A stretch of 64,000 nucleotides of DNA. Source: Chryseobacterium geocarposphaerae. GTDB lineage: Bacteria > Bacteroidota > Bacteroidia > Flavobacteriales > Weeksellaceae. Location of the stretch: NCBI RefSeq assembly GCF_002797535.1, contig NZ_PGFD01000003.1, forward strand, positions 124,001 through 188,000. Reading direction: 5' to 3'. Of the stretch, positions 1 to 64,000 are shown in pieces. Within the stretch, counting starts at the first letter, position 1, and every line of letters starts with the position of its first letter. Both the position numbers and the translations under genes were made by a program. The notes under the pieces are model-generated. The model had not been told where the DNA came from. It saw only the letters and a program-made list of their open reading frames with translations, and made no database searches.

Positions 1-321
1 TCTTTAAGGATAGAAATTGAAGATGAAAAAACCGCAATACGAGGTGTTTTCGGACCTAGCTCTGCGGTTTGGACTTTCTTTATGTTTTTATACTTTTCTT
101 TTTCTATTCTCTGGATGACTTTTTTCACCATGCATTATGTAGAGAATCAAATCAACAGTCATGAATTTCCCTGGGCTCTCAATGCTTCTTTTGTAATGCT
201 GTTTTGCATTGGGCTTACCTATGCAGCGGCCAGATTTGGTCAGCATAAAGGTAAAGAGGAGATGCAAAAGTTAAGAAGATTTGCAGAGGAATCTACCTTA
301 CAATTTGAAAAGAAAGAATAA
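1..321 (+). CDS. Membrane protein, 5' end outside window
   Basis: The reading frame is open from base 1, so the gene starts upstream and only its last 106 codons are present; the ATG at 82 is internal. The visible part has a short charged stretch, then two hydrophobic segments (starting near FFMFLYFSFSILW and NASFVMLFCIGLTYAA) and a charged, probably cytoplasmic, coiled tail rich in Lys and Glu. This suggests a small integral inner-membrane protein with at least two helices. I do not recognise the family. Its stop codon at 319-321 directly abuts the stop of the convergent transpeptidase gene, with no room for a separate terminator. Confidence 0.6.
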   Translation, partial: SLRIEIEDEKTAIRGVFGPSSAVWTFFMFLYFSFSILWMTFFTMHYVENQINSHEFPWALNASFVMLFCIGLTYAAARFGQHKGKEEMQKLRRFAEESTLQFEKKE

Positions 322-1359
322 TTAAGGGGCCTCCGTTTTAGGATTTTCAGGCATTTGCTCCAAAACAGCTTTTGCCGCTTTAATAGAATCTACTACAACT
401 TGTCGGTTATCCTGTTCCTTTATTATTTTCTCGATATTCGGTTCGATCATTTTGGTCATTTCCTCTACAGAAATATTATTGGCATTGGGGTCATCCAATA
501 GTTTTCTCCAGGGCTTTCTTCCACCCCATTTATAATCTCCATATACCAGCACTGCAGTACCTTTGGCTTTGGTGGTAGCACCTCCCGGATTTAAAACCCA
601 GGTATCTGCGTAAGAATACAGCCATTGTGCATCTTTCATTAATAATCTTAAACAGGAATGTGATGCCGGATAACCTGGAAGATCATACTGATGCCATCCG
701 ATTCCGTCCAGATTGAATATATTAAAATTATAGGGTAGCTTCCACTCACTGCTTACTGTGGAGATTGCCAGTTTCTTTTTCCAATTGGCAAAAGTAAGTC
801 CTCTCTTCGTTTGTGCAGCTTTTTTCCCCATACTTGTTGGTCCCCATTTCACTAAACTTCCGTTCGAATACACTCCATAAGCCTGAATAGGATAAGAAAA
901 AACTACAAATTTTTTCACGGGACTTAGTACATCCAGCTGCATAGGAAACGGTGAATACTCCATTAAAGTGGTATCTATTTTAGCAGGAACAACTAAAGTA
1001 TCTGCATTCCATTTATTTTTTGCGTCTAATCTGTTCAGTGCAAAGATAGCATAGCGTTCTTTTTCTGTATACTTTTTATTAAAAACAGAAAACAATGAAT
1101 CTTTCAGCTTCTTATCTTTTGGGAAAATAAAAGCATTATAAAAGCCATCTTCCTGCATTGCGGGTGGCAAAGATTCTTTTTGAACAACGGGTTCTTTTTT
1201 AGCAGAATCTTGTTCTGACCCCGAAGTCTCGACGATAGAATCGGCAGTCCCTTGAATTATATCATTTACTTTTTCAGTTTCTTTTTTACAAGAAACCAAA
1301 AGCACCGCCAATGCAATAGTATATAAAAATGATTTTTTCAATGTTGTGTTTTTTCTCAT
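322..1359 (-). CDS. L,D-transpeptidase (YkuD-type) lipoprotein
   Basis: The 345-residue product has a lipoprotein signal peptide ending in LLVSC (Cys24), then a low-complexity linker and a YkuD-type catalytic domain over about residues 145-275. The core motif reads GWHQYDLPGYPASHSCLRLL, with His223 and His234 and the presumed nucleophile Cys237. Such enzymes form 3-3 cross-links in peptidoglycan or attach proteins to it, here probably from the inner leaflet of the outer membrane. The usual motif is SHGC, and here the Gly is Ser, an uncommon variant. Pro-rich and charged segments follow the catalytic domain. The gene is monocistronic. The family call is fairly secure; the exact substrate is not known. 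Confidence 0.85.
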   Translation of the reverse strand: MRKNTTLKKSFLYTIALAVLLVSCKKETEKVNDIIQGTADSIVETSGSEQDSAKKEPVVQKESLPPAMQEDGFYNAFIFPKDKKLKDSLFSVFNKKYTEKERYAIFALNRLDAKNKWNADTLVVPAKIDTTLMEYSPFPMQLDVLSPVKKFVVFSYPIQAYGVYSNGSLVKWGPTSMGKKAAQTKRGLTFANWKKKLAISTVSSEWKLPYNFNIFNLDGIGWHQYDLPGYPASHSCLRLLMKDAQWLYSYADTWVLNPGGATTKAKGTAVLVYGDYKWGGRKPWRKLLDDPNANNISVEEMTKMIEPNIEKIIKEQDNRQVVVDSIKAAKAVLEQMPENPKTEAP

Positions 1360-1734
1360 AAATAAAATTCACCGTTTAGTTGGTCTGTCCACTACAAATA
1401 TCAGACCTAAAATCTAATAAACAGACTATTCAACATAAAAATATTTAAATAAGTATTCCTCGTAATATTCATTATCATTATTTGAATATTGTTCGTTTTT
1501 CTGTTAAAAATACGAAACATTTGGTCAGAATTAATCACTTTGGAATAATTTTTTTCAGGCTTATCAAACCCTTTGATTTATTAATATAAAACTGTAAAAT
1601 CCAATAAGCATGTCAATACATGTAATAAAATGATAACCAACACCATTACAAGTACTCATTGCCAGATAAGGATAAATTAACAAAATTATTTCATTGTTTT
1701 TAATAGAATCTGAACAAAGCTTGTAACTGTTCCT

Positions 1735-1742
1735 TATTTTTG
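1735..1742 (+). promoter_or_regulatory. Possible -7 box (TATTTTTG) of the DUF1826-like gene
   Basis: TATTTTTG matches the Bacteroidota -7 consensus TAnnTTTG and lies 28 nt before the ATG at 1771. No clear TTTG was found at the expected -33 spacing, so this rests on the -7 element alone. The rest of the 1360-1770 gap is AT-rich with no gene seen. Confidence 0.35.
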
Positions 1743-1770
1743 CTTATCCATTAGTCTACTCTTATTTAAT

Positions 1771-2469
1771 ATGAACAATACACTTTCCGGTAACAATCAA
1801 ATCAAAGTAGTTTCTTCTTTTTCCGAACTTGTAAATACCGACTTTCAGATGCCTGTAAATGCCTTTTGTTGGAAAAGAAACTTGGCTGGAGATTTTAAAG
1901 AAATTGTATCTAAGCTTCAATTAAAGGAAGATATTACAGAGGTTTTCATTGAGGATCTTTTAGCACTACAACTTTCAGAACATGGAAATACTGCCAGAGA
2001 AATCATTCTGAATGATATGCAACTCTTAACAGATTCTGGAGCATCTCCTTCTCTTAATTTACTTAAAAAGTATGAGCGGGATGAAGAATTCAGCTTCATT
2101 TCAACAGACGTTTATTCTTACCATATTGATCGCTCCCCTGTCGGAACAGACACTTTTTTGTGTACATATCATGGAACCTCCAGTGATATTCTGCCCAATG
2201 AACAAGCTATACAAAAAATATTGATTCCTGAAATAAGAGAAAAGCTTCAGGAACTGCATAATGGTCCGGAAGAGGAATTCGAAACTTTTTTGAAAGATTA
2301 TTTTTTCGATCTTCATTATGAACCTAAACCGAATGCTAAACCCGTAAATTTAGGTCTAGGACATCTTTGGAGATTAGCCGTGGACCACCCAGAACAAAAG
2401 GTTTTACCTTGTATACATCGTGCACCAAAGGAAAATGTTGGTGAATACCGTCTGCTTTTAATCTGTTGA
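1771..2469 (+). CDS. DUF1826-like protein
   Basis: The product is 232 residues and soluble, with no signal peptide. The conserved-looking parts fit the DUF1826 pattern: an N-terminal NAFCWKR, a central YHIDRSP (His118, Asp120) followed by LCTYHGTSSDILPNE (Cys131), and a C-terminal CIHRAP (Cys214, His216) ending in EYRLLLIC. The spaced His, Asp and Cys residues suggest a cupin-like metal site, but this is inference. DUF1826 proteins have no firmly assigned function that I can state; some occur beside metal-handling genes, which is not the case here. The gene stands alone, ahead of the marR operon. The family assignment rests on motif memory and is moderate. Confidence 0.5.
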   Translation: MNNTLSGNNQIKVVSSFSELVNTDFQMPVNAFCWKRNLAGDFKEIVSKLQLKEDITEVFIEDLLALQLSEHGNTAREIILNDMQLLTDSGASPSLNLLKKYERDEEFSFISTDVYSYHIDRSPVGTDTFLCTYHGTSSDILPNEQAIQKILIPEIREKLQELHNGPEEEFETFLKDYFFDLHYEPKPNAKPVNLGLGHLWRLAVDHPEQKVLPCIHRAPKENVGEYRLLLIC

Positions 2470-2518
2470 TTGCTGATCTTATCAGATTTCCTTTTAATTA
2501 TGATGTGAATTAAGCCTC

Positions 2519-2544
2519 AAATTAGTTTAAATTAAAACTAATTT
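2519..2544. promoter_or_regulatory. Palindromic operator upstream of marR
   Basis: AAATTAGTTT at 2519-2528 and AAACTAATTT at 2535-2544 form a perfect 10-bp inverted repeat with a 6-nt spacer. It sits where the -33 region should be for the -7 box at 2549-2556. Its size and symmetry suit a MarR-family dimer, so autorepression of the marR-usp operon is the natural reading. The role is inferred from position. Confidence 0.55.
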
Positions 2545-2548
2545 ATCA

Positions 2549-2556
2549 TATATTTG
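2549..2556 (+). promoter_or_regulatory. -7 box (TATATTTG) of the marR-usp operon
   Basis: TATATTTG fits the TAnnTTTG consensus exactly and lies 33 nt before the ATG at 2590. The palindrome just upstream overlaps the expected -33 element, so bound repressor would block sigma-factor contact. Confidence 0.55.
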
Positions 2557-2589
2557 TTTATATGAATGATTTAAAGTCTAATAATTAAA

Positions 2590-3045
2590 ATGATACCTTC
2601 ACAAAATCAAAATATTTCTCAGCTGGCACTCGAGCTAGGGCTAGCAATGAATGAGATGAAAAGCAGATTAAGGCAGAAAATTCAGACAAGAATTAATGAA
2701 TATGACTCTTCGCTTTCTTTTGAACTTATCGAAATTCTGGGAATTCTGTGGAGAAATGAAGGAATCAATCAACAAGAGATCAGCACCCAGATCAGCAAAG
2801 ACAAATCAAGCATAACCTATCTGATTAATAATCTGACAAAAAGAGGACTCGTAGAACGGGTTGAAAATAAAAACGACCGAAGGAATAGACAGGTTTTTCT
2901 TACACAAAGCGGAAAGAAACTTATGGAAAAATTATATCCATGGGCTTTGGAACTTTACCAAAAGGCAGCGGAAGGAATTTATGAGAATGAACTTAAAAAT
3001 GCATTGCTTTTAATCAAACAAATGACAGCTAATCTTAACCAATAA
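2590..3045 (+). CDS. MarR-family transcriptional regulator
   Basis: The 151-residue product has the MarR layout: an N-terminal dimerisation helix, a winged helix-turn-helix over about residues 55-110 (INQQEISTQISKDKSSITYL as recognition region, then wing residues RVENKNDRRNRQ with the typical DxRxR pattern), and C-terminal dimerisation helices. MarR proteins usually repress their own operon and release DNA on binding a small molecule or after Cys oxidation; no Cys is present here, so a ligand is more likely than thiol sensing. It is followed 29 nt later by a universal stress protein gene and preceded by a palindromic operator, which suggests co-transcription and autoregulation. Confidence 0.88.
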   Translation: MIPSQNQNISQLALELGLAMNEMKSRLRQKIQTRINEYDSSLSFELIEILGILWRNEGINQQEISTQISKDKSSITYLINNLTKRGLVERVENKNDRRNRQVFLTQSGKKLMEKLYPWALELYQKAAEGIYENELKNALLLIKQMTANLNQ

Positions 3046-3074
3046 AGGCTCTTAAAGGCTAAAATCTTTACGAA

Positions 3075-3923
3075 ATGAGAACAATACTTGTACCTGTTGA
3101 CACAACACAAACTACCGAAAATGCAGTAAAGCTTTCTGCAGACTGGGCAAAACAATACGGATATGATCATATTATCCTTTTAAAAACAAATAACGAATCT
3201 GTATTCGAATATCTGCACTTAGCAGAAGGGCACTCCTTCGTCAACGAAGAAAGTATCAATATGATATTGCAAGACACAGAAGAATTATTAGAGAAATTAA
3301 GCCGAATTATTATTGAAAAGTCGCCCGACATAAAGGTTTCAAAAGCAACGACCGATATGTCTTTGATAAGGAGCATTAATGATATTATAAAAGATCAGCA
3401 GAATGTTGAATTAATTATTTTAGGCAGTGATGATAAAACTTCTGTGACGGAGAGTTTCATTTCGGAAAATATTATAGATATTGCAAGAACAAGTCCTGTA
3501 AAAACCTTAATTGTTCCCAATAGTTACACTTACAACGCAATCAGAAACATATTAATACCTTGTGATATTGATAGTATCACAAAATTAGACAGATTGTTTC
3601 ACTACAAATCGATTATCCACCAAAAAGATATCCATTTGTCGCTTTTAAATATCCATAAAAAAGTAAACAAAGATATTACAGAATCTAAAAAAGAAGAGCT
3701 TGAAAAATACATTTACCAAAATCTGAATGATATTCCCAATAGTATCCACTACTTATACGACGAAAACATCATCAATGGCATTTTATCTTTTGCCTCATTA
3801 AATAAAACCGATCTTGTGATTGCATTACCGGGAAAACACAGTTTCCTTTATTATATAGCCAACAGAAGCATTTCCGAAGGAATTTATCAAAATGTAAGTC
3901 AGCCTGTTTTAATTCTGAAATAA
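3075..3923 (+). CDS. Universal stress protein, tandem Usp domains
   Basis: The 282-residue cytoplasmic protein consists of two Usp domains, about residues 1-150 and 155-282. The first opens with the typical MRTILVPVDTTQTTENAV, and a strand-turn ELIILGSDDKT corresponds to the nucleotide-loop region; the second opens with IRNILIPCDID. The classic ATP-binding GxxGS-type loop is not well kept in either half, so ATP binding is doubtful. Tandem Usp proteins of this length are common in flavobacteria and are linked to stress and stationary survival. The gene follows marR by 29 nt and is closed by a strong terminator at 3952, so the operon has two genes. Confidence 0.85.
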   Translation: MRTILVPVDTTQTTENAVKLSADWAKQYGYDHIILLKTNNESVFEYLHLAEGHSFVNEESINMILQDTEELLEKLSRIIIEKSPDIKVSKATTDMSLIRSINDIIKDQQNVELIILGSDDKTSVTESFISENIIDIARTSPVKTLIVPNSYTYNAIRNILIPCDIDSITKLDRLFHYKSIIHQKDIHLSLLNIHKKVNKDITESKKEELEKYIYQNLNDIPNSIHYLYDENIINGILSFASLNKTDLVIALPGKHSFLYYIANRSISEGIYQNVSQPVLILK

Positions 3924-3951
3924 TTTGATCTGATTATACAAAATAAAAAAG

Positions 3952-3980
3952 AGGCTGCCTCACAATGAGTCAGCCTTTTT
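3952..3980 (+). terminator. Rho-independent terminator of marR-usp
   Basis: AGGCTG (3952-3957) and CTCA (3959-3962) pair with TGAG (3966-3969) and CAGCCT (3971-3976) around a CAA loop, followed by a T run. It lies about 30 nt after the usp stop. The 3981-4134 stretch beyond it holds nothing I can support. Confidence 0.85.
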
Positions 3981-4134
3981 TATACAACTATATAATTTTA
4001 ATGAGCGTAATTAGATCTCATTCAAAAGATTTCTCTAAACCAAGCCTATTTTTAGACATTCCATTTTCCAGTCTTGTCCCTTGCGGCGTCTTACTTAAAA
4101 TATCTGAAATTATTTTGTGATCTCTTTTTCATTT

Positions 4135-5163
4135 CTAAATTAATTTTTCACACTCAATAATACTGGAAATTTCCGTAGCTGTCTGAATCAAATTTTTAAA
4201 GGTTAATCCTGCACTTTCCAGAAGGAATTTAAATTCACTCAATGTACGCTCTTTTCCTGTTGTCATCGCCATAATATTGATATCTAATAACTTTCCGGCG
4301 TGTGGTGTATTCCGCGAGTCATCCGGAATAACAGAATCAATAATTAGTAATTTACCTCCTAAAGGCATCGCTTTTTGTATGTTTTTTAAAATCTTAATCG
4401 ACTCATCATCATTCCAATCGTGGATAACCCATTTTGTCATATAAAGATCTGCACCGGCAGGAACCTCTTCAAAAAAACTTCCGCCAAGTACAGTACATCT
4501 TCCTTTCATATCCTCGGGTATATGCTGTGCTGTTTGTTCTATTACATAAGGTTCATCGAAAACAATCCCAGTACTTTCAGGTGTTGCACTTAAAACAGCA
4601 AACATCATAGCTCCGTTTCCGCCGCCTATATCTACCAACGTTTTGTATGGAGAGAAATCGTAGGTATCAATAATTGTTTTTAAAACAGCACCGGACATTC
4701 CTGCCATAGCTTTTGAAAGATTAACCCCAGCTTCCGGGTTTTGCTTATAATAATCCCAAACAGATGCCCCGTGAGCATATTCAAAAGGTACTTTTCCTGT
4801 TTTTACACCATAAGTTAACTCTCCAAAAGCAGGATAATGCTCTCCAAGATTGGCTAAAGCCCAGGGTTTTACTGACCCCGGAACCTCTGTTAATAAAGTC
4901 GATCCAAAATCATTTAATTCAAACGCTCCATCTTCCCTTTCTTCAAATATTCCAACGCTGGTAACGGCTCTTAATAAGCGGTATAGCGACTTTTCATCTG
5001 AATCGGTTTCTTTTGCTAATTCTGACAAGGTTTTAGCACCGTTCAGGAGCTTATCTGCAATATCTAACTGCGCAACTGAGCGAATACAAGCAGCCACCCA
5101 ATAGCCACTTATTAATTCATACATTTTGAAAGATAACTCTGGTTTTCTTGGTAAGTTTTTCAT
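4135..5163 (-). CDS. SAM-dependent O-methyltransferase (plant/hydroxyneurosporene type)
   Basis: The 342-residue enzyme has an N-terminal dimerisation winged-helix domain (residues 1-95) and a Rossmann methyltransferase domain. SAM motif I is VDIGGGNG (177-184), and the motif KWVIHDWNDDES carries the His (His248) that acts as general base in plant-type O-methyltransferases, followed by GGKLLIIDSVIP. The family methylates hydroxyl groups on small aromatic or polyketide-like molecules. It starts 100 nt from the divergent NRPS gene, which makes it a likely tailoring enzyme for that product, for example O-methylating a hydroxypyrazine. The family call is secure; the substrate is inferred from position. 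Confidence 0.85.
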   Translation of the reverse strand: MKNLPRKPELSFKMYELISGYWVAACIRSVAQLDIADKLLNGAKTLSELAKETDSDEKSLYRLLRAVTSVGIFEEREDGAFELNDFGSTLLTEVPGSVKPWALANLGEHYPAFGELTYGVKTGKVPFEYAHGASVWDYYKQNPEAGVNLSKAMAGMSGAVLKTIIDTYDFSPYKTLVDIGGGNGAMMFAVLSATPESTGIVFDEPYVIEQTAQHIPEDMKGRCTVLGGSFFEEVPAGADLYMTKWVIHDWNDDESIKILKNIQKAMPLGGKLLIIDSVIPDDSRNTPHAGKLLDINIMAMTTGKERTLSEFKFLLESAGLTFKNLIQTATEISSIIECEKLI

Positions 5164-5185
5164 ATAATGATTTATTAATATTAAA

Positions 5186-5210
5186 AATTAAATAGAATGT
5201 GAATTTAATT
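5186..5210. promoter_or_regulatory. Inverted repeat in the divergent OMT/NRPS control region
   Basis: AATTAAAT (5186-5193) and ATTTAATT (5203-5210) form an 8-bp inverted repeat with a 9-nt spacer in the roughly 100-bp gap between the methyltransferase and the NRPS. A shared regulator site would fit, but the gap is nearly pure A and T, so chance is likely. No clear TAnnTTTG box was found for either gene. Confidence 0.25.
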
Positions 5211-5263
5211 ATTTATTTACATAATTTTATATTATTAAAAAAATTAAAACTAAAACCAGCCAA

Positions 5264-8200
5264 ATGAACAAAATCTCAACACAGGGAACAACTGTATTGT
5301 CTTTATTGGATAATGCGGTTATGCTGAATTCTACAAAAACAGCACTTATTTACGAAAATGAAAGAATTTCTTTTAAACAGCTTGACATTAATTCAAACCA
5401 GTTATCAAACTACCTAAAACAAAAAGGAATATTTACGGAGGTTCCTCTTTGCTTTTGTTTAGATCAATCCATAGAAAAGGTTATCGTTATGTTATCCATC
5501 TGGAAATCGGGTGCAGCGTATGTGTCCCTTGATCCGTTGTATCCGGATAATCGTTTGCAGCATATTTTGGAGGATACCAACAGCCCCATGCTAATCACTA
5601 AGAAAAAATTTGCCGAAAAATTTCATTTTTATAAAGGTGAAATTATTTTCATTGATGAAAAAAAAGAAGACATTCTCCAAATGCCTAAAGAAAATCCTGA
5701 TTCCGAAATCAAAAACGGCTTAGCCTATTTAGCCTATACCTCTGGAAGTACAGGAGCTCCGAAAGCGGTAATGGCAGAACATAAAGGATTGGGCAATTTC
5801 ATACAATATTTCGGGGAATTTTTGAATACAGAAAAAGAAGATACCGCACTTAATATTTCATCATCAAATTTTGATGGAATTGTATTAGATCTTTGGGTTC
5901 CTCTTTCATTAGGAATGACAGTCTATCTTTATCCGGACAACAGAATAGTAGGTGATGCGCTGCTTAGTTACATCTGTCAAAACAATATCACTGTTCTCCC
6001 TTATTTACCGGTCTCGATTTTGGCAACTTTACCGACGGACAAGCAAATCGGAAGCTTACGAAAAATATGTACCGGTGGAGAAGCTCCAATAGTTAAGGTG
6101 ATTGAATATTGGAAGACAAAAGTCGAATTAATTAATATCTATGGCCCTACTGAAACTACCGTGGTGGTAAGCGGATTTAAATTTAGTGAAACCCATCCTA
6201 TCGGCACAATTGGGCAACCCTTACGCAACGTAGATTTCTATGTTTTAGATCAGGAGATGAATATTTTGCCTACTAATGAGGTTGGAGAACTTTACATTGG
6301 AGGAATCCAGGTTTCAAGAGGATATTACAATCGTCCGGATCTTACAGCTGAACGATTTTTACCGTTCACAACACCTGACGGAAAAACAACAAGAGTATAT
6401 AAAACAGGCGATCTTGTAAGACAATTGGAAGATCATACCATTGAATTTGTTGGAAGAGCGGATCAGCAAGTGAAAGTCAGAGGTTTTCGTGTAGAGCCTG
6501 CAGAAATTGAAGAAAATATTAAGCAGTCAAATCTTGTTGAAAACTGTGTTATCGTTGTAAAACAAGAGCAAAATGAAAAACAATTAATTTGTTTTTATAA
6601 AAATAACAAAGACAAAAACACTTTTCCGGAAGCTATAAGAGCTTATTTGTTTGAACGATTGCCTTCTTATATGATTCCTTCAAAATTTTTGGAAATTCAG
6701 GAGTTTCCATTAACCGCAAATGGAAAAATTGATAAATCATTCTTAAACACCCTAGAAATCACTGAAGAAAAAAGACATTTTTTTGTTCCACCTCAGACTG
6801 AGTTACAAAAGCAATTAGCCAATGCCTGGAGCACAGTTTTAAATATAAAATCAGTTGGAATTTATGATAATTTCTTTCAGTTTGGAGGAAATTCAATTCT
6901 GGCTTATAAACTTATTTATTTGATTAGACAGGAATTACATCTTCCTTTACAAATTGCTGATCTTTTTTTATATCCATCCATTCACGAGTTAGAGAAATAT
7001 ATTACTGATTTAGAAAAAACCGAACAAAATGAAACCGGTCCATCAATACCTGATAATCATCCCGTTCAATTATCTTTTCAGCAACAGAGCTTATGGTTTC
7101 TAGACAAACTATATGGCAGTGTAGCCTATAATGTGGGTGCGCTATACCCAGTCAATGAAGCTATTTCTTTACCTACTTTAGAAAAGGCCTTTAAAGAATT
7201 ATTAAGAAAACACAGCATTCTAAGAACAATTATAGAAGAAAAAGAAAATCAGGCTTTCCAGTCCGCAATGAGTGAAAATAACTGGATTTTAGAAAATTTA
7301 TATGATGCTGAAAAAGTTCAGGAACTCATAAAAATTCCGTTTGATCTGCAAAGAGATTATATGCTCCGGGCTTATGTTATTCATAAAAATGGCAAGCCGG
7401 CTTCATTGTTTTTGATGGTGCATCACATTGTTACAGATGGATGGTCGATGCCTTTAATTGTTCAGGAAATTAACACTTTATATCATCAAATCTCAAATAA
7501 CCAGGAAGATAAAAGAGTTTTGACAGAATATAAAAATTACGTTATTTACCAATCTAAACAGGATAAAGAAAACGGAATCAATTTCTGGAAAGAGTATTTG
7601 GAAGATGTTTCCGTGCTTCAGATTGCCCACGACTTCAAAAAAGAATATCCGCATCCGGATTCTGGTAAACAGTATCAATTTGAAGTTGATGAAAAACTAA
7701 CCGCAACATTACAGAGAATTTCAGAAGAGCATTCCGCCACATTGTACATCACTCTATTGTCCGCTTTTGGCTTGCTGATGCAATATTACAGTGGTCAACA
7801 GGATATTTGTGTAGGAAGTCCATTTGCTAACCGGCCGCACCGTTTTGACAAAACCATCGGGTATTTTACCAATATGCTTCCGATCCGTATGAAAATTGAT
7901 GGGAATCCTGTCTTTTCAGATTTTTTACACCAAATAAAAAATATGATTCCGCAAGTTTTTCAACACCAGGAAACTCCGCTGGAAACAATTATCAGTAATG
8001 TGATTAAAGACAGGTTTGCCGGGCACAATCCTTTATTTCAAAATGTTTTTGTCTTACAAAATCCAAATGAAAAATTTGAGATTTCGACTCCAATAGAAAA
8101 TCATAATGCTGAATGGATTTTTAATCAAAAAACAAAATTTGATTTACAATTTGAAGTGCTTCCGATTGGCGAAAAATTAAAAGTAAATATTGATTATTCT

Positions 8201-11200
8201 GATGTTTTATTTAAAGAAAAAACCATTACGGAAATGGCCAAAGCATATTTGTTCATTTTAGCATCAATCGCTTTTAATCCTGATCAAAAAATTGGAGATA
8301 TTGATATTTATTCTGTTTTAGAAAAGAGAGAAATTAATGAATTTGAAACCAACGAAGCTCCAAAAACTTTAGTAGCATTATTTGAACAACAGGTTGAAAA
8401 AACACCAGACAAAACCGCATTGATTCTTTCCGGACTGGGAATTTCTTATCAGGATTTAAATAAAAAATCAAGTCATATTGCCAGTCAATTAATTGCTGCC
8501 GGAGTTAAAAGTGAAGATTTTGTTGCCTGTTATCAGGAACAGTCTATAGAGCGGATTATAACGCTTTTAGGGATTATAAAGTCCGGCGCCGCTTACGTTC
8601 CTTTGGATACGGCCTACCCCATTGATCGGATTAAAACGATCCTTGAGGATACAAAACCAAAATTTTTAATTACAACAGTAAAATTTGATTTAAAAAGTGA
8701 AATGGAACGACCTGTTCTTTTCATTGAAAATCTGATGAATGCTCCTTTAGAGCATATTCAGAAAAGTTACAAAGACACACATGCTCCTACCGATCTTGCT
8801 TATGTTATCCATACTTCCGGAACCACAGGACAGCCAAAAGGAGTGCTTATTGAACATCAATCGCTAGGAAATTTCATCACTGAATACGGAAATTTACTTG
8901 AGCTCAGTGAAAACGATAGAACGTTGCAGTTTTCTCCCTATAATTTCGACGGTTCAGTCATTGATATGTGGATTCCGTTGACGAAAGGTGCCACCATTCA
9001 TCTTTATCCAAATAATAAATTGTTGGGTGACCATCTATCCGAATTTATTGCTCAACATTCGATTTCTGTAATTCCTTTTATTTCACCTTCTGTGCTTTCC
9101 ACAATTCCCCAAAATGAAAATTTACCTTTATTAAAAGTAATCGGAACCGGTGCAGAGACCTGCCCTCCACAAGTTAGCCAGTATTGGAAAAAACGCGCAA
9201 AACTTCTTAATATGTACGGTCCAACAGAATCTACTGTTGCGGTCAATACATTTGTTTTTGATGATATACATCCTGACAATACCATAGGAACAGCCATTAA
9301 AAATATGAAGCTATATGTTTTAGACCAATACCTTCGTCAGGTTCCCGATGGTGTTATTGGTGAGCTTTATATTTCAGGAATCCAGCTTTCAAGAGGTTAC
9401 CTGAATAAACCGGAACTTACTGCAGAAAAATTTATTAAAAATCCTTTCGCTAATAATGAAACCAGCTTCTACAGCCGAATGTATAAAACCGGAGATCAGG
9501 TAAAAATATTAGCCGATGGAATGCTGGAATATGTCGGAAGAGCCGATTATCAGGTAAAAATAAGAGGCTACCGTATTGAATTGGCCGAAATCGAAAATAC
9601 GCTTTGTAAAATTAAAGGGATAAAAAATGCGACAGTTCATATTCATAAAACTCTGGGGGGTGTAAAATCTTTAAGAGCTTTTGTTTCCGGCGATGCTCCT
9701 ATTGCTCATATTAAAAGTGAACTAAACAGGCAACTCCCTTCCTATATGATCCCTAATGAAATTTTTATGGTAGCAACAATACCTGTAAAATCAAATGGTA
9801 AAATAGACCTGGAATCGCTCAACCAAATGGCCGAAAATCTAATCAATGAAACCACCGGAATTCAGGAAGAGCCATTAAATGATTATGAAAAAATCATCAG
9901 AGAAATATGGAGCGAAGTGCTGGAACGCAAAATTACAAGCCTGGAAGACGATTTTTTTCAATTGGGAGGACATTCATTGTTACTTACAAAGCTTTACAAC
10001 AAACTTTTCAAACATTTTCCTAATACAATTTCTTTGAGCGAATTATACATCAACAATTCAATCAGGAAATTAGCTTTACTGATAGAAGAAAGAGAAGCCA
10101 GGCCCGAGCTCCAAAATTATGGATTAGGGCAAGATCCGTTAAGTGAGGAAATAAAAAAAGATGCAACAATTGCTTCTGATGCCTTTAAATTTAATGTTTC
10201 AAAAAAAGGAAATTTCACCAACCCGAAAGCTATTTTACTTACGGGAGTCACAGGATTTGTAGGACTAAATATATTGGTAGAATTATTAGCCTCCTCTTCG
10301 GCAGATATTTATTTACTGATAAGGGCAGATAATGAAACGCTTGCCAAAGAAAGATTGTTTGAAGCATTGGAAAACCAATTAATTTCAGCGGATATTTTTG
10401 ATGAAAAAAGAATTAAGATTTTAGCCGGCGATCTTGCAAAACCATTGCTGGGCCTTTCAACAGAAAAATATGATGAACTTGCAGAAATTATAGATGTTGT
10501 GCATCACGCCGGAAGCGCTGTGAACTTCATTCAGCCCTATTCTTATATGAAAGCTGCCAATGTAGATGCTCTTTATACTTTGATCAGGTTTATAACCACT
10601 CATCAACTCAAACAATTATCTTTATTATCAACGGTCGGGGTATTTAGCTGGGAACATTATTTCACCAAACCTGCATTGATTATGGAAGATACTGATACCA
10701 AACCTGTATTTAAATATTTAAGTCGTGATATGGGCTATATCCAGAGCAAATGGGTGATGGAACGGGTAGCGCAGGAAGCTATAAAACAGGGCGTTCCCAT
10801 TGTAATTTTCAGGTTAGGTTATGTTTTTTGCCATAGCCTGACCGGAGCAACCGCAAAATACCAATGGTGGGGATCACTGATAAAAACCTGTATCCAATTA
10901 AAAGCGTACCCAATTTTAATTGATCAAAAGGAGGAATTAACGATGGTAGATTTCGTCAGTAAAGCCATCACCTATATTTCCAAAAATCCTGATTCTATTG
11001 GTCAAATTTTCCATTTAAGCCCGGAACCAGAAGATAATATGACCGTAACGGAATTCTTTGAGCTACTTCGTGAAGAATTTAATTTTGATCTAAAACCAGT
11101 TCCTTATCCGCAATGGCGCGCCCTTTGGGAAAACGACGAAAACAGTCCGCTCTATCCTCTTTTGAATCTTTTCAAATTCGTTGCTTATGATAATAAATCC

Positions 11201-11338
11201 ATTATTGAGATTCATCAAAATACTCCTGATTTTGATATTACCAATACCAAAAAATTCCTCGAAGGCAGTTCTATTGAGAACAAAACAGTAAAACGTGATA
11301 ATGTAGAAGCATTTTGTAAATATTTAGGAGTTCTTTAA
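5264..11338 (+). CDS. Two-module non-ribosomal peptide synthetase with terminal reductase (A-T-C-A-T-R)
   Basis: The 2024-residue protein reads in order: adenylation domain 1 (P-loop YTSGSTGAPK near 160, NFDG with Asp204, GPTE, A10 NGKID); carrier 1 (FGGNSI, Ser544); LCL-like condensation domain (HHIVTDGWS from His720); adenylation domain 2 (HTSGTTGQPKG near 1185, Asp1229, GPTES); carrier 2 (LGGHSL, Ser1571); and a thioester reductase domain from about 1640 (TGVTGFVG at 1660-1667 binds NADPH; YIQSK at 1825-1829 is the catalytic Tyr-Lys). It should join two amino acids and release the dipeptide as an aldehyde, which can cyclise to a dihydropyrazinone and oxidise to a pyrazinone, as for S. aureus AusA. 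No thioesterase, epimerase or MbtH gene is present. It overlaps its PPTase gene by 1 nt. Confidence 0.93.
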   Translation: MNKISTQGTTVLSLLDNAVMLNSTKTALIYENERISFKQLDINSNQLSNYLKQKGIFTEVPLCFCLDQSIEKVIVMLSIWKSGAAYVSLDPLYPDNRLQHILEDTNSPMLITKKKFAEKFHFYKGEIIFIDEKKEDILQMPKENPDSEIKNGLAYLAYTSGSTGAPKAVMAEHKGLGNFIQYFGEFLNTEKEDTALNISSSNFDGIVLDLWVPLSLGMTVYLYPDNRIVGDALLSYICQNNITVLPYLPVSILATLPTDKQIGSLRKICTGGEAPIVKVIEYWKTKVELINIYGPTETTVVVSGFKFSETHPIGTIGQPLRNVDFYVLDQEMNILPTNEVGELYIGGIQVSRGYYNRPDLTAERFLPFTTPDGKTTRVYKTGDLVRQLEDHTIEFVGRADQQVKVRGFRVEPAEIEENIKQSNLVENCVIVVKQEQNEKQLICFYKNNKDKNTFPEAIRAYLFERLPSYMIPSKFLEIQEFPLTANGKIDKSFLNTLEITEEKRHFFVPPQTELQKQLANAWSTVLNIKSVGIYDNFFQFGGNSILAYKLIYLIRQELHLPLQIADLFLYPSIHELEKYITDLEKTEQNETGPSIPDNHPVQLSFQQQSLWFLDKLYGSVAYNVGALYPVNEAISLPTLEKAFKELLRKHSILRTIIEEKENQAFQSAMSENNWILENLYDAEKVQELIKIPFDLQRDYMLRAYVIHKNGKPASLFLMVHHIVTDGWSMPLIVQEINTLYHQISNNQEDKRVLTEYKNYVIYQSKQDKENGINFWKEYLEDVSVLQIAHDFKKEYPHPDSGKQYQFEVDEKLTATLQRISEEHSATLYITLLSAFGLLMQYYSGQQDICVGSPFANRPHRFDKTIGYFTNMLPIRMKIDGNPVFSDFLHQIKNMIPQVFQHQETPLETIISNVIKDRFAGHNPLFQNVFVLQNPNEKFEISTPIENHNAEWIFNQKTKFDLQFEVLPIGEKLKVNIDYSDVLFKEKTITEMAKAYLFILASIAFNPDQKIGDIDIYSVLEKREINEFETNEAPKTLVALFEQQVEKTPDKTALILSGLGISYQDLNKKSSHIASQLIAAGVKSEDFVACYQEQSIERIITLLGIIKSGAAYVPLDTAYPIDRIKTILEDTKPKFLITTVKFDLKSEMERPVLFIENLMNAPLEHIQKSYKDTHAPTDLAYVIHTSGTTGQPKGVLIEHQSLGNFITEYGNLLELSENDRTLQFSPYNFDGSVIDMWIPLTKGATIHLYPNNKLLGDHLSEFIAQHSISVIPFISPSVLSTIPQNENLPLLKVIGTGAETCPPQVSQYWKKRAKLLNMYGPTESTVAVNTFVFDDIHPDNTIGTAIKNMKLYVLDQYLRQVPDGVIGELYISGIQLSRGYLNKPELTAEKFIKNPFANNETSFYSRMYKTGDQVKILADGMLEYVGRADYQVKIRGYRIELAEIENTLCKIKGIKNATVHIHKTLGGVKSLRAFVSGDAPIAHIKSELNRQLPSYMIPNEIFMVATIPVKSNGKIDLESLNQMAENLINETTGIQEEPLNDYEKIIREIWSEVLERKITSLEDDFFQLGGHSLLLTKLYNKLFKHFPNTISLSELYINNSIRKLALLIEEREARPELQNYGLGQDPLSEEIKKDATIASDAFKFNVSKKGNFTNPKAILLTGVTGFVGLNILVELLASSSADIYLLIRADNETLAKERLFEALENQLISADIFDEKRIKILAGDLAKPLLGLSTEKYDELAEIIDVVHHAGSAVNFIQPYSYMKAANVDALYTLIRFITTHQLKQLSLLSTVGVFSWEHYFTKPALIMEDTDTKPVFKYLSRDMGYIQSKWVMERVAQEAIKQGVPIVIFRLGYVFCHSLTGATAKYQWWGSLIKTCIQLKAYPILIDQKEELTMVDFVSKAITYISKNPDSIGQIFHLSPEPEDNMTVTEFFELLREEFNFDLKPVPYPQWRALWENDENSPLYPLLNLFKFVAYDNKSIIEIHQNTPDFDITNTKKFLEGSSIENKTVKRDNVEAFCKYLGVL

Positions 11339-12000
11339 TGATAAAAATATTTTATACAAAGTTTAATCCTGAAGATATGACAGCCATTTTAGATCAATGG
11401 CTGTCTATTCTTCCTTTTCAGCTTCAAAAAATTAATCAAAGCTATAAAAACAAAGAAGATCAGGTGAGAAATCTATCAGGCAAATTACTGTTGGCTGAAG
11501 CTTTAAAAAATATTGGTTATGGATCAATTGCTCTTGATACTATTCAATATAACCAATTTAAAAAACCTTACTTATCCAAAGATTTTGATTTCAGTATTAG
11601 CCATTCCGGAAGGTACGTTTTTTGCGTAATTGGAAAAAACCTGAAACTAGGGCTCGATATTGAAGAAATAAAGCCAATTAACTTTTCTGAAATCACAAAC
11701 ATAATGAGTAATTCTGAATGGAAACAGATAAACGAAGCATCAAATCCTTTACGTCAATTCTTTACACTCTGGACACTCAAAGAAGCTGCCATCAAAGCCG
11801 AAGGAACAGGCTTTTTCACTGATCTAAATACAATTAAAGTAAAAGGTAATACCATCCACATCGGAGATAATATTTGGTTTTCGAATAAATTAGTCTTTGA
11901 TGAAAATTATTCGGGTCACCTCGTAACATCAAATTTAGAAAGGGGTTATGAGATGATTTTTAAAGATTTAACCATTGCGAATTATGATAAAAAGAAATAG
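11338..12000 (+). CDS. 4'-phosphopantetheinyl transferase, Sfp type
   Basis: The 220-residue enzyme carries the Sfp-type signatures FSISHSG (residues 85-91), LGLDIEEI with Mg-binding Asp107 and Glu109, and LWTLKEAAIKAEGTG (Trp145 to Gly158; Lys148, Glu149 and Lys153 are catalytic). It transfers phosphopantetheine from CoA to the two carrier serines of the NRPS. Its ATG shares one base with the NRPS stop (TAATG at 11336-11340), so the two are translationally coupled, as in the AusA-AusB pair. It may also serve other carrier proteins. The call is secure. Confidence 0.93.
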   Translation: MIKIFYTKFNPEDMTAILDQWLSILPFQLQKINQSYKNKEDQVRNLSGKLLLAEALKNIGYGSIALDTIQYNQFKKPYLSKDFDFSISHSGRYVFCVIGKNLKLGLDIEEIKPINFSEITNIMSNSEWKQINEASNPLRQFFTLWTLKEAAIKAEGTGFFTDLNTIKVKGNTIHIGDNIWFSNKLVFDENYSGHLVTSNLERGYEMIFKDLTIANYDKKK

Positions 12001-12266
12001 GAAAGGTTATGTTATGCTTCCACAAAAGGAATTCTTGATCACGTGTCAAAGTATCTTTTACAAACTCAATTCCTACACGTTTCTCAATACGGTCAGAGTG
12101 TTTGGTAACACAACCATTTCATAATAGGTCATTTCATAAGTTATTAATCTTAGAAAATACCGATGGAAAGTTTAAATGTTTCAGTGACCTATTTTATCAA
12201 ATATTTCAGGTCACAGAATAGGTCATTTTTATTTTGTTATTATTAGCCCTAACAGATATAAAATAA
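12001..12266. other. Intergenic stretch after the PPTase gene with a repeated 9-mer
   Basis: AATAGGTCA occurs at 12123-12131 and 12217-12225 and inverted (TGACCTATT) at 12185-12193. On the minus strand about 12003-12118 one frame stays open and reads like protein (including KHSDRIEKRVGIEF) but has no start and is closed upstream by TGA; it may be the worn end of a lost gene. No intact gene was found. Confidence 0.3.
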
Positions 12267-12267
12267 A

Positions 12268-12299
12268 AAATGCTTTAAAACATATGTCTTAAAGCATTT
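12268..12299 (-). terminator. Terminator of tRNA-Asp copy 1
   Basis: AAATGCTTTAA (12268-12278) pairs with TTAAAGCATTT (12289-12299). On the minus strand the stem is followed by a run of six T, so it best serves the tRNA-Asp gene at 12324; it may also stop transcripts from the PPTase side. Confidence 0.75.
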
Positions 12300-12323
12300 T
12301 ACACTATTTTGATGAAACAGTTG

Positions 12324-12397
12324 CGATCCGGACGGGACTCGAACCCGCGACCTCCGCCGTGACAGGGCGGCATTCTAACCAGCTGAACTACCGGATC
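12324..12397 (-). tRNA. tRNA-Asp (GTC), copy 1
   Basis: The minus strand reads GATCCGGTAGTTCAGCTGG at the 5' end, anticodon loop CTGTCAC with anticodon GTC, T loop GGTTCGAGTCC, and acceptor 3' half CCGGATC with discriminator G. Length is 74 nt and CCA is not encoded. This copy is separated by 1.27 kb and one gene from the three others, which have the same sequence. Confidence 0.97.
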
Positions 12398-12439
12398 TTT
12401 TTACAATTTCAGAAATATTTCCCTCTGTTATTGTGGTTG

Positions 12440-12470
12440 CAAATATATAGTTTTTTTCAATATTAACAAA
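12440..12470 (-). promoter_or_regulatory. Promoter of tRNA-Asp copy 1
   Basis: On the minus strand TTTG (12467-12470) is followed after exactly 19 nt by TATATTTG (12440-12447), the full Bacteroidota -33/-7 pattern, about 43 nt before the tRNA 5' end. Confidence 0.75.
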
Positions 12471-12599
12471 CTTTAATCTCCGATTTCATGCACAATAAAC
12501 ATAAATTACAGATTTTCAAATCTATTATTTTAATACGAATAAAAATTGAGAATTGAAAAATCAATTCCCAATCAAATAAAACGTTAAAATCAATGCATA

Positions 12600-13355
12600 T
12601 TATCTGGTAGTATAACCTCCGTTTGCGAAAATGGTCTGTCCAGTAATCCACCACCCATCAGTTACTAAAAACTCAACCAAAGGAGCAATATCTTTAATAT
12701 CCGTAAGACCGCCCAATGCCGATGCAGATTTATGATAAGCTACAGCATCCTCAGCTTCCTGCCCGTAGAAGAAAGGAGTATCCATTGGCCCCGGAGCCAC
12801 TGCTGTAACAGAAATTCCTCTTGCCCCAAATTCTTTGGAAGCAGCGCGTGTAAAATGTTCAACCGGCGCTTTCATCCCCGCATACGTAGAATACAACCCT
12901 GTATAAGCAGCAAGAAGCGATGTCACAATCGTACAGATTTTCCCATGGTCATTTACTTTCTTTCCCGCTTCCTGTAGAAAGAAATAGGCTACTTTTGAGT
13001 TGATATCCGACATTGTATCATATTCCTTTTCCGTAGTCTCTGTAAACGGCTTTTTAAGTACCATTCCAACGGTATTGATCGCAATATCAATTCCTCCGAA
13101 TTTACTTTTGGCTTCATCAAAAAATTTGGTAATATTTTCAACTTTCGTAAGGTTTCCCTGAAACAAAAAAGCTTCAGCCCCTAAAGCGTGAACTTCCGCT
13201 AATGTTTTCTCACTTTCTTCTCTTGAGCTTTCACTGTTATAATGAATAGCGAGCTTTGCACCTTTAGCTGCAAAATCTTTGCTTAAGAGTCCTCCTAAGT
13301 TCTTGCCTCCTCCGGCAATTAAAACAACTTTTCCTTTCACATCGTGTTTTGACAT
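12600..13355 (-). CDS. Short-chain dehydrogenase/reductase
   Basis: The 251-residue classical SDR has a glycine-rich NAD(P) loop GGGKNLGGLLSKDFA near residue 15, IHYNSES after strand 2 (suits NADPH), INTVG, catalytic Ser in TSLLAAYTGLY, and YAGMK with the catalytic Tyr and Lys. It ends in GYTTR, with the typical C-terminal motif TGQTIFANGG. The substrate cannot be told from sequence. It lies alone between tRNA-Asp copies 1 and 2 in the same orientation, so it interrupts an otherwise tandem tRNA array. Confidence 0.9.
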   Translation of the reverse strand: MSKHDVKGKVVLIAGGGKNLGGLLSKDFAAKGAKLAIHYNSESSREESEKTLAEVHALGAEAFLFQGNLTKVENITKFFDEAKSKFGGIDIAINTVGMVLKKPFTETTEKEYDTMSDINSKVAYFFLQEAGKKVNDHGKICTIVTSLLAAYTGLYSTYAGMKAPVEHFTRAASKEFGARGISVTAVAPGPMDTPFFYGQEAEDAVAYHKSASALGGLTDIKDIAPLVEFLVTDGWWITGQTIFANGGYTTR

Positions 13356-13630
13356 AATATTTTTTTATTGGTTAATGATACAAATATGAAAATTTGTAAA
13401 TGTCTGACGATGATAAATTCCTCTCAGGTTAGAAGAATTTCGGAATTTATTGTGCTGAAAATATAGGAAAATTTAAATCAAAAAGACTGTAAACCAAATC
13501 AATGAAATATAAAACATTAAATATATTTAGAAAATATTAAAAATAAATCATAGCGATAAGATCGATACAGAAGAGATTTTTTAATAAATGTCTATCCACT
13601 TATATAAGCCTTATTTTAAATAACAGACAA
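13356..13630. other. Gene-free AT-rich gap upstream of the SDR
   Basis: I see no open frame with a start and coding character here on either strand, and no tRNA. It probably holds the SDR promoter, for which no exact TAnnTTTG match was found. Confidence 0.4.
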
Positions 13631-13631
13631 T

Positions 13632-13660
13632 AAAAAAGCAGTAAAAATAAATTTTACTGC
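13632..13660 (-). terminator. Terminator of the triple tRNA-Asp operon
   Basis: GCAGTAAAA (13638-13646) pairs with TTTTACTGC (13652-13660); on the minus strand the stem is followed by six T. It lies 7 nt beyond the 3' end of the last tRNA. Confidence 0.8.
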
Positions 13661-13666
13661 TTTCTG

Positions 13667-13740
13667 CGATCCGGACGGGACTCGAACCCGCGACCTCCGC
13701 CGTGACAGGGCGGCATTCTAACCAGCTGAACTACCGGATC
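13667..13740 (-). tRNA. tRNA-Asp (GTC), copy 2
   Basis: Same 74-nt sequence as the copy at 12324: acceptor GATCCGG/CCGGATC, anticodon GTC. It is the last tRNA of a three-gene transcript that runs leftwards from the promoter at 13988. Confidence 0.97.
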
Positions 13741-13772
13741 AATTTTTTTTAAAGAAATTGAGAAAACTTCCG

Positions 13773-13846
13773 CGATCCGGACGGGACTCGAACCCGCGAC
13801 CTCCGCCGTGACAGGGCGGCATTCTAACCAGCTGAACTACCGGATC
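13773..13846 (-). tRNA. tRNA-Asp (GTC), copy 3
   Basis: Identical 74-nt tRNA-Asp. The spacers on both sides are near copies of each other (both contain AAAGAAATTGAGAAAACTTC), which shows that the array grew by tandem duplication of tRNA plus spacer. Confidence 0.97.
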
Positions 13847-13876
13847 AATTTTTTAAAGAAATTGAGAAAACTTCTG

Positions 13877-13950
13877 CGATCCGGACGGGACTCGAACCCG
13901 CGACCTCCGCCGTGACAGGGCGGCATTCTAACCAGCTGAACTACCGGATC
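13877..13950 (-). tRNA. tRNA-Asp (GTC), copy 4
   Basis: Identical 74-nt tRNA-Asp and the first gene of the three-tRNA transcript. Confidence 0.97.
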
Positions 13951-13987
13951 TTTTTTCCTAAAGAACTTCGTTTCTTTTTTGTGATTG

Positions 13988-14018
13988 CAAAACTACAACT
14001 TTTTTCCTTACCAGCAAA
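13988..14018 (-). promoter_or_regulatory. Promoter of the triple tRNA-Asp operon
   Basis: On the minus strand TTTG (14015-14018), 19 nt, then TAGTTTTG (13988-13995): a complete -33/-7 pair about 37 nt before copy 4. Confidence 0.75.
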
Positions 14019-14027
14019 TTATTTTTA

Positions 14028-14056
14028 AAAAAAAGCCTCCCAAAAATGGAAGGCAT
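14028..14056 (-). terminator. Terminator of trxA
   Basis: GCCTCCC (14035-14041) pairs with GGAAGGC (14048-14054) with one mismatch; on the minus strand it is followed by eight T. It lies about 20 nt after the thioredoxin stop. Confidence 0.75.
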
Positions 14057-14076
14057 TCATTATCAAACTTATTTTT

Positions 14077-14394
14077 TTATAAGTGTGCGCTTAATTTTTC
14101 AGCGATCACCTCTTTTGGAGCTACACCAACCAATTTGTCTACCACTTCACCGTTTTTGAAAATTAAAACAGTAGGAATATTTCTGATACCATATTGCATA
14201 GAAATTTCCTGGTTGTTGTCTACATCTACTTTTCCTACGATTGCTTTTCCATCAAAGTCAGTTGCTACTTCTTCAATGATTGGTCCCAATGTTCTGCACG
14301 GTCCGCACCATACAGCCCAAAAGTCTACTAATACCGGCTTATCTGATTTCAAAACCGTTTCCTGAAATGAGCTATCTGTAATTTCTAAAGCCAT
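14077..14394 (-). CDS. trxA: Thioredoxin
   Basis: The 105-residue product is a full-length single-domain thioredoxin. The redox centre WCGPC lies at residues 29-33 in VDFWAVWCGPCRTLGP, and the cis-Pro motif NIPTVLIFKNG follows near residue 73. It reduces protein disulfides in the cytoplasm, using NADPH through thioredoxin reductase, which is not encoded here. The gene is monocistronic, with its own terminator at 14028 and a TAATTTTG box upstream. The adjacent cysteine desulfurase gene is a separate unit. Confidence 0.96.
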   Translation of the reverse strand: MALEITDSSFQETVLKSDKPVLVDFWAVWCGPCRTLGPIIEEVATDFDGKAIVGKVDVDNNQEISMQYGIRNIPTVLIFKNGEVVDKLVGVAPKEVIAEKLSAHL

Positions 14395-14452
14395 TTTTGT
14401 TTCTTTTATTTTAATTAATATTATTTTTTCTTTTTCCGTTAAATTGGATATT

Positions 14453-14460
14453 CAAAATTA
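14453..14460 (-). promoter_or_regulatory. -7 box (TAATTTTG) of trxA
   Basis: The minus strand reads TAATTTTG about 58 nt before the thioredoxin ATG. It fits TAnnTTTG, but no well-spaced -33 TTTG is present. Confidence 0.4.
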
Positions 14461-14479
14461 CGCATTTTGAGCAATAGAC

Positions 14480-15655
14480 CTATCTATGCTCAACATTTGT
14501 ATTTTCTATAACGAAATCTTTAGAAATTTCTTTCAAAGCTGTTACCAGAGCGTCAATATCTTCTTTAGTCGTTAAATGGCTGAAAGAGATACGAAGCGGC
14601 GTACAGTGATCCATTTCGTCTTCAGATAATACCATCATCATCACCATGGAAGGTTTTGACGCTCCTGAAGAACAAGCGCTCCCTTGAGAAATAGCAATTC
14701 CTTTCATATCCAGCTGAAGCCCAATTAAAGGGTTTTTATAAGGCAATAATGCACTTAAAACTGTATAAAGACTGTTTTCCTTCTCTGCACTTCTCCCGTT
14801 GAATTTAATCCCTGGAATTTCCGCTGTAAGTCTTTCTTCTGCATAGCTCTTTATTTCCTGCATATGGTTGGTATATGCTTCCATATTGTTTAAAGAGAGT
14901 TCTAAGGCTTTTCCTAAGCCAACGATTCCTGCAACATTCTCAGTTCCGGCTCTCAAACTTCTTTCCTGAGGTCCTCCTGTAATAATTCCTTTTAAACCGC
15001 TTGATTTTCTGATAAAAGCAAAACCTACTCCTTTCGGACCATGGAATTTATGAGCACTACAAGATGCAAAATCAACCTGAATATCAGAGAAATCCAAATT
15101 CATATGAGCCATCGTCTGTACCGTATCTGAATGGAAAAGAGCGTTGTGAGCTTTACACAATTCTGCCACTTTTTTTATATCCAGTATGTTTCCGATCTCA
15201 TTATTGGCATGCATTAAGGTAACCAATGTTTTTTTATCTGAAGCTTTTAAAAGCTCTTCCAGTTTAGTAAGATCAATATCTCCTTTTTCGTTCGGACGGA
15301 TATAGTTTACCTCCACCCCTTTTCTGTTCTTCATATCCAGAACACTTTCAGACACACATTTGTGCTCCAACGGTGAACTGATGATTCTTTCTACTCCAAG
15401 ATGCTCAACACTTGATTTAATGATCATGTTGTTAGATTCTGTTCCGCAAGAAGTAAAAATAATTTCAGCGGGAGTTACATGAAGATAATCAGCAACCTGC
15501 CTTCTTACATTTTCGATAAGAATTTTTGCTTCCTGTCCAAAACTGTGCGTAGAAGAAGGGTTTCCAAAATTCATTTTCATGGTAGCTACCATAGCATCGA
15601 TCACTTCTTCAGAAAGAGGTGTAGTTGCAGCGTTATCAAGATATATTTTGTTCAT
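14480..15655 (-). CDS. Cysteine desulfurase, NifS/IscS family
   Basis: The 391-residue PLP enzyme has the N-terminal IYLDNAATTPL, His99 in SPLEHKC, the PLP lysine in CSAHKFHGPKG (Lys203), and the catalytic cysteine in SQGSACSSGASKPS (Cys328). The extended flexible loop around Cys328 marks the group I (NifS/IscS) type. It takes sulfur from cysteine for Fe-S clusters or tRNA thiolation. It is the last gene of a tight six-gene unit: only 2 nt separate it from the PrcB-like gene. No iscU or sufE gene is adjacent, so its sulfur acceptor is not shown here. Confidence 0.93.
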   Translation of the reverse strand: MNKIYLDNAATTPLSEEVIDAMVATMKMNFGNPSSTHSFGQEAKILIENVRRQVADYLHVTPAEIIFTSCGTESNNMIIKSSVEHLGVERIISSPLEHKCVSESVLDMKNRKGVEVNYIRPNEKGDIDLTKLEELLKASDKKTLVTLMHANNEIGNILDIKKVAELCKAHNALFHSDTVQTMAHMNLDFSDIQVDFASCSAHKFHGPKGVGFAFIRKSSGLKGIITGGPQERSLRAGTENVAGIVGLGKALELSLNNMEAYTNHMQEIKSYAEERLTAEIPGIKFNGRSAEKENSLYTVLSALLPYKNPLIGLQLDMKGIAISQGSACSSGASKPSMVMMMVLSEDEMDHCTPLRISFSHLTTKEDIDALVTALKEISKDFVIENTNVEHR

Positions 15656-15657
15656 TT

Positions 15658-16125
15658 CTATTTTGAAGATTTTATTTCTATAGCATTAAATTGATAATTG
15701 GAAGGCACTGTAAAAATCACGTAAGGATTAGAGATCACCTGTATTTCCATTCCTCCATGTTCTACATAAGGAACTTCTATATGTAAAACATTTTCTTTTA
15801 CTGAGATCTTTTTGATTTCAGTAATTCTATGATCTCCTGATCTGAACATTCCCAAGTTATACAAAACCACCTTCTTATCTTTTGGAAACTTCGGAGCCTG
15901 CTCAGCAGATTCACTGCCATCACTTATCACAACAGCGGAATTTCCTTTCAGAGCTTTCTGAAATTCCTGTTCATTTTTAATGATGCTAAATTCTACTTTT
16001 CCGGTTCCACCTTGAGATTCGGAAGCTAAAATTTGAGGTTGTGTCTGCATGTCTGTAGTATTTTGGGAAGGTGTACTGGTACAGCCAATCACGATAGCCC
16101 AATATAGGATAAGCAGCTTTTTCAT
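15658..16125 (-). CDS. PrcB-like (protease complex subunit) lipoprotein
   Basis: I chose the ATG at 16125 because it begins a good lipoprotein signal (MKKLLILYWAIVIGC); a longer frame starts with TTG at 16146. The mature protein has a low-complexity linker, then a compact beta domain with FPKDKKVVLYNLGMFRSGDH, which resembles the C-terminal domain of PrcB, a partner of the dentilisin (PrtP) protease of Treponema. The match is by pattern only. It lies between the HAD phosphatase (23 nt upstream) and the cysteine desulfurase (2 nt downstream), which gives no functional clue. It is predicted to face the periplasm or outer surface. Confidence 0.55.
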   Translation of the reverse strand: MKKLLILYWAIVIGCTSTPSQNTTDMQTQPQILASESQGGTGKVEFSIIKNEQEFQKALKGNSAVVISDGSESAEQAPKFPKDKKVVLYNLGMFRSGDHRITEIKKISVKENVLHIEVPYVEHGGMEIQVISNPYVIFTVPSNYQFNAIEIKSSK

Positions 16126-16148
16126 TTTTACACTTTTATGTGCCAAAA

Positions 16149-16736
16149 TTAGTGAAAAAATTGGTAATGTCCTTCATTTGCCCATTTTAGCATCGGCTTG
16201 TCGCCGGAGGTGTCACCAAAGGCTATTATTTTATCGTATTTTTTATGGTCGATCTCTTCTTTTATTCTTTCCAGCTTTTCTTTTCCATTGCAATTTTTGC
16301 CAATGAAATTTCCTGTAAAAATGCCGTTTTTAAACTCTGCACGGGTAGAAATCAGCTGCATTTGGAATGCATCGGCAAAAGGTTTTGCCCAGATATCCAA
16401 TGAAGCGGTAACCAATAAACTTTGTGTATTATTTCTATCGATATTATTAATAAAATCCAAAGCGTTTTCTCTTACAATTTTAGGGTAATGATGTTCAAAG
16501 AACTGCTTGGATTTTTTTTCAATTTTTTCCTGAGATTGCCCCTTTAAAATTGAACCTATAAAGCTTTTTTTCACCTTTTCGGTTGGGGCAAGCTTTAATT
16601 TTAACAGAATAAAAAGCGGCACATGTTTTAAAAATTGCATGCGGTATTTGGCAGGATTGTAAAACTTAAGATACATAAACATGGTATCTTTATAAGTAAG
16701 TGTTCCGTCAAAGTCAAAACAATACAATTTTTTCAT
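16149..16736 (-). CDS. HAD-IB family phosphatase in the polyprenyl-arabinose cluster
   Basis: The 195-residue product starts with the HAD motif I CFDFDGTLTYKDT (nucleophile and acid Asp8 and Asp10), has motif II LLVTASLDIW with Ser/Thr, and motif III/IV near KIIAFGDTSGDKPML. It belongs to the phosphoserine-phosphatase-like HAD-IB group. It starts 6 nt after the DprE2-like gene. In the mycobacterial route the prenyltransferase product carries a 5-phosphate that must be removed before epimerisation, so this enzyme is a good candidate for that step, replacing the PAP2-type phosphatase (Rv3807c). That role is inferred from context. Confidence 0.8.
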   Translation of the reverse strand: MKKLYCFDFDGTLTYKDTMFMYLKFYNPAKYRMQFLKHVPLFILLKLKLAPTEKVKKSFIGSILKGQSQEKIEKKSKQFFEHHYPKIVRENALDFINNIDRNNTQSLLVTASLDIWAKPFADAFQMQLISTRAEFKNGIFTGNFIGKNCNGKEKLERIKEEIDHKKYDKIIAFGDTSGDKPMLKWANEGHYQFFH

Positions 16737-16742
16737 ATTCAG

Positions 16743-17468
16743 CTACAGCTTTAATTTTTTAAATATAAATTCAGGAATATTTCTGATGATCATCATAATA
16801 ACGCTCCAAACCGGCAAAACGTATGCAATATTTTTTTGTTTTTTGAATGCTTTATAAATGCAGTCAGCTGCTTGTTTAGGACTAGCTGTCAATTTCGGGT
16901 TCAAAGGCAACCCTTCTGTCATCTTAGTGGCCATAAAACCTGGTTTTATTGTAATGACATGCACTTTCTTATCAAAAAGATAGTTTCTCAAACCACTCAG
17001 ATAAGCTGTAAAGGCTGCTTTTGCACTTCCATAAATAAAATTGCTCTGTCTTCCACGGTCTCCTGCCACAGAAGAAAGTCCTATGATTGTTCCGGATCTT
17101 CTGTTTTCAAATTTGTGAGCAAAGTAATTGATCACAGGAATCAACTTTGAATAGTTAATCTCTATAATTCTTTGTGTATTTTTATTGTCATACAACCCTT
17201 CTTTTGTTCCTTCGCCCAAGTATCCTATGGCACAAAATAATAAAGTTGAATTGATATTTTCAAATACATTATAATCGATTTCTTTCGTCAGATCCAATTC
17301 GATGATTTCAGACTGCTGTAGAAATTTCACATCAATATGTCTGGCAAATCGTTCCGTTGTCTCTTTATTTGAGGTAAAAAGATAGATTTTTTCAAATTTT
17401 TCACCTTCCTGCAACGCTTTTTCTACAAATGCCTGTGCGACTTCAGACGTACTTCCTAAAACGATCAT
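16743..17468 (-). CDS. SDR reductase, DprE2-like (decaprenylphosphoryl-2-keto-ribose reductase)
   Basis: The 241-residue SDR has an unusual nucleotide loop at the extreme N terminus (MIVLGSTSEVAQAFVEKALQ), CAIGYLG, catalytic Ser in GLSSVAGDRGRQSN and YGSAK with Tyr and Lys. This GxxSEI-type loop and the partner gene identify the DprE2 group, which reduces the 2-keto sugar made by DprE1 to arabinose on a polyprenyl phosphate. Its ATG overlaps the stop of the DprE1-like gene by 4 nt, which supports a working pair. The C terminus has a hydrophobic helix (VWSVIMMIIRNIPEFIF), suiting a membrane-bound substrate. Confidence 0.82.
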   Translation of the reverse strand: MIVLGSTSEVAQAFVEKALQEGEKFEKIYLFTSNKETTERFARHIDVKFLQQSEIIELDLTKEIDYNVFENINSTLLFCAIGYLGEGTKEGLYDNKNTQRIIEINYSKLIPVINYFAHKFENRRSGTIIGLSSVAGDRGRQSNFIYGSAKAAFTAYLSGLRNYLFDKKVHVITIKPGFMATKMTEGLPLNPKLTASPKQAADCIYKAFKKQKNIAYVLPVWSVIMMIIRNIPEFIFKKLKL

Positions 17469-18790
17469 GAGCCTTGATTATTATTAATGATTCTCTTATG
17501 CTGCAGAGACACAAATTTTGAATTCTGAATATTTCTAAGATAATTGGTCAGAGATGATTTGCTCATACTGTCTTTAGTAAGATAAATTCTGCCCCCAAAT
17601 TCCTGAACGATATCGTCCAGCTTTCCGATTAACATTTTAAGTTTTGAATTCACCCGGAAATCCAGTGCCAAAGTATAGCCTTCCATCGGAAAAGAGTTGT
17701 AAGCTTCCGGATTATTTTTCCCAAAAAGCTTCAAAACCGCCAAAAACGAACCGTTTCCACTTCTGGAAATGGTTTCAAGAATTTTTTTCATTCCTTCTTT
17801 TCCTTTTTCTTTAGGAATAACCATTTGATACTGAATGAATCCTGACTTACCATAGATTTTATTCCAATCATTGACTACATCTAACGGATAAAAAAATGTT
17901 TCATAATCAACAATGTTTTTAATTTCTTTTTTTGTCTGCTTTTTAAAGTATAACAGATTAAAAACCTTAACCGTAAATTTATTTAGAACAAAACCGGGAA
18001 AATAAAACGGAACAGTAGGTTCAAACTTTTTCTTTAACCGTAAAGGTTTTTCTTTTAAGTTTTGCGGAAGCTCATGCGGAAAAGCATGTTCACCTCGCAT
18101 TAAAATACTTTTTCCGATATTTTTCCCTGTCTGCAGACAGTCAATCCAGGCCACATTGTAAGTCCAGTTTTCACTTTCTTCAAATAATTTGAAGATCTCA
18201 TCCAGGTTGTCTGCTTTAATACTTTCCTGACGGATATAGGCAGATTCTATATTTTTAAGTTTAAATTTAGCGGAAAGAATAATTCCTGTAAGTCCCATTC
18301 CTCCGATGGTTGCCCAAAATTTTTCTGAGTTTTCTTCTCTGGAACATGTAATGATCTCTCCATTTTCAATCATTAATTTAAACTCTATCACATATTCCGA
18401 AAAGCAGCCTTCTGCATGATGATTTTTTCCATGAACATCAGACGCGATTGCTCCACCAACAGAAACGAATTTGGTTCCGGGAGTTACATATAAAAAATAT
18501 CCCTGTGGAACTGAAATTTCCAATACTTCTGAAAGTAAAACTCCTGATTCGCATTCGATAATTCCATTCAGACGGTCAAAACTGATGAATTTATTTAATT
18601 TTTTTGTTGAAAAAATACTTTCTCCCAGTGATGCATCTCCATAGCATCTCCCGTTTCCTCTTGCTATTACTTCATTATGAGTCAGGATAAAATCTTTGAT
18701 TTTATCAAAACTATCGTCCGATTTCATCTCTTTTTCCACTACCGGAAAGTTTCCCCAGTTTGTAACCTTTTGTACGAAATTCGGCTTCAT
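17465..18790 (-). CDS. FAD-dependent oxidoreductase, DprE1-like
   Basis: The 441-residue protein has a PCMH-type FAD domain (VIARGNGRCYGDASLG near residue 40, then PGTKFVSVGGAIASDVHGKN near 125) and an ALO-type substrate domain. It matches decaprenylphosphoryl-beta-D-ribose 2'-oxidase in length and layout. At the place of the mycobacterial benzothiazinone target Cys387 (WNVCVDF) this protein reads YTLALDF, with Ala375. It overlaps the prenyltransferase gene upstream and the DprE2-like gene downstream by 4 nt each, so the three are translationally coupled. Other lipid-sugar oxidases of the same fold cannot be excluded, but the neighbours make DprE1 the best call. Confidence 0.83.
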   Translation of the reverse strand: MKPNFVQKVTNWGNFPVVEKEMKSDDSFDKIKDFILTHNEVIARGNGRCYGDASLGESIFSTKKLNKFISFDRLNGIIECESGVLLSEVLEISVPQGYFLYVTPGTKFVSVGGAIASDVHGKNHHAEGCFSEYVIEFKLMIENGEIITCSREENSEKFWATIGGMGLTGIILSAKFKLKNIESAYIRQESIKADNLDEIFKLFEESENWTYNVAWIDCLQTGKNIGKSILMRGEHAFPHELPQNLKEKPLRLKKKFEPTVPFYFPGFVLNKFTVKVFNLLYFKKQTKKEIKNIVDYETFFYPLDVVNDWNKIYGKSGFIQYQMVIPKEKGKEGMKKILETISRSGNGSFLAVLKLFGKNNPEAYNSFPMEGYTLALDFRVNSKLKMLIGKLDDIVQEFGGRIYLTKDSMSKSSLTNYLRNIQNSKFVSLQHKRIINNNQGS

Positions 18791-19674
18791 TTTTTAAAGT
18801 AAATTAGAATTAAAAATGCAGCAACCCACAATATTAAAGTTACCTGTATATACCTGTCTCTATAAACAATTTTTGTAGGCGATTCTGTTCTGTTGTATAC
18901 TAAAGTCTGCTGTAAATACCTCAAAAAAGCAAATACCACAAATATAACGGTATAAAATACCCCGGAATGCAATTTCATCTGAATCTGAGGCGATAATGTA
19001 AACATAAGATAGCATACAATGGCCAAAGCAATAGAAATGGATAATGCAATATCTGCAAACTGCACATTATACCCGTCCAAAGCTCTCCTCGTTTTTCCGG
19101 AAACCTGAGCATTGATAAGCTCTCCTCTTCGTTTCCCGATTGCCAATACCAAAGCCAATACAAAAGTCAATAAAATGGCCCATTGTGAAATCTCTATTCC
19201 CGTAATATATCCTCCTGCTAAAACCCTTAATACAAAACCAATAGCAATGATAAAAATATCTACAATGGGAACATGTTTCAGCTTAAGGGTGTATGCCAAA
19301 TTCATTGCAAGATAAGCCAGGATGATCAAGGCAAACTTCCATAGGATCTGATTAAAATACATTTGTGCAACAAATACCAGTAAAATATCTGTAATAAATA
19401 TACCTACCAAAATTCCCAATGCTTTACCCTTGGAAATTGCACCGCTTGCTAATGGACGTCTTCTTTTTTCCGGGTGTTTTTTATCGGCTTCAATATCATT
19501 ATAATCGTTTAAAATATACACCGAACTGGCTGCCAAGGAGAAAATGATAAATGCAAAAATACTTTTAGTAAGTAAATCCAGATTCTGGATATTACCCGAA
19601 AAGAAAAGGGGAACAAATACAAACAGGTTTTTCACCCACTGCTCTACTCTAAGTAGCTTTAAATATTTCTTCAT
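18787..19674 (-). CDS. UbiA-family prenyltransferase, decaprenyl-phosphate phosphoribosyltransferase-like
   Basis: The 295-residue integral membrane protein has about eight to nine hydrophobic helices. The Mg-diphosphate motif is NDYNDIEAD (Asn56 to Asp64), followed by KKHPEKRRRPLASG, which is typical of the Rv3806c (DPPR synthase) branch rather than of quinone or heme enzymes. This enzyme joins phosphoribosyl diphosphate to polyprenyl phosphate. It is the first gene of a unit that continues with DprE1-like, DprE2-like and HAD phosphatase genes, i.e. all steps to polyprenyl-phospho-arabinose. A TATTTTTG box lies 18 nt upstream (19692-19699, minus strand). Confidence 0.85.
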   Translation of the reverse strand: MKKYLKLLRVEQWVKNLFVFVPLFFSGNIQNLDLLTKSIFAFIIFSLAASSVYILNDYNDIEADKKHPEKRRRPLASGAISKGKALGILVGIFITDILLVFVAQMYFNQILWKFALIILAYLAMNLAYTLKLKHVPIVDIFIIAIGFVLRVLAGGYITGIEISQWAILLTFVLALVLAIGKRRGELINAQVSGKTRRALDGYNVQFADIALSISIALAIVCYLMFTLSPQIQMKLHSGVFYTVIFVVFAFLRYLQQTLVYNRTESPTKIVYRDRYIQVTLILWVAAFLILIYFKK

Positions 19675-19691
19675 TTATGCTGTTTCAGTTA

Positions 19692-19699
19692 CAAAAATA
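19692..19699 (-). promoter_or_regulatory. Possible -7 box (TATTTTTG) of the ubiA-dprE unit
   Basis: The minus strand reads TATTTTTG just ahead of the prenyltransferase start. No -33 TTTG is seen at the right spacing, so confidence is modest. Confidence 0.35.
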
Positions 19700-19730
19700 A
19701 AAATTTTAGAATTGATTGGTATAAAAATAC

Positions 19731-19752
19731 AAAAAAACCGCTGAAGCGGTTT
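19731..19752 (-). terminator. Terminator of the OmpA-family gene
   Basis: AAACCGCT (19735-19742) pairs with AGCGGTTT (19745-19752); seven T follow on the minus strand. It separates the OmpA gene from the prenyltransferase unit. Confidence 0.8.
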
Positions 19753-19784
19753 CTTTGTTACAACATTTATGTTTTAATTTTAAA

Positions 19785-20474
19785 CTACTGCCCTTGTTGA
19801 GCATCGTTGATCATTTTCTCATTTGCAGTAATTGCAAATTCCACTCTACGGTTTTTAGCTCTACCCTCTTCGGTATCGTTAGATGCAACCGGCATACTTT
19901 CACCTTCGCCTAAGGCAAATAGTCTGCTGGAAGCGATGCCTTTACTAGATAAATATGCTTTTACAGCATTAGCTCTTCTTTCAGAAAGTCTCATATTATA
20001 GTCATCAGCACCTTTACTATCTGTATGACCATAGATATTAATATTGGTATCAGGATTGTTGATCAATACCTGAGCAAGTTTATCCAAATTAGTAATGGAT
20101 GCCGGTTTTAGGTTAGAAGAATCAAAATCAAAGTTTACAATACTTTCGTTCAATGTAATTTTGATACCGTCTCCTACTCTTTCTACTTCAGCTCCAGGTA
20201 AAGTTTCTTTAATTTCTCTGGCTTGTTTGTCCATTTTACTACCGATCACGTTACCGGCAACACCACCAATCACTCCTCCTAAAACCGCTCCTAATGCCGC
20301 ATTTTTACCTTTTCCGACATTATTTCCTAAAATACCTCCAATAATTGCTCCGGATGCAGCCCCTACTGCAGTACCTCTTTGCTGGTGATTAGAATTTTGT
20401 ACAGCCTCACAGCTTGTTAGTAACAAAGCTGATGATAAAAAAAGAGCTCCGATATATGTTTTTGTAAATTTCAT
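19785..20474 (-). CDS. OmpA-family lipoprotein with glycine-zipper segment
   Basis: The 229-residue protein has a lipobox LLLTSC near residue 22, a glycine-zipper region (GAASGAIIGGILG, GAVLGGVIGGVAG; about residues 38-78) and a C-terminal OmpA peptidoglycan-binding domain (INIYGHTDSKGADDYNMRLS, then RRANAVKAYL and AKNRRVEFAI). It probably anchors the outer membrane to the cell wall. The layout equals the YiaD/OmpA-like lipoproteins found in many Gram-negatives. It follows the lipocalin-like gene by 20 nt and may be co-transcribed with it; a strong terminator lies downstream. Confidence 0.9.
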   Translation of the reverse strand: MKFTKTYIGALFLSSALLLTSCEAVQNSNHQQRGTAVGAASGAIIGGILGNNVGKGKNAALGAVLGGVIGGVAGNVIGSKMDKQAREIKETLPGAEVERVGDGIKITLNESIVNFDFDSSNLKPASITNLDKLAQVLINNPDTNINIYGHTDSKGADDYNMRLSERRANAVKAYLSSKGIASSRLFALGEGESMPVASNDTEEGRAKNRRVEFAITANEKMINDAQQGQ

Positions 20475-20494
20475 TTTTTTAATATTTAAGTTAA

Positions 20495-20986
20495 TTATTT
20501 CATTCCTGTTCTCTGGAAGTTGTACACAACTTTTACGTTTTCTCCGTCAAAAGGAATGTTTTGCTCTAGTGAGAATTGATCTGTAGCCTGGTTAATCAAT
20601 GTTAAAGTATATCCTGCTGTATTTTGCTTTGCTTTTGTTCCCTCAGCTATTTTCTTAAACTCAAAAGTGTTGCCGTTTTTTACATCAATCTTAATAGGCT
20701 GCGTAATTGCCGGGCAAGATCCACCACCATTTAAAGTATATGCACCTGACCAATTGTTTGGAATTAGTCTCCAATGGCTTCCTACGAAACATTGTGCGTC
20801 GGCTCCTTCATCAAAAGGTTTAATCTTGAACTGCTTATCATAATCGATGCTTACGATTTGCCAGTCACCTTTCATTTTAAGGAACTCTGATCTTTGGTTT
20901 TGTGATGTTTTTGCGTTGTTAACTGAGGAACAAGACACTGCAAAAAGTGATGTTCCCAACATCCCTGCAAGTAGTAACTTTTTCAT
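20495..20986 (-). CDS. Lipocalin-like lipoprotein
   Basis: The 163-residue product has a signal peptide with lipobox LFAVSC, a linker, then a beta-rich domain that starts FLKMKGDWQIVSIDY, a lipocalin-like opening (G-x-W). Two cysteines (in AQCFVGSHW and GGSCPAIT) may form a disulfide. The role of this flavobacterial family is unknown to me; the fold suggests binding a small hydrophobic ligand. It precedes the OmpA-family lipoprotein, and both are likely outer-membrane lipoproteins of one transcript. Confidence 0.65.
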   Translation of the reverse strand: MKKLLLAGMLGTSLFAVSCSSVNNAKTSQNQRSEFLKMKGDWQIVSIDYDKQFKIKPFDEGADAQCFVGSHWRLIPNNWSGAYTLNGGGSCPAITQPIKIDVKNGNTFEFKKIAEGTKAKQNTAGYTLTLINQATDQFSLEQNIPFDGENVKVVYNFQRTGMK

Positions 20987-21052
20987 TTTGTTGTTTATTA
21001 TTTTGTTATAATAAAGTTACAAAAAACCGTGCCAAAATAACAAATAAAAACA

Positions 21053-21078
21053 AAAAAAGTCCGAAAATTTCGGACTTT
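21053..21078 (-). terminator. Terminator of the S8 protease gene
   Basis: AAAGTCCG (21056-21063) pairs with CGGACTTT (21071-21078), with further A-T pairs inside; a run of seven T follows on the minus strand, about 32 nt after the protease stop. Confidence 0.8.
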
Positions 21079-21109
21079 ATATCTATATACTGTTAAAAGC
21101 GAAGATAAG

Positions 21110-22786
21110 TTATTTTTTAACAGCCTTTTTTACGGATTTCGTAGCCTTTTTTACATCACCAGATTTACCGTTGTAAAAATGAGTGTAAGCATACTCTGCT
21201 GCTTTTTTCACATCAATAACACCGCCTGCCTGAGAAAAATCTGCAAATCCTTCTGTTGTGTTAGGATTACTGGATTTAACTAGAGATTCAATAATCTGAG
21301 CCGGAGTAAGAGTTGGCATATATGCCAGTAAAACAGCTGCTGCACCTGCTACAACAGGAGAAGCCATTGAAGTTCCCTGTAAGTATTTGTACTCATTGTG
21401 AGGTACTGTAGAATAAATCTCGTCACCCGGAGCAAAAACGTTTACCATTTTTTTGTTGTAGTTAGAGAAACCAGCTCTTAAAGCATCATTTTTATTGGTA
21501 CTTGCTCCTACTACAATTACATTATTTACAAATGGTTTTTCATCGGTAACATTTTTAAAATTGGTAGGATATGCTAGATGTTCAGCAACGTCTTCATTTT
21601 CGTTACCTGCAGCTTTTACTAAAAGAACTCCTTTATCCTGAGCATATTTAAAAGCATCCCAAACTACAGTTTTGCCCGGAGAAACTGGCTTTCCAAAGCT
21701 CATGTTTAAAATTTTAGCACCGTTATCAACCGCATATCTGATAGCATTTGCCACATCTTTATCTCTTTCATCTCCATTTGGAACGGTTCTCACCGACATG
21801 ATTTTAGCTACTTTTGAAGCTACCCCATACTGGATTTCTTTTCCTTGAGACAAACCTGCGATAATACCTGCAACGTGAGTTCCGTGCATTGCATCCGGAC
21901 CTTCATAATGATTATTTCCGTAATTTTTCTCAGAATAGTCATCGTAATTATCTCCTACGATTTCTTTTCTGGGATCATAAGATAAATCGTATTGTTTTGC
22001 CTGAGGACCAAAATAATCAAGAGCTTCTTTCATCTGATCTTTCATTATTTTTTCGAATTCAGCTGGAGTTTTCCCTTGGAATTCAGGACTTGCAGCTACT
22101 TGCTTCAATACCTGAAGAATCATAGCCTCTTTCTGATCAGTTGTTTTAATAGCCGCAACATTTTCCGGAGTAACGTTTTTTCCTCCCAACAATTTTACCA
22201 TTGAAGGAATGGCTTCGTTAATCATTGTATACGTCTGGAAACCTTGCTTTGCTTCAAGACTTTTTTTAGAGAAAAGATCTTTAGCCTTCATATACATTTC
22301 AAAATCTTCAGGCATTTTAGCTTGATTCGCTTTGTTTTTAGCAGAATCATCACCTTCGAAGATCGGCTTGTATTTCGCAACCACTCTCGTCACTTCCATA
22401 TTGTCGATATCAATATCGCCATTTTTCCCACCGATAAAGTTCCATCCGTGAACATCATCAATATATCCGTTTCCGTCATCATCTTTTCCGTTATTGGGAA
22501 CTTCATTAGGATTAGACCAGATGTTTTTTACCAACCCCGGATGATCCACCTGTACTCCACTGTCTAAAACCCCTACAACAACCGTTTTAGGTTTTAATCC
22601 TTTAGATTCTAAATATTTGTAAGCATTCTCTGTGTTTACTCCATATACTTTGGCAGAAGAAAAATCTTTATGATACCAAGTCATCAAATCTTTATCTTCT
22701 TTTGGATCAACATTACCTTTAGCCTCCTGAGCGTAAGTAAAACTAAAACCTGTTAAAAAAACAGCAGCTAATAATATCTTTTTCAT
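21110..22786 (-). CDS. Secreted S8 (subtilisin-like) serine protease
   Basis: The 558-residue protein has a Sec signal peptide (about residues 1-20, ending FTYAQ) and the full subtilase triad: Asp75 in VGVLDSGVQVDHPG, His301 in MHGTHVAG and Ser473 in GTSMASPVVAG, with the oxyanion Asn in AAGNEN. The gap between Asp and His is about 225 residues, far longer than the usual 35-45; it contains a calcium-loop-like KDDDGNGYIDD stretch and a helical insertion (about residues 130-260). The C terminus is a Lys/Val-rich repeat (KKATKSVKKAVKK). No PorSS C-terminal sorting domain is seen, so it may stay periplasmic. It starts 1 nt after the WbqC-like gene. Confidence 0.92.
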   Translation of the reverse strand: MKKILLAAVFLTGFSFTYAQEAKGNVDPKEDKDLMTWYHKDFSSAKVYGVNTENAYKYLESKGLKPKTVVVGVLDSGVQVDHPGLVKNIWSNPNEVPNNGKDDDGNGYIDDVHGWNFIGGKNGDIDIDNMEVTRVVAKYKPIFEGDDSAKNKANQAKMPEDFEMYMKAKDLFSKKSLEAKQGFQTYTMINEAIPSMVKLLGGKNVTPENVAAIKTTDQKEAMILQVLKQVAASPEFQGKTPAEFEKIMKDQMKEALDYFGPQAKQYDLSYDPRKEIVGDNYDDYSEKNYGNNHYEGPDAMHGTHVAGIIAGLSQGKEIQYGVASKVAKIMSVRTVPNGDERDKDVANAIRYAVDNGAKILNMSFGKPVSPGKTVVWDAFKYAQDKGVLLVKAAGNENEDVAEHLAYPTNFKNVTDEKPFVNNVIVVGASTNKNDALRAGFSNYNKKMVNVFAPGDEIYSTVPHNEYKYLQGTSMASPVVAGAAAVLLAYMPTLTPAQIIESLVKSSNPNTTEGFADFSQAGGVIDVKKAAEYAYTHFYNGKSGDVKKATKSVKKAVKK

Positions 22787-22787
22787 T

Positions 22788-23411
22788 TTAGTATGATTGT
22801 TTAATATTTCTTATATAAGTCAAAGATTCAGGCCCTTTGTTACAGATAAGGTCTAAAATTGACAAATCCTGTATAAAACCCAGCTTATCTGAGAACGTCT
22901 GATAATATTCATCCATTTCAAATGCTGAAGGTTGTTTTGCTGAAAATTTTTCTCTTAAATTGATCTCTTCAGAATTTTTGATATACTCTGTATTCAAAGA
23001 ATATGCCTTTTCTGTTTTTAGGATCTGTTGCACAATCTCCAGGGCTTTTAAATTGAAATCTAAAAGGTTCTTTTCTTTCAGATCAAATATTTTCTTTAGT
23101 TTATCTTCATAAAATTCGAAATAAGGAGAACTCTGATAAGCTGTTTTAATAGATTTCCAATGAAGGGCTCTCCAATCTTCCCTGTAAGAGATTTCAATAT
23201 CTTTCAATTCCCTTTTTCCGTTATGATTGATCGGGATAATTAAAGACAATTTTCCGTTTGCTCCGAAAATATTCGCTCTGTTTCTATAGGTCTGCTTGGG
23301 AAAATTCTCAAACTGTTCAAATACGATTTCATTTTCAGGATTTAACAATACTGAAAACCAGGAAATGGGTGGTAAATAAAATACCGGTAATAATACATTC
23401 GTCATATTCAT
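22788..23411 (-). CDS. WbqC-family protein
   Basis: The product of about 207 residues begins near NVLLPVFYLPPISWFSVLL, the typical WbqC opening, with ENFPKQTYRNRA and LIIPI further in. WbqC proteins occur in glycan loci and sometimes in core flavobacterial operons; their biochemical role is unclear. The frame can start with TTG at 23417 or ATG at 23411 or 23405; I prefer an ATG because a terminator hairpin occupies 23416-23450. It is followed after 1 nt by the S8 protease gene. Confidence 0.75.
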   Translation of the reverse strand: MNMTNVLLPVFYLPPISWFSVLLNPENEIVFEQFENFPKQTYRNRANIFGANGKLSLIIPINHNGKRELKDIEISYREDWRALHWKSIKTAYQSSPYFEFYEDKLKKIFDLKEKNLLDFNLKALEIVQQILKTEKAYSLNTEYIKNSEEINLREKFSAKQPSAFEMDEYYQTFSDKLGFIQDLSILDLICNKGPESLTYIRNIKQSY

Positions 23412-23415
23412 AAGC

Positions 23416-23450
23416 AAAAATGAAGTATTTTTTCAAATACTTCATTTTTT
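23416..23450 (-). terminator. Terminator of lepB
   Basis: AAATGAAGTATTT (23418-23430) pairs with AAATACTTCATTT (23435-23447) around a TTTC loop; T runs lie on both sides. It lies 15 nt after the lepB stop and directly before the WbqC gene, so it splits the cluster into two transcripts. Confidence 0.75.
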
Positions 23451-23464
23451 TCTATTTTATTTCG

Positions 23465-25156
23465 TTATAAATTTTCTTCTTTTTTATCCTTTCTGAAAAG
23501 TTTTACAAAGTATTCCCAACCGAAGAACAGGATAAGAATCATTGCTGCAATCCACCAATATGAAGTTTTATTGGCCTCTCCTGTATTGGTTGCTTTAAAC
23601 ATTCTGTCCCAACGGATTCTCCACCCATCAGCTTGAAAAGAAGCACCAGAATCATTAAATGCACCTTCAATACTCATCCACGTAAACATAGGTTTTCCAA
23701 CAATATTTTCTTCAGGAACAACACCAAAAAACCTAGCATCTAGGGATGCATCTCTATTATCCCCAACCATCATATAATAATCCTGTTTGATGGTATATTG
23801 ATTAGTTTGTTTTCCATTAATAAAAATTTTACCATTTTTATTTTCAAGGCTGTTATGTTCATATTCGGAAATAATCCACTGATACATTGGAAGAGATTCT
23901 TGATTGATTGTAACAACATCTCCTTTTTTAGGAATTTTAAGCGGTCCATACCAATCCTGATTCCAAGGCTTATTAATAGGATAAATAGATTGAGTCGTAT
24001 CTATTTTCGTTCTCATTGCATCTCTATAAGCAACAGCTGCATACCCTTTATCTAATATATCTTCATGAACTGAAATAACTTGAGGAAGAGATTTGATTGC
24101 CTGCAATCTTTTATCAGTTAATTGCATTACATAAACTGTATTCTTAGGATTTATTTTGTATTTTACAATTTTATCCTGAAAATATGGAGATTCACTATCA
24201 ACTTGAACAATTGATATATATTCCAACCTTTTAAACAGGTCTTTAATATCAATTTCACTACCCGTCTCTATAATAAATGAATGCTGTTCTTCCTGGTCTC
24301 CAAGAATCTTTTCTGGCTTTCCATTTACAAAAAGTCTTCCTGCTCTCATCTCAAAAGTGTCACCTGCGACAGCTACACATCTTTTTACATACGGATCTTT
24401 TCTATCAATAGCAGTATGTACAGAATCCTGAGGATAGTTGAAAACAACAATATCGTTTCTCTGAGGTTTATTAAATTGTAAAATTCTCTCATAAGGAAGC
24501 TTTACTGCATCCACATAAGATTTTGGATCATCTTTAGGGTTTCCTTTTTCTCCTGTGTCCATAATGGTTCCCTGTAAGAAAGGGATCGCAACCGGACGCA
24601 TCGGAAGCCTGTATCCATAGCTCCATTTGTTTACGAAAAGGAAGTCACCTACTAAAAGTGTTCTTTCCATAGATCCCGTAGGAATTCCGAATGGCTGGGT
24701 AACAAAAACATGGATAATGGTAGCGAAAACTACTGCAAAAGTAATAGACCCTACAAAAGTGTCTTTTTTCTTCGTATTTTTTTCTTCGTCTGTTAAGAAT
24801 AGGTCATTTGTACTTTCATCTTCTACTTCCGCATCTTTAGAATAGTTGACACTTGCCATATAAATGAACGGAAGAATAACGGTAAGAAGCTGATGCTGGA
24901 AAAGGGTTTTTCCAAATTTCTTCATTAAATAAATGTGAAAAACAGACATCATAATAGGCCCTACAATTGGTAAATAGGATAAAACCGCCCACCATTTCGG
25001 ATGTTTTGTTTCTTTTAAAATAATGAAATAATTATAGAAAGGGATAAAAGCAAATAGCGGACTATATCCCATTTTCTTAAACAGTTTCCATGTGGAAATC
25101 CCCATCAATACAGATAAGATGAGAACATAAACTGTGTACGTTAAAAAATAATTCAT
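23465..25156 (-). CDS. lepB: Signal peptidase I, long Bacteroidota form
   Basis: The 563-residue protein is much longer than E. coli LepB (324). Residues 1-105 form three to four membrane helices of a DUF5684-like module, then comes a linker, a further helix at about 137-153, and the S26 catalytic domain. The nucleophile is Ser162 in IPTGSMERTL, the general base Lys258 in YVKRCVAVAGD, and box E is MVGDNRDASLDARFFG. A C-terminal helix (WWIAAMILILFFGWEYFV) returns to the membrane. An insertion of about 180 residues lies between the Lys and box E. It cleaves Sec signal peptides. It follows dapB by about 110 nt. Confidence 0.93.
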   Translation of the reverse strand: MNYFLTYTVYVLILSVLMGISTWKLFKKMGYSPLFAFIPFYNYFIILKETKHPKWWAVLSYLPIVGPIMMSVFHIYLMKKFGKTLFQHQLLTVILPFIYMASVNYSKDAEVEDESTNDLFLTDEEKNTKKKDTFVGSITFAVVFATIIHVFVTQPFGIPTGSMERTLLVGDFLFVNKWSYGYRLPMRPVAIPFLQGTIMDTGEKGNPKDDPKSYVDAVKLPYERILQFNKPQRNDIVVFNYPQDSVHTAIDRKDPYVKRCVAVAGDTFEMRAGRLFVNGKPEKILGDQEEQHSFIIETGSEIDIKDLFKRLEYISIVQVDSESPYFQDKIVKYKINPKNTVYVMQLTDKRLQAIKSLPQVISVHEDILDKGYAAVAYRDAMRTKIDTTQSIYPINKPWNQDWYGPLKIPKKGDVVTINQESLPMYQWIISEYEHNSLENKNGKIFINGKQTNQYTIKQDYYMMVGDNRDASLDARFFGVVPEENIVGKPMFTWMSIEGAFNDSGASFQADGWRIRWDRMFKATNTGEANKTSYWWIAAMILILFFGWEYFVKLFRKDKKEENL

Positions 25157-25268
25157 AAAATTCTTGTGCCTAATCTATAATATAAGTAATCTGTAATGAG
25201 CAACGGGTTATTTTATCATTGATCATGTACTACTAATTAGTTTACAATGTAAGGATTTTGTTACAAAA

Positions 25269-25970
25269 TTAAAGACCTAAAACGTCTTTCATTTCAAAAT
25301 TTCCTTTTTTATCTTTAATCCATTCCGCAGCGACTACAGCTCCCAACGCAAAACCGTTTCTGTTGAAAGCAGTATGCTTGATCTCAATTTCATCTACTTC
25401 GCTTCTGTAAAAAACGCTGTGAGTTCCGGGAACCTCATCTTCACGAATGGCAAAAATACCTAACTGATTATCCTTCGTTTCATCCAATTTCCAGGCATCA
25501 AACTTTTTATTGTGTTTGAAAATACCTTCAGCAATCGAAATCGCCGTTCCGCTTGGTGCATCTTTTTTATGAATATGGTGAATCTCTTCCAGTTGGCAAG
25601 AATACTCAACTACATTTTTCATTAAGTCTGCCAGTTTTTCGTTTAAAGCAAAAAATAAATTTACTCCCAAACTAAAATTGGATCCGTATAAAAAAGCCGT
25701 ATTATTTTCAACAGCAATTTTTTCGATCTCAACTCTTTTTTCCAGCCATCCTGTTGTACCGCATATTACTGGAATATTATTTTCAAGACATGCTTTTACA
25801 TTATCAAATGCCACTTCGGGAAGCGAAAATTCTATAACAACATCGGGATGATTAAGATTTTCAGCAGTTGGAGTTTCTTTTAGGCGGGCAACAACTTCAT
25901 GACCTCTTTTCTGAGCAATCTCATCGATGATTTTACCCATTTTACCATATCCAACTAATGCTATTCTCAT
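25269..25970 (-). CDS. dapB: 4-hydroxy-tetrahydrodipicolinate reductase
   Basis: The 233-residue enzyme begins MRIALVGYGKMGK, a dinucleotide loop, and has CGTTGW and the substrate signature EEIHHIHKKDAPSGTA with the catalytic His and Lys. It reduces hydroxy-tetrahydrodipicolinate in the lysine/diaminopimelate pathway, needed for peptidoglycan. At 233 residues it is shorter than the E. coli enzyme (273), as is usual in Bacteroidota. It sits between the DUF5683 gene and lepB in a conserved flavobacterial order. Confidence 0.94.
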   Translation of the reverse strand: MRIALVGYGKMGKIIDEIAQKRGHEVVARLKETPTAENLNHPDVVIEFSLPEVAFDNVKACLENNIPVICGTTGWLEKRVEIEKIAVENNTAFLYGSNFSLGVNLFFALNEKLADLMKNVVEYSCQLEEIHHIHKKDAPSGTAISIAEGIFKHNKKFDAWKLDETKDNQLGIFAIREDEVPGTHSVFYRSEVDEIEIKHTAFNRNGFALGAVVAAEWIKDKKGNFEMKDVLGL

Positions 25971-26020
25971 ATGCTTTTATTATTTTAATTATACTAAATC
26001 CAGAAATTATGTATAATGTA

Positions 26021-26668
26021 TTAAAATCTATAACTTAAACTCAGCCCCGTTTTTGGAGGGGTAATTCCATATTGGTCCTGAATGACTGCGGGCGTGAAAG
26101 AAAGATCCGGATCATGACGGCTTTCATAAAGGTGAGAGTCTACCACAGCATCTACAATATTCAGAATATAAATCAATCCTGAAATGGCGATAGCGTAATC
26201 TCTTTGCCTTTTTGCCCTATCTTGTGAATTTGCTAAAGCAGTTTTATCCAGGAAAGGTTTATCGGCTAGAAACTCATTGGGTCTTCCATTCAATTTATCC
26301 AGATAATATCCCCGGTATTTTTTATACTGATTGTCATTCCAGATCGCGATCCCAACTCCGGTTCCTACAGCTCCCCACACGATTGGAATTTTCCAGTATT
26401 TTTTATTATAAAACTGGCCTAATCCGGGTAACACAGCTGAATATAGACCTGCTCTGGTAGGATTTAGCTTCATTGTTTTTCTGGTAGGCCCGTTTGCTTT
26501 CTCCAAATCTTCTACAATTTTGGATTCAGATTTAAGAAGTTTTTTAGGCTGTGCTACTGGTTTTTCTTCACTCACAACAGAATCCACCTTAATGGTATCA
26601 TTAGGTATTACTTGTGAGTAAGCCACTGCAAACAGACACAGAAAAAATGTGAAAAATATTTTCTTCAT
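26021..26668 (-). CDS. DUF5683 exported protein
   Basis: The 215-residue product has a Sec signal peptide (cleavage probably after VAYSQ), a linker, then a small membrane-associated domain with NPTRAGLYSAVLPGLGQFYN (residues 68 on; the PGxGQxYN motif is typical of DUF5683) and further hydrophobic stretches (WGAVGTGVGIAIW, YAIAISGLIYILNIVDAVVD). It ends in LSLSYRF, as outer-membrane beta proteins do. Its function is unknown. It begins right after the parB stop and precedes dapB, so it belongs to the parAB transcript. Confidence 0.8.
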   Translation of the reverse strand: MKKIFFTFFLCLFAVAYSQVIPNDTIKVDSVVSEEKPVAQPKKLLKSESKIVEDLEKANGPTRKTMKLNPTRAGLYSAVLPGLGQFYNKKYWKIPIVWGAVGTGVGIAIWNDNQYKKYRGYYLDKLNGRPNEFLADKPFLDKTALANSQDRAKRQRDYAIAISGLIYILNIVDAVVDSHLYESRHDPDLSFTPAVIQDQYGITPPKTGLSLSYRF

Positions 26669-27559
26669 TTATTTTATATGGGATAAAATATATTCCAGTT
26701 CGTCTTCATTTTTGAAATCCAGAACAATTTTACCTTTTTTACCATTTCCTGAGGTTTTAATCTCCACTTTTACATCTAATATATCAGATATTGTTTTTTG
26801 AACTCTTTTATAATTATTGGAAAGTTCTGTTTTTGCTCTTTTGGCAGCAGGTGATTTCGGATTTTTCAGCGCTGTAGCCGCCTGTTCAGCCTGACGAACA
26901 TTCAACTTTTCTTTGATAATTAAATCAAATAAGATCTGCTGATGTTCTTCACTTTCCAAACTGATAATAGCTCTACCGTGTCCAGCTGAAATCTCTCCGC
27001 TTCTTATTGCGTTCTGAATATCCGGACTTAATCTTAACAATCTTATTGAGTTAGTAATGGTACTTCTGTCTTTCCCTACTCTCTGGCTAAGATTTTCCTG
27101 GGTTAAACCAATTTCTTCTAAAAGCCTGTGATAAGTAAGCGCAATTTCAATGGCATCCAGATCCTCTCTCTGAATATTTTCAACAAGAGCCATTTCCAGA
27201 AGCTCCTGATCATTCACCAGACGAATATAAGCAGGAATACTGGTAAGACCGGCAATTTTACTCGCTCTGAAACGTCTTTCCCCTGAGATAATTTCGAATC
27301 TTTCTCCGTCTTTTCTTAAAGTAACAGGCTGAATAACTCCTAAATTCTTAATAGACTGAGCAAGTTCATTTAAGGCTTTTTCGTCAAAATAAGTTCTTGG
27401 CTGGGTCGGGTTCGGATAAATATCTTCTAGGGATACTTCTACAATATTCCCCACAAATTTATCTGCTCCCGCATCGGTAGCAGAGTTAATTGTCGCTTTG
27501 GATTCAGCACTAAGAATAGCACCTAAACCGCGTCCCATCGCTCTTTTTTTATCCTTCAT
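26669..27559 (-). CDS. parB: Chromosome-partitioning protein ParB
   Basis: The 296-residue protein has the ParB N-terminal CTPase domain (LEDIYPNPTQPRTYFDEKAL, GERRFRASKIAG, ENIQREDLDAIEIA), a helix-turn-helix (about residues 150-195, RVGKDRSTITNSIRLLRL) and a C-terminal dimerisation domain. It loads at parS sites near the origin and works with ParA. It lies 31 nt downstream of parA. No convincing parS sequence was found in this window. Confidence 0.95.
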   Translation of the reverse strand: MKDKKRAMGRGLGAILSAESKATINSATDAGADKFVGNIVEVSLEDIYPNPTQPRTYFDEKALNELAQSIKNLGVIQPVTLRKDGERFEIISGERRFRASKIAGLTSIPAYIRLVNDQELLEMALVENIQREDLDAIEIALTYHRLLEEIGLTQENLSQRVGKDRSTITNSIRLLRLSPDIQNAIRSGEISAGHGRAIISLESEEHQQILFDLIIKEKLNVRQAEQAATALKNPKSPAAKRAKTELSNNYKRVQKTISDILDVKVEIKTSGNGKKGKIVLDFKNEDELEYILSHIK

Positions 27560-27590
27560 ATTTGCTTTTAGCTTTTTGGCTATTTGCTTT

Positions 27591-28364
27591 TTAATTCTTT
27601 ACTAATTTTTCGTTCTTCAGTAAAACTTCTTCCGCCAGCTGAATGTACTGAACAGCTCCTTTACTTTCTGCATCGTAGTTTAAGATACTCTCTCCGAAAC
27701 TCGGTGCCTCGCTTAATCTTACGTTTCTGCTGATGATAGTTTCAAATACCATTTCAGGGAAATGTGAGTTTACTTCTTCCACCACTTGGTTAGACAGTCT
27801 CAATCTGCTGTCGTACATCGTCAAAAGAAGGCCTTCGATATCTAAATCTTTATTATGAATTTTCTGAACATTTTTAATGGTGTTCAATAATTTCCCTAAA
27901 CCTTCCAATGCAAAATACTCACACTGAATCGGGATGATTACAGAATCTGCAGCGGTAAGAGCATTCACGGTAATAAGACCTAAACTCGGAGCGCAATCGA
28001 TAATGATGTAATCGTAGTCATTTCTTACGCTTTCTAATGCTTTTTTCAGCATATACTCACGGTTGTCTTTGTCTACCAGCTCAATTTCAGCTGCTACCAG
28101 GTCGATATGGGAGGGTACAATATCAAGATTCGGAGTTGCCGTCTGCTTGATACAGCTTCTTGTATCCACACTATGCTCCAATAAGTTGTAAGTAGAATAC
28201 TGAACATCATCAACTCCTAAACCTGAGGTAGCATTCGCCTGAGGATCAGCGTCAATAATTAATATTTTCTTTTCCAATACCCCTAATGCTGCTGCTAAAT
28301 TCACTGCGGTTGTAGTCTTTCCAACACCTCCTTTTTGATTAGCGATACCTATGATTTTTGCCAT
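27591..28364 (-). CDS. parA: Chromosome-partitioning ATPase ParA
   Basis: The product of 257 residues begins MAKIIGIANQKGGVGKTTTA with the deviant Walker A motif, followed by DADPQANAT and DCAPSLGL. I chose the ATG at 28364 rather than 28385 because a TATTTTTG promoter box lies at 28383-28390, which would place the longer start outside the transcript. ParA moves ParB-bound origins apart using ATP-dependent DNA binding. It heads the parA-parB-DUF5683-dapB-lepB set. Confidence 0.95.
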   Translation of the reverse strand: MAKIIGIANQKGGVGKTTTAVNLAAALGVLEKKILIIDADPQANATSGLGVDDVQYSTYNLLEHSVDTRSCIKQTATPNLDIVPSHIDLVAAEIELVDKDNREYMLKKALESVRNDYDYIIIDCAPSLGLITVNALTAADSVIIPIQCEYFALEGLGKLLNTIKNVQKIHNKDLDIEGLLLTMYDSRLRLSNQVVEEVNSHFPEMVFETIISRNVRLSEAPSFGESILNYDAESKGAVQYIQLAEEVLLKNEKLVKN

Positions 28365-28382
28365 TCTTAGAACTTTAAGATT

Positions 28383-28390
28383 CAAAAATA
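28383..28390 (-). promoter_or_regulatory. -7 box (TATTTTTG) of parAB
   Basis: The minus strand reads TATTTTTG 18 nt before the chosen ParA start codon; an exact -33 TTTG was not found. It decides between the two possible ParA starts. Confidence 0.45.
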
Positions 28391-28474
28391 CACTTTTTTC
28401 TTTGCTCTAGGCGAGTCACAAAATCAAAAATAGAGTTAAAATATTGTTAATAAGACTTTTAGCAATAAAAAAAA

Positions 28475-28504
28475 TTATCCACAAAAAAAATTCTTTGTGG
28501 ATAA
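28475..28504. repeat. Two opposed perfect DnaA boxes; also a terminator-like hairpin after tonB
   Basis: TTATCCACA at 28475-28483 and its inverse TGTGGATAA at 28496-28504 are both perfect DnaA boxes and pair over 11 bp (with AAA/TTT). On the minus strand the hairpin is followed by eight T, so it can also end the tonB transcript, 25 nt upstream of it. Position next to parA favours an origin-linked role, but only these two boxes are present, and both readings may hold. Confidence 0.6.
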
Positions 28505-28528
28505 GTGTTATGATTTGTTTTCAGTTGA

Positions 28529-29374
28529 TTAATTATCAAACTTCATAGATATCGGAAATTTGAAAGCACTTCTTACGGATTCCCCCTGTTTATTTTTTCC
28601 TGGGGTCCATTTTCCTTTTGCTGAAATAGCTTTTATGGTTCTAATGGCTTCATTGTTAAAATCAGCATTGGCACCACTTGCTTTAATTCCTGAAATGGTT
28701 CCGTCAATTTCTACAATAAAAGTAATTGTTGTTCTCATGATACCATCGGATTCGAAACCTGAACCGTCAAAGTTATTCATTACTTTATTTCTGAAAGACT
28801 CTATTCCCCCACTAAAATTAGCTTCTGCACTTAGCTCTGTTTCTATTTTATTTTTATCAACTTTAGGAGCTTCTGGTTTTATATATGGAGCTACAGGACC
28901 AGTACCACTAGTAGGGATAGTCGTTGGAGGAACATATGTATTTATTGGGGCAGGATCCGCTTTTAAATTAGTACTCAATCCTGCCACTGCATCATCCGGG
29001 ATTTTCTTTTTCTCACTTTCAACTGCATCCCTTTTAGGCTCAGCAACTCTTGAATCGTAAGTTTTCACATTCGGAGGAGTGGTCGGCTTCACAGGTTCAA
29101 CTTTCACTGGTGGTGTATCTGGTTGCTCATACACATCTGTAATAATGAAGGGTCCTGAAGTAGGTATTTTTTCAATAGGACCAGACGATTTAAATGCATT
29201 AATCACAAATGGCGTAATAGAAACTGCAGCCAATAAACTCACACCTACAAAAAGTGCTTTTGTTAATATTCTGTCTGATTCATTTCTTAAAACATAGGCG
29301 CCGTACTCCTTATTACGGTGCTCAAATAAAACTTCATTAAAACGAAATTCTTGATTTTGGTGTAGGTGTTTCAT
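28529..29374 (-). CDS. Energy transducer TonB
   Basis: The product of about 281 residues begins with a cytoplasmic segment (HQNQEFRFNEVLFEHRNKEYGAYVLR region), a single membrane helix (ALFVGVSLLAAVSITPFVI, about 40-60), a long Pro-rich periplasmic spacer and a C-terminal TonB domain (about 195-280, with FIVEIDGTISGIKA and GKWTPGKNKQGESV). It couples the proton motive force to outer-membrane receptors together with ExbB/ExbD, which are not in the window. The frame can also start with GTG at 29377, directly before this ATG. This N-terminal form (NKEYGAYxLR) is common for Bacteroidota TonB. Confidence 0.92.
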   Translation of the reverse strand: MKHLHQNQEFRFNEVLFEHRNKEYGAYVLRNESDRILTKALFVGVSLLAAVSITPFVINAFKSSGPIEKIPTSGPFIITDVYEQPDTPPVKVEPVKPTTPPNVKTYDSRVAEPKRDAVESEKKKIPDDAVAGLSTNLKADPAPINTYVPPTTIPTSGTGPVAPYIKPEAPKVDKNKIETELSAEANFSGGIESFRNKVMNNFDGSGFESDGIMRTTITFIVEIDGTISGIKASGANADFNNEAIRTIKAISAKGKWTPGKNKQGESVRSAFKFPISMKFDN

Positions 29375-29555
29375 CACTAAAAATTTAAACTGTTAAAAAA
29401 TAAATTATCAGTTTTCCAAATACTGACAATTAAACACCAAACGTCTATCAAAATATTTGCCAAAAATTTATCAATATTTCACAAAAGCAAAACAAACGGT
29501 AAAATATTTGAAATTTAACTATGTCATAAATATATTCAGCAGTTCATATAAAAAC

Positions 29556-29581
29556 AAAAAATCCCGCTTAAAGCGGGACTT
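29556..29581 (-). terminator. Terminator of purA
   Basis: TCCCGCTT (29562-29569) pairs with AAGCGGGA (29571-29578); six T follow on the minus strand. It lies about 20 nt after the purA stop. Confidence 0.85.
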
Positions 29582-29600
29582 CAAAATATCTGAAATTATT

Positions 29601-30887
29601 TTAAAATAATTCTTTTCTGATGATGTTCTGGCTTCTTTCAGGACCAACAGAAACTAGATAAACGTTGATTCCTAAATACTTCTCAATAAACTCGATGTAT
29701 TCCTGAGCCGTTTGTGGAAGTTCATCATAGCTTCTTGCTTTTGTAATGTCTTCTTTCCAACCCGGTAGATCTTGGTAGATTGGCTCGTAATTGTATAATT
29801 TCTCTGTTGAAGAAGTGAAATAATCGATGATTTTTCCGTCTTCCGTTTTGTAATGAGTAACTACTTTTAGGTTTTCAATTCCTGTCAGAACGTCTAATTT
29901 CGTAATTACAAGATTATTGATCCCGTTAATCATACAAGCGTGCTTCAAAGAAACAAGGTCCAACCAACCTGTTCTTCTAGGTCTACCTGTAGTTGCACCG
30001 AATTCACCACCGATTTGTCTGATGCTTTCTCCTAATTCGTTGTCTAATTCTGATGGGAAAGGTCCGTTACCCACTCTTGTACAGTAGGCTTTTGCAACAC
30101 CGATCAAGTTTTGAAGTGATGTTGGAGGAACTCCCGCTCCTGAACAAACTCCTCCTGTAGATGGAGAAGATGAAGTTACATATGGATAGGTTCCAAAGTC
30201 GATATCAAGCATTAAAGCCTGTGCTCCTTCGAATAAAACGTTTTTACCGTCTCTGATTGCTTCGTTAAGTTCCAGTTCCGTATCAACGATTCTGTCCTGA
30301 AGCTGTCTTCCGATCTCTAAATATTCATTGTAAATTTCCTCAACGTCTAATGTCGGTTTTCCGTAGTATTTTTCAAATAGAGAATTCTTGATTTTTAAGT
30401 TTTTCTCGATTTTATCTCTTAAAATTTCAGGATTCAGAAGGTCGATCATTCTGATCCCTACTCTTGCAATTTTATCTTCATAGCAAGGTCCGATTCCTTT
30501 TTTCGTCGTTCCGATCTGCGTTCCTCCGTGCTCTTCTTCACGGTAAGTATCCAAAAGAATGTGGTAAGGCATGATGACATGCGCTCTTCTGCTGATGAAA
30601 ATGTGATCTGTCTTTAAGCCTTTGCTCTCGATCTGATTCACCTCCTTAATGAAAGATTTAGGATTTACCACTACTCCGTTGGCAATGATACACTTCCCTT
30701 TGCACTGAAGAACTCCCGATGGAAGAAGGTGCAAAACGAATTTCTCTTCACCTACATAAACCGTGTGACCAGCGTTGTCCCCACCCTGGAAACGTACAAC
30801 GTAATCCGATTTTGCCGATAAAACATCCGTGATTTTTCCTTTACCTTCATCTCCATACTGAAGACCTACAACTACGTAAGTTGACAT
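29601..30887 (-). CDS. purA: Adenylosuccinate synthetase
   Basis: The 428-residue enzyme has the P-loop GLQYGDEGKGKITD (catalytic Asp near residue 13), GDNAGHTVY, GTTKKGIGPCYEDK, EGAQALMLDIDFGTYPYVTSS and GRPRRTGWLDLV, all typical PurA motifs. It converts IMP, aspartate and GTP to adenylosuccinate in purine synthesis. It is monocistronic, with a terminator downstream and a full -33/-7 promoter at 30913-30944. Confidence 0.97.
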   Translation of the reverse strand: MSTYVVVGLQYGDEGKGKITDVLSAKSDYVVRFQGGDNAGHTVYVGEEKFVLHLLPSGVLQCKGKCIIANGVVVNPKSFIKEVNQIESKGLKTDHIFISRRAHVIMPYHILLDTYREEEHGGTQIGTTKKGIGPCYEDKIARVGIRMIDLLNPEILRDKIEKNLKIKNSLFEKYYGKPTLDVEEIYNEYLEIGRQLQDRIVDTELELNEAIRDGKNVLFEGAQALMLDIDFGTYPYVTSSSPSTGGVCSGAGVPPTSLQNLIGVAKAYCTRVGNGPFPSELDNELGESIRQIGGEFGATTGRPRRTGWLDLVSLKHACMINGINNLVITKLDVLTGIENLKVVTHYKTEDGKIIDYFTSSTEKLYNYEPIYQDLPGWKEDITKARSYDELPQTAQEYIEFIEKYLGINVYLVSVGPERSQNIIRKELF

Positions 30888-30912
30888 ATTTTACTTTTAT
30901 TTTAGATTCATG

Positions 30913-30944
30913 CAAAATTACTTTTAAAAAATTGGGTGCGCAAA
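30913..30944 (-). promoter_or_regulatory. Promoter of purA
   Basis: On the minus strand TTTG (30941-30944), 20 nt, then TAATTTTG (30913-30920), 25 nt before the start codon. Confidence 0.65.
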
Positions 30945-31068
30945 TTTGTGATGGATTTTATTTTTGGATGAAACGAAAACGTGAATTAAAAAATAAAATA
31001 TAACAATTCGTAATTCATCTAAATTAGCCGGAACAGTATAAATTTAATGTACAAAATCTTAATTCTTG

Positions 31069-31076
31069 TATCTTTG
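31069..31076 (+). promoter_or_regulatory. -7 box (TATCTTTG) of the secreted-protein gene
   Basis: TATCTTTG fits TAnnTTTG and lies 25 nt before the ATG at 31102; no exact -33 TTTG was seen. Confidence 0.45.
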
Positions 31077-31101
31077 ATTTTCCAGAATCCAGCAATTAAC
31101 T

Positions 31102-33000
31102 ATGACCTATAAGATATTATCAGTATTCGCATTCCTTTTAATAAGTAATTTCAGCTCTGGGCAGCAAAAAAAATACCTCCAGGACAGTGTCTCTATTTAT
31201 CAGCAGATCAAAATTTTAAAAAAAGGTAAAAAAGATTACAATGGTATTTTGACGATTGACAATAAACTACTCACTCAGAAAATTTCAAAATATATTTCCG
31301 AAAAAAAGGAGCAAAAAATATATTCACAAAACCTTACTTATCCCTCTTCTTCTTTATTGCAACAATTAATTGACGAAGATCAAAAAGCTATTCCAAAGAT
31401 TATAGCGATTTTAGAATCCAATGATTCTGTTAAAATAAATGAATTATTCCAGCAATATTATTCCCCGACTAGTTACGGTTATCAGCAATTCGGGAAGATT
31501 AACAGTAAGGAACTAATTGATCTGTTAACAAAAACACTTCATCAAACTGACAGTGCTGATTTGCAGCAAAAGATCATTACTTTACTTTGTCGATTCGAAA
31601 ATCCGGAATATCTCACCATTGCAGAAAATTTTCTGGTTTCAGGAAACTGTAAATCCGAACTAGGTGCATTCTCAACAATATGCATGCATTTTCATGTAAA
31701 GGATTATCAAAAATCTTTAAAGTACATTTTTGATAAAGCTATTAGTAATCCTCAGTACGTTAATAAAAATAATTACCGGTTATTTTACAACGCCATCAAT
31801 TCCATACTGATCGACAGTTATGACACCGAGGAAAAGCAAAAAGCCATTGACTATGCTTTTGAGTTCATTGACAAACGTATTCAATTCCCCGATGCGGACC
31901 TTACCAATTATATTAAAAGCAACGAAACCTTTTATCTTCAAAGTTTTGGGTTCATGAACGATCCTCACGATGTGATGAGTCTTGATTTTATTACCGTAAT
32001 GATAAAAGCGGACGACAAAAGAATTGTTCCCTATATACAGAAGCTAAATGAACTGGGAATAAAGAATATAACTTCAGATTTTATTCTATGGAAATATGGT
32101 ATTGATCCTTCCGAAAAAACGTTCCAGAAATTAATTAATGATTATGATTATTTCAATAAAGTTTTATTTGTCCTGGACCAAAGAAGTATCTTACAGGCAG
32201 ACAATAAACAACTGGAATATATCTTCTCCTCTTTTGAAAACAAGCTTTCATATAAAGACTACAGTAGCGATAAATCGGGTATGACCAGAAGCAATGGAGA
32301 CGTTTTTTCAGCAGCTGAGACTTTATATCAACTGGATCAAAAAAAATTTAATATATGGGTTGAACATTATATAAAAAGCAATGAGCTAAAAAATGCCTTT
32401 TACGAATATTACAATCTCAATAACGACAGGGCAACCTTTCTTTATCTTAAAAATAAAGAACAGAAAAAGATAAAAAGCATCAATGAACCCTCAATATACA
32501 TACAACCAGAAAGGCTCCAAGTGCTTAATGCTTTTATTTCTACACTGAAAGATAACCAATTAGAAATCTTTGACCTATATACCAGTGATGCAGGTTATGA
32601 AATTGATCTTCTTGAAAGTGTATTAATCAATGCAAAAAAATATTCTAAGGGAGAACTCAACCACCTAGAATTCTATACCGATTATTATGGTGATAATTTC
32701 AAGGTAGTTAATGACAACAACAGCATATTTATCTCGTTCAATGACAATACATTATATAATGAATTTGTAATCCTTAACGATAAGGTATATTTTATCGAAA
32801 TGAATAAAATAAAAAACAATAGAGAAAAAGCAATAACAGAACTTTTAAAGACACTTCTACAATCAGGGAAATCTGAAAACGCTTTTGTTCCGATATCCTG
32901 TTGCCATAGTATAAATAGTGGTGCCAAAAGAACTCTTTTTTCGTTTGGAAATCTTGAAAAAATTACTGAAATAAAAAATAAATACGGCTTTGCTGAATAA
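31102..33000 (+). CDS. Secreted protein of unknown function
   Basis: The 632-residue product has a Sec signal peptide (about residues 1-20, ending NFSSGQ). The rest is soluble and mostly alpha-helical in character, with repeated short helical stretches at about 95-330 that could be HEAT-like repeats (for example TLHQTDSADLQQKIITLLCR), and a more beta-like C-terminal part (about 500-632) with a PISCCHSINSG motif. I do not recognise the family. It is monocistronic, has its own TATCTTTG box, and precedes an alpha/beta hydrolase gene by 73 nt. It is probably periplasmic. Confidence 0.75.
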   Translation: MTYKILSVFAFLLISNFSSGQQKKYLQDSVSIYQQIKILKKGKKDYNGILTIDNKLLTQKISKYISEKKEQKIYSQNLTYPSSSLLQQLIDEDQKAIPKIIAILESNDSVKINELFQQYYSPTSYGYQQFGKINSKELIDLLTKTLHQTDSADLQQKIITLLCRFENPEYLTIAENFLVSGNCKSELGAFSTICMHFHVKDYQKSLKYIFDKAISNPQYVNKNNYRLFYNAINSILIDSYDTEEKQKAIDYAFEFIDKRIQFPDADLTNYIKSNETFYLQSFGFMNDPHDVMSLDFITVMIKADDKRIVPYIQKLNELGIKNITSDFILWKYGIDPSEKTFQKLINDYDYFNKVLFVLDQRSILQADNKQLEYIFSSFENKLSYKDYSSDKSGMTRSNGDVFSAAETLYQLDQKKFNIWVEHYIKSNELKNAFYEYYNLNNDRATFLYLKNKEQKKIKSINEPSIYIQPERLQVLNAFISTLKDNQLEIFDLYTSDAGYEIDLLESVLINAKKYSKGELNHLEFYTDYYGDNFKVVNDNNSIFISFNDNTLYNEFVILNDKVYFIEMNKIKNNREKAITELLKTLLQSGKSENAFVPISCCHSINSGAKRTLFSFGNLEKITEIKNKYGFAE

Positions 33001-33073
33001 TGTTTATATCCAGTCATTTTGAAGATATCTAGCGCTTTATTATTTTATATCTTTAGTATCTAAATAAGTTCTT

Positions 33074-34000
33074 ATGTCAGTATCCCAAACCACAGCCTAC
33101 CTCTCATCAAAAACAAACAGTGAGTCAAAGCTTTTCTACACCTTGTTTTCTCCGGAAACAGCAAAAGCCACCCTGCTCATTGTTCACGGTATGCAGGAGC
33201 ACAGCGGGAGATATATAGAAGTTGCAGAATATTTTGCGGCTCATTGTATTGCTGTATTGACGTATGACCATTTAGGACATGGGAGATCGGTGAAGGAGAA
33301 AAAAGACATTGGATTCTTCCAGCTTGAAAAACCGGATGAAAGACTTGTGGCAGATGCAGAAATGATGGCAGATCATCTTGCAGAACAGTATCCGGAGGTT
33401 CCACACTTTATTTTAGGGCATTCTATGGGGTCTTTTATTACACGCCGTCTTCTTCAAAAGGCAGGCAATAAATTTTCAGGAGCCATTATTACAGGAACCG
33501 GAGGACCTTTACCGGGGATAAATATATTAAGAGCTTATTTATCATTAGCCAATATCGTTGCACCTCGTCATCGTACTTTTTTGAATTCTGTTTTTACGAG
33601 TGTCAATAACAAGCATTTTAAAAAGGATAAAAATTTTAGCGATACCAGCTGGCTCAGTATAAATCCTGAAAACCGAAAAATTTTTGAACAGGATGAACTT
33701 TGCGGAATCCCGTTTACCCATAATGCTTTTTACACTTTATTTACCATTTATAAAAAAGCAACTGCAAGAGACTGGGCTTCTTCTATTTCTAAGTCATTTC
33801 CTTTTTTATTCATAAGCGGACAAAATGATCCGATTGGTGATTTTGGGAAAGGAGTGATGCGTACCGTTAACAATTTAAAGATTGACGGCTTTCAGAATGT
33901 AGAGGTAAAACTTTATCCGGAAATGCGTCATGAGATTTTAAATGAGGAAATACGGGAAGAGGTTCTAAATGGAATTTTTCACTGGATTTTAAAACAGTAA
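33074..34000 (+). CDS. Alpha/beta hydrolase, monoacylglycerol-lipase-like
   Basis: The 308-residue protein has no signal peptide. Typical features are ATLLIVHGMQEHSGRY (oxyanion HG), YDHLGHGRS, the nucleophile elbow ILGHSMGSFITRR, Asp in FISGQNDPIGD and the late His in YPEMRHEILNE. This pattern belongs to the serine aminopeptidase S33 / monoacylglycerol lipase group, which cleaves lipid esters. It is likely cytoplasmic. It ends at a strong bidirectional terminator shared with the ABC-F gene. Confidence 0.88.
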   Translation: MSVSQTTAYLSSKTNSESKLFYTLFSPETAKATLLIVHGMQEHSGRYIEVAEYFAAHCIAVLTYDHLGHGRSVKEKKDIGFFQLEKPDERLVADAEMMADHLAEQYPEVPHFILGHSMGSFITRRLLQKAGNKFSGAIITGTGGPLPGINILRAYLSLANIVAPRHRTFLNSVFTSVNNKHFKKDKNFSDTSWLSINPENRKIFEQDELCGIPFTHNAFYTLFTIYKKATARDWASSISKSFPFLFISGQNDPIGDFGKGVMRTVNNLKIDGFQNVEVKLYPEMRHEILNEEIREEVLNGIFHWILKQ

Positions 34001-34060
34001 AAACAGACATTTCCGGGTGCAATTTCCGAAAAAAAACAATCCTTTTAAGATAAAAAAAAC

Positions 34061-34092
34061 AAAATCCCGGATATAATCATCCGGGATTTTTA
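34061..34092. terminator. Bidirectional terminator between hydrolase and ABC-F genes
   Basis: AAAATCCCGGAT (34061-34072) and ATCCGGGATTTT (34079-34090) form a perfect 12-bp stem with T runs on both strands, between two convergent genes. Confidence 0.88.
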
Positions 34093-34142
34093 TGATAATT
34101 CCAGTTTCTAAAGCCTTTCGATATTGAATACAAGTACAATCA

Positions 34143-35732
34143 TTAACTTAATTTCAATTCTCTGTCCACTCCAATCTCCTCCAAAAACACCCCATCATGC
34201 GAAATCACCACCAAAGTTCCATGATAATCCTTAATAGAATTTGTCAGAATTTCTACATTTTGGAGGTCTAAATTATTCGTCGGTTCATCAAGTATCATCA
34301 TATCGGGTGCTTTATTGCTGATGGAAAGCCCACACAGTAGCAATCGCAGGCGTTCTCCGCCACTCAGAACATCACATTTTTTGCCCCAGGTTTCCTTTCC
34401 GAATAAAAATCTTGACAATAAGGTTTTCACTTCAGATTCCTGCAACGCATTATCGTTGAACTGTTGGGCAAAATCATAAACTGTCGCTTGTTGATCAATC
34501 AAAGAATATTCCTGATCAATATAAATCGTCTGAAAATCCGATCTTGAAATCTTCCCAACAGAAGGCTGTAAATCTCCCAACAACAGCTTAATCAACGTCG
34601 TTTTTCCGGAGCCGTTCGAACCTTTAATCGAAATTCTTTCACCGCTTCGGATTTCAAGACTGAGGTTTTCTTTCCAAAGATTTTGTTGGTTATATTTAAA
34701 ATTAATTTCCGCCGCCGAAATCAAAATTTTCCCCGAATGCAGATTCGAATCATTAAAATTCACCTTCATCTGATCCGCATTTCTCACAGACGAACGCAAA
34801 TCCCGCAAATCCCCGGAAATATCATTGATTTTCTCGGCATGAACAGATTGTAATTTCGAAGAATTTTTCTCGGCATTATTCCGCAGCGTATTCATCATGA
34901 TTCTCGCCACGCCCGATTTTTCCTGCTTCCCTTTTCCTCGTGCATCAAGTTTTTGTTTTCGTTCCAGCGTTTCGCGTTCCTTCTCTTTTGCCTTTTTCAG
35001 CGCCCGTTCTTTGGAATGAATATCGTTTTGCAAGGCTTCATTCTCGATTTCTTTCTGTTCAGCATAAAAATCATAATTTCCGCCATACGTCGAAATTCCC
35101 TGATTGCTTAATTCGAAAATCGTATCAACCAAATTCAGTAAAGCACGGTCATGACTGACAATCACAACGGTTGAATTCGTTTTTTCAATAAAATCATACA
35201 ACAGATTTCGTCCTACCAGATCAAGATGATTCGTCGGTTCGTCCAGTAAAATAATGTCTGGCTGATTGATTTGAATTCCCGCCAGAAAAACCTTCGTTTT
35301 TTGTCCGCCACTGAGGTTTTCCAATTTTTGATTTAAATCTAAATTTTCGAGTTTCCAATGTTGTAAAGCTTGCTGACAACGTTCTTCGATGTCCCAGTCG
35401 TCATTTAGTGTCTCAAAATAAATTTCATTCACTTCCCCATTCGTAATTTTTTGAAGAGCTTCTAGTTTTTTATTGATTTTCAAACATTCTGCGACCGTCA
35501 AATCGTTAAAATTCCCGAACATCTGCGGAACATAGAACAAATCACCCTGGATATTGATGTCGCCTTCCAAAGGTTCAATTTCTTTCGCCATGATTTTCAG
35601 CAAGGTAGATTTTCCCATGCCGTTGCTTCCGACCAAAGCCGATTTTGAATGTGATGGTATCGTTAAATTGATAGAATTAAATAGCAGATTTCCCGTGGGA
35701 AACCCAAAGGATATATGGTGTAAAAAAAACAT
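34143..35732 (-). CDS. ABC-F family ATPase
   Basis: The 529-residue soluble protein has two ABC domains: Walker A GSNGMGKSTL (near 36) with signature LSGGQKTKV, and Walker A GSNGSGKTTL (near 375) with signature LSGGERLRL, joined by a charged helical linker rich in Lys and Glu (about 225-310). There are no membrane segments, so it is not a transporter. ABC-F proteins act on ribosomes, some giving antibiotic resistance by target protection; whether this is one is not clear from sequence. It stands alone, in DNA whose codon use looks richer in G and C than its neighbours by eye, which may hint at transfer. Confidence 0.9.
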   Translation of the reverse strand: MFFLHHISFGFPTGNLLFNSINLTIPSHSKSALVGSNGMGKSTLLKIMAKEIEPLEGDINIQGDLFYVPQMFGNFNDLTVAECLKINKKLEALQKITNGEVNEIYFETLNDDWDIEERCQQALQHWKLENLDLNQKLENLSGGQKTKVFLAGIQINQPDIILLDEPTNHLDLVGRNLLYDFIEKTNSTVVIVSHDRALLNLVDTIFELSNQGISTYGGNYDFYAEQKEIENEALQNDIHSKERALKKAKEKERETLERKQKLDARGKGKQEKSGVARIMMNTLRNNAEKNSSKLQSVHAEKINDISGDLRDLRSSVRNADQMKVNFNDSNLHSGKILISAAEINFKYNQQNLWKENLSLEIRSGERISIKGSNGSGKTTLIKLLLGDLQPSVGKISRSDFQTIYIDQEYSLIDQQATVYDFAQQFNDNALQESEVKTLLSRFLFGKETWGKKCDVLSGGERLRLLLCGLSISNKAPDMMILDEPTNNLDLQNVEILTNSIKDYHGTLVVISHDGVFLEEIGVDRELKLS

Positions 35733-36408
35733 AATTTCTTTCTGTAATTAAAGTTAAAACTACAATAACTTCGGTCGTTATTGTCTATAAAATCTGAAAG
35801 AAACTGTATCCTACATCCTGGTATTTTGGGTTTTGTGAATTGCAAAGATAGTGATTTTTAAGTATTTCAAAACATTCATAAAATTTCCAGCCCATTCTCT
35901 AACCTAATTTATTTTTTAAGAAGCTTTTTCCCGCTTTCCACTATATCTTTTGCTTCGCAAAAGGATGCCGTTGCAATCGGGGCTAGGATATTTGTCATTT
36001 TTTCAAAATTTGAGATAAATATAGAGTTTGTCATTCCGTAGGAATCTCAACTTAGTATTAGAAATATATTATGGAAAATTGGGGCTTAGATTCCTACGGA
36101 ATGACAAATAAATGGAAGACTGTAATGTGAAAACATTGAAAATAAACCACCCCGTCAAAAATTTTCTTGAAATTTTCGCCACCCCTCCAAAGGAGGGAAA
36201 TTTTTACTCTAAGTAGGTCATTGAGAACAAAATAACAAAGCAATCTTATAAAATAATTTTAAGTCTCATTTTAAAGTAGATTCTTCACTCCACTACGTTT
36301 CGTTCTGAATGACAAAACGCAAAATACAAAACCCATTAACACAAAAAACTCTAAAACCCTCAAACACAATCCTTCTTAAAGTCATAAAAAACTTTCGTCA
36401 AAAATCCT
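35733..36408. other. Long intergenic region carrying several dispersed-type repeats
   Basis: No gene is supported here. It contains a perfect 21-bp inverted repeat (36027-36108), a CCCTCC-AAA-GGAGGG hairpin (36183-36197) preceded by a CCCCGTCAAAAATTTTC stretch, and a segment at about 36280-36317 (TTCACTCCACTACGTTTCGT) ending in GAATGACAAA, which also ends the inverted repeat. These look like members of dispersed intergenic repeat families; their copy number must be checked on the genome. Confidence 0.5.
36027..36108. repeat. Perfect 21-bp inverted repeat, 40-nt loop
   Basis: Arms lie at 36027-36047 (beginning TTTGTCATTCCG) and 36088-36108 (ending CGGAATGACAAA) and match without error. No transposase is nearby, the loop is AT-rich, and no T run follows, so it is neither an obvious IS nor a simple terminator. 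Confidence 0.75.
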
Positions 36409-36416
36409 TAACTTTG
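36409..36416 (+). promoter_or_regulatory. -7 box (TAACTTTG) of hpt
   Basis: TAACTTTG fits the consensus and lies 18 nt before the ATG at 36435; it shows that upstream in-frame ATGs are outside the transcript. Confidence 0.55.
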
Positions 36417-36434
36417 CAGCCTACTAAAAATTTT

Positions 36435-36989
36435 ATGGAGAGTATTAAAGTTCACGACAAAACTTTCGTTCCTTATTTGGAGGATGCCGAGATTCAGAAG
36501 ATTGTAAAAGCTACGGCTTTAAAAATTTATGAAGATTATAAGGATGAAGTTCCTGTTTTCATTGGGGTTTTGAACGGAGTCATTATGTTCTTTTCAGACC
36601 TTTTGAAGCATTATCCTGGAGAATGTGAGATTGCTTTTATCCAGATGAGTTCTTATGTAGGAACTGAATCTACAGGAATCGTTTACCAGAAAATGGAATT
36701 AACAAAGGACGTAAAAGACCGTCACATCATCTTAGTAGAAGATATCGTGGATACCGGAAATACGGTTGAAAGTCTTTTCAAATATTTTAATGAAACACAA
36801 CGTCCGAAATCTGTAAAAATTGCTTCATTCCTCTTGAAACCCGAAGTATATAAGAAAGATTTCAAGCTGGATTATATCGGAAAAGAAATTCCAAACAAAT
36901 TTGTTTTAGGCTACGGATTGGATTATGATGAATTAGGAAGAAATTTACCTAACCTGTACCAATTAGAAGACGGACAAATCAACCATTAA
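36435..36989 (+). CDS. hpt: Hypoxanthine phosphoribosyltransferase
   Basis: The product is 184 residues with the start at 36435 (MESIKVHDKTF); a longer frame from 36309 runs through dispersed repeats and the promoter and is not likely used. The PRPP loop is ILVEDIVDTGNTVESL, with FIGVLNGVIMFFSDLL and SSYVGTES as other conserved parts. It salvages hypoxanthine (and possibly guanine) to IMP/GMP. A 27-bp imperfect inverted repeat separates it from adk, so the two purine genes are close but may not share a transcript. Confidence 0.92.
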   Translation: MESIKVHDKTFVPYLEDAEIQKIVKATALKIYEDYKDEVPVFIGVLNGVIMFFSDLLKHYPGECEIAFIQMSSYVGTESTGIVYQKMELTKDVKDRHIILVEDIVDTGNTVESLFKYFNETQRPKSVKIASFLLKPEVYKKDFKLDYIGKEIPNKFVLGYGLDYDELGRNLPNLYQLEDGQINH

Positions 36990-36998
36990 AACGCTGTT

Positions 36999-37091
36999 GG
37001 CTATTAGCTACTGGCTTTTAGCTTTAAATATTAAATCGAAATAAAAAGTAAATATTAACTAAACAAAGCTAAAAGCAAGAAGCCATTAGCC
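36999..37091. repeat. Imperfect 27-bp inverted repeat between hpt and adk
   Basis: Arms lie at 36999-37025 (GGCTATTAGCTACTGGCTTT then TAGCTTT) and 37065-37091 (AAAGCTAAAAGC...ATTAGCC). Most positions pair, with a few mismatches. Internally it is built from repeated GGCT/TTAGC words. It looks like a dispersed intergenic element of flavobacteria. Confidence 0.65.
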
Positions 37092-37116
37092 AATTGCCGG
37101 AAGCATAATCAAAATT

Positions 37117-37695
37117 ATGATAAACATTGTTCTGTTCGGCCCTCCAGGAAGTGGAAAAGGAACTCAAGCACAAAACTTAATCGAGAAATTCAATTTGAAG
37201 CAAATCTCAACAGGTGATCTTTTCAGATTCAACATGAAAAATGATACGGAGCTTGGGAAACTGGCAAAGTCTTATATCGATAAAGGAGAATTGGTTCCGG
37301 ATCAGGTAACAACAGATATGCTGATTGACGAGATCAGAAAGCCTACCGATACAGCAGGATTTATTTTCGACGGATATCCAAGAACGGCTGTTCAGACAGA
37401 GGCTTTGGAAAAAATCGTAAAAGAGGAATTAAATGATGAGATCGACATCTGTCTTTCTTTGGTAGTGGAAGATTCAATTTTGGTTGAAAGACTATTGAAA
37501 AGAGGAGAAATCAGCGGAAGATCTGATGATAGCAATGTTGATATCATTAAAAACAGAATAAAAGAATACTACGCAAAAACAGCAGAAGTAGCCGAGTTGT
37601 ACAAACAACAGGGCAAATATGTAGAGATCAACGGTGTTGGAGACATCAACGAAATCTCTGAAAAGCTTTTTGCTGAAGTAGAGAAAGTAAAATAA
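37117..37695 (+). CDS. adk: Adenylate kinase
   Basis: The 192-residue enzyme begins MINIVLFGPPGSGKGTQAQN (P-loop), then STGDLFR, FDGYPRTAVQTEALEK and RLLKRGEISGRSDD. The lid is short and lacks zinc cysteines. It interconverts AMP, ADP and ATP. It lies between hpt and obg, separated from each by repeat-containing gaps of 127 and 65 nt. Confidence 0.96.
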   Translation: MINIVLFGPPGSGKGTQAQNLIEKFNLKQISTGDLFRFNMKNDTELGKLAKSYIDKGELVPDQVTTDMLIDEIRKPTDTAGFIFDGYPRTAVQTEALEKIVKEELNDEIDICLSLVVEDSILVERLLKRGEISGRSDDSNVDIIKNRIKEYYAKTAEVAELYKQQGKYVEINGVGDINEISEKLFAEVEKVK

Positions 37696-37709
37696 TCGGG
37701 ATTCGGGGG

Positions 37710-37734
37710 ACGGGATTCGAGTTTCCAATCCCGT
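37710..37734. repeat. Short inverted repeat between adk and obg
   Basis: ACGGGATT (37710-37717) pairs with AATCCCGT (37727-37734) in a GC-rich patch that also has CGGGATTCG just upstream and AACTCGC twice downstream. It resembles other dispersed intergenic repeats and could also slow transcription. Confidence 0.4.
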
Positions 37735-37760
37735 AACTCGCAACTCGCAACAAATAATAT

Positions 37761-38744
37761 ATGTCTAATTTTGTAGATTACGTAAAGATTCATTGTAAAA
37801 GCGGTCATGGAGGTGCAGGTTCTGCGCATCTTCGCCGTGAAAAGTATATTCCTAAAGGTGGTCCTGATGGAGGTGACGGAGGTCGCGGAGGACACGTTAT
37901 TATGAAAGGAAATGCTAATGAATGGACTTTACTTCCCCTTCGTTATACCCGTCATGTAAAAGCTGAACGTGGTGAAAACGGGGGAAAAAACCAGTTAACA
38001 GGAGCTTACGGAGCGGATGTTTATATTGAAGTTCCTATCGGGACTATCGCTAAAAATGAAGATGGCGAAATCATCGGCGAAATTTTAGAGGACGGACAGG
38101 AAATCATCCTGATGGAAGGAGGAATGGGAGGTAAAGGAAACGAGCATTTCAAATCTTCTACGAATCAGACTCCAAGATTTGCACAGCCGGGAATGGAAGG
38201 TCAGGAAGGTTATGTAATTTTCGAGCTTAAGATTTTGGCGGATGTAGGTCTTGTCGGCTTTCCAAATGCCGGAAAATCTACACTTTTATCGGCTGTTTCT
38301 GCTGCAAAACCGAAAATTGCAGATTATGCCTTCACTACTTTAACTCCCAATTTAGGAATCGTGGATTACAGAAATTATAAATCTTTTGTAATGGCCGATA
38401 TTCCGGGAATTATTGAAGGAGCCGCAGAAGGTAAAGGTTTAGGACACAGATTCTTAAGACATATTGAAAGAAATTCGATCTTATTATTTTTAATTCCGGC
38501 AGATTCGGAAGATCACTTCCAGGAGTTTAAAATTCTGGAAAATGAATTAAAGGAATACAATCCTGAATTATTGGATAAAGATTTCATCATCTCTATTTCA
38601 AAGTCTGATCTTTTGGATGAAGAACTGAAAAAAGAAATTGCCGCTGAATTCCCTGAAAACAAACAGCCTTTGTTTTTCTCAGGAGTTACGGGAGAAGGTC
38701 TTACGGAATTGAAAGATGCAATCTGGAAGCAATTACATGGATAA
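37761..38744 (+). CDS. obg: GTPase Obg
   Basis: The 327-residue protein has the glycine-rich Obg fold at the N terminus ([31 protein letters not shown]) and a G domain from about residue 160 (G1 [11 protein letters not shown]3 [10 protein letters not shown]4 SKSDLLD). It ends with the G domain and lacks the C-terminal OCT domain of some Obg proteins. It is an essential GTPase linked to ribosome assembly. The gene ends with a clear terminator. Confidence 0.95.
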
Positions 38745-38768
38745 AATAACTATCTATCAAAATATTAT

Positions 38769-38793
38769 AAAGTACACTTTCGTGTACTTTTTT
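38769..38793 (+). terminator. Terminator of obg
   Basis: AAAGTACAC (38769-38777) and GTGTACTTT (38782-38790) form a perfect 9-bp stem with a TTTC loop and T run. Confidence 0.85.
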
Positions 38794-38814
38794 ATTATAA
38801 AAGAAATTAAAACT

Positions 38815-39471
38815 ATGAAAAAGAATTTAGCGATTGCTCTGCTATTGTCAGTTTCAGCATTTATGAATGCACAAAACAGCCAGGAAAACACAAATTCAAA
38901 ACCCATTTCAGCTTCTAAAATAAGCTTTGGGGTAAAAGGAGGATATTCTTTATCATCGATGAAATTTTTCGATGATCCATTAGATTCAAAATCATATTTC
39001 TATGCAGGAGTGGTTGCTGAACAACCGATAACTTCTAAATTCAGTGTACAGGCAGAAGCGCTTTACACGCAAATTGGAGGAAAACAGCATTTCCCGGTTG
39101 TAAATTTTACAGGTTCCGGAATTGTAGAGGACGGAAGTATAGAGTTTGACTATCAGCTCACTCAAATTCAGATCCCTGTTTCTGCTAAGTATTACTTTAT
39201 TCCGAATTTATCAGCTTCTGTTGGAATGAACTTTGGCATCAATATGTCTGAAAAAATAAAGACTGATCAGATTGTAAACGGGTCAACCTCCCACAATTAC
39301 GAAAATGTGAAAACATTGAATTTATTTCCATTTCTAGGTGCTGAATATAAGATTACAGAAAGCATATTTGTGGATGCACGATACAATTTCAATTTCATTC
39401 AGGTCAATAAAGGTGACTTCACTACTAAGATAGGATTTTTACAAGCCGGCGTCGGATACAGATTTAAATAA
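38815..39471 (+). CDS. Outer-membrane beta-barrel protein
   Basis: I start at the ATG at 38815 (MKKNLAIALLLSVSAFMNAQ, a clear signal peptide) because the longer frame from 38716 overlaps obg and crosses its terminator. The product of 218 residues has alternating strands (KISFGVKGGYSLSS, KFSVQAEALYTQIGGK, FVDARYNFNF) and ends FLQAGVGYRFK, the aromatic terminal strand of porin-like PorT/OMP_b-brl proteins. It is probably a small eight- to ten-strand barrel in the outer membrane. Function is not known. It is monocistronic with its own terminator. Confidence 0.85.
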   Translation: MKKNLAIALLLSVSAFMNAQNSQENTNSKPISASKISFGVKGGYSLSSMKFFDDPLDSKSYFYAGVVAEQPITSKFSVQAEALYTQIGGKQHFPVVNFTGSGIVEDGSIEFDYQLTQIQIPVSAKYYFIPNLSASVGMNFGINMSEKIKTDQIVNGSTSHNYENVKTLNLFPFLGAEYKITESIFVDARYNFNFIQVNKGDFTTKIGFLQAGVGYRFK

Positions 39472-39484
39472 TGTTCAAAAAATA

Positions 39485-39514
39485 AAAGGAGAGACACGAT
39501 GTTTCTCCTTTTTT
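39485..39514 (+). terminator. Terminator of the beta-barrel gene
   Basis: AAAGGAGAGAC (39485-39495) pairs with GTTTCTCCTTT (39101+400, i.e. 39501-39511), with one G-T pair, then a T run. Confidence 0.8.
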
Positions 39515-39622
39515 GTAGAAAGCTTTACATATTACTTCACTTTAATAATTTATTATAACAAAATAAATGTAGACAATTGCCTTTTGGAACAATTCTTGAA
39601 AGAACTCAGCAAAATTTAAACT

Positions 39623-40111
39623 ATGAAATATCTATTCGGCTTATTAATGGCAATATTTTTATTCTCTTGCTCTACTCAAAAGAGTCCTTCAAAATATTCA
39701 ACTATAGAATATGAAGCTGGGGCTTGTTTTGGATCCTGCCCTATTTTTAAAATCACAATTAATCCGGACAGAAGTGCCGTTCTGGAAGCAGAGCATTTTA
39801 ATTTTTCCAAAGAATTTTCAAAAGCGGAATTTTCAAAACCAAGGGAAGGAACTTTCAAAGGAACCATTAAAGAAGAGGATTATAATAAACTTCTTGCTTT
39901 ATTGGATGGTCTTGATATAAAAAAACTAAATGATAAGTACGGGGAAAGAAACATTACGGATCTTCCGACTTCTTATTTAAGAATCAATTTTACAGATAAT
40001 ACTTCAAAAACAGTAGAGGATTATGGTAAAAAAGGAACTGAAAAACTAGCTGAAGTTTACAGGTTTTTTGAGGATCTGAGAACTAATCAGCAGTGGACAA
40101 AAGTGAAATAA
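39623..40111 (+). CDS. DUF6438 lipoprotein
   Basis: The 162-residue product has a lipobox AIFLFSC at about residue 16, then a short linker and a DUF6438 domain that opens EAGACFGSCPIFKITINPDR (the CFGxCP motif) and continues with LLALLDGLDIKKLNDKYG. Its function is unknown; the family is common in Bacteroidota as small envelope lipoproteins. It stands alone between the barrel gene and a DEAD-box helicase. The only terminator-like hairpin downstream is the one at 40149, which follows a strong promoter box. Confidence 0.8.
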   Translation: MKYLFGLLMAIFLFSCSTQKSPSKYSTIEYEAGACFGSCPIFKITINPDRSAVLEAEHFNFSKEFSKAEFSKPREGTFKGTIKEEDYNKLLALLDGLDIKKLNDKYGERNITDLPTSYLRINFTDNTSKTVEDYGKKGTEKLAEVYRFFEDLRTNQQWTKVK

Positions 40112-40132
40112 TGATCTTAAAAATATTTAAAC

Positions 40133-40140
40133 TACCTTTG
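40133..40140 (+). promoter_or_regulatory. -7 box (TACCTTTG) of the DEAD-box helicase
   Basis: TACCTTTG followed by CA is a strong match to the flavobacterial -7 consensus. The transcript would start near 40147, right at the hairpin that follows. Confidence 0.55.
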
Positions 40141-40148
40141 CAAAACAT

Positions 40149-40175
40149 AATTCCTTCATTTTGAAGGAATTTTTA
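40149..40175 (+). terminator. Hairpin with T run in the helicase leader
   Basis: AATTCCTTC (40149-40157) and GAAGGAATT (40163-40171) form a perfect 9-bp stem followed by TTTT. It either ends the DUF6438 transcript (38 nt after its stop) or acts as a 5' leader hairpin or attenuator of the helicase. Confidence 0.6.
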
Positions 40176-40196
40176 TTTAATTAAAAAACAATTCAT

Positions 40197-41504
40197 TTGA
40201 ATTTTACAGACTTAAATTTAATAGATCCTATTGCAAAAGCAATTCAGGAACAAGGATATACCACCCCCACTCCTATCCAGGAAAGATCGATTCCGGAAAT
40301 TATAAAAGGGAGGGATTTTCTAGGATGCGCACAAACAGGAACAGGAAAAACAGCTGCATTTGCCATTCCTATTCTTCAAAATCTTTCTAAAAATAAGCCA
40401 TCGAATCATATTAAAGCTTTAATTTTAACTCCTACGAGAGAATTAGCGATACAGATAGAGGAAAACATCAAAGCTTACGGAAAATACCTACCTTTGAAAC
40501 ATCTTGTTATTTTTGGAGGGGTAAAACAGGGAAATCAGGAAGCTGCCTTGAGAAAAGGTGTAGATATTCTGGTGGCAACTCCTGGAAGATTATTAGACTT
40601 TATTGCTCAAGGGATTATCAGCTTAAAGAATCTTGAAATTTTTGTCTTGGATGAGGCAGACAGAATGCTGGATATGGGTTTTGTACACGATGTAAAAAGA
40701 ATCATCAAACTTTTACCTCAGAAAAGACAGACTTTATTTTTCTCTGCGACCATGCCTGCTGAAATCCAGAAATTGGCAGATTCCATTTTGAACAATCCTG
40801 TAAAAGTAGAGGTTACACCCGTTTCATCAACAGCAGAAACGATCAAGCAATCCGTATATTTTGTTGAAAGAGAAGATAAATTAAATCTTTTGACCCATAT
40901 TTTAAAGAACGATATTTCCGATTCCGTATTGGTTTTCGCCAGAACAAAACACGGAGCCGATAAAATTGCAAGGAAACTCCAAAAGGATAATATCATGACA
41001 GAAGCCATTCACGGAAACAAATCCCAAAATGCCCGTCAGAATGCTTTAAACAATTTCAAATCAGGGAAAACAAGAGTATTGGTTGCCACCGATATTGCAG
41101 CGAGAGGAATTGATATTGATGAACTAAAATATGTAGTGAACTTCGAACTTTCCGACGTTTCCGAAACCTATGTCCACAGAATCGGAAGAACAGGAAGAGC
41201 GGGTGCAGAAGGTACTTCTATTTCATTTGTAGACGGCTTGGACTTATTAAATCTGAGGAACACCGAAAAATTGATCGGCATGAAAATACCGATCGTAAAG
41301 GATCATCCGTTCCATACAGATAATCTGGTTGTCCAGAAAAGGGATTCAAATAATAAGCCTGTTCCGGCAGGTGCAGAGAAGCCTAAATCACAGGATTCCG
41401 GTTCCGGTTCTTCCTCAAGAAAAAAACCGAAAAATCCGGCTTCACCGGCAGCTTCGTTAGGATTTAAGAAGCCTAAGAATAAGAATTTCACCAGAAAGAA
41501 ATAA
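40197..41504 (+). CDS. DEAD-box RNA helicase (RhlE-like)
   Basis: The 435-residue protein starts with TTG at 40197, since the family N terminus ([20 protein letters not shown]) begins there. The helicase motifs are present: Q motif [14 protein letters not shown], Ia [43 protein letters not shown]. The C-terminal tail (about 375-435) is basic and low-complexity (SSRKKPKNP), suited to RNA binding. It probably helps ribosome assembly or mRNA turnover, often in the cold. A hairpin sits in its leader. Confidence 0.93.
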
Positions 41505-41510
41505 AAAAAT

Positions 41511-41535
41511 AAAGCCTTCCAAATTGGGAGGCTTT
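41511..41535. terminator. Terminator between helicase and tatD
   Basis: AAAGCCTTCC (41511-41520) pairs with GGGAGGCTTT (41526-41535) with G-T pairs; A/T runs on both sides allow use by both convergent genes. Confidence 0.8.
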
Positions 41536-41542
41536 TATTTTT

Positions 41543-42310
41543 TTAAATATGAACGAACATTTTTTTCGCGTTCTCCGTCGTAATTCTGTCAATCTCAGAA
41601 AAATCCACCTTATAAATATCAACCAATTTTCCCGCTACCAGATCGAGATATGAACTTTCATTTCTTTTTCCCCGGTACGGAACCGGTGCTAAATAAGGAG
41701 AATCAGTTTCCAGAACAATTCTGTCCAAAGGAATTTCGTTTAAAAACTGATCAATTTTACCATTTTTAAATGTTACTACTCCACCGATTCCTAAAACGAA
41801 ATTTAAGTCGATCGCGCGTTTTGCCTGTTCCAGATTACCAGAAAAACAATGGAAAATCCCTCTTAATTTCGGGTGTTTTTTTCTTTCCAACACTTCAAAA
41901 GTTTCATTAAAACTTTCTCTGGTATGAATTACGATAGGCAGGTCTTTTTCAATGGCCCAATCGATTTGCTGTTCGAAAGCTTTCACCTGAATATCCAAGG
42001 TTGTTTTATCCCAGTACAGATCAATCCCGATTTCTCCGATTGCCGGAAAAGTTCTCTGATCCAGATAATTTTTTACGATTTCCAGTTCTTTTTCCCAGCT
42101 TTCAGGCTTTACATAGCATGGATGTAATCCCATCATTGAAAAAATCTGGTTGGGATATTCAGCTTCCAACTGTAACATTTTTTCATGAGATTCCGAATCG
42201 ATCGCAGGAAGATAAAATTCTGTAACTCCTTTTTCTATCGCTCTCTGAATGGTTTCTTTTCTGTCTTCATCAAATTCTTCTGCGTATAAATGGGTATGTG
42301 TATCAATCAT
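41543..42310 (-). CDS. TatD-family metal-dependent hydrolase
   Basis: The 255-residue protein begins MIDTHTHLYAEEF (first metal histidines), with GEIGIDLYWD, PIVIHTRES, FHCFSGN and the C-terminal LETDSPYLAP, all typical TatD motifs. The family are Mg-dependent DNases or 3'-exonucleases of the amidohydrolase fold, in the cytoplasm. It is the last gene of a three-gene unit with GSCFA and DUF4269 genes, 5 nt after the latter. Confidence 0.93.
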   Translation of the reverse strand: MIDTHTHLYAEEFDEDRKETIQRAIEKGVTEFYLPAIDSESHEKMLQLEAEYPNQIFSMMGLHPCYVKPESWEKELEIVKNYLDQRTFPAIGEIGIDLYWDKTTLDIQVKAFEQQIDWAIEKDLPIVIHTRESFNETFEVLERKKHPKLRGIFHCFSGNLEQAKRAIDLNFVLGIGGVVTFKNGKIDQFLNEIPLDRIVLETDSPYLAPVPYRGKRNESSYLDLVAGKLVDIYKVDFSEIDRITTENAKKMFVHI

Positions 42311-42315
42311 TGTTT

Positions 42316-42828
42316 TTAAAATTTTAATAGATCTTCATAAGGGTTTTCCAATCCTAACAATATTCCGAAAGCTGGCTCCGTTTTGATTCCCTTTTTCTTT
42401 AATTCTATTATTTTTTGTTTAAAATCTTCTCCTTTTTCCTCTAATATTTTGTATTCGGCAATCATATGACGATAAGCATTTTGCTCAATGACAGGTTTGT
42501 TTTGTCCGAAAATTTCAACAGGAAATTCTTCCAATTCAAAATTACAAACTAAAAATTCTTCATTATCGGTATCTGATTTTTTAATCTTTATATCAAAATT
42601 TTCAAATACCTGAATTAAAAATTTCTCAAACTCAGCACTATCCTTGATCTCACAAATAATATCTAAATCGCTTCCTTCAATATCAATTCCAATAGGAATT
42701 GTCCCGGCTAAAAGCGGTGAATAATTACTTAACCTTTCGAATATTTTATGCTTTAAAAGAACTTCATAAGCTCTTTTCTGCCTCTCATTTCCTTCTCTTA
42801 AATAATCGATGGTTGTAAAATCAATCAT
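42316..42828 (-). CDS. DUF4269 protein (nucleotidyltransferase-like)
   Basis: The 170-residue protein opens MIDFTTIDYLREGNERQKRA and has GTIPIGIDIEGSDLDIICE, an incomplete nucleotidyltransferase-type GS...DLD motif; this is the DUF4269 pattern. FELEEFPVEIFGQ may hold the third acidic position. The substrate is not known. Its ATG overlaps the stop of the GSCFA gene by 8 nt and it precedes tatD, so it is co-translated with GSCFA. Confidence 0.78.
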   Translation of the reverse strand: MIDFTTIDYLREGNERQKRAYEVLLKHKIFERLSNYSPLLAGTIPIGIDIEGSDLDIICEIKDSAEFEKFLIQVFENFDIKIKKSDTDNEEFLVCNFELEEFPVEIFGQNKPVIEQNAYRHMIAEYKILEEKGEDFKQKIIELKKKGIKTEPAFGILLGLENPYEDLLKF

Positions 42829-43780
42829 TGGAAAAGATTGAGTGTTTTACTTTTTGCCTCTGAACTTCAATCCTTTGATTCAATTTTTCCTTGAATTCAA
42901 TATATTTAGGATCTTTTTCATCGTCAGTTCTGTGTTCTAAGGCTTTCATGATTTTAAAATTCTCTTTAATAAAATCTTTTGTGCCCTCAGAAAAATAAGC
43001 ACCACCAAATTTTTCAAAAATATAGTTGACCGCCTGATTATTCGGATGAATCATATCTTCCTTATAAAAACGGTAGTCCCGGAGATCATCCATTACAATT
43101 TCGTAAACGGGAAGATAATGGCAGTTTTCAAATTGGGAAATAACCTCGTGAACAGCTGTAATTAATTTTGATTTACTTAATTGATTCTCAATCATTCCGT
43201 CTTTTGTATGACGGACCGGAGAAACCGTAAATAAAATCTGGACATCCTCTTTACAGATATCCTTCAAGTTCAAAATGGTATCATAGATAGAATCCGTAAG
43301 CTCCTGATGGGTCAGTAATCTTTTTTCAAAGAATTTTTGAGGAATTTTATGGCAATTGGCTACCAGTTTTTGCTTCGGAATAAATTCATAGATAAATGAA
43401 GTTCCATACGTAATAATAATCCAGTTGGAGTCTTGAAGAAAAGAATTTCCTTCTTCAATTTTCTTATTAATTTTATCCAGCGTCTGATGAATATACCTTG
43501 TATCAAAACTTGTATGATGATCCAGAGAAATAAATTCGTCATTAAAGGTAATTAATTCCTCTTCTTCATAAAATCCTGCATCATGCAGCCTTTTGACAGC
43601 ATTATGGATTGAAAAGGGATTAAAAATAGTACCGAAAGGGTTATTAATGGTCTGAAGCTGCCCTTTCTGAAGTAAGTCTGACATTTCGGAAGCAAAACAC
43701 GAACCTATTGAAAATATTTTATCTTCAACCTCAATCTTCTTCCCCGATTCTTTAATGTCAACTTCTGTTCTGAATTTCAT
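42821..43780 (-). CDS. GSCFA-domain protein
   Basis: The 319-residue protein has the defining motif FSIGSCFASEMSDLL near residue 25, with Ser and Cys, then WIIITYGTSFIYE, TVSPVRHTKDG and DMIHPNNQAVNYIFEKFG. The late D-x-x-H (DMIH) and early GS suggest an SGNH-hydrolase-like fold. Its function is unknown. It has no signal peptide. It is the first gene of the GSCFA-DUF4269-tatD unit, and its upstream gap holds a dispersed-type inverted repeat. Confidence 0.85.
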   Translation of the reverse strand: MKFRTEVDIKESGKKIEVEDKIFSIGSCFASEMSDLLQKGQLQTINNPFGTIFNPFSIHNAVKRLHDAGFYEEEELITFNDEFISLDHHTSFDTRYIHQTLDKINKKIEEGNSFLQDSNWIIITYGTSFIYEFIPKQKLVANCHKIPQKFFEKRLLTHQELTDSIYDTILNLKDICKEDVQILFTVSPVRHTKDGMIENQLSKSKLITAVHEVISQFENCHYLPVYEIVMDDLRDYRFYKEDMIHPNNQAVNYIFEKFGGAYFSEGTKDFIKENFKIMKALEHRTDDEKDPKYIEFKEKLNQRIEVQRQKVKHSIFSND

Positions 43781-43808
43781 TTAATCAATTTGAAAATTTG
43801 AGAATTTA

Positions 43809-43847
43809 AAAATGTGCCAATTCAAAATTTTCAAATTGACACATTTT
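43809..43847. repeat. Inverted repeat between GSCFA and polyprenyl synthase genes
   Basis: AAAATGTGCCAATT (43809-43822) pairs with AATTGACACATTTT (43834-43847) with one mismatch, inside a longer AATTTGAAAATTTGAG-type AT-rich repeat at 43788-43858. It resembles dispersed intergenic elements and could also terminate the synthase transcript. Confidence 0.55.
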
Positions 43848-43859
43848 CAAATTAAGAAA

Positions 43860-44831
43860 TTAACTCTCTCTTCTCAATAAATAGTTCGCAAGTTCCGCAA
43901 ACGGCTTTTTCTTTTCTTCCGGAATATCGATCTTCTGAAGATAGCTTTGCCCGATTTCGTTATGTTTTTCAATCAGGCGAAGTGCCTTTTCATCTACTTT
44001 TGTTCTTCTGAAAATCTTTTCTACTCCGTATACTTTATCGATATTTTCTGTCTTTTTAGAGTACCAGTAATCCAGTTCTTTTCTTTCCTCTTCCGTTGCA
44101 TGTTCTCTCGCCATCAAATAAAGAACGGTCTTTTTGTTTTCGTAAATATCTCCAGCATGTTTTTTACCAAACTGCGCCTGGTCTCCGAAAACATCCAAAT
44201 AATCATCCATAATCTGGAATGCGATTCCGATATGCTTTCCGAAGTTAAAAATGGCTTTGGCATCTTTAAAGTTAGCTTTTGCAATCATTGCTCCGATTTC
44301 GAATGAAGAGGCACTTAAAACTCCCGTTTTATAAGTAATCATCCTGATATAGTCATCAAAAGTCACATCTTCCTGAGTCTCAAAGTTGATATCATACTGC
44401 TGTCCTTCGCACAATAGTAAACCCGTATGAGTAAAGATTCTGATACAGGCTTTAAAGATTTCAGGCTCAAGATCTTCAAAAAACTTATATGCCTTCAACA
44501 TCAAACCGTCTCCTGAAAGAATTCCTGTATTGATACCATGTAAGGTATGAATAGTCGGTTTATTCCTTCTTAAAGGTGCTTCATCCATAATATCATCATG
44601 GATCAGTGTAAAATTATGGAAAAACTCGATAGCCAAAGCAGGCTTTATGGCTTCTTTTAAATCACCTCCAAATAAATCACATGCCATTAAAACCATAATC
44701 GGACGGAGACGTTTTCCACCATGTGAAATGATGTAGTTCATCGGATCATATAGTTCTGCAGGCTTATCTTTGAAAGTATACTTTTGAATAGCATCAGCAA
44801 CAATCTGTTGGTATCGGTCTAAAAATTCCAT
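43860..44831 (-). CDS. Polyprenyl diphosphate synthase
   Basis: The 323-residue enzyme has the two aspartate-rich motifs, FHNFTLIHDDIMDEAPLRR (first DDxxD) and QIMDDYLDVFG (second), plus GGKRLRP near residue 35. This is the all-trans isoprenyl synthase family (geranylgeranyl to octaprenyl). Chain length cannot be set reliably by eye; in flavobacteria such enzymes serve menaquinone or carotenoid synthesis. It could also matter for the lipid carrier of the DprE route, although that usually needs a cis-type synthase. It is monocistronic. Confidence 0.9.
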   Translation of the reverse strand: MEFLDRYQQIVADAIQKYTFKDKPAELYDPMNYIISHGGKRLRPIMVLMACDLFGGDLKEAIKPALAIEFFHNFTLIHDDIMDEAPLRRNKPTIHTLHGINTGILSGDGLMLKAYKFFEDLEPEIFKACIRIFTHTGLLLCEGQQYDINFETQEDVTFDDYIRMITYKTGVLSASSFEIGAMIAKANFKDAKAIFNFGKHIGIAFQIMDDYLDVFGDQAQFGKKHAGDIYENKKTVLYLMAREHATEEERKELDYWYSKKTENIDKVYGVEKIFRRTKVDEKALRLIEKHNEIGQSYLQKIDIPEEKKKPFAELANYLLRRES

Positions 44832-45029
44832 AAGTTTTTAATAGTTTAAACAAAAATACAATTTTTCAGAGCTTTATAAAACAAAAAATACTCATCATAC
44901 CGATGAAATATTTTTATTTTAATTTCTTAATAATTAATTCACAAATTACTTATTTACCGAAACCTTATTAATGTATATAAATATTTGAGACAACCAGTAA
45001 TAAAAAGGACTTAACAGGCTCCTTAAAAA

Positions 45030-45060
45030 ATAAAAACTTTGCCCGAATGAGCAAAGTTTA
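45030..45060 (-). terminator. Terminator of the Pit-DUF47 operon
   Basis: AAACTTTGC (45034-45042) and GCAAAGTTT (45051-45059) form a 9-bp stem; on the minus strand an AT-rich T tract follows. The rest of the 44832-45082 gap shows nothing. Confidence 0.75.
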
Positions 45061-45082
45061 ATAATATATAAATTTTTAAATC

Positions 45083-46225
45083 TTAAGATAAGAATGTTAC
45101 CAAAAGGTAAGTGATACCTGCAACAATTGCAGAGATCGGAATGGTTAAAACCCAAGCCCAAAGTAAACTTACGGTAATTCCCCATCTTACGGCAGAAACC
45201 CTTTTTGTTAATCCAACCCCGATGATAGAACCTGTGATCGTGTGTGTTGTAGAAACAGGAATACCGAAATGGTCTGTAATAAATAAGGTAATTGCACCTG
45301 CAGTTTCAGCACTTACACCTTCCAGTGAAGTTACTTTTGTAATTTTCGTACCCATTGTTTTGATGATCTTCCAGCCACCGCTCATTGTTCCTAAACCAAT
45401 CGCAAGGAATGATACTAGAGGAACCCAAAGGTAGTGCTCTGCGAAATAATCGAAACGTCCTGTCGCCGGAATATTCAAATATACAGGATCTTTAAGCATT
45501 TCAACATGATAATAGATTAAAGCCGCACCAATAATACCCATTACTTTCTGAGCATCATTCAGACCATGACCTAAGCTGAATAAAGCTGAAGATCCCAACT
45601 GTAATCTTTTAAAAGACTTATCCGCTTTATGAGGATTTGATCTTTTGTAAAGGTGAACGATAATTAATGTAATAATAATCGAAATCACCATACCTATGAT
45701 CGGAGCCATGAAGATGAACAGGAAAATAGGGATTACTTTATCAAATTTAACTACACTCTGATGAGTAACCTGATTAAAGGCTTCTTTAATCGTTCCCCAG
45801 AATCCTAAATCCGGTTGCGCCGCAGCAACAGAGTGATAGTCCATCATAAAAGCGTGCATTAAAGCCGCTCCGAGGAAACCACCAATTAAGGTATGAGAGG
45901 AAGATGAAGGAATACCAAACCACCAAGTTAAAAGGTTCCAGGCAATTGCCGCAACAAGACCTGAAAAGATAACTTCAAGAGTGATAAAATTTTCGTTAAC
46001 CGTTTTGGCAATTGTGTTACCAATTTTAAATTCTCCAATGATATAAGCAGCAATAAAGAAAGCTGCAAAATTCCAAAGCGCTGCCCAAAGTACAGCCTGG
46101 AAGGGAGTTAAAACTTTTGTAGAAACAATAGTCGCAATTGAATTGGCTGCATCGTGAAAACCATTGATGTAATCAAATATTAAGGCCAAAGCAATAATAA
46201 CTATAAGTAAAATCGGAAATTCCAT
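45083..46225 (-). CDS. Inorganic phosphate transporter, Pit family
   Basis: The 380-residue membrane protein has about ten hydrophobic helices and the paired PiT signatures DYINGFHDAANSIATIVSTK near the N terminus and GLNDAQKVMGI mid-way, as well as GIPSSSSHTLIGG and GIPVSTTHTITG. It imports phosphate, often as a metal-phosphate complex, driven by the proton gradient. It starts 20 nt after the DUF47 gene, which is its usual regulatory partner. Confidence 0.94.
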   Translation of the reverse strand: MEFPILLIVIIALALIFDYINGFHDAANSIATIVSTKVLTPFQAVLWAALWNFAAFFIAAYIIGEFKIGNTIAKTVNENFITLEVIFSGLVAAIAWNLLTWWFGIPSSSSHTLIGGFLGAALMHAFMMDYHSVAAAQPDLGFWGTIKEAFNQVTHQSVVKFDKVIPIFLFIFMAPIIGMVISIIITLIIVHLYKRSNPHKADKSFKRLQLGSSALFSLGHGLNDAQKVMGIIGAALIYYHVEMLKDPVYLNIPATGRFDYFAEHYLWVPLVSFLAIGLGTMSGGWKIIKTMGTKITKVTSLEGVSAETAGAITLFITDHFGIPVSTTHTITGSIIGVGLTKRVSAVRWGITVSLLWAWVLTIPISAIVAGITYLLVTFLS

Positions 46226-46245
46226 TGTTTAATTATAATTATTAA

Positions 46246-46884
46246 TTAAGCGTATTTAATCATGATGTTCTCAATCGTGTTGGCAACATCTTCTGCTTTG
46301 TCAGTTACTACTTCAAGATAATTAAGTACAGATGAAACTTTGATAATATTGATTGCATCATTTGTTTCGAACAATTCTACCATAGAATTGGACAACAAAT
46401 CGTCTGCAATGTTTTCAATAGAGTTTACTTTGATACAAGCTTCTTTTACCTGCTCCATATTTTTGAAACCTTTAAGGTTTTTCATTGCATTCTGAATTTC
46501 AAGACATGCTTTGTGGATCAATAAAGAGAAATCTGAATATGCCTTCATTTCCGGCGACTTGTAAAGGAAAATATATTTTGTAGAAGCGTAGATATAATCT
46601 GCGATATCGTCTAATCCTGTTGCTAATGTATGGATGTCTTCTCTGTCGAATGGAGTAATGAAATTTTTTCCCAATTCTACGAAGATTTCGTGAGTAAGCT
46701 CATCATTTTTGTGTTCATAATCGCTCATCTTTTTCAACATAGAATCGTCGTTAAGATCGAAGTCTTTGATTCCGTGGTTGAATTCCTCAGACATTGCTAC
46801 AAGGTTTTCTGTTACTTTTTCGAAAAGCACAAAGAAGATTTTATCTTTTGGTTGAAAAGCGTGGAAAATATTACCAATTCCCAT
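46246..46884 (-). CDS. DUF47 (PhoU-like) partner of the phosphate transporter
   Basis: The product of 212 residues is all-helical, beginning GIGNIFHAFQPKDKIFF, with MKKMSDYEHKNDELTHEIF-like PhoU spacing (E/D-x-x-x-D metal clusters) and YIYASTKYIF. DUF47 proteins resemble PhoU and regulate the adjacent Pit transporter. The start at 46884 is chosen over 46911 because the family begins with MG(I/L)xxxF and the longer frame adds only an unconserved stretch. It is the first gene of the two-gene operon. Confidence 0.9.
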   Translation of the reverse strand: MGIGNIFHAFQPKDKIFFVLFEKVTENLVAMSEEFNHGIKDFDLNDDSMLKKMSDYEHKNDELTHEIFVELGKNFITPFDREDIHTLATGLDDIADYIYASTKYIFLYKSPEMKAYSDFSLLIHKACLEIQNAMKNLKGFKNMEQVKEACIKVNSIENIADDLLSNSMVELFETNDAINIIKVSSVLNYLEVVTDKAEDVANTIENIMIKYA

Positions 46885-46992
46885 TTTTAAGTTTTTATAA
46901 TTCGTGTGCAAATTTCTTAAAAAACCGCCTTACCTGAAAGAGTACAACATTAAGTTTTGTTAACATTGAGTTAACATATGATTATCATATAA

Positions 46993-47018
46993 AAAAGCCG
47001 GCTTTCCAGCCGGCTTTT
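46993..47018 (-). terminator. Terminator of the 47-kb DEAD-box gene
   Basis: AAAAGCCGGCT (46993-47003) and AGCCGGCTTTT (47008-47018) form an 11-bp stem around TTCC; T run on the minus strand. Confidence 0.88.
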
Positions 47019-47034
47019 CATTATTTCAAAGCGT

Positions 47035-48723
47035 TTAGTTTGCTACTTCAGCTCTCATTTCTTTTCCTTTGAACTTCATAGAACCAATATTACTTAAAAC
47101 ATTGTCCTTATATGATTTTTCAACCTCAAAGAAGGAGAATTTTTCTAAAATTTCAATATCACCAATCTCCGCTCTTTTCTTAGTTTTTCCATTAGATGTC
47201 GCTTTGTTGATAATATCCAGAACATCTAATTTTTTAAGCTGGTCTTTTTTCCCCAGATTAAAGAAGAATCTTACCATATTTTCGTTTCTTCTTCTTGGTT
47301 TTCCGCCACGCTCTCTGTCTCCTCTCTCACGATCTCTGCCTCTGTCTCTGTCGCGGTCTCTTCTGTCTCTTCTAGATCCTCCGTCATCATCTCTGCTGCT
47401 TAATTTTTGTTCAACCAGATCATGTCTGTCTTTATAATAAGCGGCAAGATCTTTCAGCTGGAACTGAAGCAGTTTATGAACCAATTCTTCTTTTGAGAAA
47501 GCTGATAAATCAGGAATTAAAGAATCATCAAATTCAAAGAAATCTTCATGCACTTCGAAAAGACTTTCGAAAACACCCCCCACCTGAGCTTTTATAATAT
47601 CATCACCTGTAGGAATTTTCCCTTCTGTGATTTCAATTTTTGTTGCTGATTTGATCTGCTTTAATTTTCTGCTTTCTTCAGGCTTAATTAATGCCATAGA
47701 AACCCCGTCTTTTCCTGCTCTACCTGTTCTACCACTTCTGTGAACAAATACTTCCGGATCATCCGGTAAAGAATAATGAATAACGTGCGTTAAAGAATTC
47801 ACATCCAACCCTCTTGCTGCAACGTCGGTTGCCACCAAAATATCGATGTTCTTCAATCTGAATTTCTTCATTACCGTATCTCTCTGCGCCTGAGAAAGAT
47901 CTCCATGAAGTGCATCTGCTGCATATCCGTTCTGCATCAGGAAATCGGCAACTTCCTGAGTTTCCATTCTTGTTCTGCAGAAAATAATTGAGTACTGATT
48001 CGGATTTGAATCGATCAATCTTTTCAATGCTTCTTTTTTCTGACGGTAACCAGCCACATAATATTCATGCTTGATGTTCTTCTTAACTTCGTTAATTGAA
48101 CCAACAGAAATTCTGTGAGGTTTTGTCAGATAATTTTTAGAAATCCTCTCTACTTCTTTGTTCATCGTAGCCGAGAACAAGAAAGTCTGTTTTGTTTCAG
48201 GAGTTTCGCTTAAAATGGTTTCCAATTCGTCTTTGAAACCCATTGAAAGCATTTCATCAGCTTCATCTAAAACCAGCCAATGAATCGCAGAGAAGTCTAA
48301 TGCTTTTCTGTTAATCAAGTCGATCACTCTTCCCGGAGTTCCTACAATAATTTGTGGTTTATCCTTCAAAGATCTGATCTGCTCCATAATACTACTTCCC
48401 CCATACACTGCAGTTGTTTTTACATTCTGCATGTATTTAGAATAGTTCTTAATGTCTTTAGCAATCTGAAGACATAATTCTCGTGTCGGACAAAGCACCA
48501 ATAATTGGATTTTGCGACTCGTATCGTCAATCATATCCAAAATCGGAAGCGAAAATGCTGCTGTTTTGCCTGTCCCCGTCTGCGCAAGTGCGATCAAGTC
48601 GCGAATATCTGAAAGAATAAAAGGGATAGTCTGTTTTTGGATTTCTGTCGGGCTTTCATAACCCAGTTCGCCAATTGCCTTAAGAATATCAGGACTTAAA
48701 TTGGTCTCCGTAAATAAATTCAT
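47035..48723 (-). CDS. DEAD-box RNA helicase with DbpA-type RNA-binding domain
   Basis: The 562-residue protein has the motifs [41 protein letters not shown] and HRSGRTGRAGKDG. After residue 440 comes a strongly charged tract of repeated Arg-Asp units (RRDRRDRDRDRGRDRER), then a C-terminal DbpA-like RNA-binding domain (MVRFFFNLGKKDQLK to the end). This is the CsdA/DeaD type, used in cold-shock ribosome assembly and mRNA decay. It is monocistronic with a TATCTTTG box at 48744-48751. Confidence 0.94.
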   Translation of the reverse strand: MNLFTETNLSPDILKAIGELGYESPTEIQKQTIPFILSDIRDLIALAQTGTGKTAAFSLPILDMIDDTSRKIQLLVLCPTRELCLQIAKDIKNYSKYMQNVKTTAVYGGSSIMEQIRSLKDKPQIIVGTPGRVIDLINRKALDFSAIHWLVLDEADEMLSMGFKDELETILSETPETKQTFLFSATMNKEVERISKNYLTKPHRISVGSINEVKKNIKHEYYVAGYRQKKEALKRLIDSNPNQYSIIFCRTRMETQEVADFLMQNGYAADALHGDLSQAQRDTVMKKFRLKNIDILVATDVAARGLDVNSLTHVIHYSLPDDPEVFVHRSGRTGRAGKDGVSMALIKPEESRKLKQIKSATKIEITEGKIPTGDDIIKAQVGGVFESLFEVHEDFFEFDDSLIPDLSAFSKEELVHKLLQFQLKDLAAYYKDRHDLVEQKLSSRDDDGGSRRDRRDRDRDRGRDRERGDRERGGKPRRRNENMVRFFFNLGKKDQLKKLDVLDIINKATSNGKTKKRAEIGDIEILEKFSFFEVEKSYKDNVLSNIGSMKFKGKEMRAEVAN

Positions 48724-48743
48724 TAAATATTTTAAAATTTTTG

Positions 48744-48751
48744 CAAAGATA
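48744..48751 (-). promoter_or_regulatory. -7 box (TATCTTTG) of the DbpA-type helicase gene
   Basis: The minus strand reads TATCTTTGC 20 nt before the start codon. The rest of the gap to 48948 holds no supported gene. Confidence 0.5.
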
Positions 48752-48948
48752 CAATTATTATTTGGATTATATTTTATACTATATTACGGAATTGATAATT
48801 TTATTTTTCAAAACCCTAAACATTTTGAATTTTATACAGAAAAAGCACAAAATAATTATTTTAAATTTATCAATACGCCAACACAATTTCAATCATCATC
48901 TTATAATTAAAGGCTTAATAAATTATCAATTAACCAAAATATTTAAAA

Positions 48949-48980
48949 TTTGGGCAACAATTTATATTTCATTATTTTTG
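48949..48980 (+). promoter_or_regulatory. Promoter of the DUF2461 gene
   Basis: TTTG (48949-48952), 20 nt, TATTTTTG (48973-48980): a full -33/-7 pair 16 nt before the ATG at 48997. Confidence 0.6.
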
Positions 48981-48996
48981 AATAAAATAACAAGAT

Positions 48997-49662
48997 ATGC
49001 CTTCTGTAATTTCCCCAAAAACGTTAGATTTTCTGAAAAAGCTGGATCAAAATAATAACCGCGAATGGTTTACAGAAAATAAAAATCTTTACACAGAGTC
49101 CCAGCAAAACGTCATTGCATTTTTGGAAGACCTGCTTAAGGAAATGTCTGAATTTGATGAAGAATTAGCTAAAATTGATGCTAAAAAATCTTTATTCAGA
49201 ATTTACCGTGACACCAGATTCTCTAAAGACAAAATTCCTTACAAGACCAATTTTGGAGCATCTTTGGGAATGGGAAAAGGAAGCCAGAAAGGAGGATATT
49301 ATCTTCATCTTGAACCCGGAAAATCTTTTATCGCCGGAGGAATTTATATGCCGGAACCTGTTGTTTTAAAAGAACTTCGAAAAGAGATTTCATTGTATGG
49401 AAATGAGTTTCTTGCCATTCTGAACAATAAAGAATTTAAAAAACATTTCCCTGAACTGGATCAGGACGACAAACTCAAAAAAATTCCGCAAGGTTTTGAA
49501 AAAGAAGATCCGATGGCTGAATTTTTAAAGCTAAAAAATTTCATCGTAATATATTATCTGAAAGATGAAGAAATACTGAATAAGGATGCAGCAAAAAATC
49601 TTACAAAAATTTTCAGGCTAATGAAACCTTTAAATGATTTTCTGAATGCTCCTTTTTTATAA
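48997..49662 (+). CDS. DUF2461 protein
   Basis: The 221-residue soluble protein starts like DUF2461 members (FLKKLDQNNNREWFTENKN), with RIYRDTRFSKDKIPYKTNFGA and GGYYLHLEPGKSFIAGGIYMP, which are the family's most conserved parts. The function is unknown. It is monocistronic and has its own promoter. Confidence 0.88.
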   Translation: MPSVISPKTLDFLKKLDQNNNREWFTENKNLYTESQQNVIAFLEDLLKEMSEFDEELAKIDAKKSLFRIYRDTRFSKDKIPYKTNFGASLGMGKGSQKGGYYLHLEPGKSFIAGGIYMPEPVVLKELRKEISLYGNEFLAILNNKEFKKHFPELDQDDKLKKIPQGFEKEDPMAEFLKLKNFIVIYYLKDEEILNKDAAKNLTKIFRLMKPLNDFLNAPFL

Positions 49663-49750
49663 AATTCCGCAGAACACAAAAGCCAAATTAAACCTTGATA
49701 ATCAATTAAATACATTTTGAAATTTTTAACAGGAATTTAACATTTTTGTG

Positions 49751-49758
49751 TATCTTTG
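49751..49758 (+). promoter_or_regulatory. -7 box (TATCTTTG) of the glycan cluster
   Basis: TATCTTTGC lies 22 nt before the ATG at 49781 and overlaps the alternative GTG start at 49748, which rules that start out. Confidence 0.55.
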
Positions 49759-49780
49759 CATCCCGTCTAAATCTACACCA

Positions 49781-50575
49781 ATGTCTTTATATCAAAGGAT
49801 TGCAGAAAATCTTCAATATATCAGTCCGAGTTTTTACAAAAGAAGATACTTTAAAAGCTTATACAAGCTTACCAAAGAAAACTTTTCTACACGCAATGTA
49901 GAGCCTGAACTGGTTTGGATTAAAGAATATCTTCAGGACCATTCTGTGATTTTTGATATCGGAGCTAATGTAGGAACTTTTTTGTACCACCTGGAAGATA
50001 AACTTAAGCCCCAGAACATTTACGGTTTTGAGCCCAATAAAAAGCTTAATAGCAGATTAAAAAGATTATTTCCGTTGATGCACATTCATTCTGTGGCGCT
50101 TTCTGACGAAAATACAACAGCTGAATTTAAGGTTCCGATCATTAACGGTAAAATGATTGCTTCCCGCGGAACGCTGAATACTTCCTATAAAGAAAAAGGC
50201 GAAGAAAAAAGCTACACCGAAAAAGTAGAAGTCATCAAACTGGATGACTGGGCAAAAAAAGAGGCCATCACCAAGCTTGACTTTATCAAAATAGATGTTG
50301 AGGGCAATGAAATGAAAACCCTGAACGGAGCCAGGGGAACGATAGAGAAGTTTAAGCCAACTTTGATGGTGGAGATGGAACAAAGACATCACAACACTCC
50401 TATCTGGAATGAAATTGCTGAAGTAGCTTCATGGGGATTTGATGTAAAATACCTGAACAGAAAAAACTTTGAGCTGGAGGAACTGACTGAGGAAGTTTTG
50501 CTGAAAAACAGCTCCAACGAAAAAAACAAGACCGAATACATCAATAACATTATTTTCACCCCTAAAATCCAATAA
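49781..50575 (+). CDS. FkbM-family methyltransferase
   Basis: The product of 264 residues has a Rossmann SAM domain: SVIFDIGANVGTFLYHLE (motif I), YGFEPNKKL, and the FkbM signature DFIKIDVEGNEMKTLNGA near residue 180, then PTLMVEMEQRH. FkbM enzymes O-methylate sugars or other hydroxyls. It is followed after 7 nt by a flippase gene, so it probably modifies the glycan that is exported or built by this cluster. Confidence 0.88.
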   Translation: MSLYQRIAENLQYISPSFYKRRYFKSLYKLTKENFSTRNVEPELVWIKEYLQDHSVIFDIGANVGTFLYHLEDKLKPQNIYGFEPNKKLNSRLKRLFPLMHIHSVALSDENTTAEFKVPIINGKMIASRGTLNTSYKEKGEEKSYTEKVEVIKLDDWAKKEAITKLDFIKIDVEGNEMKTLNGARGTIEKFKPTLMVEMEQRHHNTPIWNEIAEVASWGFDVKYLNRKNFELEELTEEVLLKNSSNEKNKTEYINNIIFTPKIQ

Positions 50576-50582
50576 GAAACCT

Positions 50583-52061
50583 ATGAGTTTAGTAGCAAGG
50601 CAGGGCTTCAAATATTCCATTATCGGGTATATTGGTTTTTTACTGGGGACGGTTTCGGCACTTTTTATTTTTCCAAATGATTTTGAATTTTACGGAAAAC
50701 TCCGTTACAGCATGCAGACTGCAGAAATGCTTGTACCTTTTGTTGTTTTCGGAATTTCTTATGCGAATGTAAAATTTTTTTATTCTTTGCAAAAAGACGG
50801 AAAAACCCAGAATATGCTTTCCCTGTCATTGGTGAGCATTCTTATTAATTTCCTCATCTTTTGTATTGTATTTTTCGCTCTTCCCTATTTCTATCCGAAA
50901 TTCTTGCATTCGGAGGCCTGGAAAATCAAAGAAATTATCTTACCCTTAATTTTAGTGTTGTCGCTTTGTGCGATTTTCAATAAATATATCTCCAACTTTA
51001 AAAGAATTGTAGTTTCCAATATTTTTGACAATCTTTTTCCTAAAATTGCCAATCTGGGAGCTTTTTGCCTTTTCTTTTATTTTTCTTTTTCCCAGAATAT
51101 TGCACTGGCGTTTTTCTTTGGGATTTTTGCCCTTATGCTTTTCGGATATATTTATTACACGAATAAGCTTCAGAAGATCAATTTTGATATAAGCACCGAT
51201 TATTTTAAAAAAGACGGTTTCTGGAAAGAATTTCTGAACTACAGTTTCTTCGGGTTTTTAGGAACTTTCGGGAATTATCTTGCCATCAACAGCTTTATGA
51301 TCGGTGAATTTATGGGAATGGAAGAAAACGGGATCTACTCCGTCCTGTATGCTTTGATCTCCCTGATCTCGATTCCGCAGCTTGGATTATTCAATATCTC
51401 TGCGCCCATTATCAGTCAGCATCTTGCGGATGGTGATATGGAAGGCCTCGACAGATTCCACAAAAAAACTTCTCTTACCCTATATTTTTTGGGAGCTGTA
51501 CTGTTTTCATGCATTATGGTAGGTTTTCCGTATCTCACTCAGTTTATGCCTAAAAACGGGGTCATGCTAAGACTATATGAACCGGTGATCTGGATCTGGG
51601 GTTCTGCTGTTTTAATCGATTTGGCAACAGGATTCAACGGGAACATCATTTCCCTTTCAAAATATTACCGCTTCAATATTCTGGTGATGCTTTTATTGGC
51701 GGGCTTAACGATTGGTCTTAATTTCTATTTCATCAAAAACACAGAGCTGAAACTTGTCGGAATTGCTTTATCTACAGCGATTTCCTTAACGACTTACAAT
51801 GTTGTGAAAATCATTTTCAATTATGTAGTCTTCAAGGTTTCGCCTTTAACTATAGAAATGATCTTTGTTTCCATTATCTGTACTTTAGCCATTACTGTAG
51901 CCATTGTTTTACCAAATTTTGACAACAATTTCATCAATCTGATATACAAACCGGCAGTGGTTCTGATATTGATTTTTATCGGAAATTATTTCACAAAAGT
52001 TTTCCCGATCGAAGATTACCTGAACAAAAACTTCATCAAAAGTATTTTTAAGTTTAAATAG
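50583..52061 (+). CDS. Polysaccharide flippase, Wzx/MOP superfamily
   Basis: The 492-residue protein has twelve to fourteen hydrophobic helices and no soluble domain. The N terminus (LVARQGFKYSIIGYIGFLLG) and the general layout fit the oligosaccharide flippase branch of the MOP superfamily. It would move lipid-linked glycan across the inner membrane. It follows the FkbM gene by 7 nt, and its 3' end overlaps the convergent glycosyltransferase-like gene by 8 nt (52054-52061). Confidence 0.85.
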   Translation: MSLVARQGFKYSIIGYIGFLLGTVSALFIFPNDFEFYGKLRYSMQTAEMLVPFVVFGISYANVKFFYSLQKDGKTQNMLSLSLVSILINFLIFCIVFFALPYFYPKFLHSEAWKIKEIILPLILVLSLCAIFNKYISNFKRIVVSNIFDNLFPKIANLGAFCLFFYFSFSQNIALAFFFGIFALMLFGYIYYTNKLQKINFDISTDYFKKDGFWKEFLNYSFFGFLGTFGNYLAINSFMIGEFMGMEENGIYSVLYALISLISIPQLGLFNISAPIISQHLADGDMEGLDRFHKKTSLTLYFLGAVLFSCIMVGFPYLTQFMPKNGVMLRLYEPVIWIWGSAVLIDLATGFNGNIISLSKYYRFNILVMLLLAGLTIGLNFYFIKNTELKLVGIALSTAISLTTYNVVKIIFNYVVFKVSPLTIEMIFVSIICTLAITVAIVLPNFDNNFINLIYKPAVVLILIFIGNYFTKVFPIEDYLNKNFIKSIFKFK

Positions 52062-53133
52062 AAATCAGACTCATTAAAGTATTCTCAAGATTTTCCTGGA
52101 TAGATTTCCTGTTATATTTTTTCTGAAAGTCATACGATGTGTTTTTAAGCGCCTCAAACTGTTCAATAACATTTTCCTCTTCGGGAATAATAAAATCTGA
52201 TTTTGAAGGATAATTACGCGGAAAAACAGCCCATTTCCCAAACTTGATAGCATCACCCAGATTTCCTGTCATTTTGGTTATTCCATAGAGTTCTTTATGA
52301 CTGAAAAATTCTGTTTCCTGTTGGATCGGACACCATAAAACATCGGCTTCATGCATCCATTTTTCAAAATCTTCTGAAGAAAGGCGGTCCGGAAAATACT
52401 GAATAGTAATAAATTCAAGAGATCGTTCTAAATCCGTAATTTCTTTTAGTTCAGATCCTTTTGCTTTTCCCAAAAAGACAAATTCAATTAGTTTATCTTT
52501 AACCTTACCCTCTTTAAAACCTTTCTCTATTTCTTTTATTTTAGCAAAAATTCTTTTATAATCCCTTCTTTTTTGGGAAACACCTCCAGGAATAACGATC
52601 ACTAATTTTGGATCTGATGGTTTTTCAAAATCTTTTGTATAAAAAAGTGGTAAGAATTGATATTTTTCAGAGCGGAGTGCTTCATCCAGCACCAATAATG
52701 TTTTTGCCTTCTTATACGCTGCAGAAACACTGAATAGCCCTTCTTTCCACCATAATTTCAATCTGTAAACAAGATCTTCCTTAAAAATATTTTTGAACAG
52801 AATGAATTTTGAAAGACCGGTAAAATTGATATTATGAACAATAAAAGCGGTGTTGTATTTCTGAGCAATTGTTTGAAAAGTGTTGAAATACCGATGAACA
52901 GTTCCAACAACAATCAGGTCATATTTTTTAGTTTTCAGCTGTTCAGCAATCATCGAACTGTCTGAAAGAAAAACGTTTTCCTCACCTGCCTGAATTTGTT
53001 TTTTTATTTTTTCAGAAAAATAATAATCTACCGCAAAGTTTTCAGAATCCCGCATCAGCTCCAGAAAATTCTGTGCAATTTCAGCATGAGTATCAATTTC
53101 TATGTAGGCGATCTTTTTCAAATTTTCAACCAT
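52054..53133 (-). CDS. Glycosyltransferase-like protein (GT-B type)
   Basis: The product of about 359 residues has no signal or membrane segments. It has two half-domains: an N-terminal part (KKIAYIEIDTHAEIAQNFLE, KKYDLIVVGTVHRYFNT, AFIVHNINF) and a C-terminal part (KLVIVIPGGVSQKRRDY, FVFLGKAKGSEL, ADVLWCPIQQET, KMTGNLGDAIKFGK), which resembles the GT-B nucleotide-sugar domain. The substrate is unknown. The frame can also start with TTG at 53154; I prefer ATG 53133. Both overlap the 3' end of the GT2 gene, so they are coupled. Confidence 0.65.
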   Translation of the reverse strand: MVENLKKIAYIEIDTHAEIAQNFLELMRDSENFAVDYYFSEKIKKQIQAGEENVFLSDSSMIAEQLKTKKYDLIVVGTVHRYFNTFQTIAQKYNTAFIVHNINFTGLSKFILFKNIFKEDLVYRLKLWWKEGLFSVSAAYKKAKTLLVLDEALRSEKYQFLPLFYTKDFEKPSDPKLVIVIPGGVSQKRRDYKRIFAKIKEIEKGFKEGKVKDKLIEFVFLGKAKGSELKEITDLERSLEFITIQYFPDRLSSEDFEKWMHEADVLWCPIQQETEFFSHKELYGITKMTGNLGDAIKFGKWAVFPRNYPSKSDFIIPEEENVIEQFEALKNTSYDFQKKYNRKSIQENLENTLMSLISI

Positions 53134-53972
53134 TTCTTTTTTAAGGCATTCCAACGCTTATCGTTAATTACTTTTTGTTCGTCTTTTGAAATTTTAAGTT
53201 CTAATCGCTGAGAACGGCAGCTTTCATAAGCTTTAACGATTTGTATGAAGAATGATAAGGATTTATTTTTCATCGCTTCTTTTGACGAGGCGATATATGC
53301 TAAAAACCTGTTCAACCCTAAGAAATAAAAGTATCTTCCGTAATAATCTGCCGGTTTTATGGTGTAATCACTTCCTTTTATTTTTAATAATTTCACGTGT
53401 AGCTCCGGCAAAACCACTTCTTTCCAGCCTAAACTTTCAAGCAAAATAGCATCAATATTATCCCAGCCCAACGTTTCCCTCAATCCGCCCATTGCGTCAA
53501 AGCATTCTTTTCTGTAAGCTTTCATTGGTCCGCGAACGTGGTTTTTGTTGGAATTGCCTTCATATACCCATTCTCCGTTTTTCTCTACATATAGCAATCC
53601 TCCCACCAAACCATATTTTGGGTTATTCAGAAAGGCTTCGTTTATAATTTGAAGATAGTTTTCAGGAATAATAATATCTGCATCAAATTTACAGATCACC
53701 TCAAATTCTTCAGGGTTTTGAGTATTTAACCCATTTTTAAAAGCTGCGACAACTTTTGAACCGGGTTGATGAGCAGATTTCTGAAGATTAATGGTTTCGA
53801 AACGTGAGTCTGTATCCGTAAAGCGTTTGATTACTTCAGGCGTCGTATCTGTAGAGCCATCGTTAACGATCACTACTTTAAAATCTTTAAAACTCTGTTG
53901 CTGTAAAGATTCCAATGTAAATGACAAATGCGCTTCTTCGTTATGCGCAGGAATGATGATTAAAAATTTCAA
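53118..53972 (-). CDS. Glycosyltransferase family 2
   Basis: The 284-residue enzyme starts with TTG at 53972 (KFLIIIPAHNEEAHLSFTLE, the GT2 opening), with VVIVNDGSTDTTPEVI, the DxD region ICKFDADIIIPENYL and GGLRETLGWDNID. It is a GT-A inverting transferase that adds a sugar from a nucleotide donor to a lipid or glycan acceptor. It overlaps the next glycosyltransferase gene by 16 nt. Together with the flippase and FkbM gene it forms a small envelope glycan cluster. Confidence 0.9.
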   Translation of the reverse strand: MKFLIIIPAHNEEAHLSFTLESLQQQSFKDFKVVIVNDGSTDTTPEVIKRFTDTDSRFETINLQKSAHQPGSKVVAAFKNGLNTQNPEEFEVICKFDADIIIPENYLQIINEAFLNNPKYGLVGGLLYVEKNGEWVYEGNSNKNHVRGPMKAYRKECFDAMGGLRETLGWDNIDAILLESLGWKEVVLPELHVKLLKIKGSDYTIKPADYYGRYFYFLGLNRFLAYIASSKEAMKNKSLSFFIQIVKAYESCRSQRLELKISKDEQKVINDKRWNALKKKWLKI

Positions 53973-54001
53973 AAGATATTTTTATAAATGATGGATGATA
54001 A

Positions 54002-54038
54002 GTGATAAATGATATAAGTGTCTACTAACATTTATCAC
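54002..54038. repeat. Inverted repeat after aspA
   Basis: GTGATAAATG (54002-54011) pairs perfectly with CATTTATCAC (54029-54038), in a stretch of repeated GATGATAAGTGATAAATGAT-like words. It lies 13 nt after the aspA stop and may end that transcript, but it has no T run and looks like a dispersed repeat. Confidence 0.5.
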
Positions 54039-54050
54039 TCATCAATTATA

Positions 54051-55451
54051 TTACTTGTTGTGGGGTTTCAGCATATTTTTCGGATCAAGGATTTCATCCA
54101 GTTTTTCCTGGGAAAGCAAACCTTTTTCCAATACTAAATTATATACGCTTTTTCCTGTTTCCAATGCTTCTTTGGCAATCTGGGTAGACTGTTTGTATCC
54201 GATATAAGGATTAAGTGCGGTTACAATACCTATACTGTGTTTTACCATATTTAAACAAACTTCCTTATTCGCTGTGATCCCTGTAATACATTTTTCACGA
54301 AGGGTATCTAATGCATTGCTCAGGAAGTGAATATTTTCCATGATTGCATGGGAAAGCACCGGCTCCATGACATTCAGCTGTAATTGTCCGGCTTCGGCTG
54401 CAAAAGTCACGGTAAGGTCGTTTCCAAAAATTTTAAAGCAAACCTGGTTTACCACTTCAGGAATTACAGGGTTTACTTTTCCAGGCATGATGGATGATCC
54501 CGGCTGCATTGGAGGCAGGTTGATTTCAGAAAGTCCGGCTCTTGGCCCTGAAGACAGCAATCTTAAATCGTTACATATTTTTGATAATTTCACGGCAAGA
54601 CGTTTCATTGCAGATGAATAAATTACATAAGAACCTGTATCCGGAGTTGCTTCCACCAGATCGGGCGCAGAAACGATAGGATAGCCTGTAATTTCAGCCA
54701 GATTCTTAGCGCAAAGCACCGCATATCCTAAAGGAGCATTAATTCCTGTTCCGATAGCCGTTGCTCCCATATTTACTTCAACAAAAAGGTTTGCATTGTT
54801 ATTCAGCTTGGAAATATCTTCTTCCAAAGTAGCAGCAAAGGCTTCAAATTCTTGTCCCAGTGTCATAGGAACCGCATCCTGAAGCTGAGTACGCCCCATT
54901 TTGATTACGTCCTGGAATTCTTTTCCTTTCTCACGGAAAGCATCCACAATTTTGATAAGCTTGCTTACCAAGGTATCGTTCATCTGTAACAGTCCCATTT
55001 TGATTGCCGTAGGATAGGCATCGTTGGTAGACTGCGAAAGGTTAATATGGTCATTGGGAGAACAGAATTCATATTCTCCCTTGTTTTTTCCAAGCTTTTC
55101 CAATACTCTGTTCGCAATCACTTCATTCGCATTCATATTGATTGAAGTTCCTGCTCCTCCCTGAATCATATCTACCGGAAACTGCTCGTGTAATTCTCCG
55201 TTAATCAGTTCATCACAGGTTTCAGCAATTTTGAAATACAGATTTTCATCAAGAAGCCCTAATTCATAATTGGTTTTGGCAGCCGCTTTTTTTACAAAAG
55301 CAAGTCCTTTTATAAATTCTGGGTATGAAGACAGGAGCTGCCCGGAAATCTTAAAGTTCTCTATTGCTCTCTGGGTTTGTACACCATAGTAAGCGTTTAC
55401 AGGCACATTTAATTCACCTAAAAGATCGCTTTCCTTTCTGTAATTTTCCAT
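54051..55451 (-). CDS. aspA: Aspartate ammonia-lyase
   Basis: The product of 466 residues begins MENYRKESDLLGELNVP, the family start; the longer frame from 55487 runs into the upstream terminator and is not likely used. Conserved parts are TSTNMNANEVI-like GTSINMNANEVIANR, SQSTNDAYPT, GRTQLQDAVPMTLGQ and the signature loop GSSIMPGKVNPV with the catalytic Ser. It converts aspartate to fumarate and ammonia. The GSSxMPxKxN loop is shared with fumarase C, but the LQDAVPMTLGQEF context favours aspartase. Confidence 0.92.
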   Translation of the reverse strand: MENYRKESDLLGELNVPVNAYYGVQTQRAIENFKISGQLLSSYPEFIKGLAFVKKAAAKTNYELGLLDENLYFKIAETCDELINGELHEQFPVDMIQGGAGTSINMNANEVIANRVLEKLGKNKGEYEFCSPNDHINLSQSTNDAYPTAIKMGLLQMNDTLVSKLIKIVDAFREKGKEFQDVIKMGRTQLQDAVPMTLGQEFEAFAATLEEDISKLNNNANLFVEVNMGATAIGTGINAPLGYAVLCAKNLAEITGYPIVSAPDLVEATPDTGSYVIYSSAMKRLAVKLSKICNDLRLLSSGPRAGLSEINLPPMQPGSSIMPGKVNPVIPEVVNQVCFKIFGNDLTVTFAAEAGQLQLNVMEPVLSHAIMENIHFLSNALDTLREKCITGITANKEVCLNMVKHSIGIVTALNPYIGYKQSTQIAKEALETGKSVYNLVLEKGLLSQEKLDEILDPKNMLKPHNK

Positions 55452-55485
55452 TAAAATAGTATTTAAAAACCTAATGTATTGATTC

Positions 55486-55511
55486 AAAAAAATGCATCAT
55501 CAAGATGCACT
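55486..55511 (-). terminator. Terminator of the murein amidase gene
   Basis: TGCATC (55493-55498) pairs with GATGCA (55504-55509); on the minus strand seven T follow, 13 nt after the amidase stop. Confidence 0.7.
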
Positions 55512-55521
55512 TCAAAATTAC

Positions 55522-56547
55522 TTATTTTATCGGATATTTTTGATTTAATGCCTGTAAAATTGCCCATGTTTCGGCATCCATAATCCCGTCGTATTTCTCA
55601 GGTCTGAAATGGTACTGGAAAGCTTCAATTGTTTTTTTGGTACTATCATCCCAGGCTCCGGTAAGTTCAAGACCATAACCGAATTTCTGCAAGGCAGTCT
55701 GAATCATAAAAATAAAAGCAGGCTCGCTATATCTTGTTGTAAAATCTGTCTGCGCCTGTGTAAGGAAAGTCTGTTTAGCCGCTTCATCATACCACATCCC
55801 GATCTGGTATTCATCATATAATTTTTTCCAAGGAAAAAGAGGGCCTGGATCTTGTTTTCTGGTAGCTGCAATGTCAGAGTGCGCCAATACATTGGTAGCA
55901 GGAATCTGATATCTTGTAATAATATCTTTAGCCAATGCGGCCACTTTTTTTATCTGGTCATCACTGAAAGCTGCAAACACTCTGGTCTTTGCAGAATCTG
56001 TTCTGAATCCTGCATTTACAATTTCTATGCCTATGGAAGTGTCATTCAAATTTTTGTCACTTCTCCAAGAGCTCACTCCTGCATGATAGGCACGTTTGTT
56101 TTCGTCTACCAGTTGGTAAATCTCATTATCTCCGGTATTATTGACAAGATAATGTGCACTTACTTCCTGCTGTGTAAGAACAGCAACCGACTTATCATCC
56201 GGTAAAGCGGTATAGTGAAGAATCAAATAGCGCTGTCTGAAATTCTGTCCTACTGCAGGAAAATATGTTTTTACCACTTTATATCCGGCAGGTTTTGCCG
56301 ATACAATTGAACCGTAACTTACTGTATTGTTATTTTTAGTGGCATCTGCAATATTGGTTGTGAAAAAATCGACTCCTCCTTCGTGCGTAATCTGAGGTTT
56401 TGGCTTCTCGCTAGGAGTCTTTGCTACCGGAGTTTTTGGCTGTACTACCTGCTTATTGGTACGCGAAGCATTTTGCTTGACATTTTTCTGTGAAGTACAG
56501 GAAAAAACAAAAAAACTTAAGCCGATGATATATAATGTTTTACGCAT
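55522..56547 (-). CDS. N-acetylmuramoyl-L-alanine amidase lipoprotein (AmiD-like)
   Basis: The 341-residue protein has lipobox FFVFSC (near residue 17), a Lys/Pro-rich linker, an Amidase_2 domain (about 100-255) and a C-terminal peptidoglycan-binding domain (about 265-335, LTGAWDDSTKKTIEAFQ). Zinc ligands are His in YLILHYTA and His in VLAHSDIA, with Asp in KQDPGPLFPW; NDTSIGIEIVNAG holds the catalytic Glu. It cuts the MurNAc-alanine bond, probably of recycled fragments, from the outer membrane. The order of domains equals E. coli AmiD. It is divergent from the tRNA cluster. Confidence 0.92.
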   Translation of the reverse strand: MRKTLYIIGLSFFVFSCTSQKNVKQNASRTNKQVVQPKTPVAKTPSEKPKPQITHEGGVDFFTTNIADATKNNNTVSYGSIVSAKPAGYKVVKTYFPAVGQNFRQRYLILHYTALPDDKSVAVLTQQEVSAHYLVNNTGDNEIYQLVDENKRAYHAGVSSWRSDKNLNDTSIGIEIVNAGFRTDSAKTRVFAAFSDDQIKKVAALAKDIITRYQIPATNVLAHSDIAATRKQDPGPLFPWKKLYDEYQIGMWYDEAAKQTFLTQAQTDFTTRYSEPAFIFMIQTALQKFGYGLELTGAWDDSTKKTIEAFQYHFRPEKYDGIMDAETWAILQALNQKYPIK

Positions 56548-56606
56548 TTGTTTGCTTTTTTAATCGTTTATTAGCGTAAAAATACACAAATTTTTCTTGA
56601 AAAATA

Positions 56607-56638
56607 TTTGGTAAATAAAGAAATCTATTCTATATTTG
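56607..56638 (+). promoter_or_regulatory. Promoter of the tRNA-Ser-Pro-Arg cluster
   Basis: TTTG (56607-56610), 20 nt, TATATTTG (56631-56638): a complete -33/-7 pair 45 nt before tRNA-Ser. Confidence 0.72.
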
Positions 56639-56683
56639 CACTCGCAATAACAGAACAACGATCATCAAAAAATAAGATAAACA

Positions 56684-56768
56684 GGAGGGTTGCCGGAGTG
56701 GTTAACGGAGCAGTTTGCTAAACTGTCGACGCGAAAGTGTCGCAAGGGTTCGAATCCCTTACCCTCCG
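56684..56768 (+). tRNA. tRNA-Ser (GCT)
   Basis: Acceptor GGAGGGT/ACCCTCC with discriminator G, anticodon loop TTGCTAA with anticodon GCT, a long variable arm (GACGCGAAAGTGTC) typical of class II tRNAs, and T loop GGTTCGAATCC. Length is 85 nt; CCA is not encoded. Confidence 0.96.
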
Positions 56769-56785
56769 CTTTTCTATATATCTTT

Positions 56786-56860
56786 CGGGGCGTAGCGTAG
56801 TCCGGTCATCGCGCCTGGTTTGGGACCAGGAGGTCGCAGGTTCGAATCCTGCCGCCCCGA
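56786..56860 (+). tRNA. tRNA-Pro (TGG)
   Basis: Acceptor CGGGGCG/CGCCCCG with discriminator A, anticodon loop TTTGGGA with anticodon TGG, T loop GGTTCGAATCC. It is the second gene of the three-tRNA transcript. Confidence 0.96.
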
Positions 56861-56890
56861 CAGTTTTCATAATTTTTTCAAAATTATAAT

Positions 56891-56964
56891 GGGTGCGTAG
56901 CTCAGCTGGATAGAGCATCTGCCTTCTAAGCAGACGGTCAAAGGTTCGAATCCTTTCGCGCTCA
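56891..56964 (+). tRNA. tRNA-Arg (TCT)
   Basis: Acceptor GGGTGCG pairs with CGCGCTC using two G-T wobbles, anticodon loop CTTCTAA with anticodon TCT, T loop GGTTCGAATCC, discriminator A. It is the last gene of the cluster and borders the accessory-looking right end of the window. Confidence 0.95.
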
Positions 56965-56966
56965 CA

Positions 56967-57000
56967 AAAAGCCTCACAATTCTTATTGTGAGGCTTTTTG
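56967..57000 (+). terminator. Terminator of the tRNA cluster
   Basis: AAAAGCCTCACAAT pairs with ATTGTGAGGCTTTT around a TCTT loop, followed by T; it starts 2 nt after tRNA-Arg. Confidence 0.88.
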
Positions 57001-57046
57001 TTTTATGTGTTATTTTATTCTTGCTGCCTCTTACAAATTATTCAAA

Positions 57047-57081
57047 ATACATAATACATAATACATAATACATAATACATA
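57047..57081. repeat. Five tandem copies of ATACATA
   Basis: The 7-mer ATACATA is repeated five times without error. It is a short microsatellite in a gene-free gap; copy number may vary between strains. Confidence 0.9.
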
Positions 57082-57210
57082 ACTCTTATTTAATATTTAG
57101 TTTATAATAAAAAACATTAATTGTTTGCTCTTTTTTATCAAAAGTTATAATTTAAGGAAATTAGATATTTTTTTAAATAGCATATACTCTCCTTAAATTT
57201 TGAGTTAAGA

Positions 57211-57439
57211 TTAAGAATCACATTTCTTACTAAGGAAATTATCTTTCAAATAAATATCGGCTTCTTGTAAAGTAAGCCGATATCCTAAATTATCTTTTTG
57301 TATTTCTATCAAAAGTCATATTTATAAATGGAAAAATATTATTTCTTTCATACATAAGATTTAATAAAAACATCTTCAATTTGTCATAAGTTTTTAAAGC
57401 ATGAGTCAAGCATACAATAATACTTTTGTAATTTATCAA
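57211..57439 (-). pseudogene. Frameshifted remnant of a small protein gene
   Basis: Two overlapping minus-strand frames look coding: one from about 57439 (ALKTYDKLKMFLLNLMYERN, then FPFINMTFD) closes at a stop near 57300, and a second (DNLGYRLTLQEADIYLKDNF then LSKKCDS) runs to a stop at 57211. Joined by one frameshift near 57305-57320 they give a continuous product of about 75 residues. No proper start is seen. I do not recognise it. The hairpin ATATCGGCTT/AAGCCGATAT at 57254-57283 lies within this stretch and is probably incidental. Confidence 0.35.
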
Positions 57440-57492
57440 TTAATAGAATGCAGCTTTTTATGAACATTAAATAAAAACATTTCCTATTGACA

Positions 57493-57828
57493 TTATAGTT
57501 TTTCGGCTATTGTCCTGCGATCATGATAAATAATAGTATCTTTTTTACGAATTTCAAAAATTAATTCGCCCTTTTTCTTAACTAATGTATCCCCAAATTC
57601 CATTTCATTAGCAAATAAATTCCACCACCTATTATGAGTTTTACAAACCTTAGATTCATGCGTAATTGGATCGTACCCCTTAACTACAAACCAGACAGAG
57701 TTATCACGAGGAGGAACATTTACAACTAAAAAGCATTCTTCATCAGCCATTCTTTGAAGATATTTACTATGATGATCTTCCTTAGAGCATGCTATTAACG
57801 TTAGTAGTAATATAATATATAATTTCAT
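57493..57828 (-). CDS. Small lipoprotein of unknown function
   Basis: The 111-residue product has a short lipoprotein signal (LLLTLIAC, Cys14) and a small soluble domain with CFLVVNVPPRDNSVWFVVKG and KVCKTHNRWWNLFANEM. I do not recognise it. It starts 9 nt after the end of a small orphan frame and follows the metallopeptidase gene on the same strand. A role as an immunity-type partner of the neighbouring frame can be imagined, but nothing shows it. Confidence 0.6.
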   Translation of the reverse strand: MKLYIILLLTLIACSKEDHHSKYLQRMADEECFLVVNVPPRDNSVWFVVKGYDPITHESKVCKTHNRWWNLFANEMEFGDTLVKKKGELIFEIRKKDTIIYHDRRTIAEKL

Positions 57829-57837
57829 ATAATTTAT

Positions 57838-58050
57838 TTAATAAAATTGCGGACTACGATAAATATTTCTTTTCAACCATTTATTGATATTAATAGTATT
57901 AGAAGTAGTTGTACCAAATCCATATCCTGTTCCTAAATTTATATAAGTATTTTTTACTCCGTAATCTGTAATTATTTCCCCATCTATCGAACTACCGGCT
58001 TGGAATCGTCTAGAGAGCCTCAATATATTTCCTATAGGACTTTTTCGCAA
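57838..58050 (-). CDS. Small orphan frame, possibly the tail of a lost larger gene
   Basis: The 70-codon frame starts with TTG at 58050, 9 nt after an AAGGAG, and lies in the same frame as the metallopeptidase gene just beyond its TAG stop; the frame is open from that stop (8 more codons). It contains SSIDGEIITDYGVKNTYIN and a Gly-rich LGTGYGFGTTTSN. It has no signal peptide. It reads like the C-terminal end of a larger secreted or toxin-type protein, but I recognise no family. Confidence 0.4.
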   Translation of the reverse strand: MRKSPIGNILRLSRRFQAGSSIDGEIITDYGVKNTYINLGTGYGFGTTTSNTININKWLKRNIYRSPQFY

Positions 58051-58074
58051 ATTCGAAATCTCCTTAGGGTTATA

Positions 58075-59382
58075 CTATCTTTTTTTCTGGTTTTTTGTCA
58101 GTTTATAATTACCTGTTACGTCATCTTTTATTACAGAATACCCATCATTAAGTTCTAGTACCCAACCCTCTCCGCTTATAATCTTATTCTCCGTTTTCAA
58201 AGGAGTGGTGACTAAAATGCGGTCCCATTTAGAGCTCATTAATGCCCCATTCTCTACGGTAAGTATTCCCCATTTATCAGTGACTCTAATATTTGGATAG
58301 ACTGTTCCCTTGTCTTCAATAGGTATAATATTTCTTGGATCAAAAGATACATTCATTTTCTCAAATACGAGTTCAAAATGCGGTTGCGTAATAAATTTAC
58401 TTTTATATTCCGCAATCATTTTTTGTGTTTCTTTTTCTCTCGCTTCTTCTTCCGAAATAATTGCTTTTCCGTTGTATTGATTTAAAAGTAAGGCAGTTGT
58501 TTTCCTTAAATCATTGGATATTGTTATATCAAATGCTTTTATGAAATAGTCCGTCAGATTTGTCTTGATTGTTATTTCTCTGTTCCAACCTTTTTTTGTA
58601 TCATCAAGTAAGTAACCGTAGATAGGAATTGTTTGATAAGCAAATGACCGGACAAATGTAGGATTGCGTAGAAAAGAGTTTATGTTTTTAATAAAATGTT
58701 CGGATAATTGCATTCTATCTCTTCCGCTAATTATTGAACCTGTATATTCAGCAATTCCTTCATTTAATTCCAATAAGTTTTCAGTAATGTCTGCTCCGGG
58801 ATAAAGTAAATATCTGTATTTTCTAAAAGTTAAGGCATTGGTAAGATGCGTTTTTCGTTCAATTTTATTATGTGTTTGTAAAGCCTTCTTTAACGCTTCA
58901 AGTTCCAAACGTAAATAAATTCTACCATTCTTTTGATCAAGGTGATTGTTTTCAACGTTAAATAGTTGAAACCCTAACAATGGTTGACTTACGTGAAACA
59001 ATTCGTGGGCAAGCAAATTTATTCTGTCCTGTTTATTGACTGGCAATGGAAGCATAATCATAGCCCAATGTCTGCCATCCCAATTGACAGCTGTATTTGC
59101 AATATTAATTTCGAAAGGTAAAATTCCGGAATAAATATTGCCGTTTTGCTTGAGCATACCTGTGCTGCCGGAAAAGTTTGCAACTATTTGCCTCGTATCA
59201 GGATTGACAAATAATATCGGTCCATATAAATCTTTCCCCCATAGTTGTTTATGTTTGTCTGCCGCAATTTTTATTTCATTGAAATTAGCTGAAATACTAT
59301 CCTGAAAGATTGAAACTTCCTGTCCAAACAATAATTGAATGAACATTAAAAACAGTATCATAATGTATTTATTTTTAATCAT
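58075..59382 (-). CDS. Secreted HExxH metallopeptidase-like protein
   Basis: The 435-residue product has a Sec signal peptide (MILFLMFIQLLFGQE). A zinc motif LLAHELFHVSQP (HELFH near residue 127) is followed about 85 residues later by ELNEGIAEYTG, whose Glu can be the third ligand, as in gluzincins. The C-terminal part (about 340-435) is beta-rich with a PNIRVTDKWGILTVENGALM stretch. The family is not known to me; the catalytic reading is by motif. It is probably periplasmic or extracellular. Its start lies 3 nt from the end of a duplicated block. Confidence 0.75.
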   Translation of the reverse strand: MIKNKYIMILFLMFIQLLFGQEVSIFQDSISANFNEIKIAADKHKQLWGKDLYGPILFVNPDTRQIVANFSGSTGMLKQNGNIYSGILPFEINIANTAVNWDGRHWAMIMLPLPVNKQDRINLLAHELFHVSQPLLGFQLFNVENNHLDQKNGRIYLRLELEALKKALQTHNKIERKTHLTNALTFRKYRYLLYPGADITENLLELNEGIAEYTGSIISGRDRMQLSEHFIKNINSFLRNPTFVRSFAYQTIPIYGYLLDDTKKGWNREITIKTNLTDYFIKAFDITISNDLRKTTALLLNQYNGKAIISEEEAREKETQKMIAEYKSKFITQPHFELVFEKMNVSFDPRNIIPIEDKGTVYPNIRVTDKWGILTVENGALMSSKWDRILVTTPLKTENKIISGEGWVLELNDGYSVIKDDVTGNYKLTKNQKKR

Positions 59383-59385
59383 AAA

Positions 59386-60014
59386 GTTACTTTTAAAAAT
59401 TTAAATAACGTTTTGGACTTAGTGAAAGTGATAATTAAAGTTGATATTTTAGCTAATGTATAAAGTGTTCAATAAAATTCCAGCATCGAATCATATACAA
59501 ATCGTAACTCATTTTTGGCGCCATATTTTATCTAGCATATCATTGATTGCATTTTCAACGACCTTTGGATTATCGTGATTGATGTAGTGACCACTATTGG
59601 GACCTAAGATTAGTTACTGTCCGTTGAAAGAAGTAAAAAATCTTTTTGCATTTTATCCCAAGCATTGATCATTCCAAGTTTTAATTCTTTATCCTTAATA
59701 GAAGAATCAAAACGCTTTGGATCTGAGGCGGTCAGTATCAAAAGAGGTATAGTGCCGAAAGACTTTATTTTTGCTCCTTCTTTTTTGATAGAGCTCATGT
59801 GATCCTATTCTTCCAATACCGCGTGTGCGCTTTTGTAAGCAAAGTGGGCATCATGGAATTTTGATATTTATATTGTTTTTCAGCAGGAAACATACCTTTG
59901 AACATTAATCTTGCCAACCCAAAAGTATTAGCAAATTTTAAAAAGCCAGCTGGCAACCTCTGATTGACCATTTTGAGCAGTTCCGGTGACAGATATTTTT
60001 ATCATCAGGACATT
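59386..60014. repeat. Duplicated block, copy 1 (holds hydrolase pseudogene)
   Basis: This block matches 61508-62138 along its whole length with scattered substitutions and small indels. It contains the 3' two-thirds of an alpha/beta hydrolase gene and about 120 bp of its downstream flank, including GTTACTTTTAAAAATTTAAA. Confidence 0.85.
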
Positions 60015-60211
60015 AAAGCATCACGTTGATAACGATACTTTTCTTTTTTCAACAGCACGGCAGTTGTCACTGAGTATTTGAAAAAATTCAATCTTTTAAA
60101 TACAGGTTTTGGCAGTACCATCTTCAATATACTGCTCATGCAGGATATACTTTTGGCACCAGTCCTGACAATGCTCAATGTCTGGGGCGGCGAAGAGTTT
60201 TCTTTGCTCAT
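59509..60211 (-). pseudogene. Chimeric alpha/beta hydrolase pseudogene
   Basis: Bases 59509-60014 correspond to the last part of the intact hydrolase gene at 61630, but carry several lesions: a CAG-to-TAG change in the EEQDHM region near 59803, a lost base near 59833 (TTTGCTTAC for TTTACTTTAC), a lost T near 59998, and a TAA after STDSN at 59610. From 60015 to about 60211 the sequence instead encodes PKPVFKRLNFFKYSV and KKEKYRYQRDALMS, which looks like the same region (FKGMFPAEKQYKYQNSMM) of a different hydrolase paralogue. The junction falls at the shared AATGTCCTGATGATAAAAA. Confidence 0.7.
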
Positions 60212-60279
60212 TGTACAGATTCTGCTGCATTTTTGTTAGGTAATTTTCCGATGTTATCTGCGTATTTTTAGAGAGGATT

Positions 60280-61284
60280 TTATTTTTCTTTTAAATCATC
60301 TTTAAAAAACGAGCTGAAAACCGTTTGCATATTAGGAAATGTTTGTCCCTCCCAATATTTTTCGGTGTAATTACTTTGATCCTTTTTATAATTTACTCCC
60401 GGGACATCATTCTCATTGCTAAACTCAAGCTCGGTTGGATAAAAGTTCTTATAAGAAATAATCTGATTATAGTCGGGCTCAGCTTTATGTTTTAGTTTTA
60501 GGAATTTAATTTCATTGTATTCATTAAAATCACGAAGCGCTTTTTTTGAATTTTTTTCGAAAGAGAAATGAGCAACTGTACGAATATCAAAAAGTCTATA
60601 ACCCAAAAGAGCCATTTCTTTTTCCTGAAGATCTTCACCGCTAACTTCTATTTCGTCCTTAACCGGTGTTTTCAGTTCTTTTATCTTAAAGGTACCATTG
60701 TCATATTTTTCCAGGTTTCCTGCATGTTTCAGTCTGGGTAAATCTAAAAACATTCTATAATCCCAAGATCCGGTCTGCTTCTTTAGAAAAGCTGCATTTT
60801 CTAGACTGAAAATACGGTACTGTTGTATCTTTATATCCTTTACTTTTTTGTTTTTGTTATCGAAAACGTAAGTTACTATTCCATCTACATAACAGTTAAG
60901 CATATTATTTACGGTAACATAAGCATTAAAGTTTCCCTTTATCAGAAGATATTTTGATGGTTTATCATTTTTTATGACAACAGGTTCAATATCTTTAATT
61001 CTATCTTTTACTTTTACTACATCTTTATCCAATTCAGTGTAAGAAAATGTTCCCAATAAAAAATTATCATACACCAACTGATATTTTTCCTGAGAAGGGT
61101 TTAATAATTTCCGTTCTATCTTTCCGTCAATATCGGAGTAAGCAACGATGCTTCCGTCTTTCCCAAACACAGAAACCTGTGAAAGGGGTTGATTAGTACC
61201 TTCGGAAATAAAAGTGGTGGTTTGTGCATAAGTAAAGTTGAGTAGCAATACAAACACTAAAGAAAAGATTTGAAATTTTCTCAT
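60280..61284 (-). CDS. Secreted protein with carboxypeptidase-regulatory-like domain
   Basis: The 334-residue product has a Sec signal peptide (about 1-20, ending FTYAQ), then a short beta domain (TTTFISEGTNQPLSQVSVFG, IVAYSDIDGKIERKL) of the carboxypeptidase-regulatory-like type found at the start of many Bacteroidota surface proteins. The larger remainder (100-334) contains VNNMLNCYVDGIVTYVFDNK and RMFLDLPRLKHAGNL and is not recognised. No TonB-receptor barrel follows. It lies between the two copies of the duplicated block. Confidence 0.65.
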   Translation of the reverse strand: MRKFQIFSLVFVLLLNFTYAQTTTFISEGTNQPLSQVSVFGKDGSIVAYSDIDGKIERKLLNPSQEKYQLVYDNFLLGTFSYTELDKDVVKVKDRIKDIEPVVIKNDKPSKYLLIKGNFNAYVTVNNMLNCYVDGIVTYVFDNKNKKVKDIKIQQYRIFSLENAAFLKKQTGSWDYRMFLDLPRLKHAGNLEKYDNGTFKIKELKTPVKDEIEVSGEDLQEKEMALLGYRLFDIRTVAHFSFEKNSKKALRDFNEYNEIKFLKLKHKAEPDYNQIISYKNFYPTELEFSNENDVPGVNYKKDQSNYTEKYWEGQTFPNMQTVFSSFFKDDLKEK

Positions 61285-61507
61285 GACTTAATATTTTAAA
61301 ATTATTTTATTTAAAAGACAATAGATTTTAAAAAAGATTGCCTCGATTGTTCAAAAAAGTGGGATAACAAATTTCTCAGTTTTTTTCGATGTAAGCGATA
61401 AGCGACAGACGTCGAAGAATCAGCATAGTGTGGAACTTTGCACCCACAGGAGGTGGATAAAATATAGTTGCAAGTTCACCAGTACGGTAAAATTTTCTAA
61501 TTATTTC
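61285..61507. other. Gene-free gap between secreted protein and duplicated block
   Basis: No supported gene. The 61380-61470 part is richer in G and C than its surroundings (for example GACAGACGTCGAAGAATC), perhaps a worn remnant of other DNA. Confidence 0.3.
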
Positions 61508-62138
61508 GTTACTTTTAAAAATTTAAATAACGTTTTGGACTTAGTGAAAGTGATAATTAAAGTTGATATTTTAACTAATGTATAAAGGTTCAATAAAATT
61601 CTAGCGTCGAGTCATATACATATAATAACTCATTTTTGATGCAATATTTTATCTACCATATCATTGATTACTTTTTCAACGGCTTTTGGATTATCCTGGT
61701 TGATATAGTGACCACTATTGGGAACTAAGATTTGTTTGCTGTCCGTTGAAAGAAGTAAAAAATCTTTTTGCATTTTATTCCATGCATTGATCATTTCAAG
61801 TTTTAATTCTTTATCTTTAATAGAAGAATCATAACGCTTTGGATCTGAGGCGGTCAGTATCAAAAGAGGTATAGTACCGAAAGACTTTATTTTTGCTGCA
61901 TCTTTTTTGATAGAGCTCATATGATCCTGTTCTTCCAAAACTGCGTCTGCGCTTTTGTAAAGTAAAGTGGGCATCATGGAATTTTGATATTTATATTGTT
62001 TTTCAGCGGGAAACATACCTTTGAACATTAATCTTGCCAACCCAAAAGTATTTGCAAATTTTAGAAAACCACCTGGCAACCCCTGATTGACCATTTTGAA
62101 CAGTTCCGGTGACAGATATTTTTTATCATCAGGACATT
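61508..62138. repeat. Duplicated block, copy 2 (within intact hydrolase gene)
   Basis: Direct repeat partner of 59386-60014, same orientation, about 2.1 kb apart. Similarity stops at ACATT, where this copy continues into the intact gene. Confidence 0.85.
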
Positions 62139-62631
62139 GACTATCCACCAATATTACGCCCGTAACATCTTGAGGATATTGATTGACAAAAAATCGGACA
62201 AGTGTACCTCCAAATGAATGTCCCACTAGAATATAAGGTTTAGGTACGTTAGATTTTTCGAGCAGAAGATGCAGTTCTTCAGCTATCTTTTCACCTGATT
62301 TTGGATTCTGGCCACGTTCGCTCCATAATATTCCTGACCTGTCATACGAAAAACTTGTATAAGAAACCGGTAACTGTTGTTGAATATGGTACCACTGCAG
62401 ATGTCCGGCAGGATCGAATGCTGTTTCAAAAACAACAGTCGGTCCACCACTTCCTTTTTTGTAATAATGCAGCTGATGATTGTCAACTTCTGCAAAATTG
62501 CCGTCTGGCGTTATTTTTTCTGCATCATTTCGGGATACTCTTTCAAAGATAAATCCTGCAATAAGTAACAATATAATCAGTGCTGTTAAACCTAATCCTA
62601 TCCGTTTAAACCATTTGAAAAAAGTCTTCAT
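61630..62631 (-). CDS. Alpha/beta hydrolase with N-terminal membrane anchor
   Basis: The product of 333 residues begins MKTFFKWFKRIGLGLTALII at 62631, an uncleaved signal anchor; the longer frame from 62727 adds an unconserved stretch. Motifs are VVFETAFDPAGHLQWY (oxyanion region), YDRSGILWSERG, nucleophile elbow ILVGHSFGGTLVRFF, Asp in LILTASDPKRYD or nearby, and late His in LVPNSGHYINQDNP. It probably hydrolyses an ester on the periplasmic side; the substrate is unknown. A broken second copy lies at 59509. Confidence 0.85.
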   Translation of the reverse strand: MKTFFKWFKRIGLGLTALIILLLIAGFIFERVSRNDAEKITPDGNFAEVDNHQLHYYKKGSGGPTVVFETAFDPAGHLQWYHIQQQLPVSYTSFSYDRSGILWSERGQNPKSGEKIAEELHLLLEKSNVPKPYILVGHSFGGTLVRFFVNQYPQDVTGVILVDSQCPDDKKYLSPELFKMVNQGLPGGFLKFANTFGLARLMFKGMFPAEKQYKYQNSMMPTLLYKSADAVLEEQDHMSSIKKDAAKIKSFGTIPLLILTASDPKRYDSSIKDKELKLEMINAWNKMQKDFLLLSTDSKQILVPNSGHYINQDNPKAVEKVINDMVDKILHQK

Positions 62632-62814
62632 TAATATTTTATTTTTATTATAACATGTGTGTTTGGTATTAATTCTCTGACAAAGTCGAATTTTCCATTT
62701 TTCATAATACCGGAGAAAGTTTTCCAATATTTTTTAGCGTCTAATTGACATTATATACGTTTTTATTCCTCAATATCTCAAGATGGATTGCCATAAGTTA
62801 CTGGACTGCAGATA

Positions 62815-63618
62815 CTATTTAGTTCTATTCCTTCCTGAAACTTTGAAATTACTTACCAGTACCGCTGAATCATTGGAATATCGCCACGGTGCCGTAATAT
62901 AAAAATTTTTAGCCACTGCAGGACTGAAGAGAACTTCATCAGCTAGCTTTATATCATTGAGATATACCGCCATTCGCTCGCCGTCAACTGACAGGACTAT
63001 ATGTAGCGGACGATTGACCCATGGCTGAAGATCAAAGATCTTATTTACAAATTTTTCCGGCGTACTGCTGCCTATATTAACCTGATTCGTATCGTAGTAG
63101 TGCAGTTGCACATAAGTCCCGATATTGCTAGCATAATGGTGGACACTGTTATCGCTGGCAAAACCAAGCGACAATGGCGCAATATCTTTCGCCTGTTCTG
63201 CTTTTGCGATAATGTCAAAAGATAAGGTAAACTGGCGGGGATAGTTGAGCGGATTCGAAAATTTGTAAATCTCCTTATCCCCTAAATCCAGCCATTTCCC
63301 TTTCTGACCTGCTACCGTTCTAATAGTAGCCGCTCCATTGGTTTTGAAGCTTGTAGCAATGGTACCTGGCTGAAATGCCGAAAAATCTTCTGCGAATATC
63401 AGCGAATCACCAGACACTACGGTGCTAGTGCGGTTCCCTGATTTATCTGCGGCTTTCTCTTCTTCTGAAGTGTTATTTTTGTCAATTTTTTTGTCTTTTG
63501 TTATTGTGGTTTTGTCTTTTGCTTTTTGAAATATATCACTGACTTGGGCATATACCGCAATTCCTAAGAGCAATAGTACAAGGAACAGCAGTCCGGTGAT
63601 TTTTTTATCTGTTATCAT
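62815..63618 (-). CDS. Secreted protein with jelly-roll (concanavalin-like) domain
   Basis: The 267-residue product has a signal peptide (ITGLLFLVLLLLGIAVYAQ), a charged linker (KDKTTITKDKKIDKNN) and a beta-sandwich-like domain over about 75-262: FAEDFSAFQPGTIATSF, WLDLGDKEIYKFSNPL, FTLSFDIIAKAE, RPLHIVLSVDGERMAVYLND. This is the pattern of LamG or DUF1080-like carbohydrate-binding folds, sometimes the N-terminal part of OmpA-like proteins, but no OmpA domain follows. Function is unknown. It lies 19 nt after a regulatory-domain gene and may be co-transcribed with it. Confidence 0.7.
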   Translation of the reverse strand: MITDKKITGLLFLVLLLLGIAVYAQVSDIFQKAKDKTTITKDKKIDKNNTSEEEKAADKSGNRTSTVVSGDSLIFAEDFSAFQPGTIATSFKTNGAATIRTVAGQKGKWLDLGDKEIYKFSNPLNYPRQFTLSFDIIAKAEQAKDIAPLSLGFASDNSVHHYASNIGTYVQLHYYDTNQVNIGSSTPEKFVNKIFDLQPWVNRPLHIVLSVDGERMAVYLNDIKLADEVLFSPAVAKNFYITAPWRYSNDSAVLVSNFKVSGRNRTK

Positions 63619-63637
63619 GGTAAGATATTTTTGTAAA

Positions 63638-64000
63638 CTAATGAAGGTTAACTCTAACGATTTCGCCGTCTTCTTTTACCTCTACAAATGCTTCTATCCT
63701 GTCCTCGTGGTCAACAGAATAGCTCTTTTGTTGATAGTAGTCTGTCTGTCCGCCGTAGTTGTTGTACCCGGTTCCGGTATATTCATTATATGTCCCATTG
63801 TGCGTATAGCCGAGAAAACCTTGCAGAAAATATTTGCCCGGCTTCATGTCAGGAAACGTAAATTCTCCGTCGCTATTGGTAATTGCTTCAAGCCTGTACC
63901 TGTAGGCATTTTTGGAGAGATAGACATAACGTCTTTTTCTGAGGCTTTCTTTTTCTTTTCTCAAAGTATACCAAGACTCCAGATATGGTGTTACCGGGAA
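63638..64000 (-). CDS. Carboxypeptidase-regulatory-like domain protein, 5' end outside window
   Basis: The frame is open to base 64000, so the start lies beyond the window; the apparent start at 63964 is a TTG within it. The visible 120 residues contain RLEAITNSDGEFTFPDMKPG and KYFLQGFLGYTHNGTYNEY, a clear carboxypeptidase-regulatory-like (transthyretin-like) beta domain, then a Tyr/Gly-rich stretch and AFVEVKEDGEIVRVNLH at the end. It is probably a secreted or surface protein. It ends 19 nt before the jelly-roll protein gene. Confidence 0.7.
   Translation of the reverse strand, partial: FPVTPYLESWYTLRKEKESLRKRRYVYLSKNAYRYRLEAITNSDGEFTFPDMKPGKYFLQGFLGYTHNGTYNEYTGTGYNNYGGQTDYYQQKSYSVDHEDRIEAFVEVKEDGEIVRVNLH

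Follow-up and report, generated by a model that had tools for sequence, protein, structure and literature searches.

The window, i.e. the whole stretch of DNA that was analysed (64,000 nucleotides from Chryseobacterium geocarposphaerae), carries three adjoining biosynthetic genes. An O-methyltransferase gene (OMT; PF00891 with a PF08100 dimerisation domain, ORF call and Pfam) lies on the minus strand at 4135..5163 and is separated by 100 nt between the two start codons (5164..5263) from the gene for a dimodular nonribosomal peptide synthetase (NRPS) of 2024 amino acids, which is located on the plus strand at 5264..11338 (ORF call, Pfam, NCBIfam and alignment). The latter is followed on the same strand by the gene for an Sfp/AusB-type 4'-phosphopantetheinyl transferase (PPTase; 11338..12000; ORF call, Pfam and NCBIfam), the start of which has one base in common with the NRPS stop. 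Open reading frames and Pfam thus agree on the arrangement given in the preliminary description: a complete dimodular reductase NRPS, an overlapping PPTase and a divergent OMT at a distance of 100 nt. The block GTGAATTTA from the OMT/NRPS intergenic region of the window is also present at three loci besides the window's (sp. 52, C. carnipullorum and S. puteale), a recurrence that weakly suggests a shared control site. The pattern GTGAATTTANT occurs once in the window where 0.59 matches were expected, which is not significant by itself, and a promoter scan returned 23 promoter-like sites against 34.5 expected.

Flanking genes were considered as further members of the cluster. The MarR (2590-3045) and Usp (3075-3923) genes were rejected, as no homologue was detected in the other cluster loci compared; in four relatives (16 kb each) the same pair was present, and none of the seven further flank genes of the window that were tested lay with it. 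When an empty site of the cluster was sought in four relatives (16 kb each), no shared flanks were found. The SDR gene at 12600-13355 was rejected as a tailoring gene because 10 of 24 genomes, the window's included, have it at E <= 1e-90.

The Pfam content of the NRPS (two AMP-binding, one Condensation, two PP-binding and one NAD_binding_4 domains) corresponds to the order A-T-C-A-T-R, all on the plus strand. The domains A1 (5285..6763) and A2 (8360..9838) were delimited approximately by alignment and structure search, and the carrier domains T1 (6800..6994, ends approximate; Ser544) and T2 (9893..10078; Ser1571) by Pfam and alignment. The condensation domain, with the motif HHIVTDG, occupies 7064..8335 (Pfam), and the thioester reductase (R) domain 10196..11335 (302 bits against TIGR01746). 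The window's NRPS was aligned with 39 database relatives (40 sequences in all). Both carrier serines, the second histidine of the C domain, both A-domain lysines and the GxxGxxG motif, Tyr and Lys of the reductase were retained in 40 of 40 sequences; A1 is disrupted in one of them (P0016). The pocket codes were read by eye as DGLPCGIVVK (A1) and DGIPGGMVAK (A2), at positions that we take to follow GrsA numbering, and we know of no recorded code for either. Both pockets are non-polar in the alignment, which argues against Tyr and against charged or polar residues; the closest solved structures to both domains are chains of LgrA. No C domain precedes A1, and the first residue would therefore retain a free amine. 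Two modules, a free first amine and a terminal R domain with an intact active site are together the features of an NRPS-R pyrazinone pathway. A protein of 1034 amino acids with A-T-R architecture, resembling in its make-up the minimal ATRed synthetase of Xenorhabdus indica (see below), is encoded elsewhere in the same genome.

Comparison with the aureusimine/phevalin system AusA/AusB of Staphylococcus, on which the preliminary description had drawn, was borne out in part. Common to both are the A-T-C-A-T-R order, a dedicated PPTase and the free first amine, whereas the reductase domain of the window is of a different lineage. The R domain alone scored 171 bits against MxcG, the best of the single-enzyme NCBIfam models, and 56 bits against AusA; its best solved structures in the PDB were 8v1x and MxaA (4.2e-48 for MxaA, 1.1e-9 for the R domain of AusA). 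The whole NRPS reached 1007.7 bits over both modules of the AusA equivalog NF047350, below the cut-off of 2500, and AusA orthology was rejected on account of this score and the reductase lineage. The PPTase (PF01648, 6.7e-15) gave 69.7 bits against the AusB model NF047349, below the cut-off of 225, and is not assigned to AusB. By sequence comparison the R domain is MxaA/MxcG-like, and the likeness to AusA is confined to domain order. To our knowledge, ausAB is not accompanied by OMT and EthD genes.

MxaA and MxcG are four-electron reductases, so an alcohol product is possible. The R domain would then deliver a dipeptidyl amino alcohol or a derivative, and no pyrazinone ring would be formed enzymatically. 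This outcome is considered unlikely: the free N-terminal amine would be expected to trap the aldehyde intramolecularly, an aliphatic amino alcohol is no obvious acceptor for an OMT of PF00891, and the EthD-family partner found in related loci (see below) would be left unexplained.

The OMT belongs to PF00891 (1.9e-52; 178.1 bits against a gathering score of 22.3, with the catalytic His present) and also matches PF08100 (2e-12). Among 20 aligned OMTs, H248 and E305 are invariant and D276 is nearly so; His248, Asp276 and Glu305 occupy what we take to be the positions of the catalytic residues in plant enzymes of PF00891. The plant hydroxypyrazine OMTs VvOMT1-4 presumably belong to the same family. 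These enzymes convert 3-alkyl-2-hydroxypyrazines into methoxypyrazines (PMC6943733), the reaction type that is putatively assigned to the window's OMT; the ring-forming steps in plants are not known, whereas here a ring-forming NRPS would adjoin the OMT. Acceptors in PF00891 are diverse, with flavonoid, alkaloid and anthracycline enzymes among the listed solved relatives of the OMT. This diversity lends some weight to an arrangement in which the NRPS product is a pyrazinone or dihydropyrazinone and the OMT acts elsewhere, on a ring nitrogen, on the hydroxyl of a side chain or on a precursor that has yet to be loaded. Its probability is judged to be low but appreciable, since the non-polar A pockets speak against the phenol of Tyr and no hydroxylase is conserved: in a comparison of neighbours, only NRPS, OMT, PPTase and EthD-family genes were common across loci.

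Nine non-decayed orthologous loci were examined (Chryseobacterium, Flavobacterium, Pedobacter, Sphingobacterium, Gynurincola and one record filed as Glaciecola), and the OMT gene stands divergently beside the NRPS gene in all nine. In loci retrieved by an NRPS search it adjoins in six of six further orthologous cases, with a transposase gene in between in one, and in loci retrieved by an OMT search the NRPS is present in seven of nine. The PPTase gene adjoins the NRPS gene or sits in the OMT operon in 7/9 non-decayed loci; the F. frigidimaris copy contains an in-frame stop. Identity matrices of NRPS and OMT are correlated (r = 0.945, 22 pairs), as are those of EthD with NRPS (r = 0.91) and with OMT (0.92; 9 pairs each), and none of 5000 permutations was as high; such agreement indicates shared history and does not by itself indicate function. 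In S. athyrii, NRPS and OMT are both broken. That NRPS and OMT act in one pathway, as previously proposed, is supported by the constant divergent arrangement of the two genes, by their matching degrees of divergence and by their decay together. The same evidence makes it highly improbable that the OMT is an unrelated neighbour, a reading for which an orphan paralogue (55-60% identical) in other Chryseobacteria, standing without an NRPS in the four genomes read, could be adduced. In the OMT tree, sequence P0165 groups with the Gynurincola OMT; with P0165 included among the NRPS-linked OMTs, these fall into a single clade (SH-aLRT 90).

The distribution of the cluster, which the preliminary description had not noted, is patchy (3 of 173 genomes of the same genus). 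This small biosynthetic cluster has probably moved from one bacterium to another as a whole. Carriage on plasmids was rejected, as no OMT match of at least 60% was found in 72,556 plasmid records. Transfer to Gammaproteobacteria was rejected as well: record CP034120, filed as Glaciecola amylolytica, has a 16S identity of 84.6% to Chryseobacterium and 86.0% to Flavobacterium (one of three 16S matches compared), and is thus as close to both genera as they are to each other (84.8-85.0%). On this basis, CP034120 is read as a Bacteroidota genome.

A fourth gene, absent from the preliminary description, encodes an EthD-family protein of about 110 amino acids directly behind the OMT gene in 6/9 non-decayed loci. 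A search of the window's genome did not detect it, and it has probably been lost three times across the cluster loci. Scanned against TIGR02118 (2 of 6 proteins), it gave 52.1 and 45.9 bits, above the cut-off of 30.5, and a match to EthD in the PDB (3bf4) was obtained at 1.8e-14. The cluster proteins differ from the EthD family in falling below the cut-off of Pfam PF07110 and in forming a separate sequence group tied to the NRPS/OMT cluster. In a literature search for EthD enzymes, the word EthD occurred in none of the matches listed (12 of 69).

A pathway may be proposed from these features. The PPTase would, judging from its family, arm both carrier domains; A1 and A2 would load two non-polar amino acids, to be joined by the C domain, and the R domain would release the dipeptide as an aldehyde, as has been described for other members of this synthetase class. 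Attack of the first residue's free amine on the aldehyde would close a dihydropyrazinone, to be oxidised to a 3,6-disubstituted pyrazin-2(1H)-one; a 3,6-dialkylpyrazinone is favoured by the free first amine and the non-polar A pockets. The EthD-family protein of the relatives probably helps ring closure or aromatisation. Ring closure and aromatisation alike are expected to proceed spontaneously, and this would account for the repeated loss of the protein, also from the window's genome. The OMT would finally methylate the enol oxygen. The best explanation of the cluster is therefore taken to be NRPS-dependent formation of a pyrazinone with O-methylation to a 2-methoxy-3,6-dialkylpyrazine, to which a probability of roughly one half is assigned. 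The course from NRPS-R via aldehyde and cyclic imine to pyrazinone, with a likely spontaneous oxidation, has been reported (PMC10979478, PMC12153313). Protease inhibition by the dipeptide aldehydes of this enzyme class, those of related gut bacterial synthetases included, has also been reported (PMC10979478, PMC12153313), and the dipeptide aldehyde could accordingly be the active product, with ring formation and methylation serving for disposal or self-protection; this is improbable, as neither a resistance protease nor a transporter is conserved across loci, and the retention of the OMT points to a role for the methylated compound.

For the preferred methoxypyrazine, bacterial volatiles offer a comparison: 2-methoxy-3,6-dimethyl-, -diisobutyl- and -di-sec-butylpyrazine (Table 1 of PMC3039465) display the pattern that O-methylation of a 3,6-dialkylpyrazinone would be expected to give. 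The same table contains 2-methoxy-3,5-diisobutylpyrazine, the pattern of which is not given directly by the proposed route. Pyrazines were reported from the headspace of C. polytrichastri, and in the excerpt of that paper methoxy occurs only within a reagent name (PMC7756357). In the Gram-negative myxobacteria, CorA (coralinone) likewise makes an alkylated pyrazinone by way of an NRPS; the system differs in that the pyrazinone is 5-methylated without a methyltransferase step, labelled SAM not being incorporated, and in that the protease CorB is co-clustered in place of an OMT (PMC10979478). The minimal ATRed of Xenorhabdus indica has in common the R-domain aldehyde release toward a pyrazine that is proposed here, and consists of one module without a C domain, whereas the window's NRPS is dimodular (PMC7586950). 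Among the matches listed from the open-access literature, no locus with the NRPS-R, OMT and PPTase make-up was found described, in keeping with the earlier statement that no such flavobacterial locus was known, nor was a gene cluster for the bacterial 2-methoxy-3,6-dialkylpyrazine volatiles that includes the ring-forming genes.

A wider reading is put forward more tentatively, at less than even odds: a portable cassette of three to four genes (NRPS-R, PPTase, EthD-type cyclase/aromatase and hydroxypyrazine OMT) may account, across Bacteroidota, for the 2-methoxy-3,6-dialkylpyrazines reported since 2005, and the cofactor-free EthD protein may be a new kind of pyrazinone aromatase. This partner, conserved yet repeatedly missing, offers a clean test of enzyme-assisted aromatisation. 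With a likely ring-building synthetase and a fitting OMT side by side, the proposed route becomes directly testable in culturable bacteria. Methoxypyrazines are potent odorants that bear on wine and food flavour and on insect semiochemistry.

The cluster consists of three open reading frames, located by an ORF scan and assigned with Pfam: an O-methyltransferase (OMT, 342 aa, 4135-5163, minus strand; PF00891 and a dimerisation domain), an NRPS (2024 aa, 5264-11338, plus strand; two adenylation, one condensation and two carrier domains and one NAD_binding_4 reductase) and an Sfp-type PPTase (220 aa, 11338-12000, plus strand; PPTase fold), which starts at the last base of the NRPS frame (1-base overlap). 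The gene set of the preliminary description, an OMT with a dimodular reductase-ended NRPS and a PPTase, was thereby confirmed in both position and domain content. The domain order of the NRPS is A-T-C-A-T-R, with no condensation domain ahead of the first adenylation domain (A1) according to Pfam, and its catalytic residues are conserved in the alignment of relatives.

Six further orthologous loci were retrieved with the NRPS (Chryseobacterium sp. 52, C. carnipullorum, F. frigidimaris, S. puteale, Sphingobacterium sp. ML3W and S. athyrii), and the OMT gene adjoins the NRPS gene in all six. When the OMT was used for the search, an NRPS was present at seven of nine loci; the OMTs of the two remaining loci, in Siphonobacter (L037) and Pseudobacter (L038), are just 40-41% identical. 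The divergent OMT/NRPS pair occurs in 9/9 distinct non-decayed loci (window, sp. 52, C. carnipullorum, CP034120, S. puteale, F. frigidimaris, P. cryoconitis, ML3W and Gynurincola), with a DDE transposase gene between the two genes in ML3W (L069:4906-6075). The Gynurincola NRPS frame begins about 60-75 residues late (L036:9674-10000), so this copy may contain a frameshift or an assembly error. A readable A1 start sequence was seen in the intergenic stretch before this frame, beside a run of A. In S. athyrii, OMT and NRPS are both broken by deletions and the PPTase frame is still full length (L073:7289-10755). In the protein database, 15 contig sizes recur in both the NRPS family matches (40: P0001-P0038, P0040 and P0041, one of them partial) and the OMT matches listed, equal size being an indirect sign of one contig.

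The PPTase gene adjoins the NRPS gene or sits in the OMT operon in seven of the nine loci; the ML3W and Gynurincola proteins are distant (31-36% identity), and that of F. frigidimaris contains an in-frame stop (L034:3104-3727). C. carnipullorum and P. cryoconitis have no PPTase at the cluster, and their other PPTases, elsewhere in the genome, are 29-34% identical.

A fourth gene, encoding a protein of about 110 aa, lies directly behind the OMT in 6/9 non-decayed loci. Two of the six proteins were scanned against NCBIfam and matched TIGR02118 (EthD family; 52.1 and 45.9 bits, cut-off 30.5), and the alignment of all six matched the EthD structure 3bf4 of the PDB at 1.8e-14; Pfam EthD gave sub-threshold matches for three and no match for the other three. 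The genome listed as F. aquidurense has consecutive locus tags for EthD (B0A67_15845), OMT (15850) and NRPS (15855). Whole-genome searches with the family alignment found one copy each in six of ten genomes and none in the window genome, CP034120, S. puteale and S. athyrii. On the NRPS tree, where 6/12 'present' labels rest on equal contig size, the window NRPS branches among relatives that carry EthD, and EthD presence requires three changes for three absent rows, the maximum possible. EthD would accordingly read as an ancestral, dispensable part of the cluster that has been lost on three occasions; the tree count by itself is also compatible with gains. Flavobacterium sp. F-65 (P0016 and P0278, on contigs of equal size), with a disrupted NRPS A1 and an EthD protein of only 64 aa, appears to hold another decaying cluster copy.

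The NRPS and OMT identity matrices are correlated (r=0.945 for 22 pairs, 15 of them assigned by equal contig size; 0/5000 permutations as high), which is evidence of a common history, not of a common function. Between the window and sp. 52, dN is 0.156 (NRPS), 0.114 (OMT) and 0.245 (PPTase), and dS is 1.74, 3.19 and 1.20, respectively, synonymous sites being close to saturation; low dN at near-saturated dS points to purifying selection on all three genes.

The window genome was placed in Chryseobacterium via its named protein matches. With the NRPS as query, matches (E <= 1e-250) were found in 3/173 same-genus genomes and, in overlapping genome sets, in 2/395 genomes across the phylum (window genome counted in both), in 1/299 Flavobacterium genomes and in 8/399 genomes of the family of S. 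puteale; of these eight, only three are orthologues (66%, 53% and one 70% fragment), and five are matches of 34-36% identity that lie within larger synthetases. Among the compared loci, flanking genes are shared only by S. puteale and S. athyrii, which are closely related, apart from one 310-aa gene present at three Sphingobacterium loci. In the OMT tree, the S. puteale protein nests among Chryseobacterium-clade OMTs. The patchy occurrence of the cluster, its varying flanks and this nesting indicate that it has probably moved by horizontal transfer. The shared gene (310-311 aa; L069:12590-13522, L070:1038-1973, L073:13236-14171) is 46-47% identical between ML3W and the other two loci. Around the window copy, no mobile element was recognised. 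Four tRNA-Asp genes lie directly downstream (12323-13950), and this region is a possible insertion hotspot. The cluster end adjoins the tRNA-Asp group, and an SDR gene sits between the first tRNA-Asp and the other three. The record CP034120.1 (L032) bears the name Glaciecola amylolytica THG-3.7, and its 16S resembles Bacteroidota sequences (one of three 16S matches compared, the other two being shorter); it is probably mislabelled or from a mixed culture.

The OMT also matched 9/35 other same-genus genomes: eight contain a full-length paralogue (55-59% identical; two in genome G015) and the ninth a short, stop-containing fragment. In the four genomes read (L081-L084), this orphan OMT has no NRPS nearby; sp. 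52 carries the whole cluster in the same chromosomal slot (L067:4558-14823), which adjoins an ssb-like gene (named by eye). Cluster and orphan OMTs form sister clades in the OMT tree, and the latter may be left over from an earlier form of the cluster or descend from an ancestor of the cluster OMT. The window genome encodes a second synthetase, a monomodular A-T-R protein of 1034 aa (G000:C2:477746-480769; L085:7734-10838), matched by proteins of about 1040-1075 aa in at least 14/36 same-genus genomes, window genome counted, one copy having an in-frame stop; it may make its own dialkylpyrazine.

Because no condensation domain precedes A1, residue 1 would keep a free amine. Pocket codes were taken by eye from an alignment of 40 members, with positions placed by GrsA numbering. 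Both codes, DGLPCGIVVK for A1 (same in 14/40) and DGIPGGMVAK for the second adenylation domain, A2 (same in 18/40), are non-polar, and without naming the amino acids they argue against Tyr, charged or polar residues. In sp. 52, A1 (DAIPGGLVAK) is similar to A2 (DGIPGGVVAK), a likeness that would fit the loading of two similar amino acids.

The proposed likeness to AusA, the staphylococcal aureusimine synthetase, did not hold for the reductase domain, which alone scored 302 bits with the general thioester-reductase model of NCBIfam, 171 with MxcG, 165 with aminoadipate reductase and 56 with AusA, and which matched the solved structures 8v1x at 1.7e-51, MxaA at 4.2e-48 and AusA at only 1.1e-9. 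MxaA and MxcG are four-electron reductases, and an alcohol is therefore a possible product of the NRPS.

For the methoxypyrazine reading, the reductase would release a dipeptide aldehyde, which would close to a cyclic imine and oxidise to a pyrazinone, as described for this enzyme class (PMC10979478, PMC12153313). As the dipeptide would offer no phenol, a PF00891 enzyme would most naturally act on the enol oxygen of the ring, and the OMT would methylate this oxygen; grapevine OMTs perform such O-methylation of hydroxypyrazine rings (PMC6943733). The expected product type, a 2-methoxy-3,6-dialkylpyrazine, appears in a list of volatiles from bacteria (PMC3039465, Table 1), credited there to work on Chondromyces and marine bacteria published in 2005; one 3,5-disubstituted isomer in the same table would not be a direct product of the proposed route.

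In the literature searched (mainly open-access; the best 20-30 of hundreds to thousands of matches for broad questions, and complete lists, assessed by title and opening lines of the abstract, for two narrow ones), no paper was found that links methoxypyrazines with a gene cluster or an NRPS, and the suggestion that no flavobacterial locus of this make-up had been described stood within that literature. The cluster is a real Bacteroidota family, undescribed in the literature searched, and probably a variant of the NRPS-reductase pyrazinone pathway. A methoxypyrazine product is the best single explanation, at a probability of about 0.5, and is straightforward to test experimentally.
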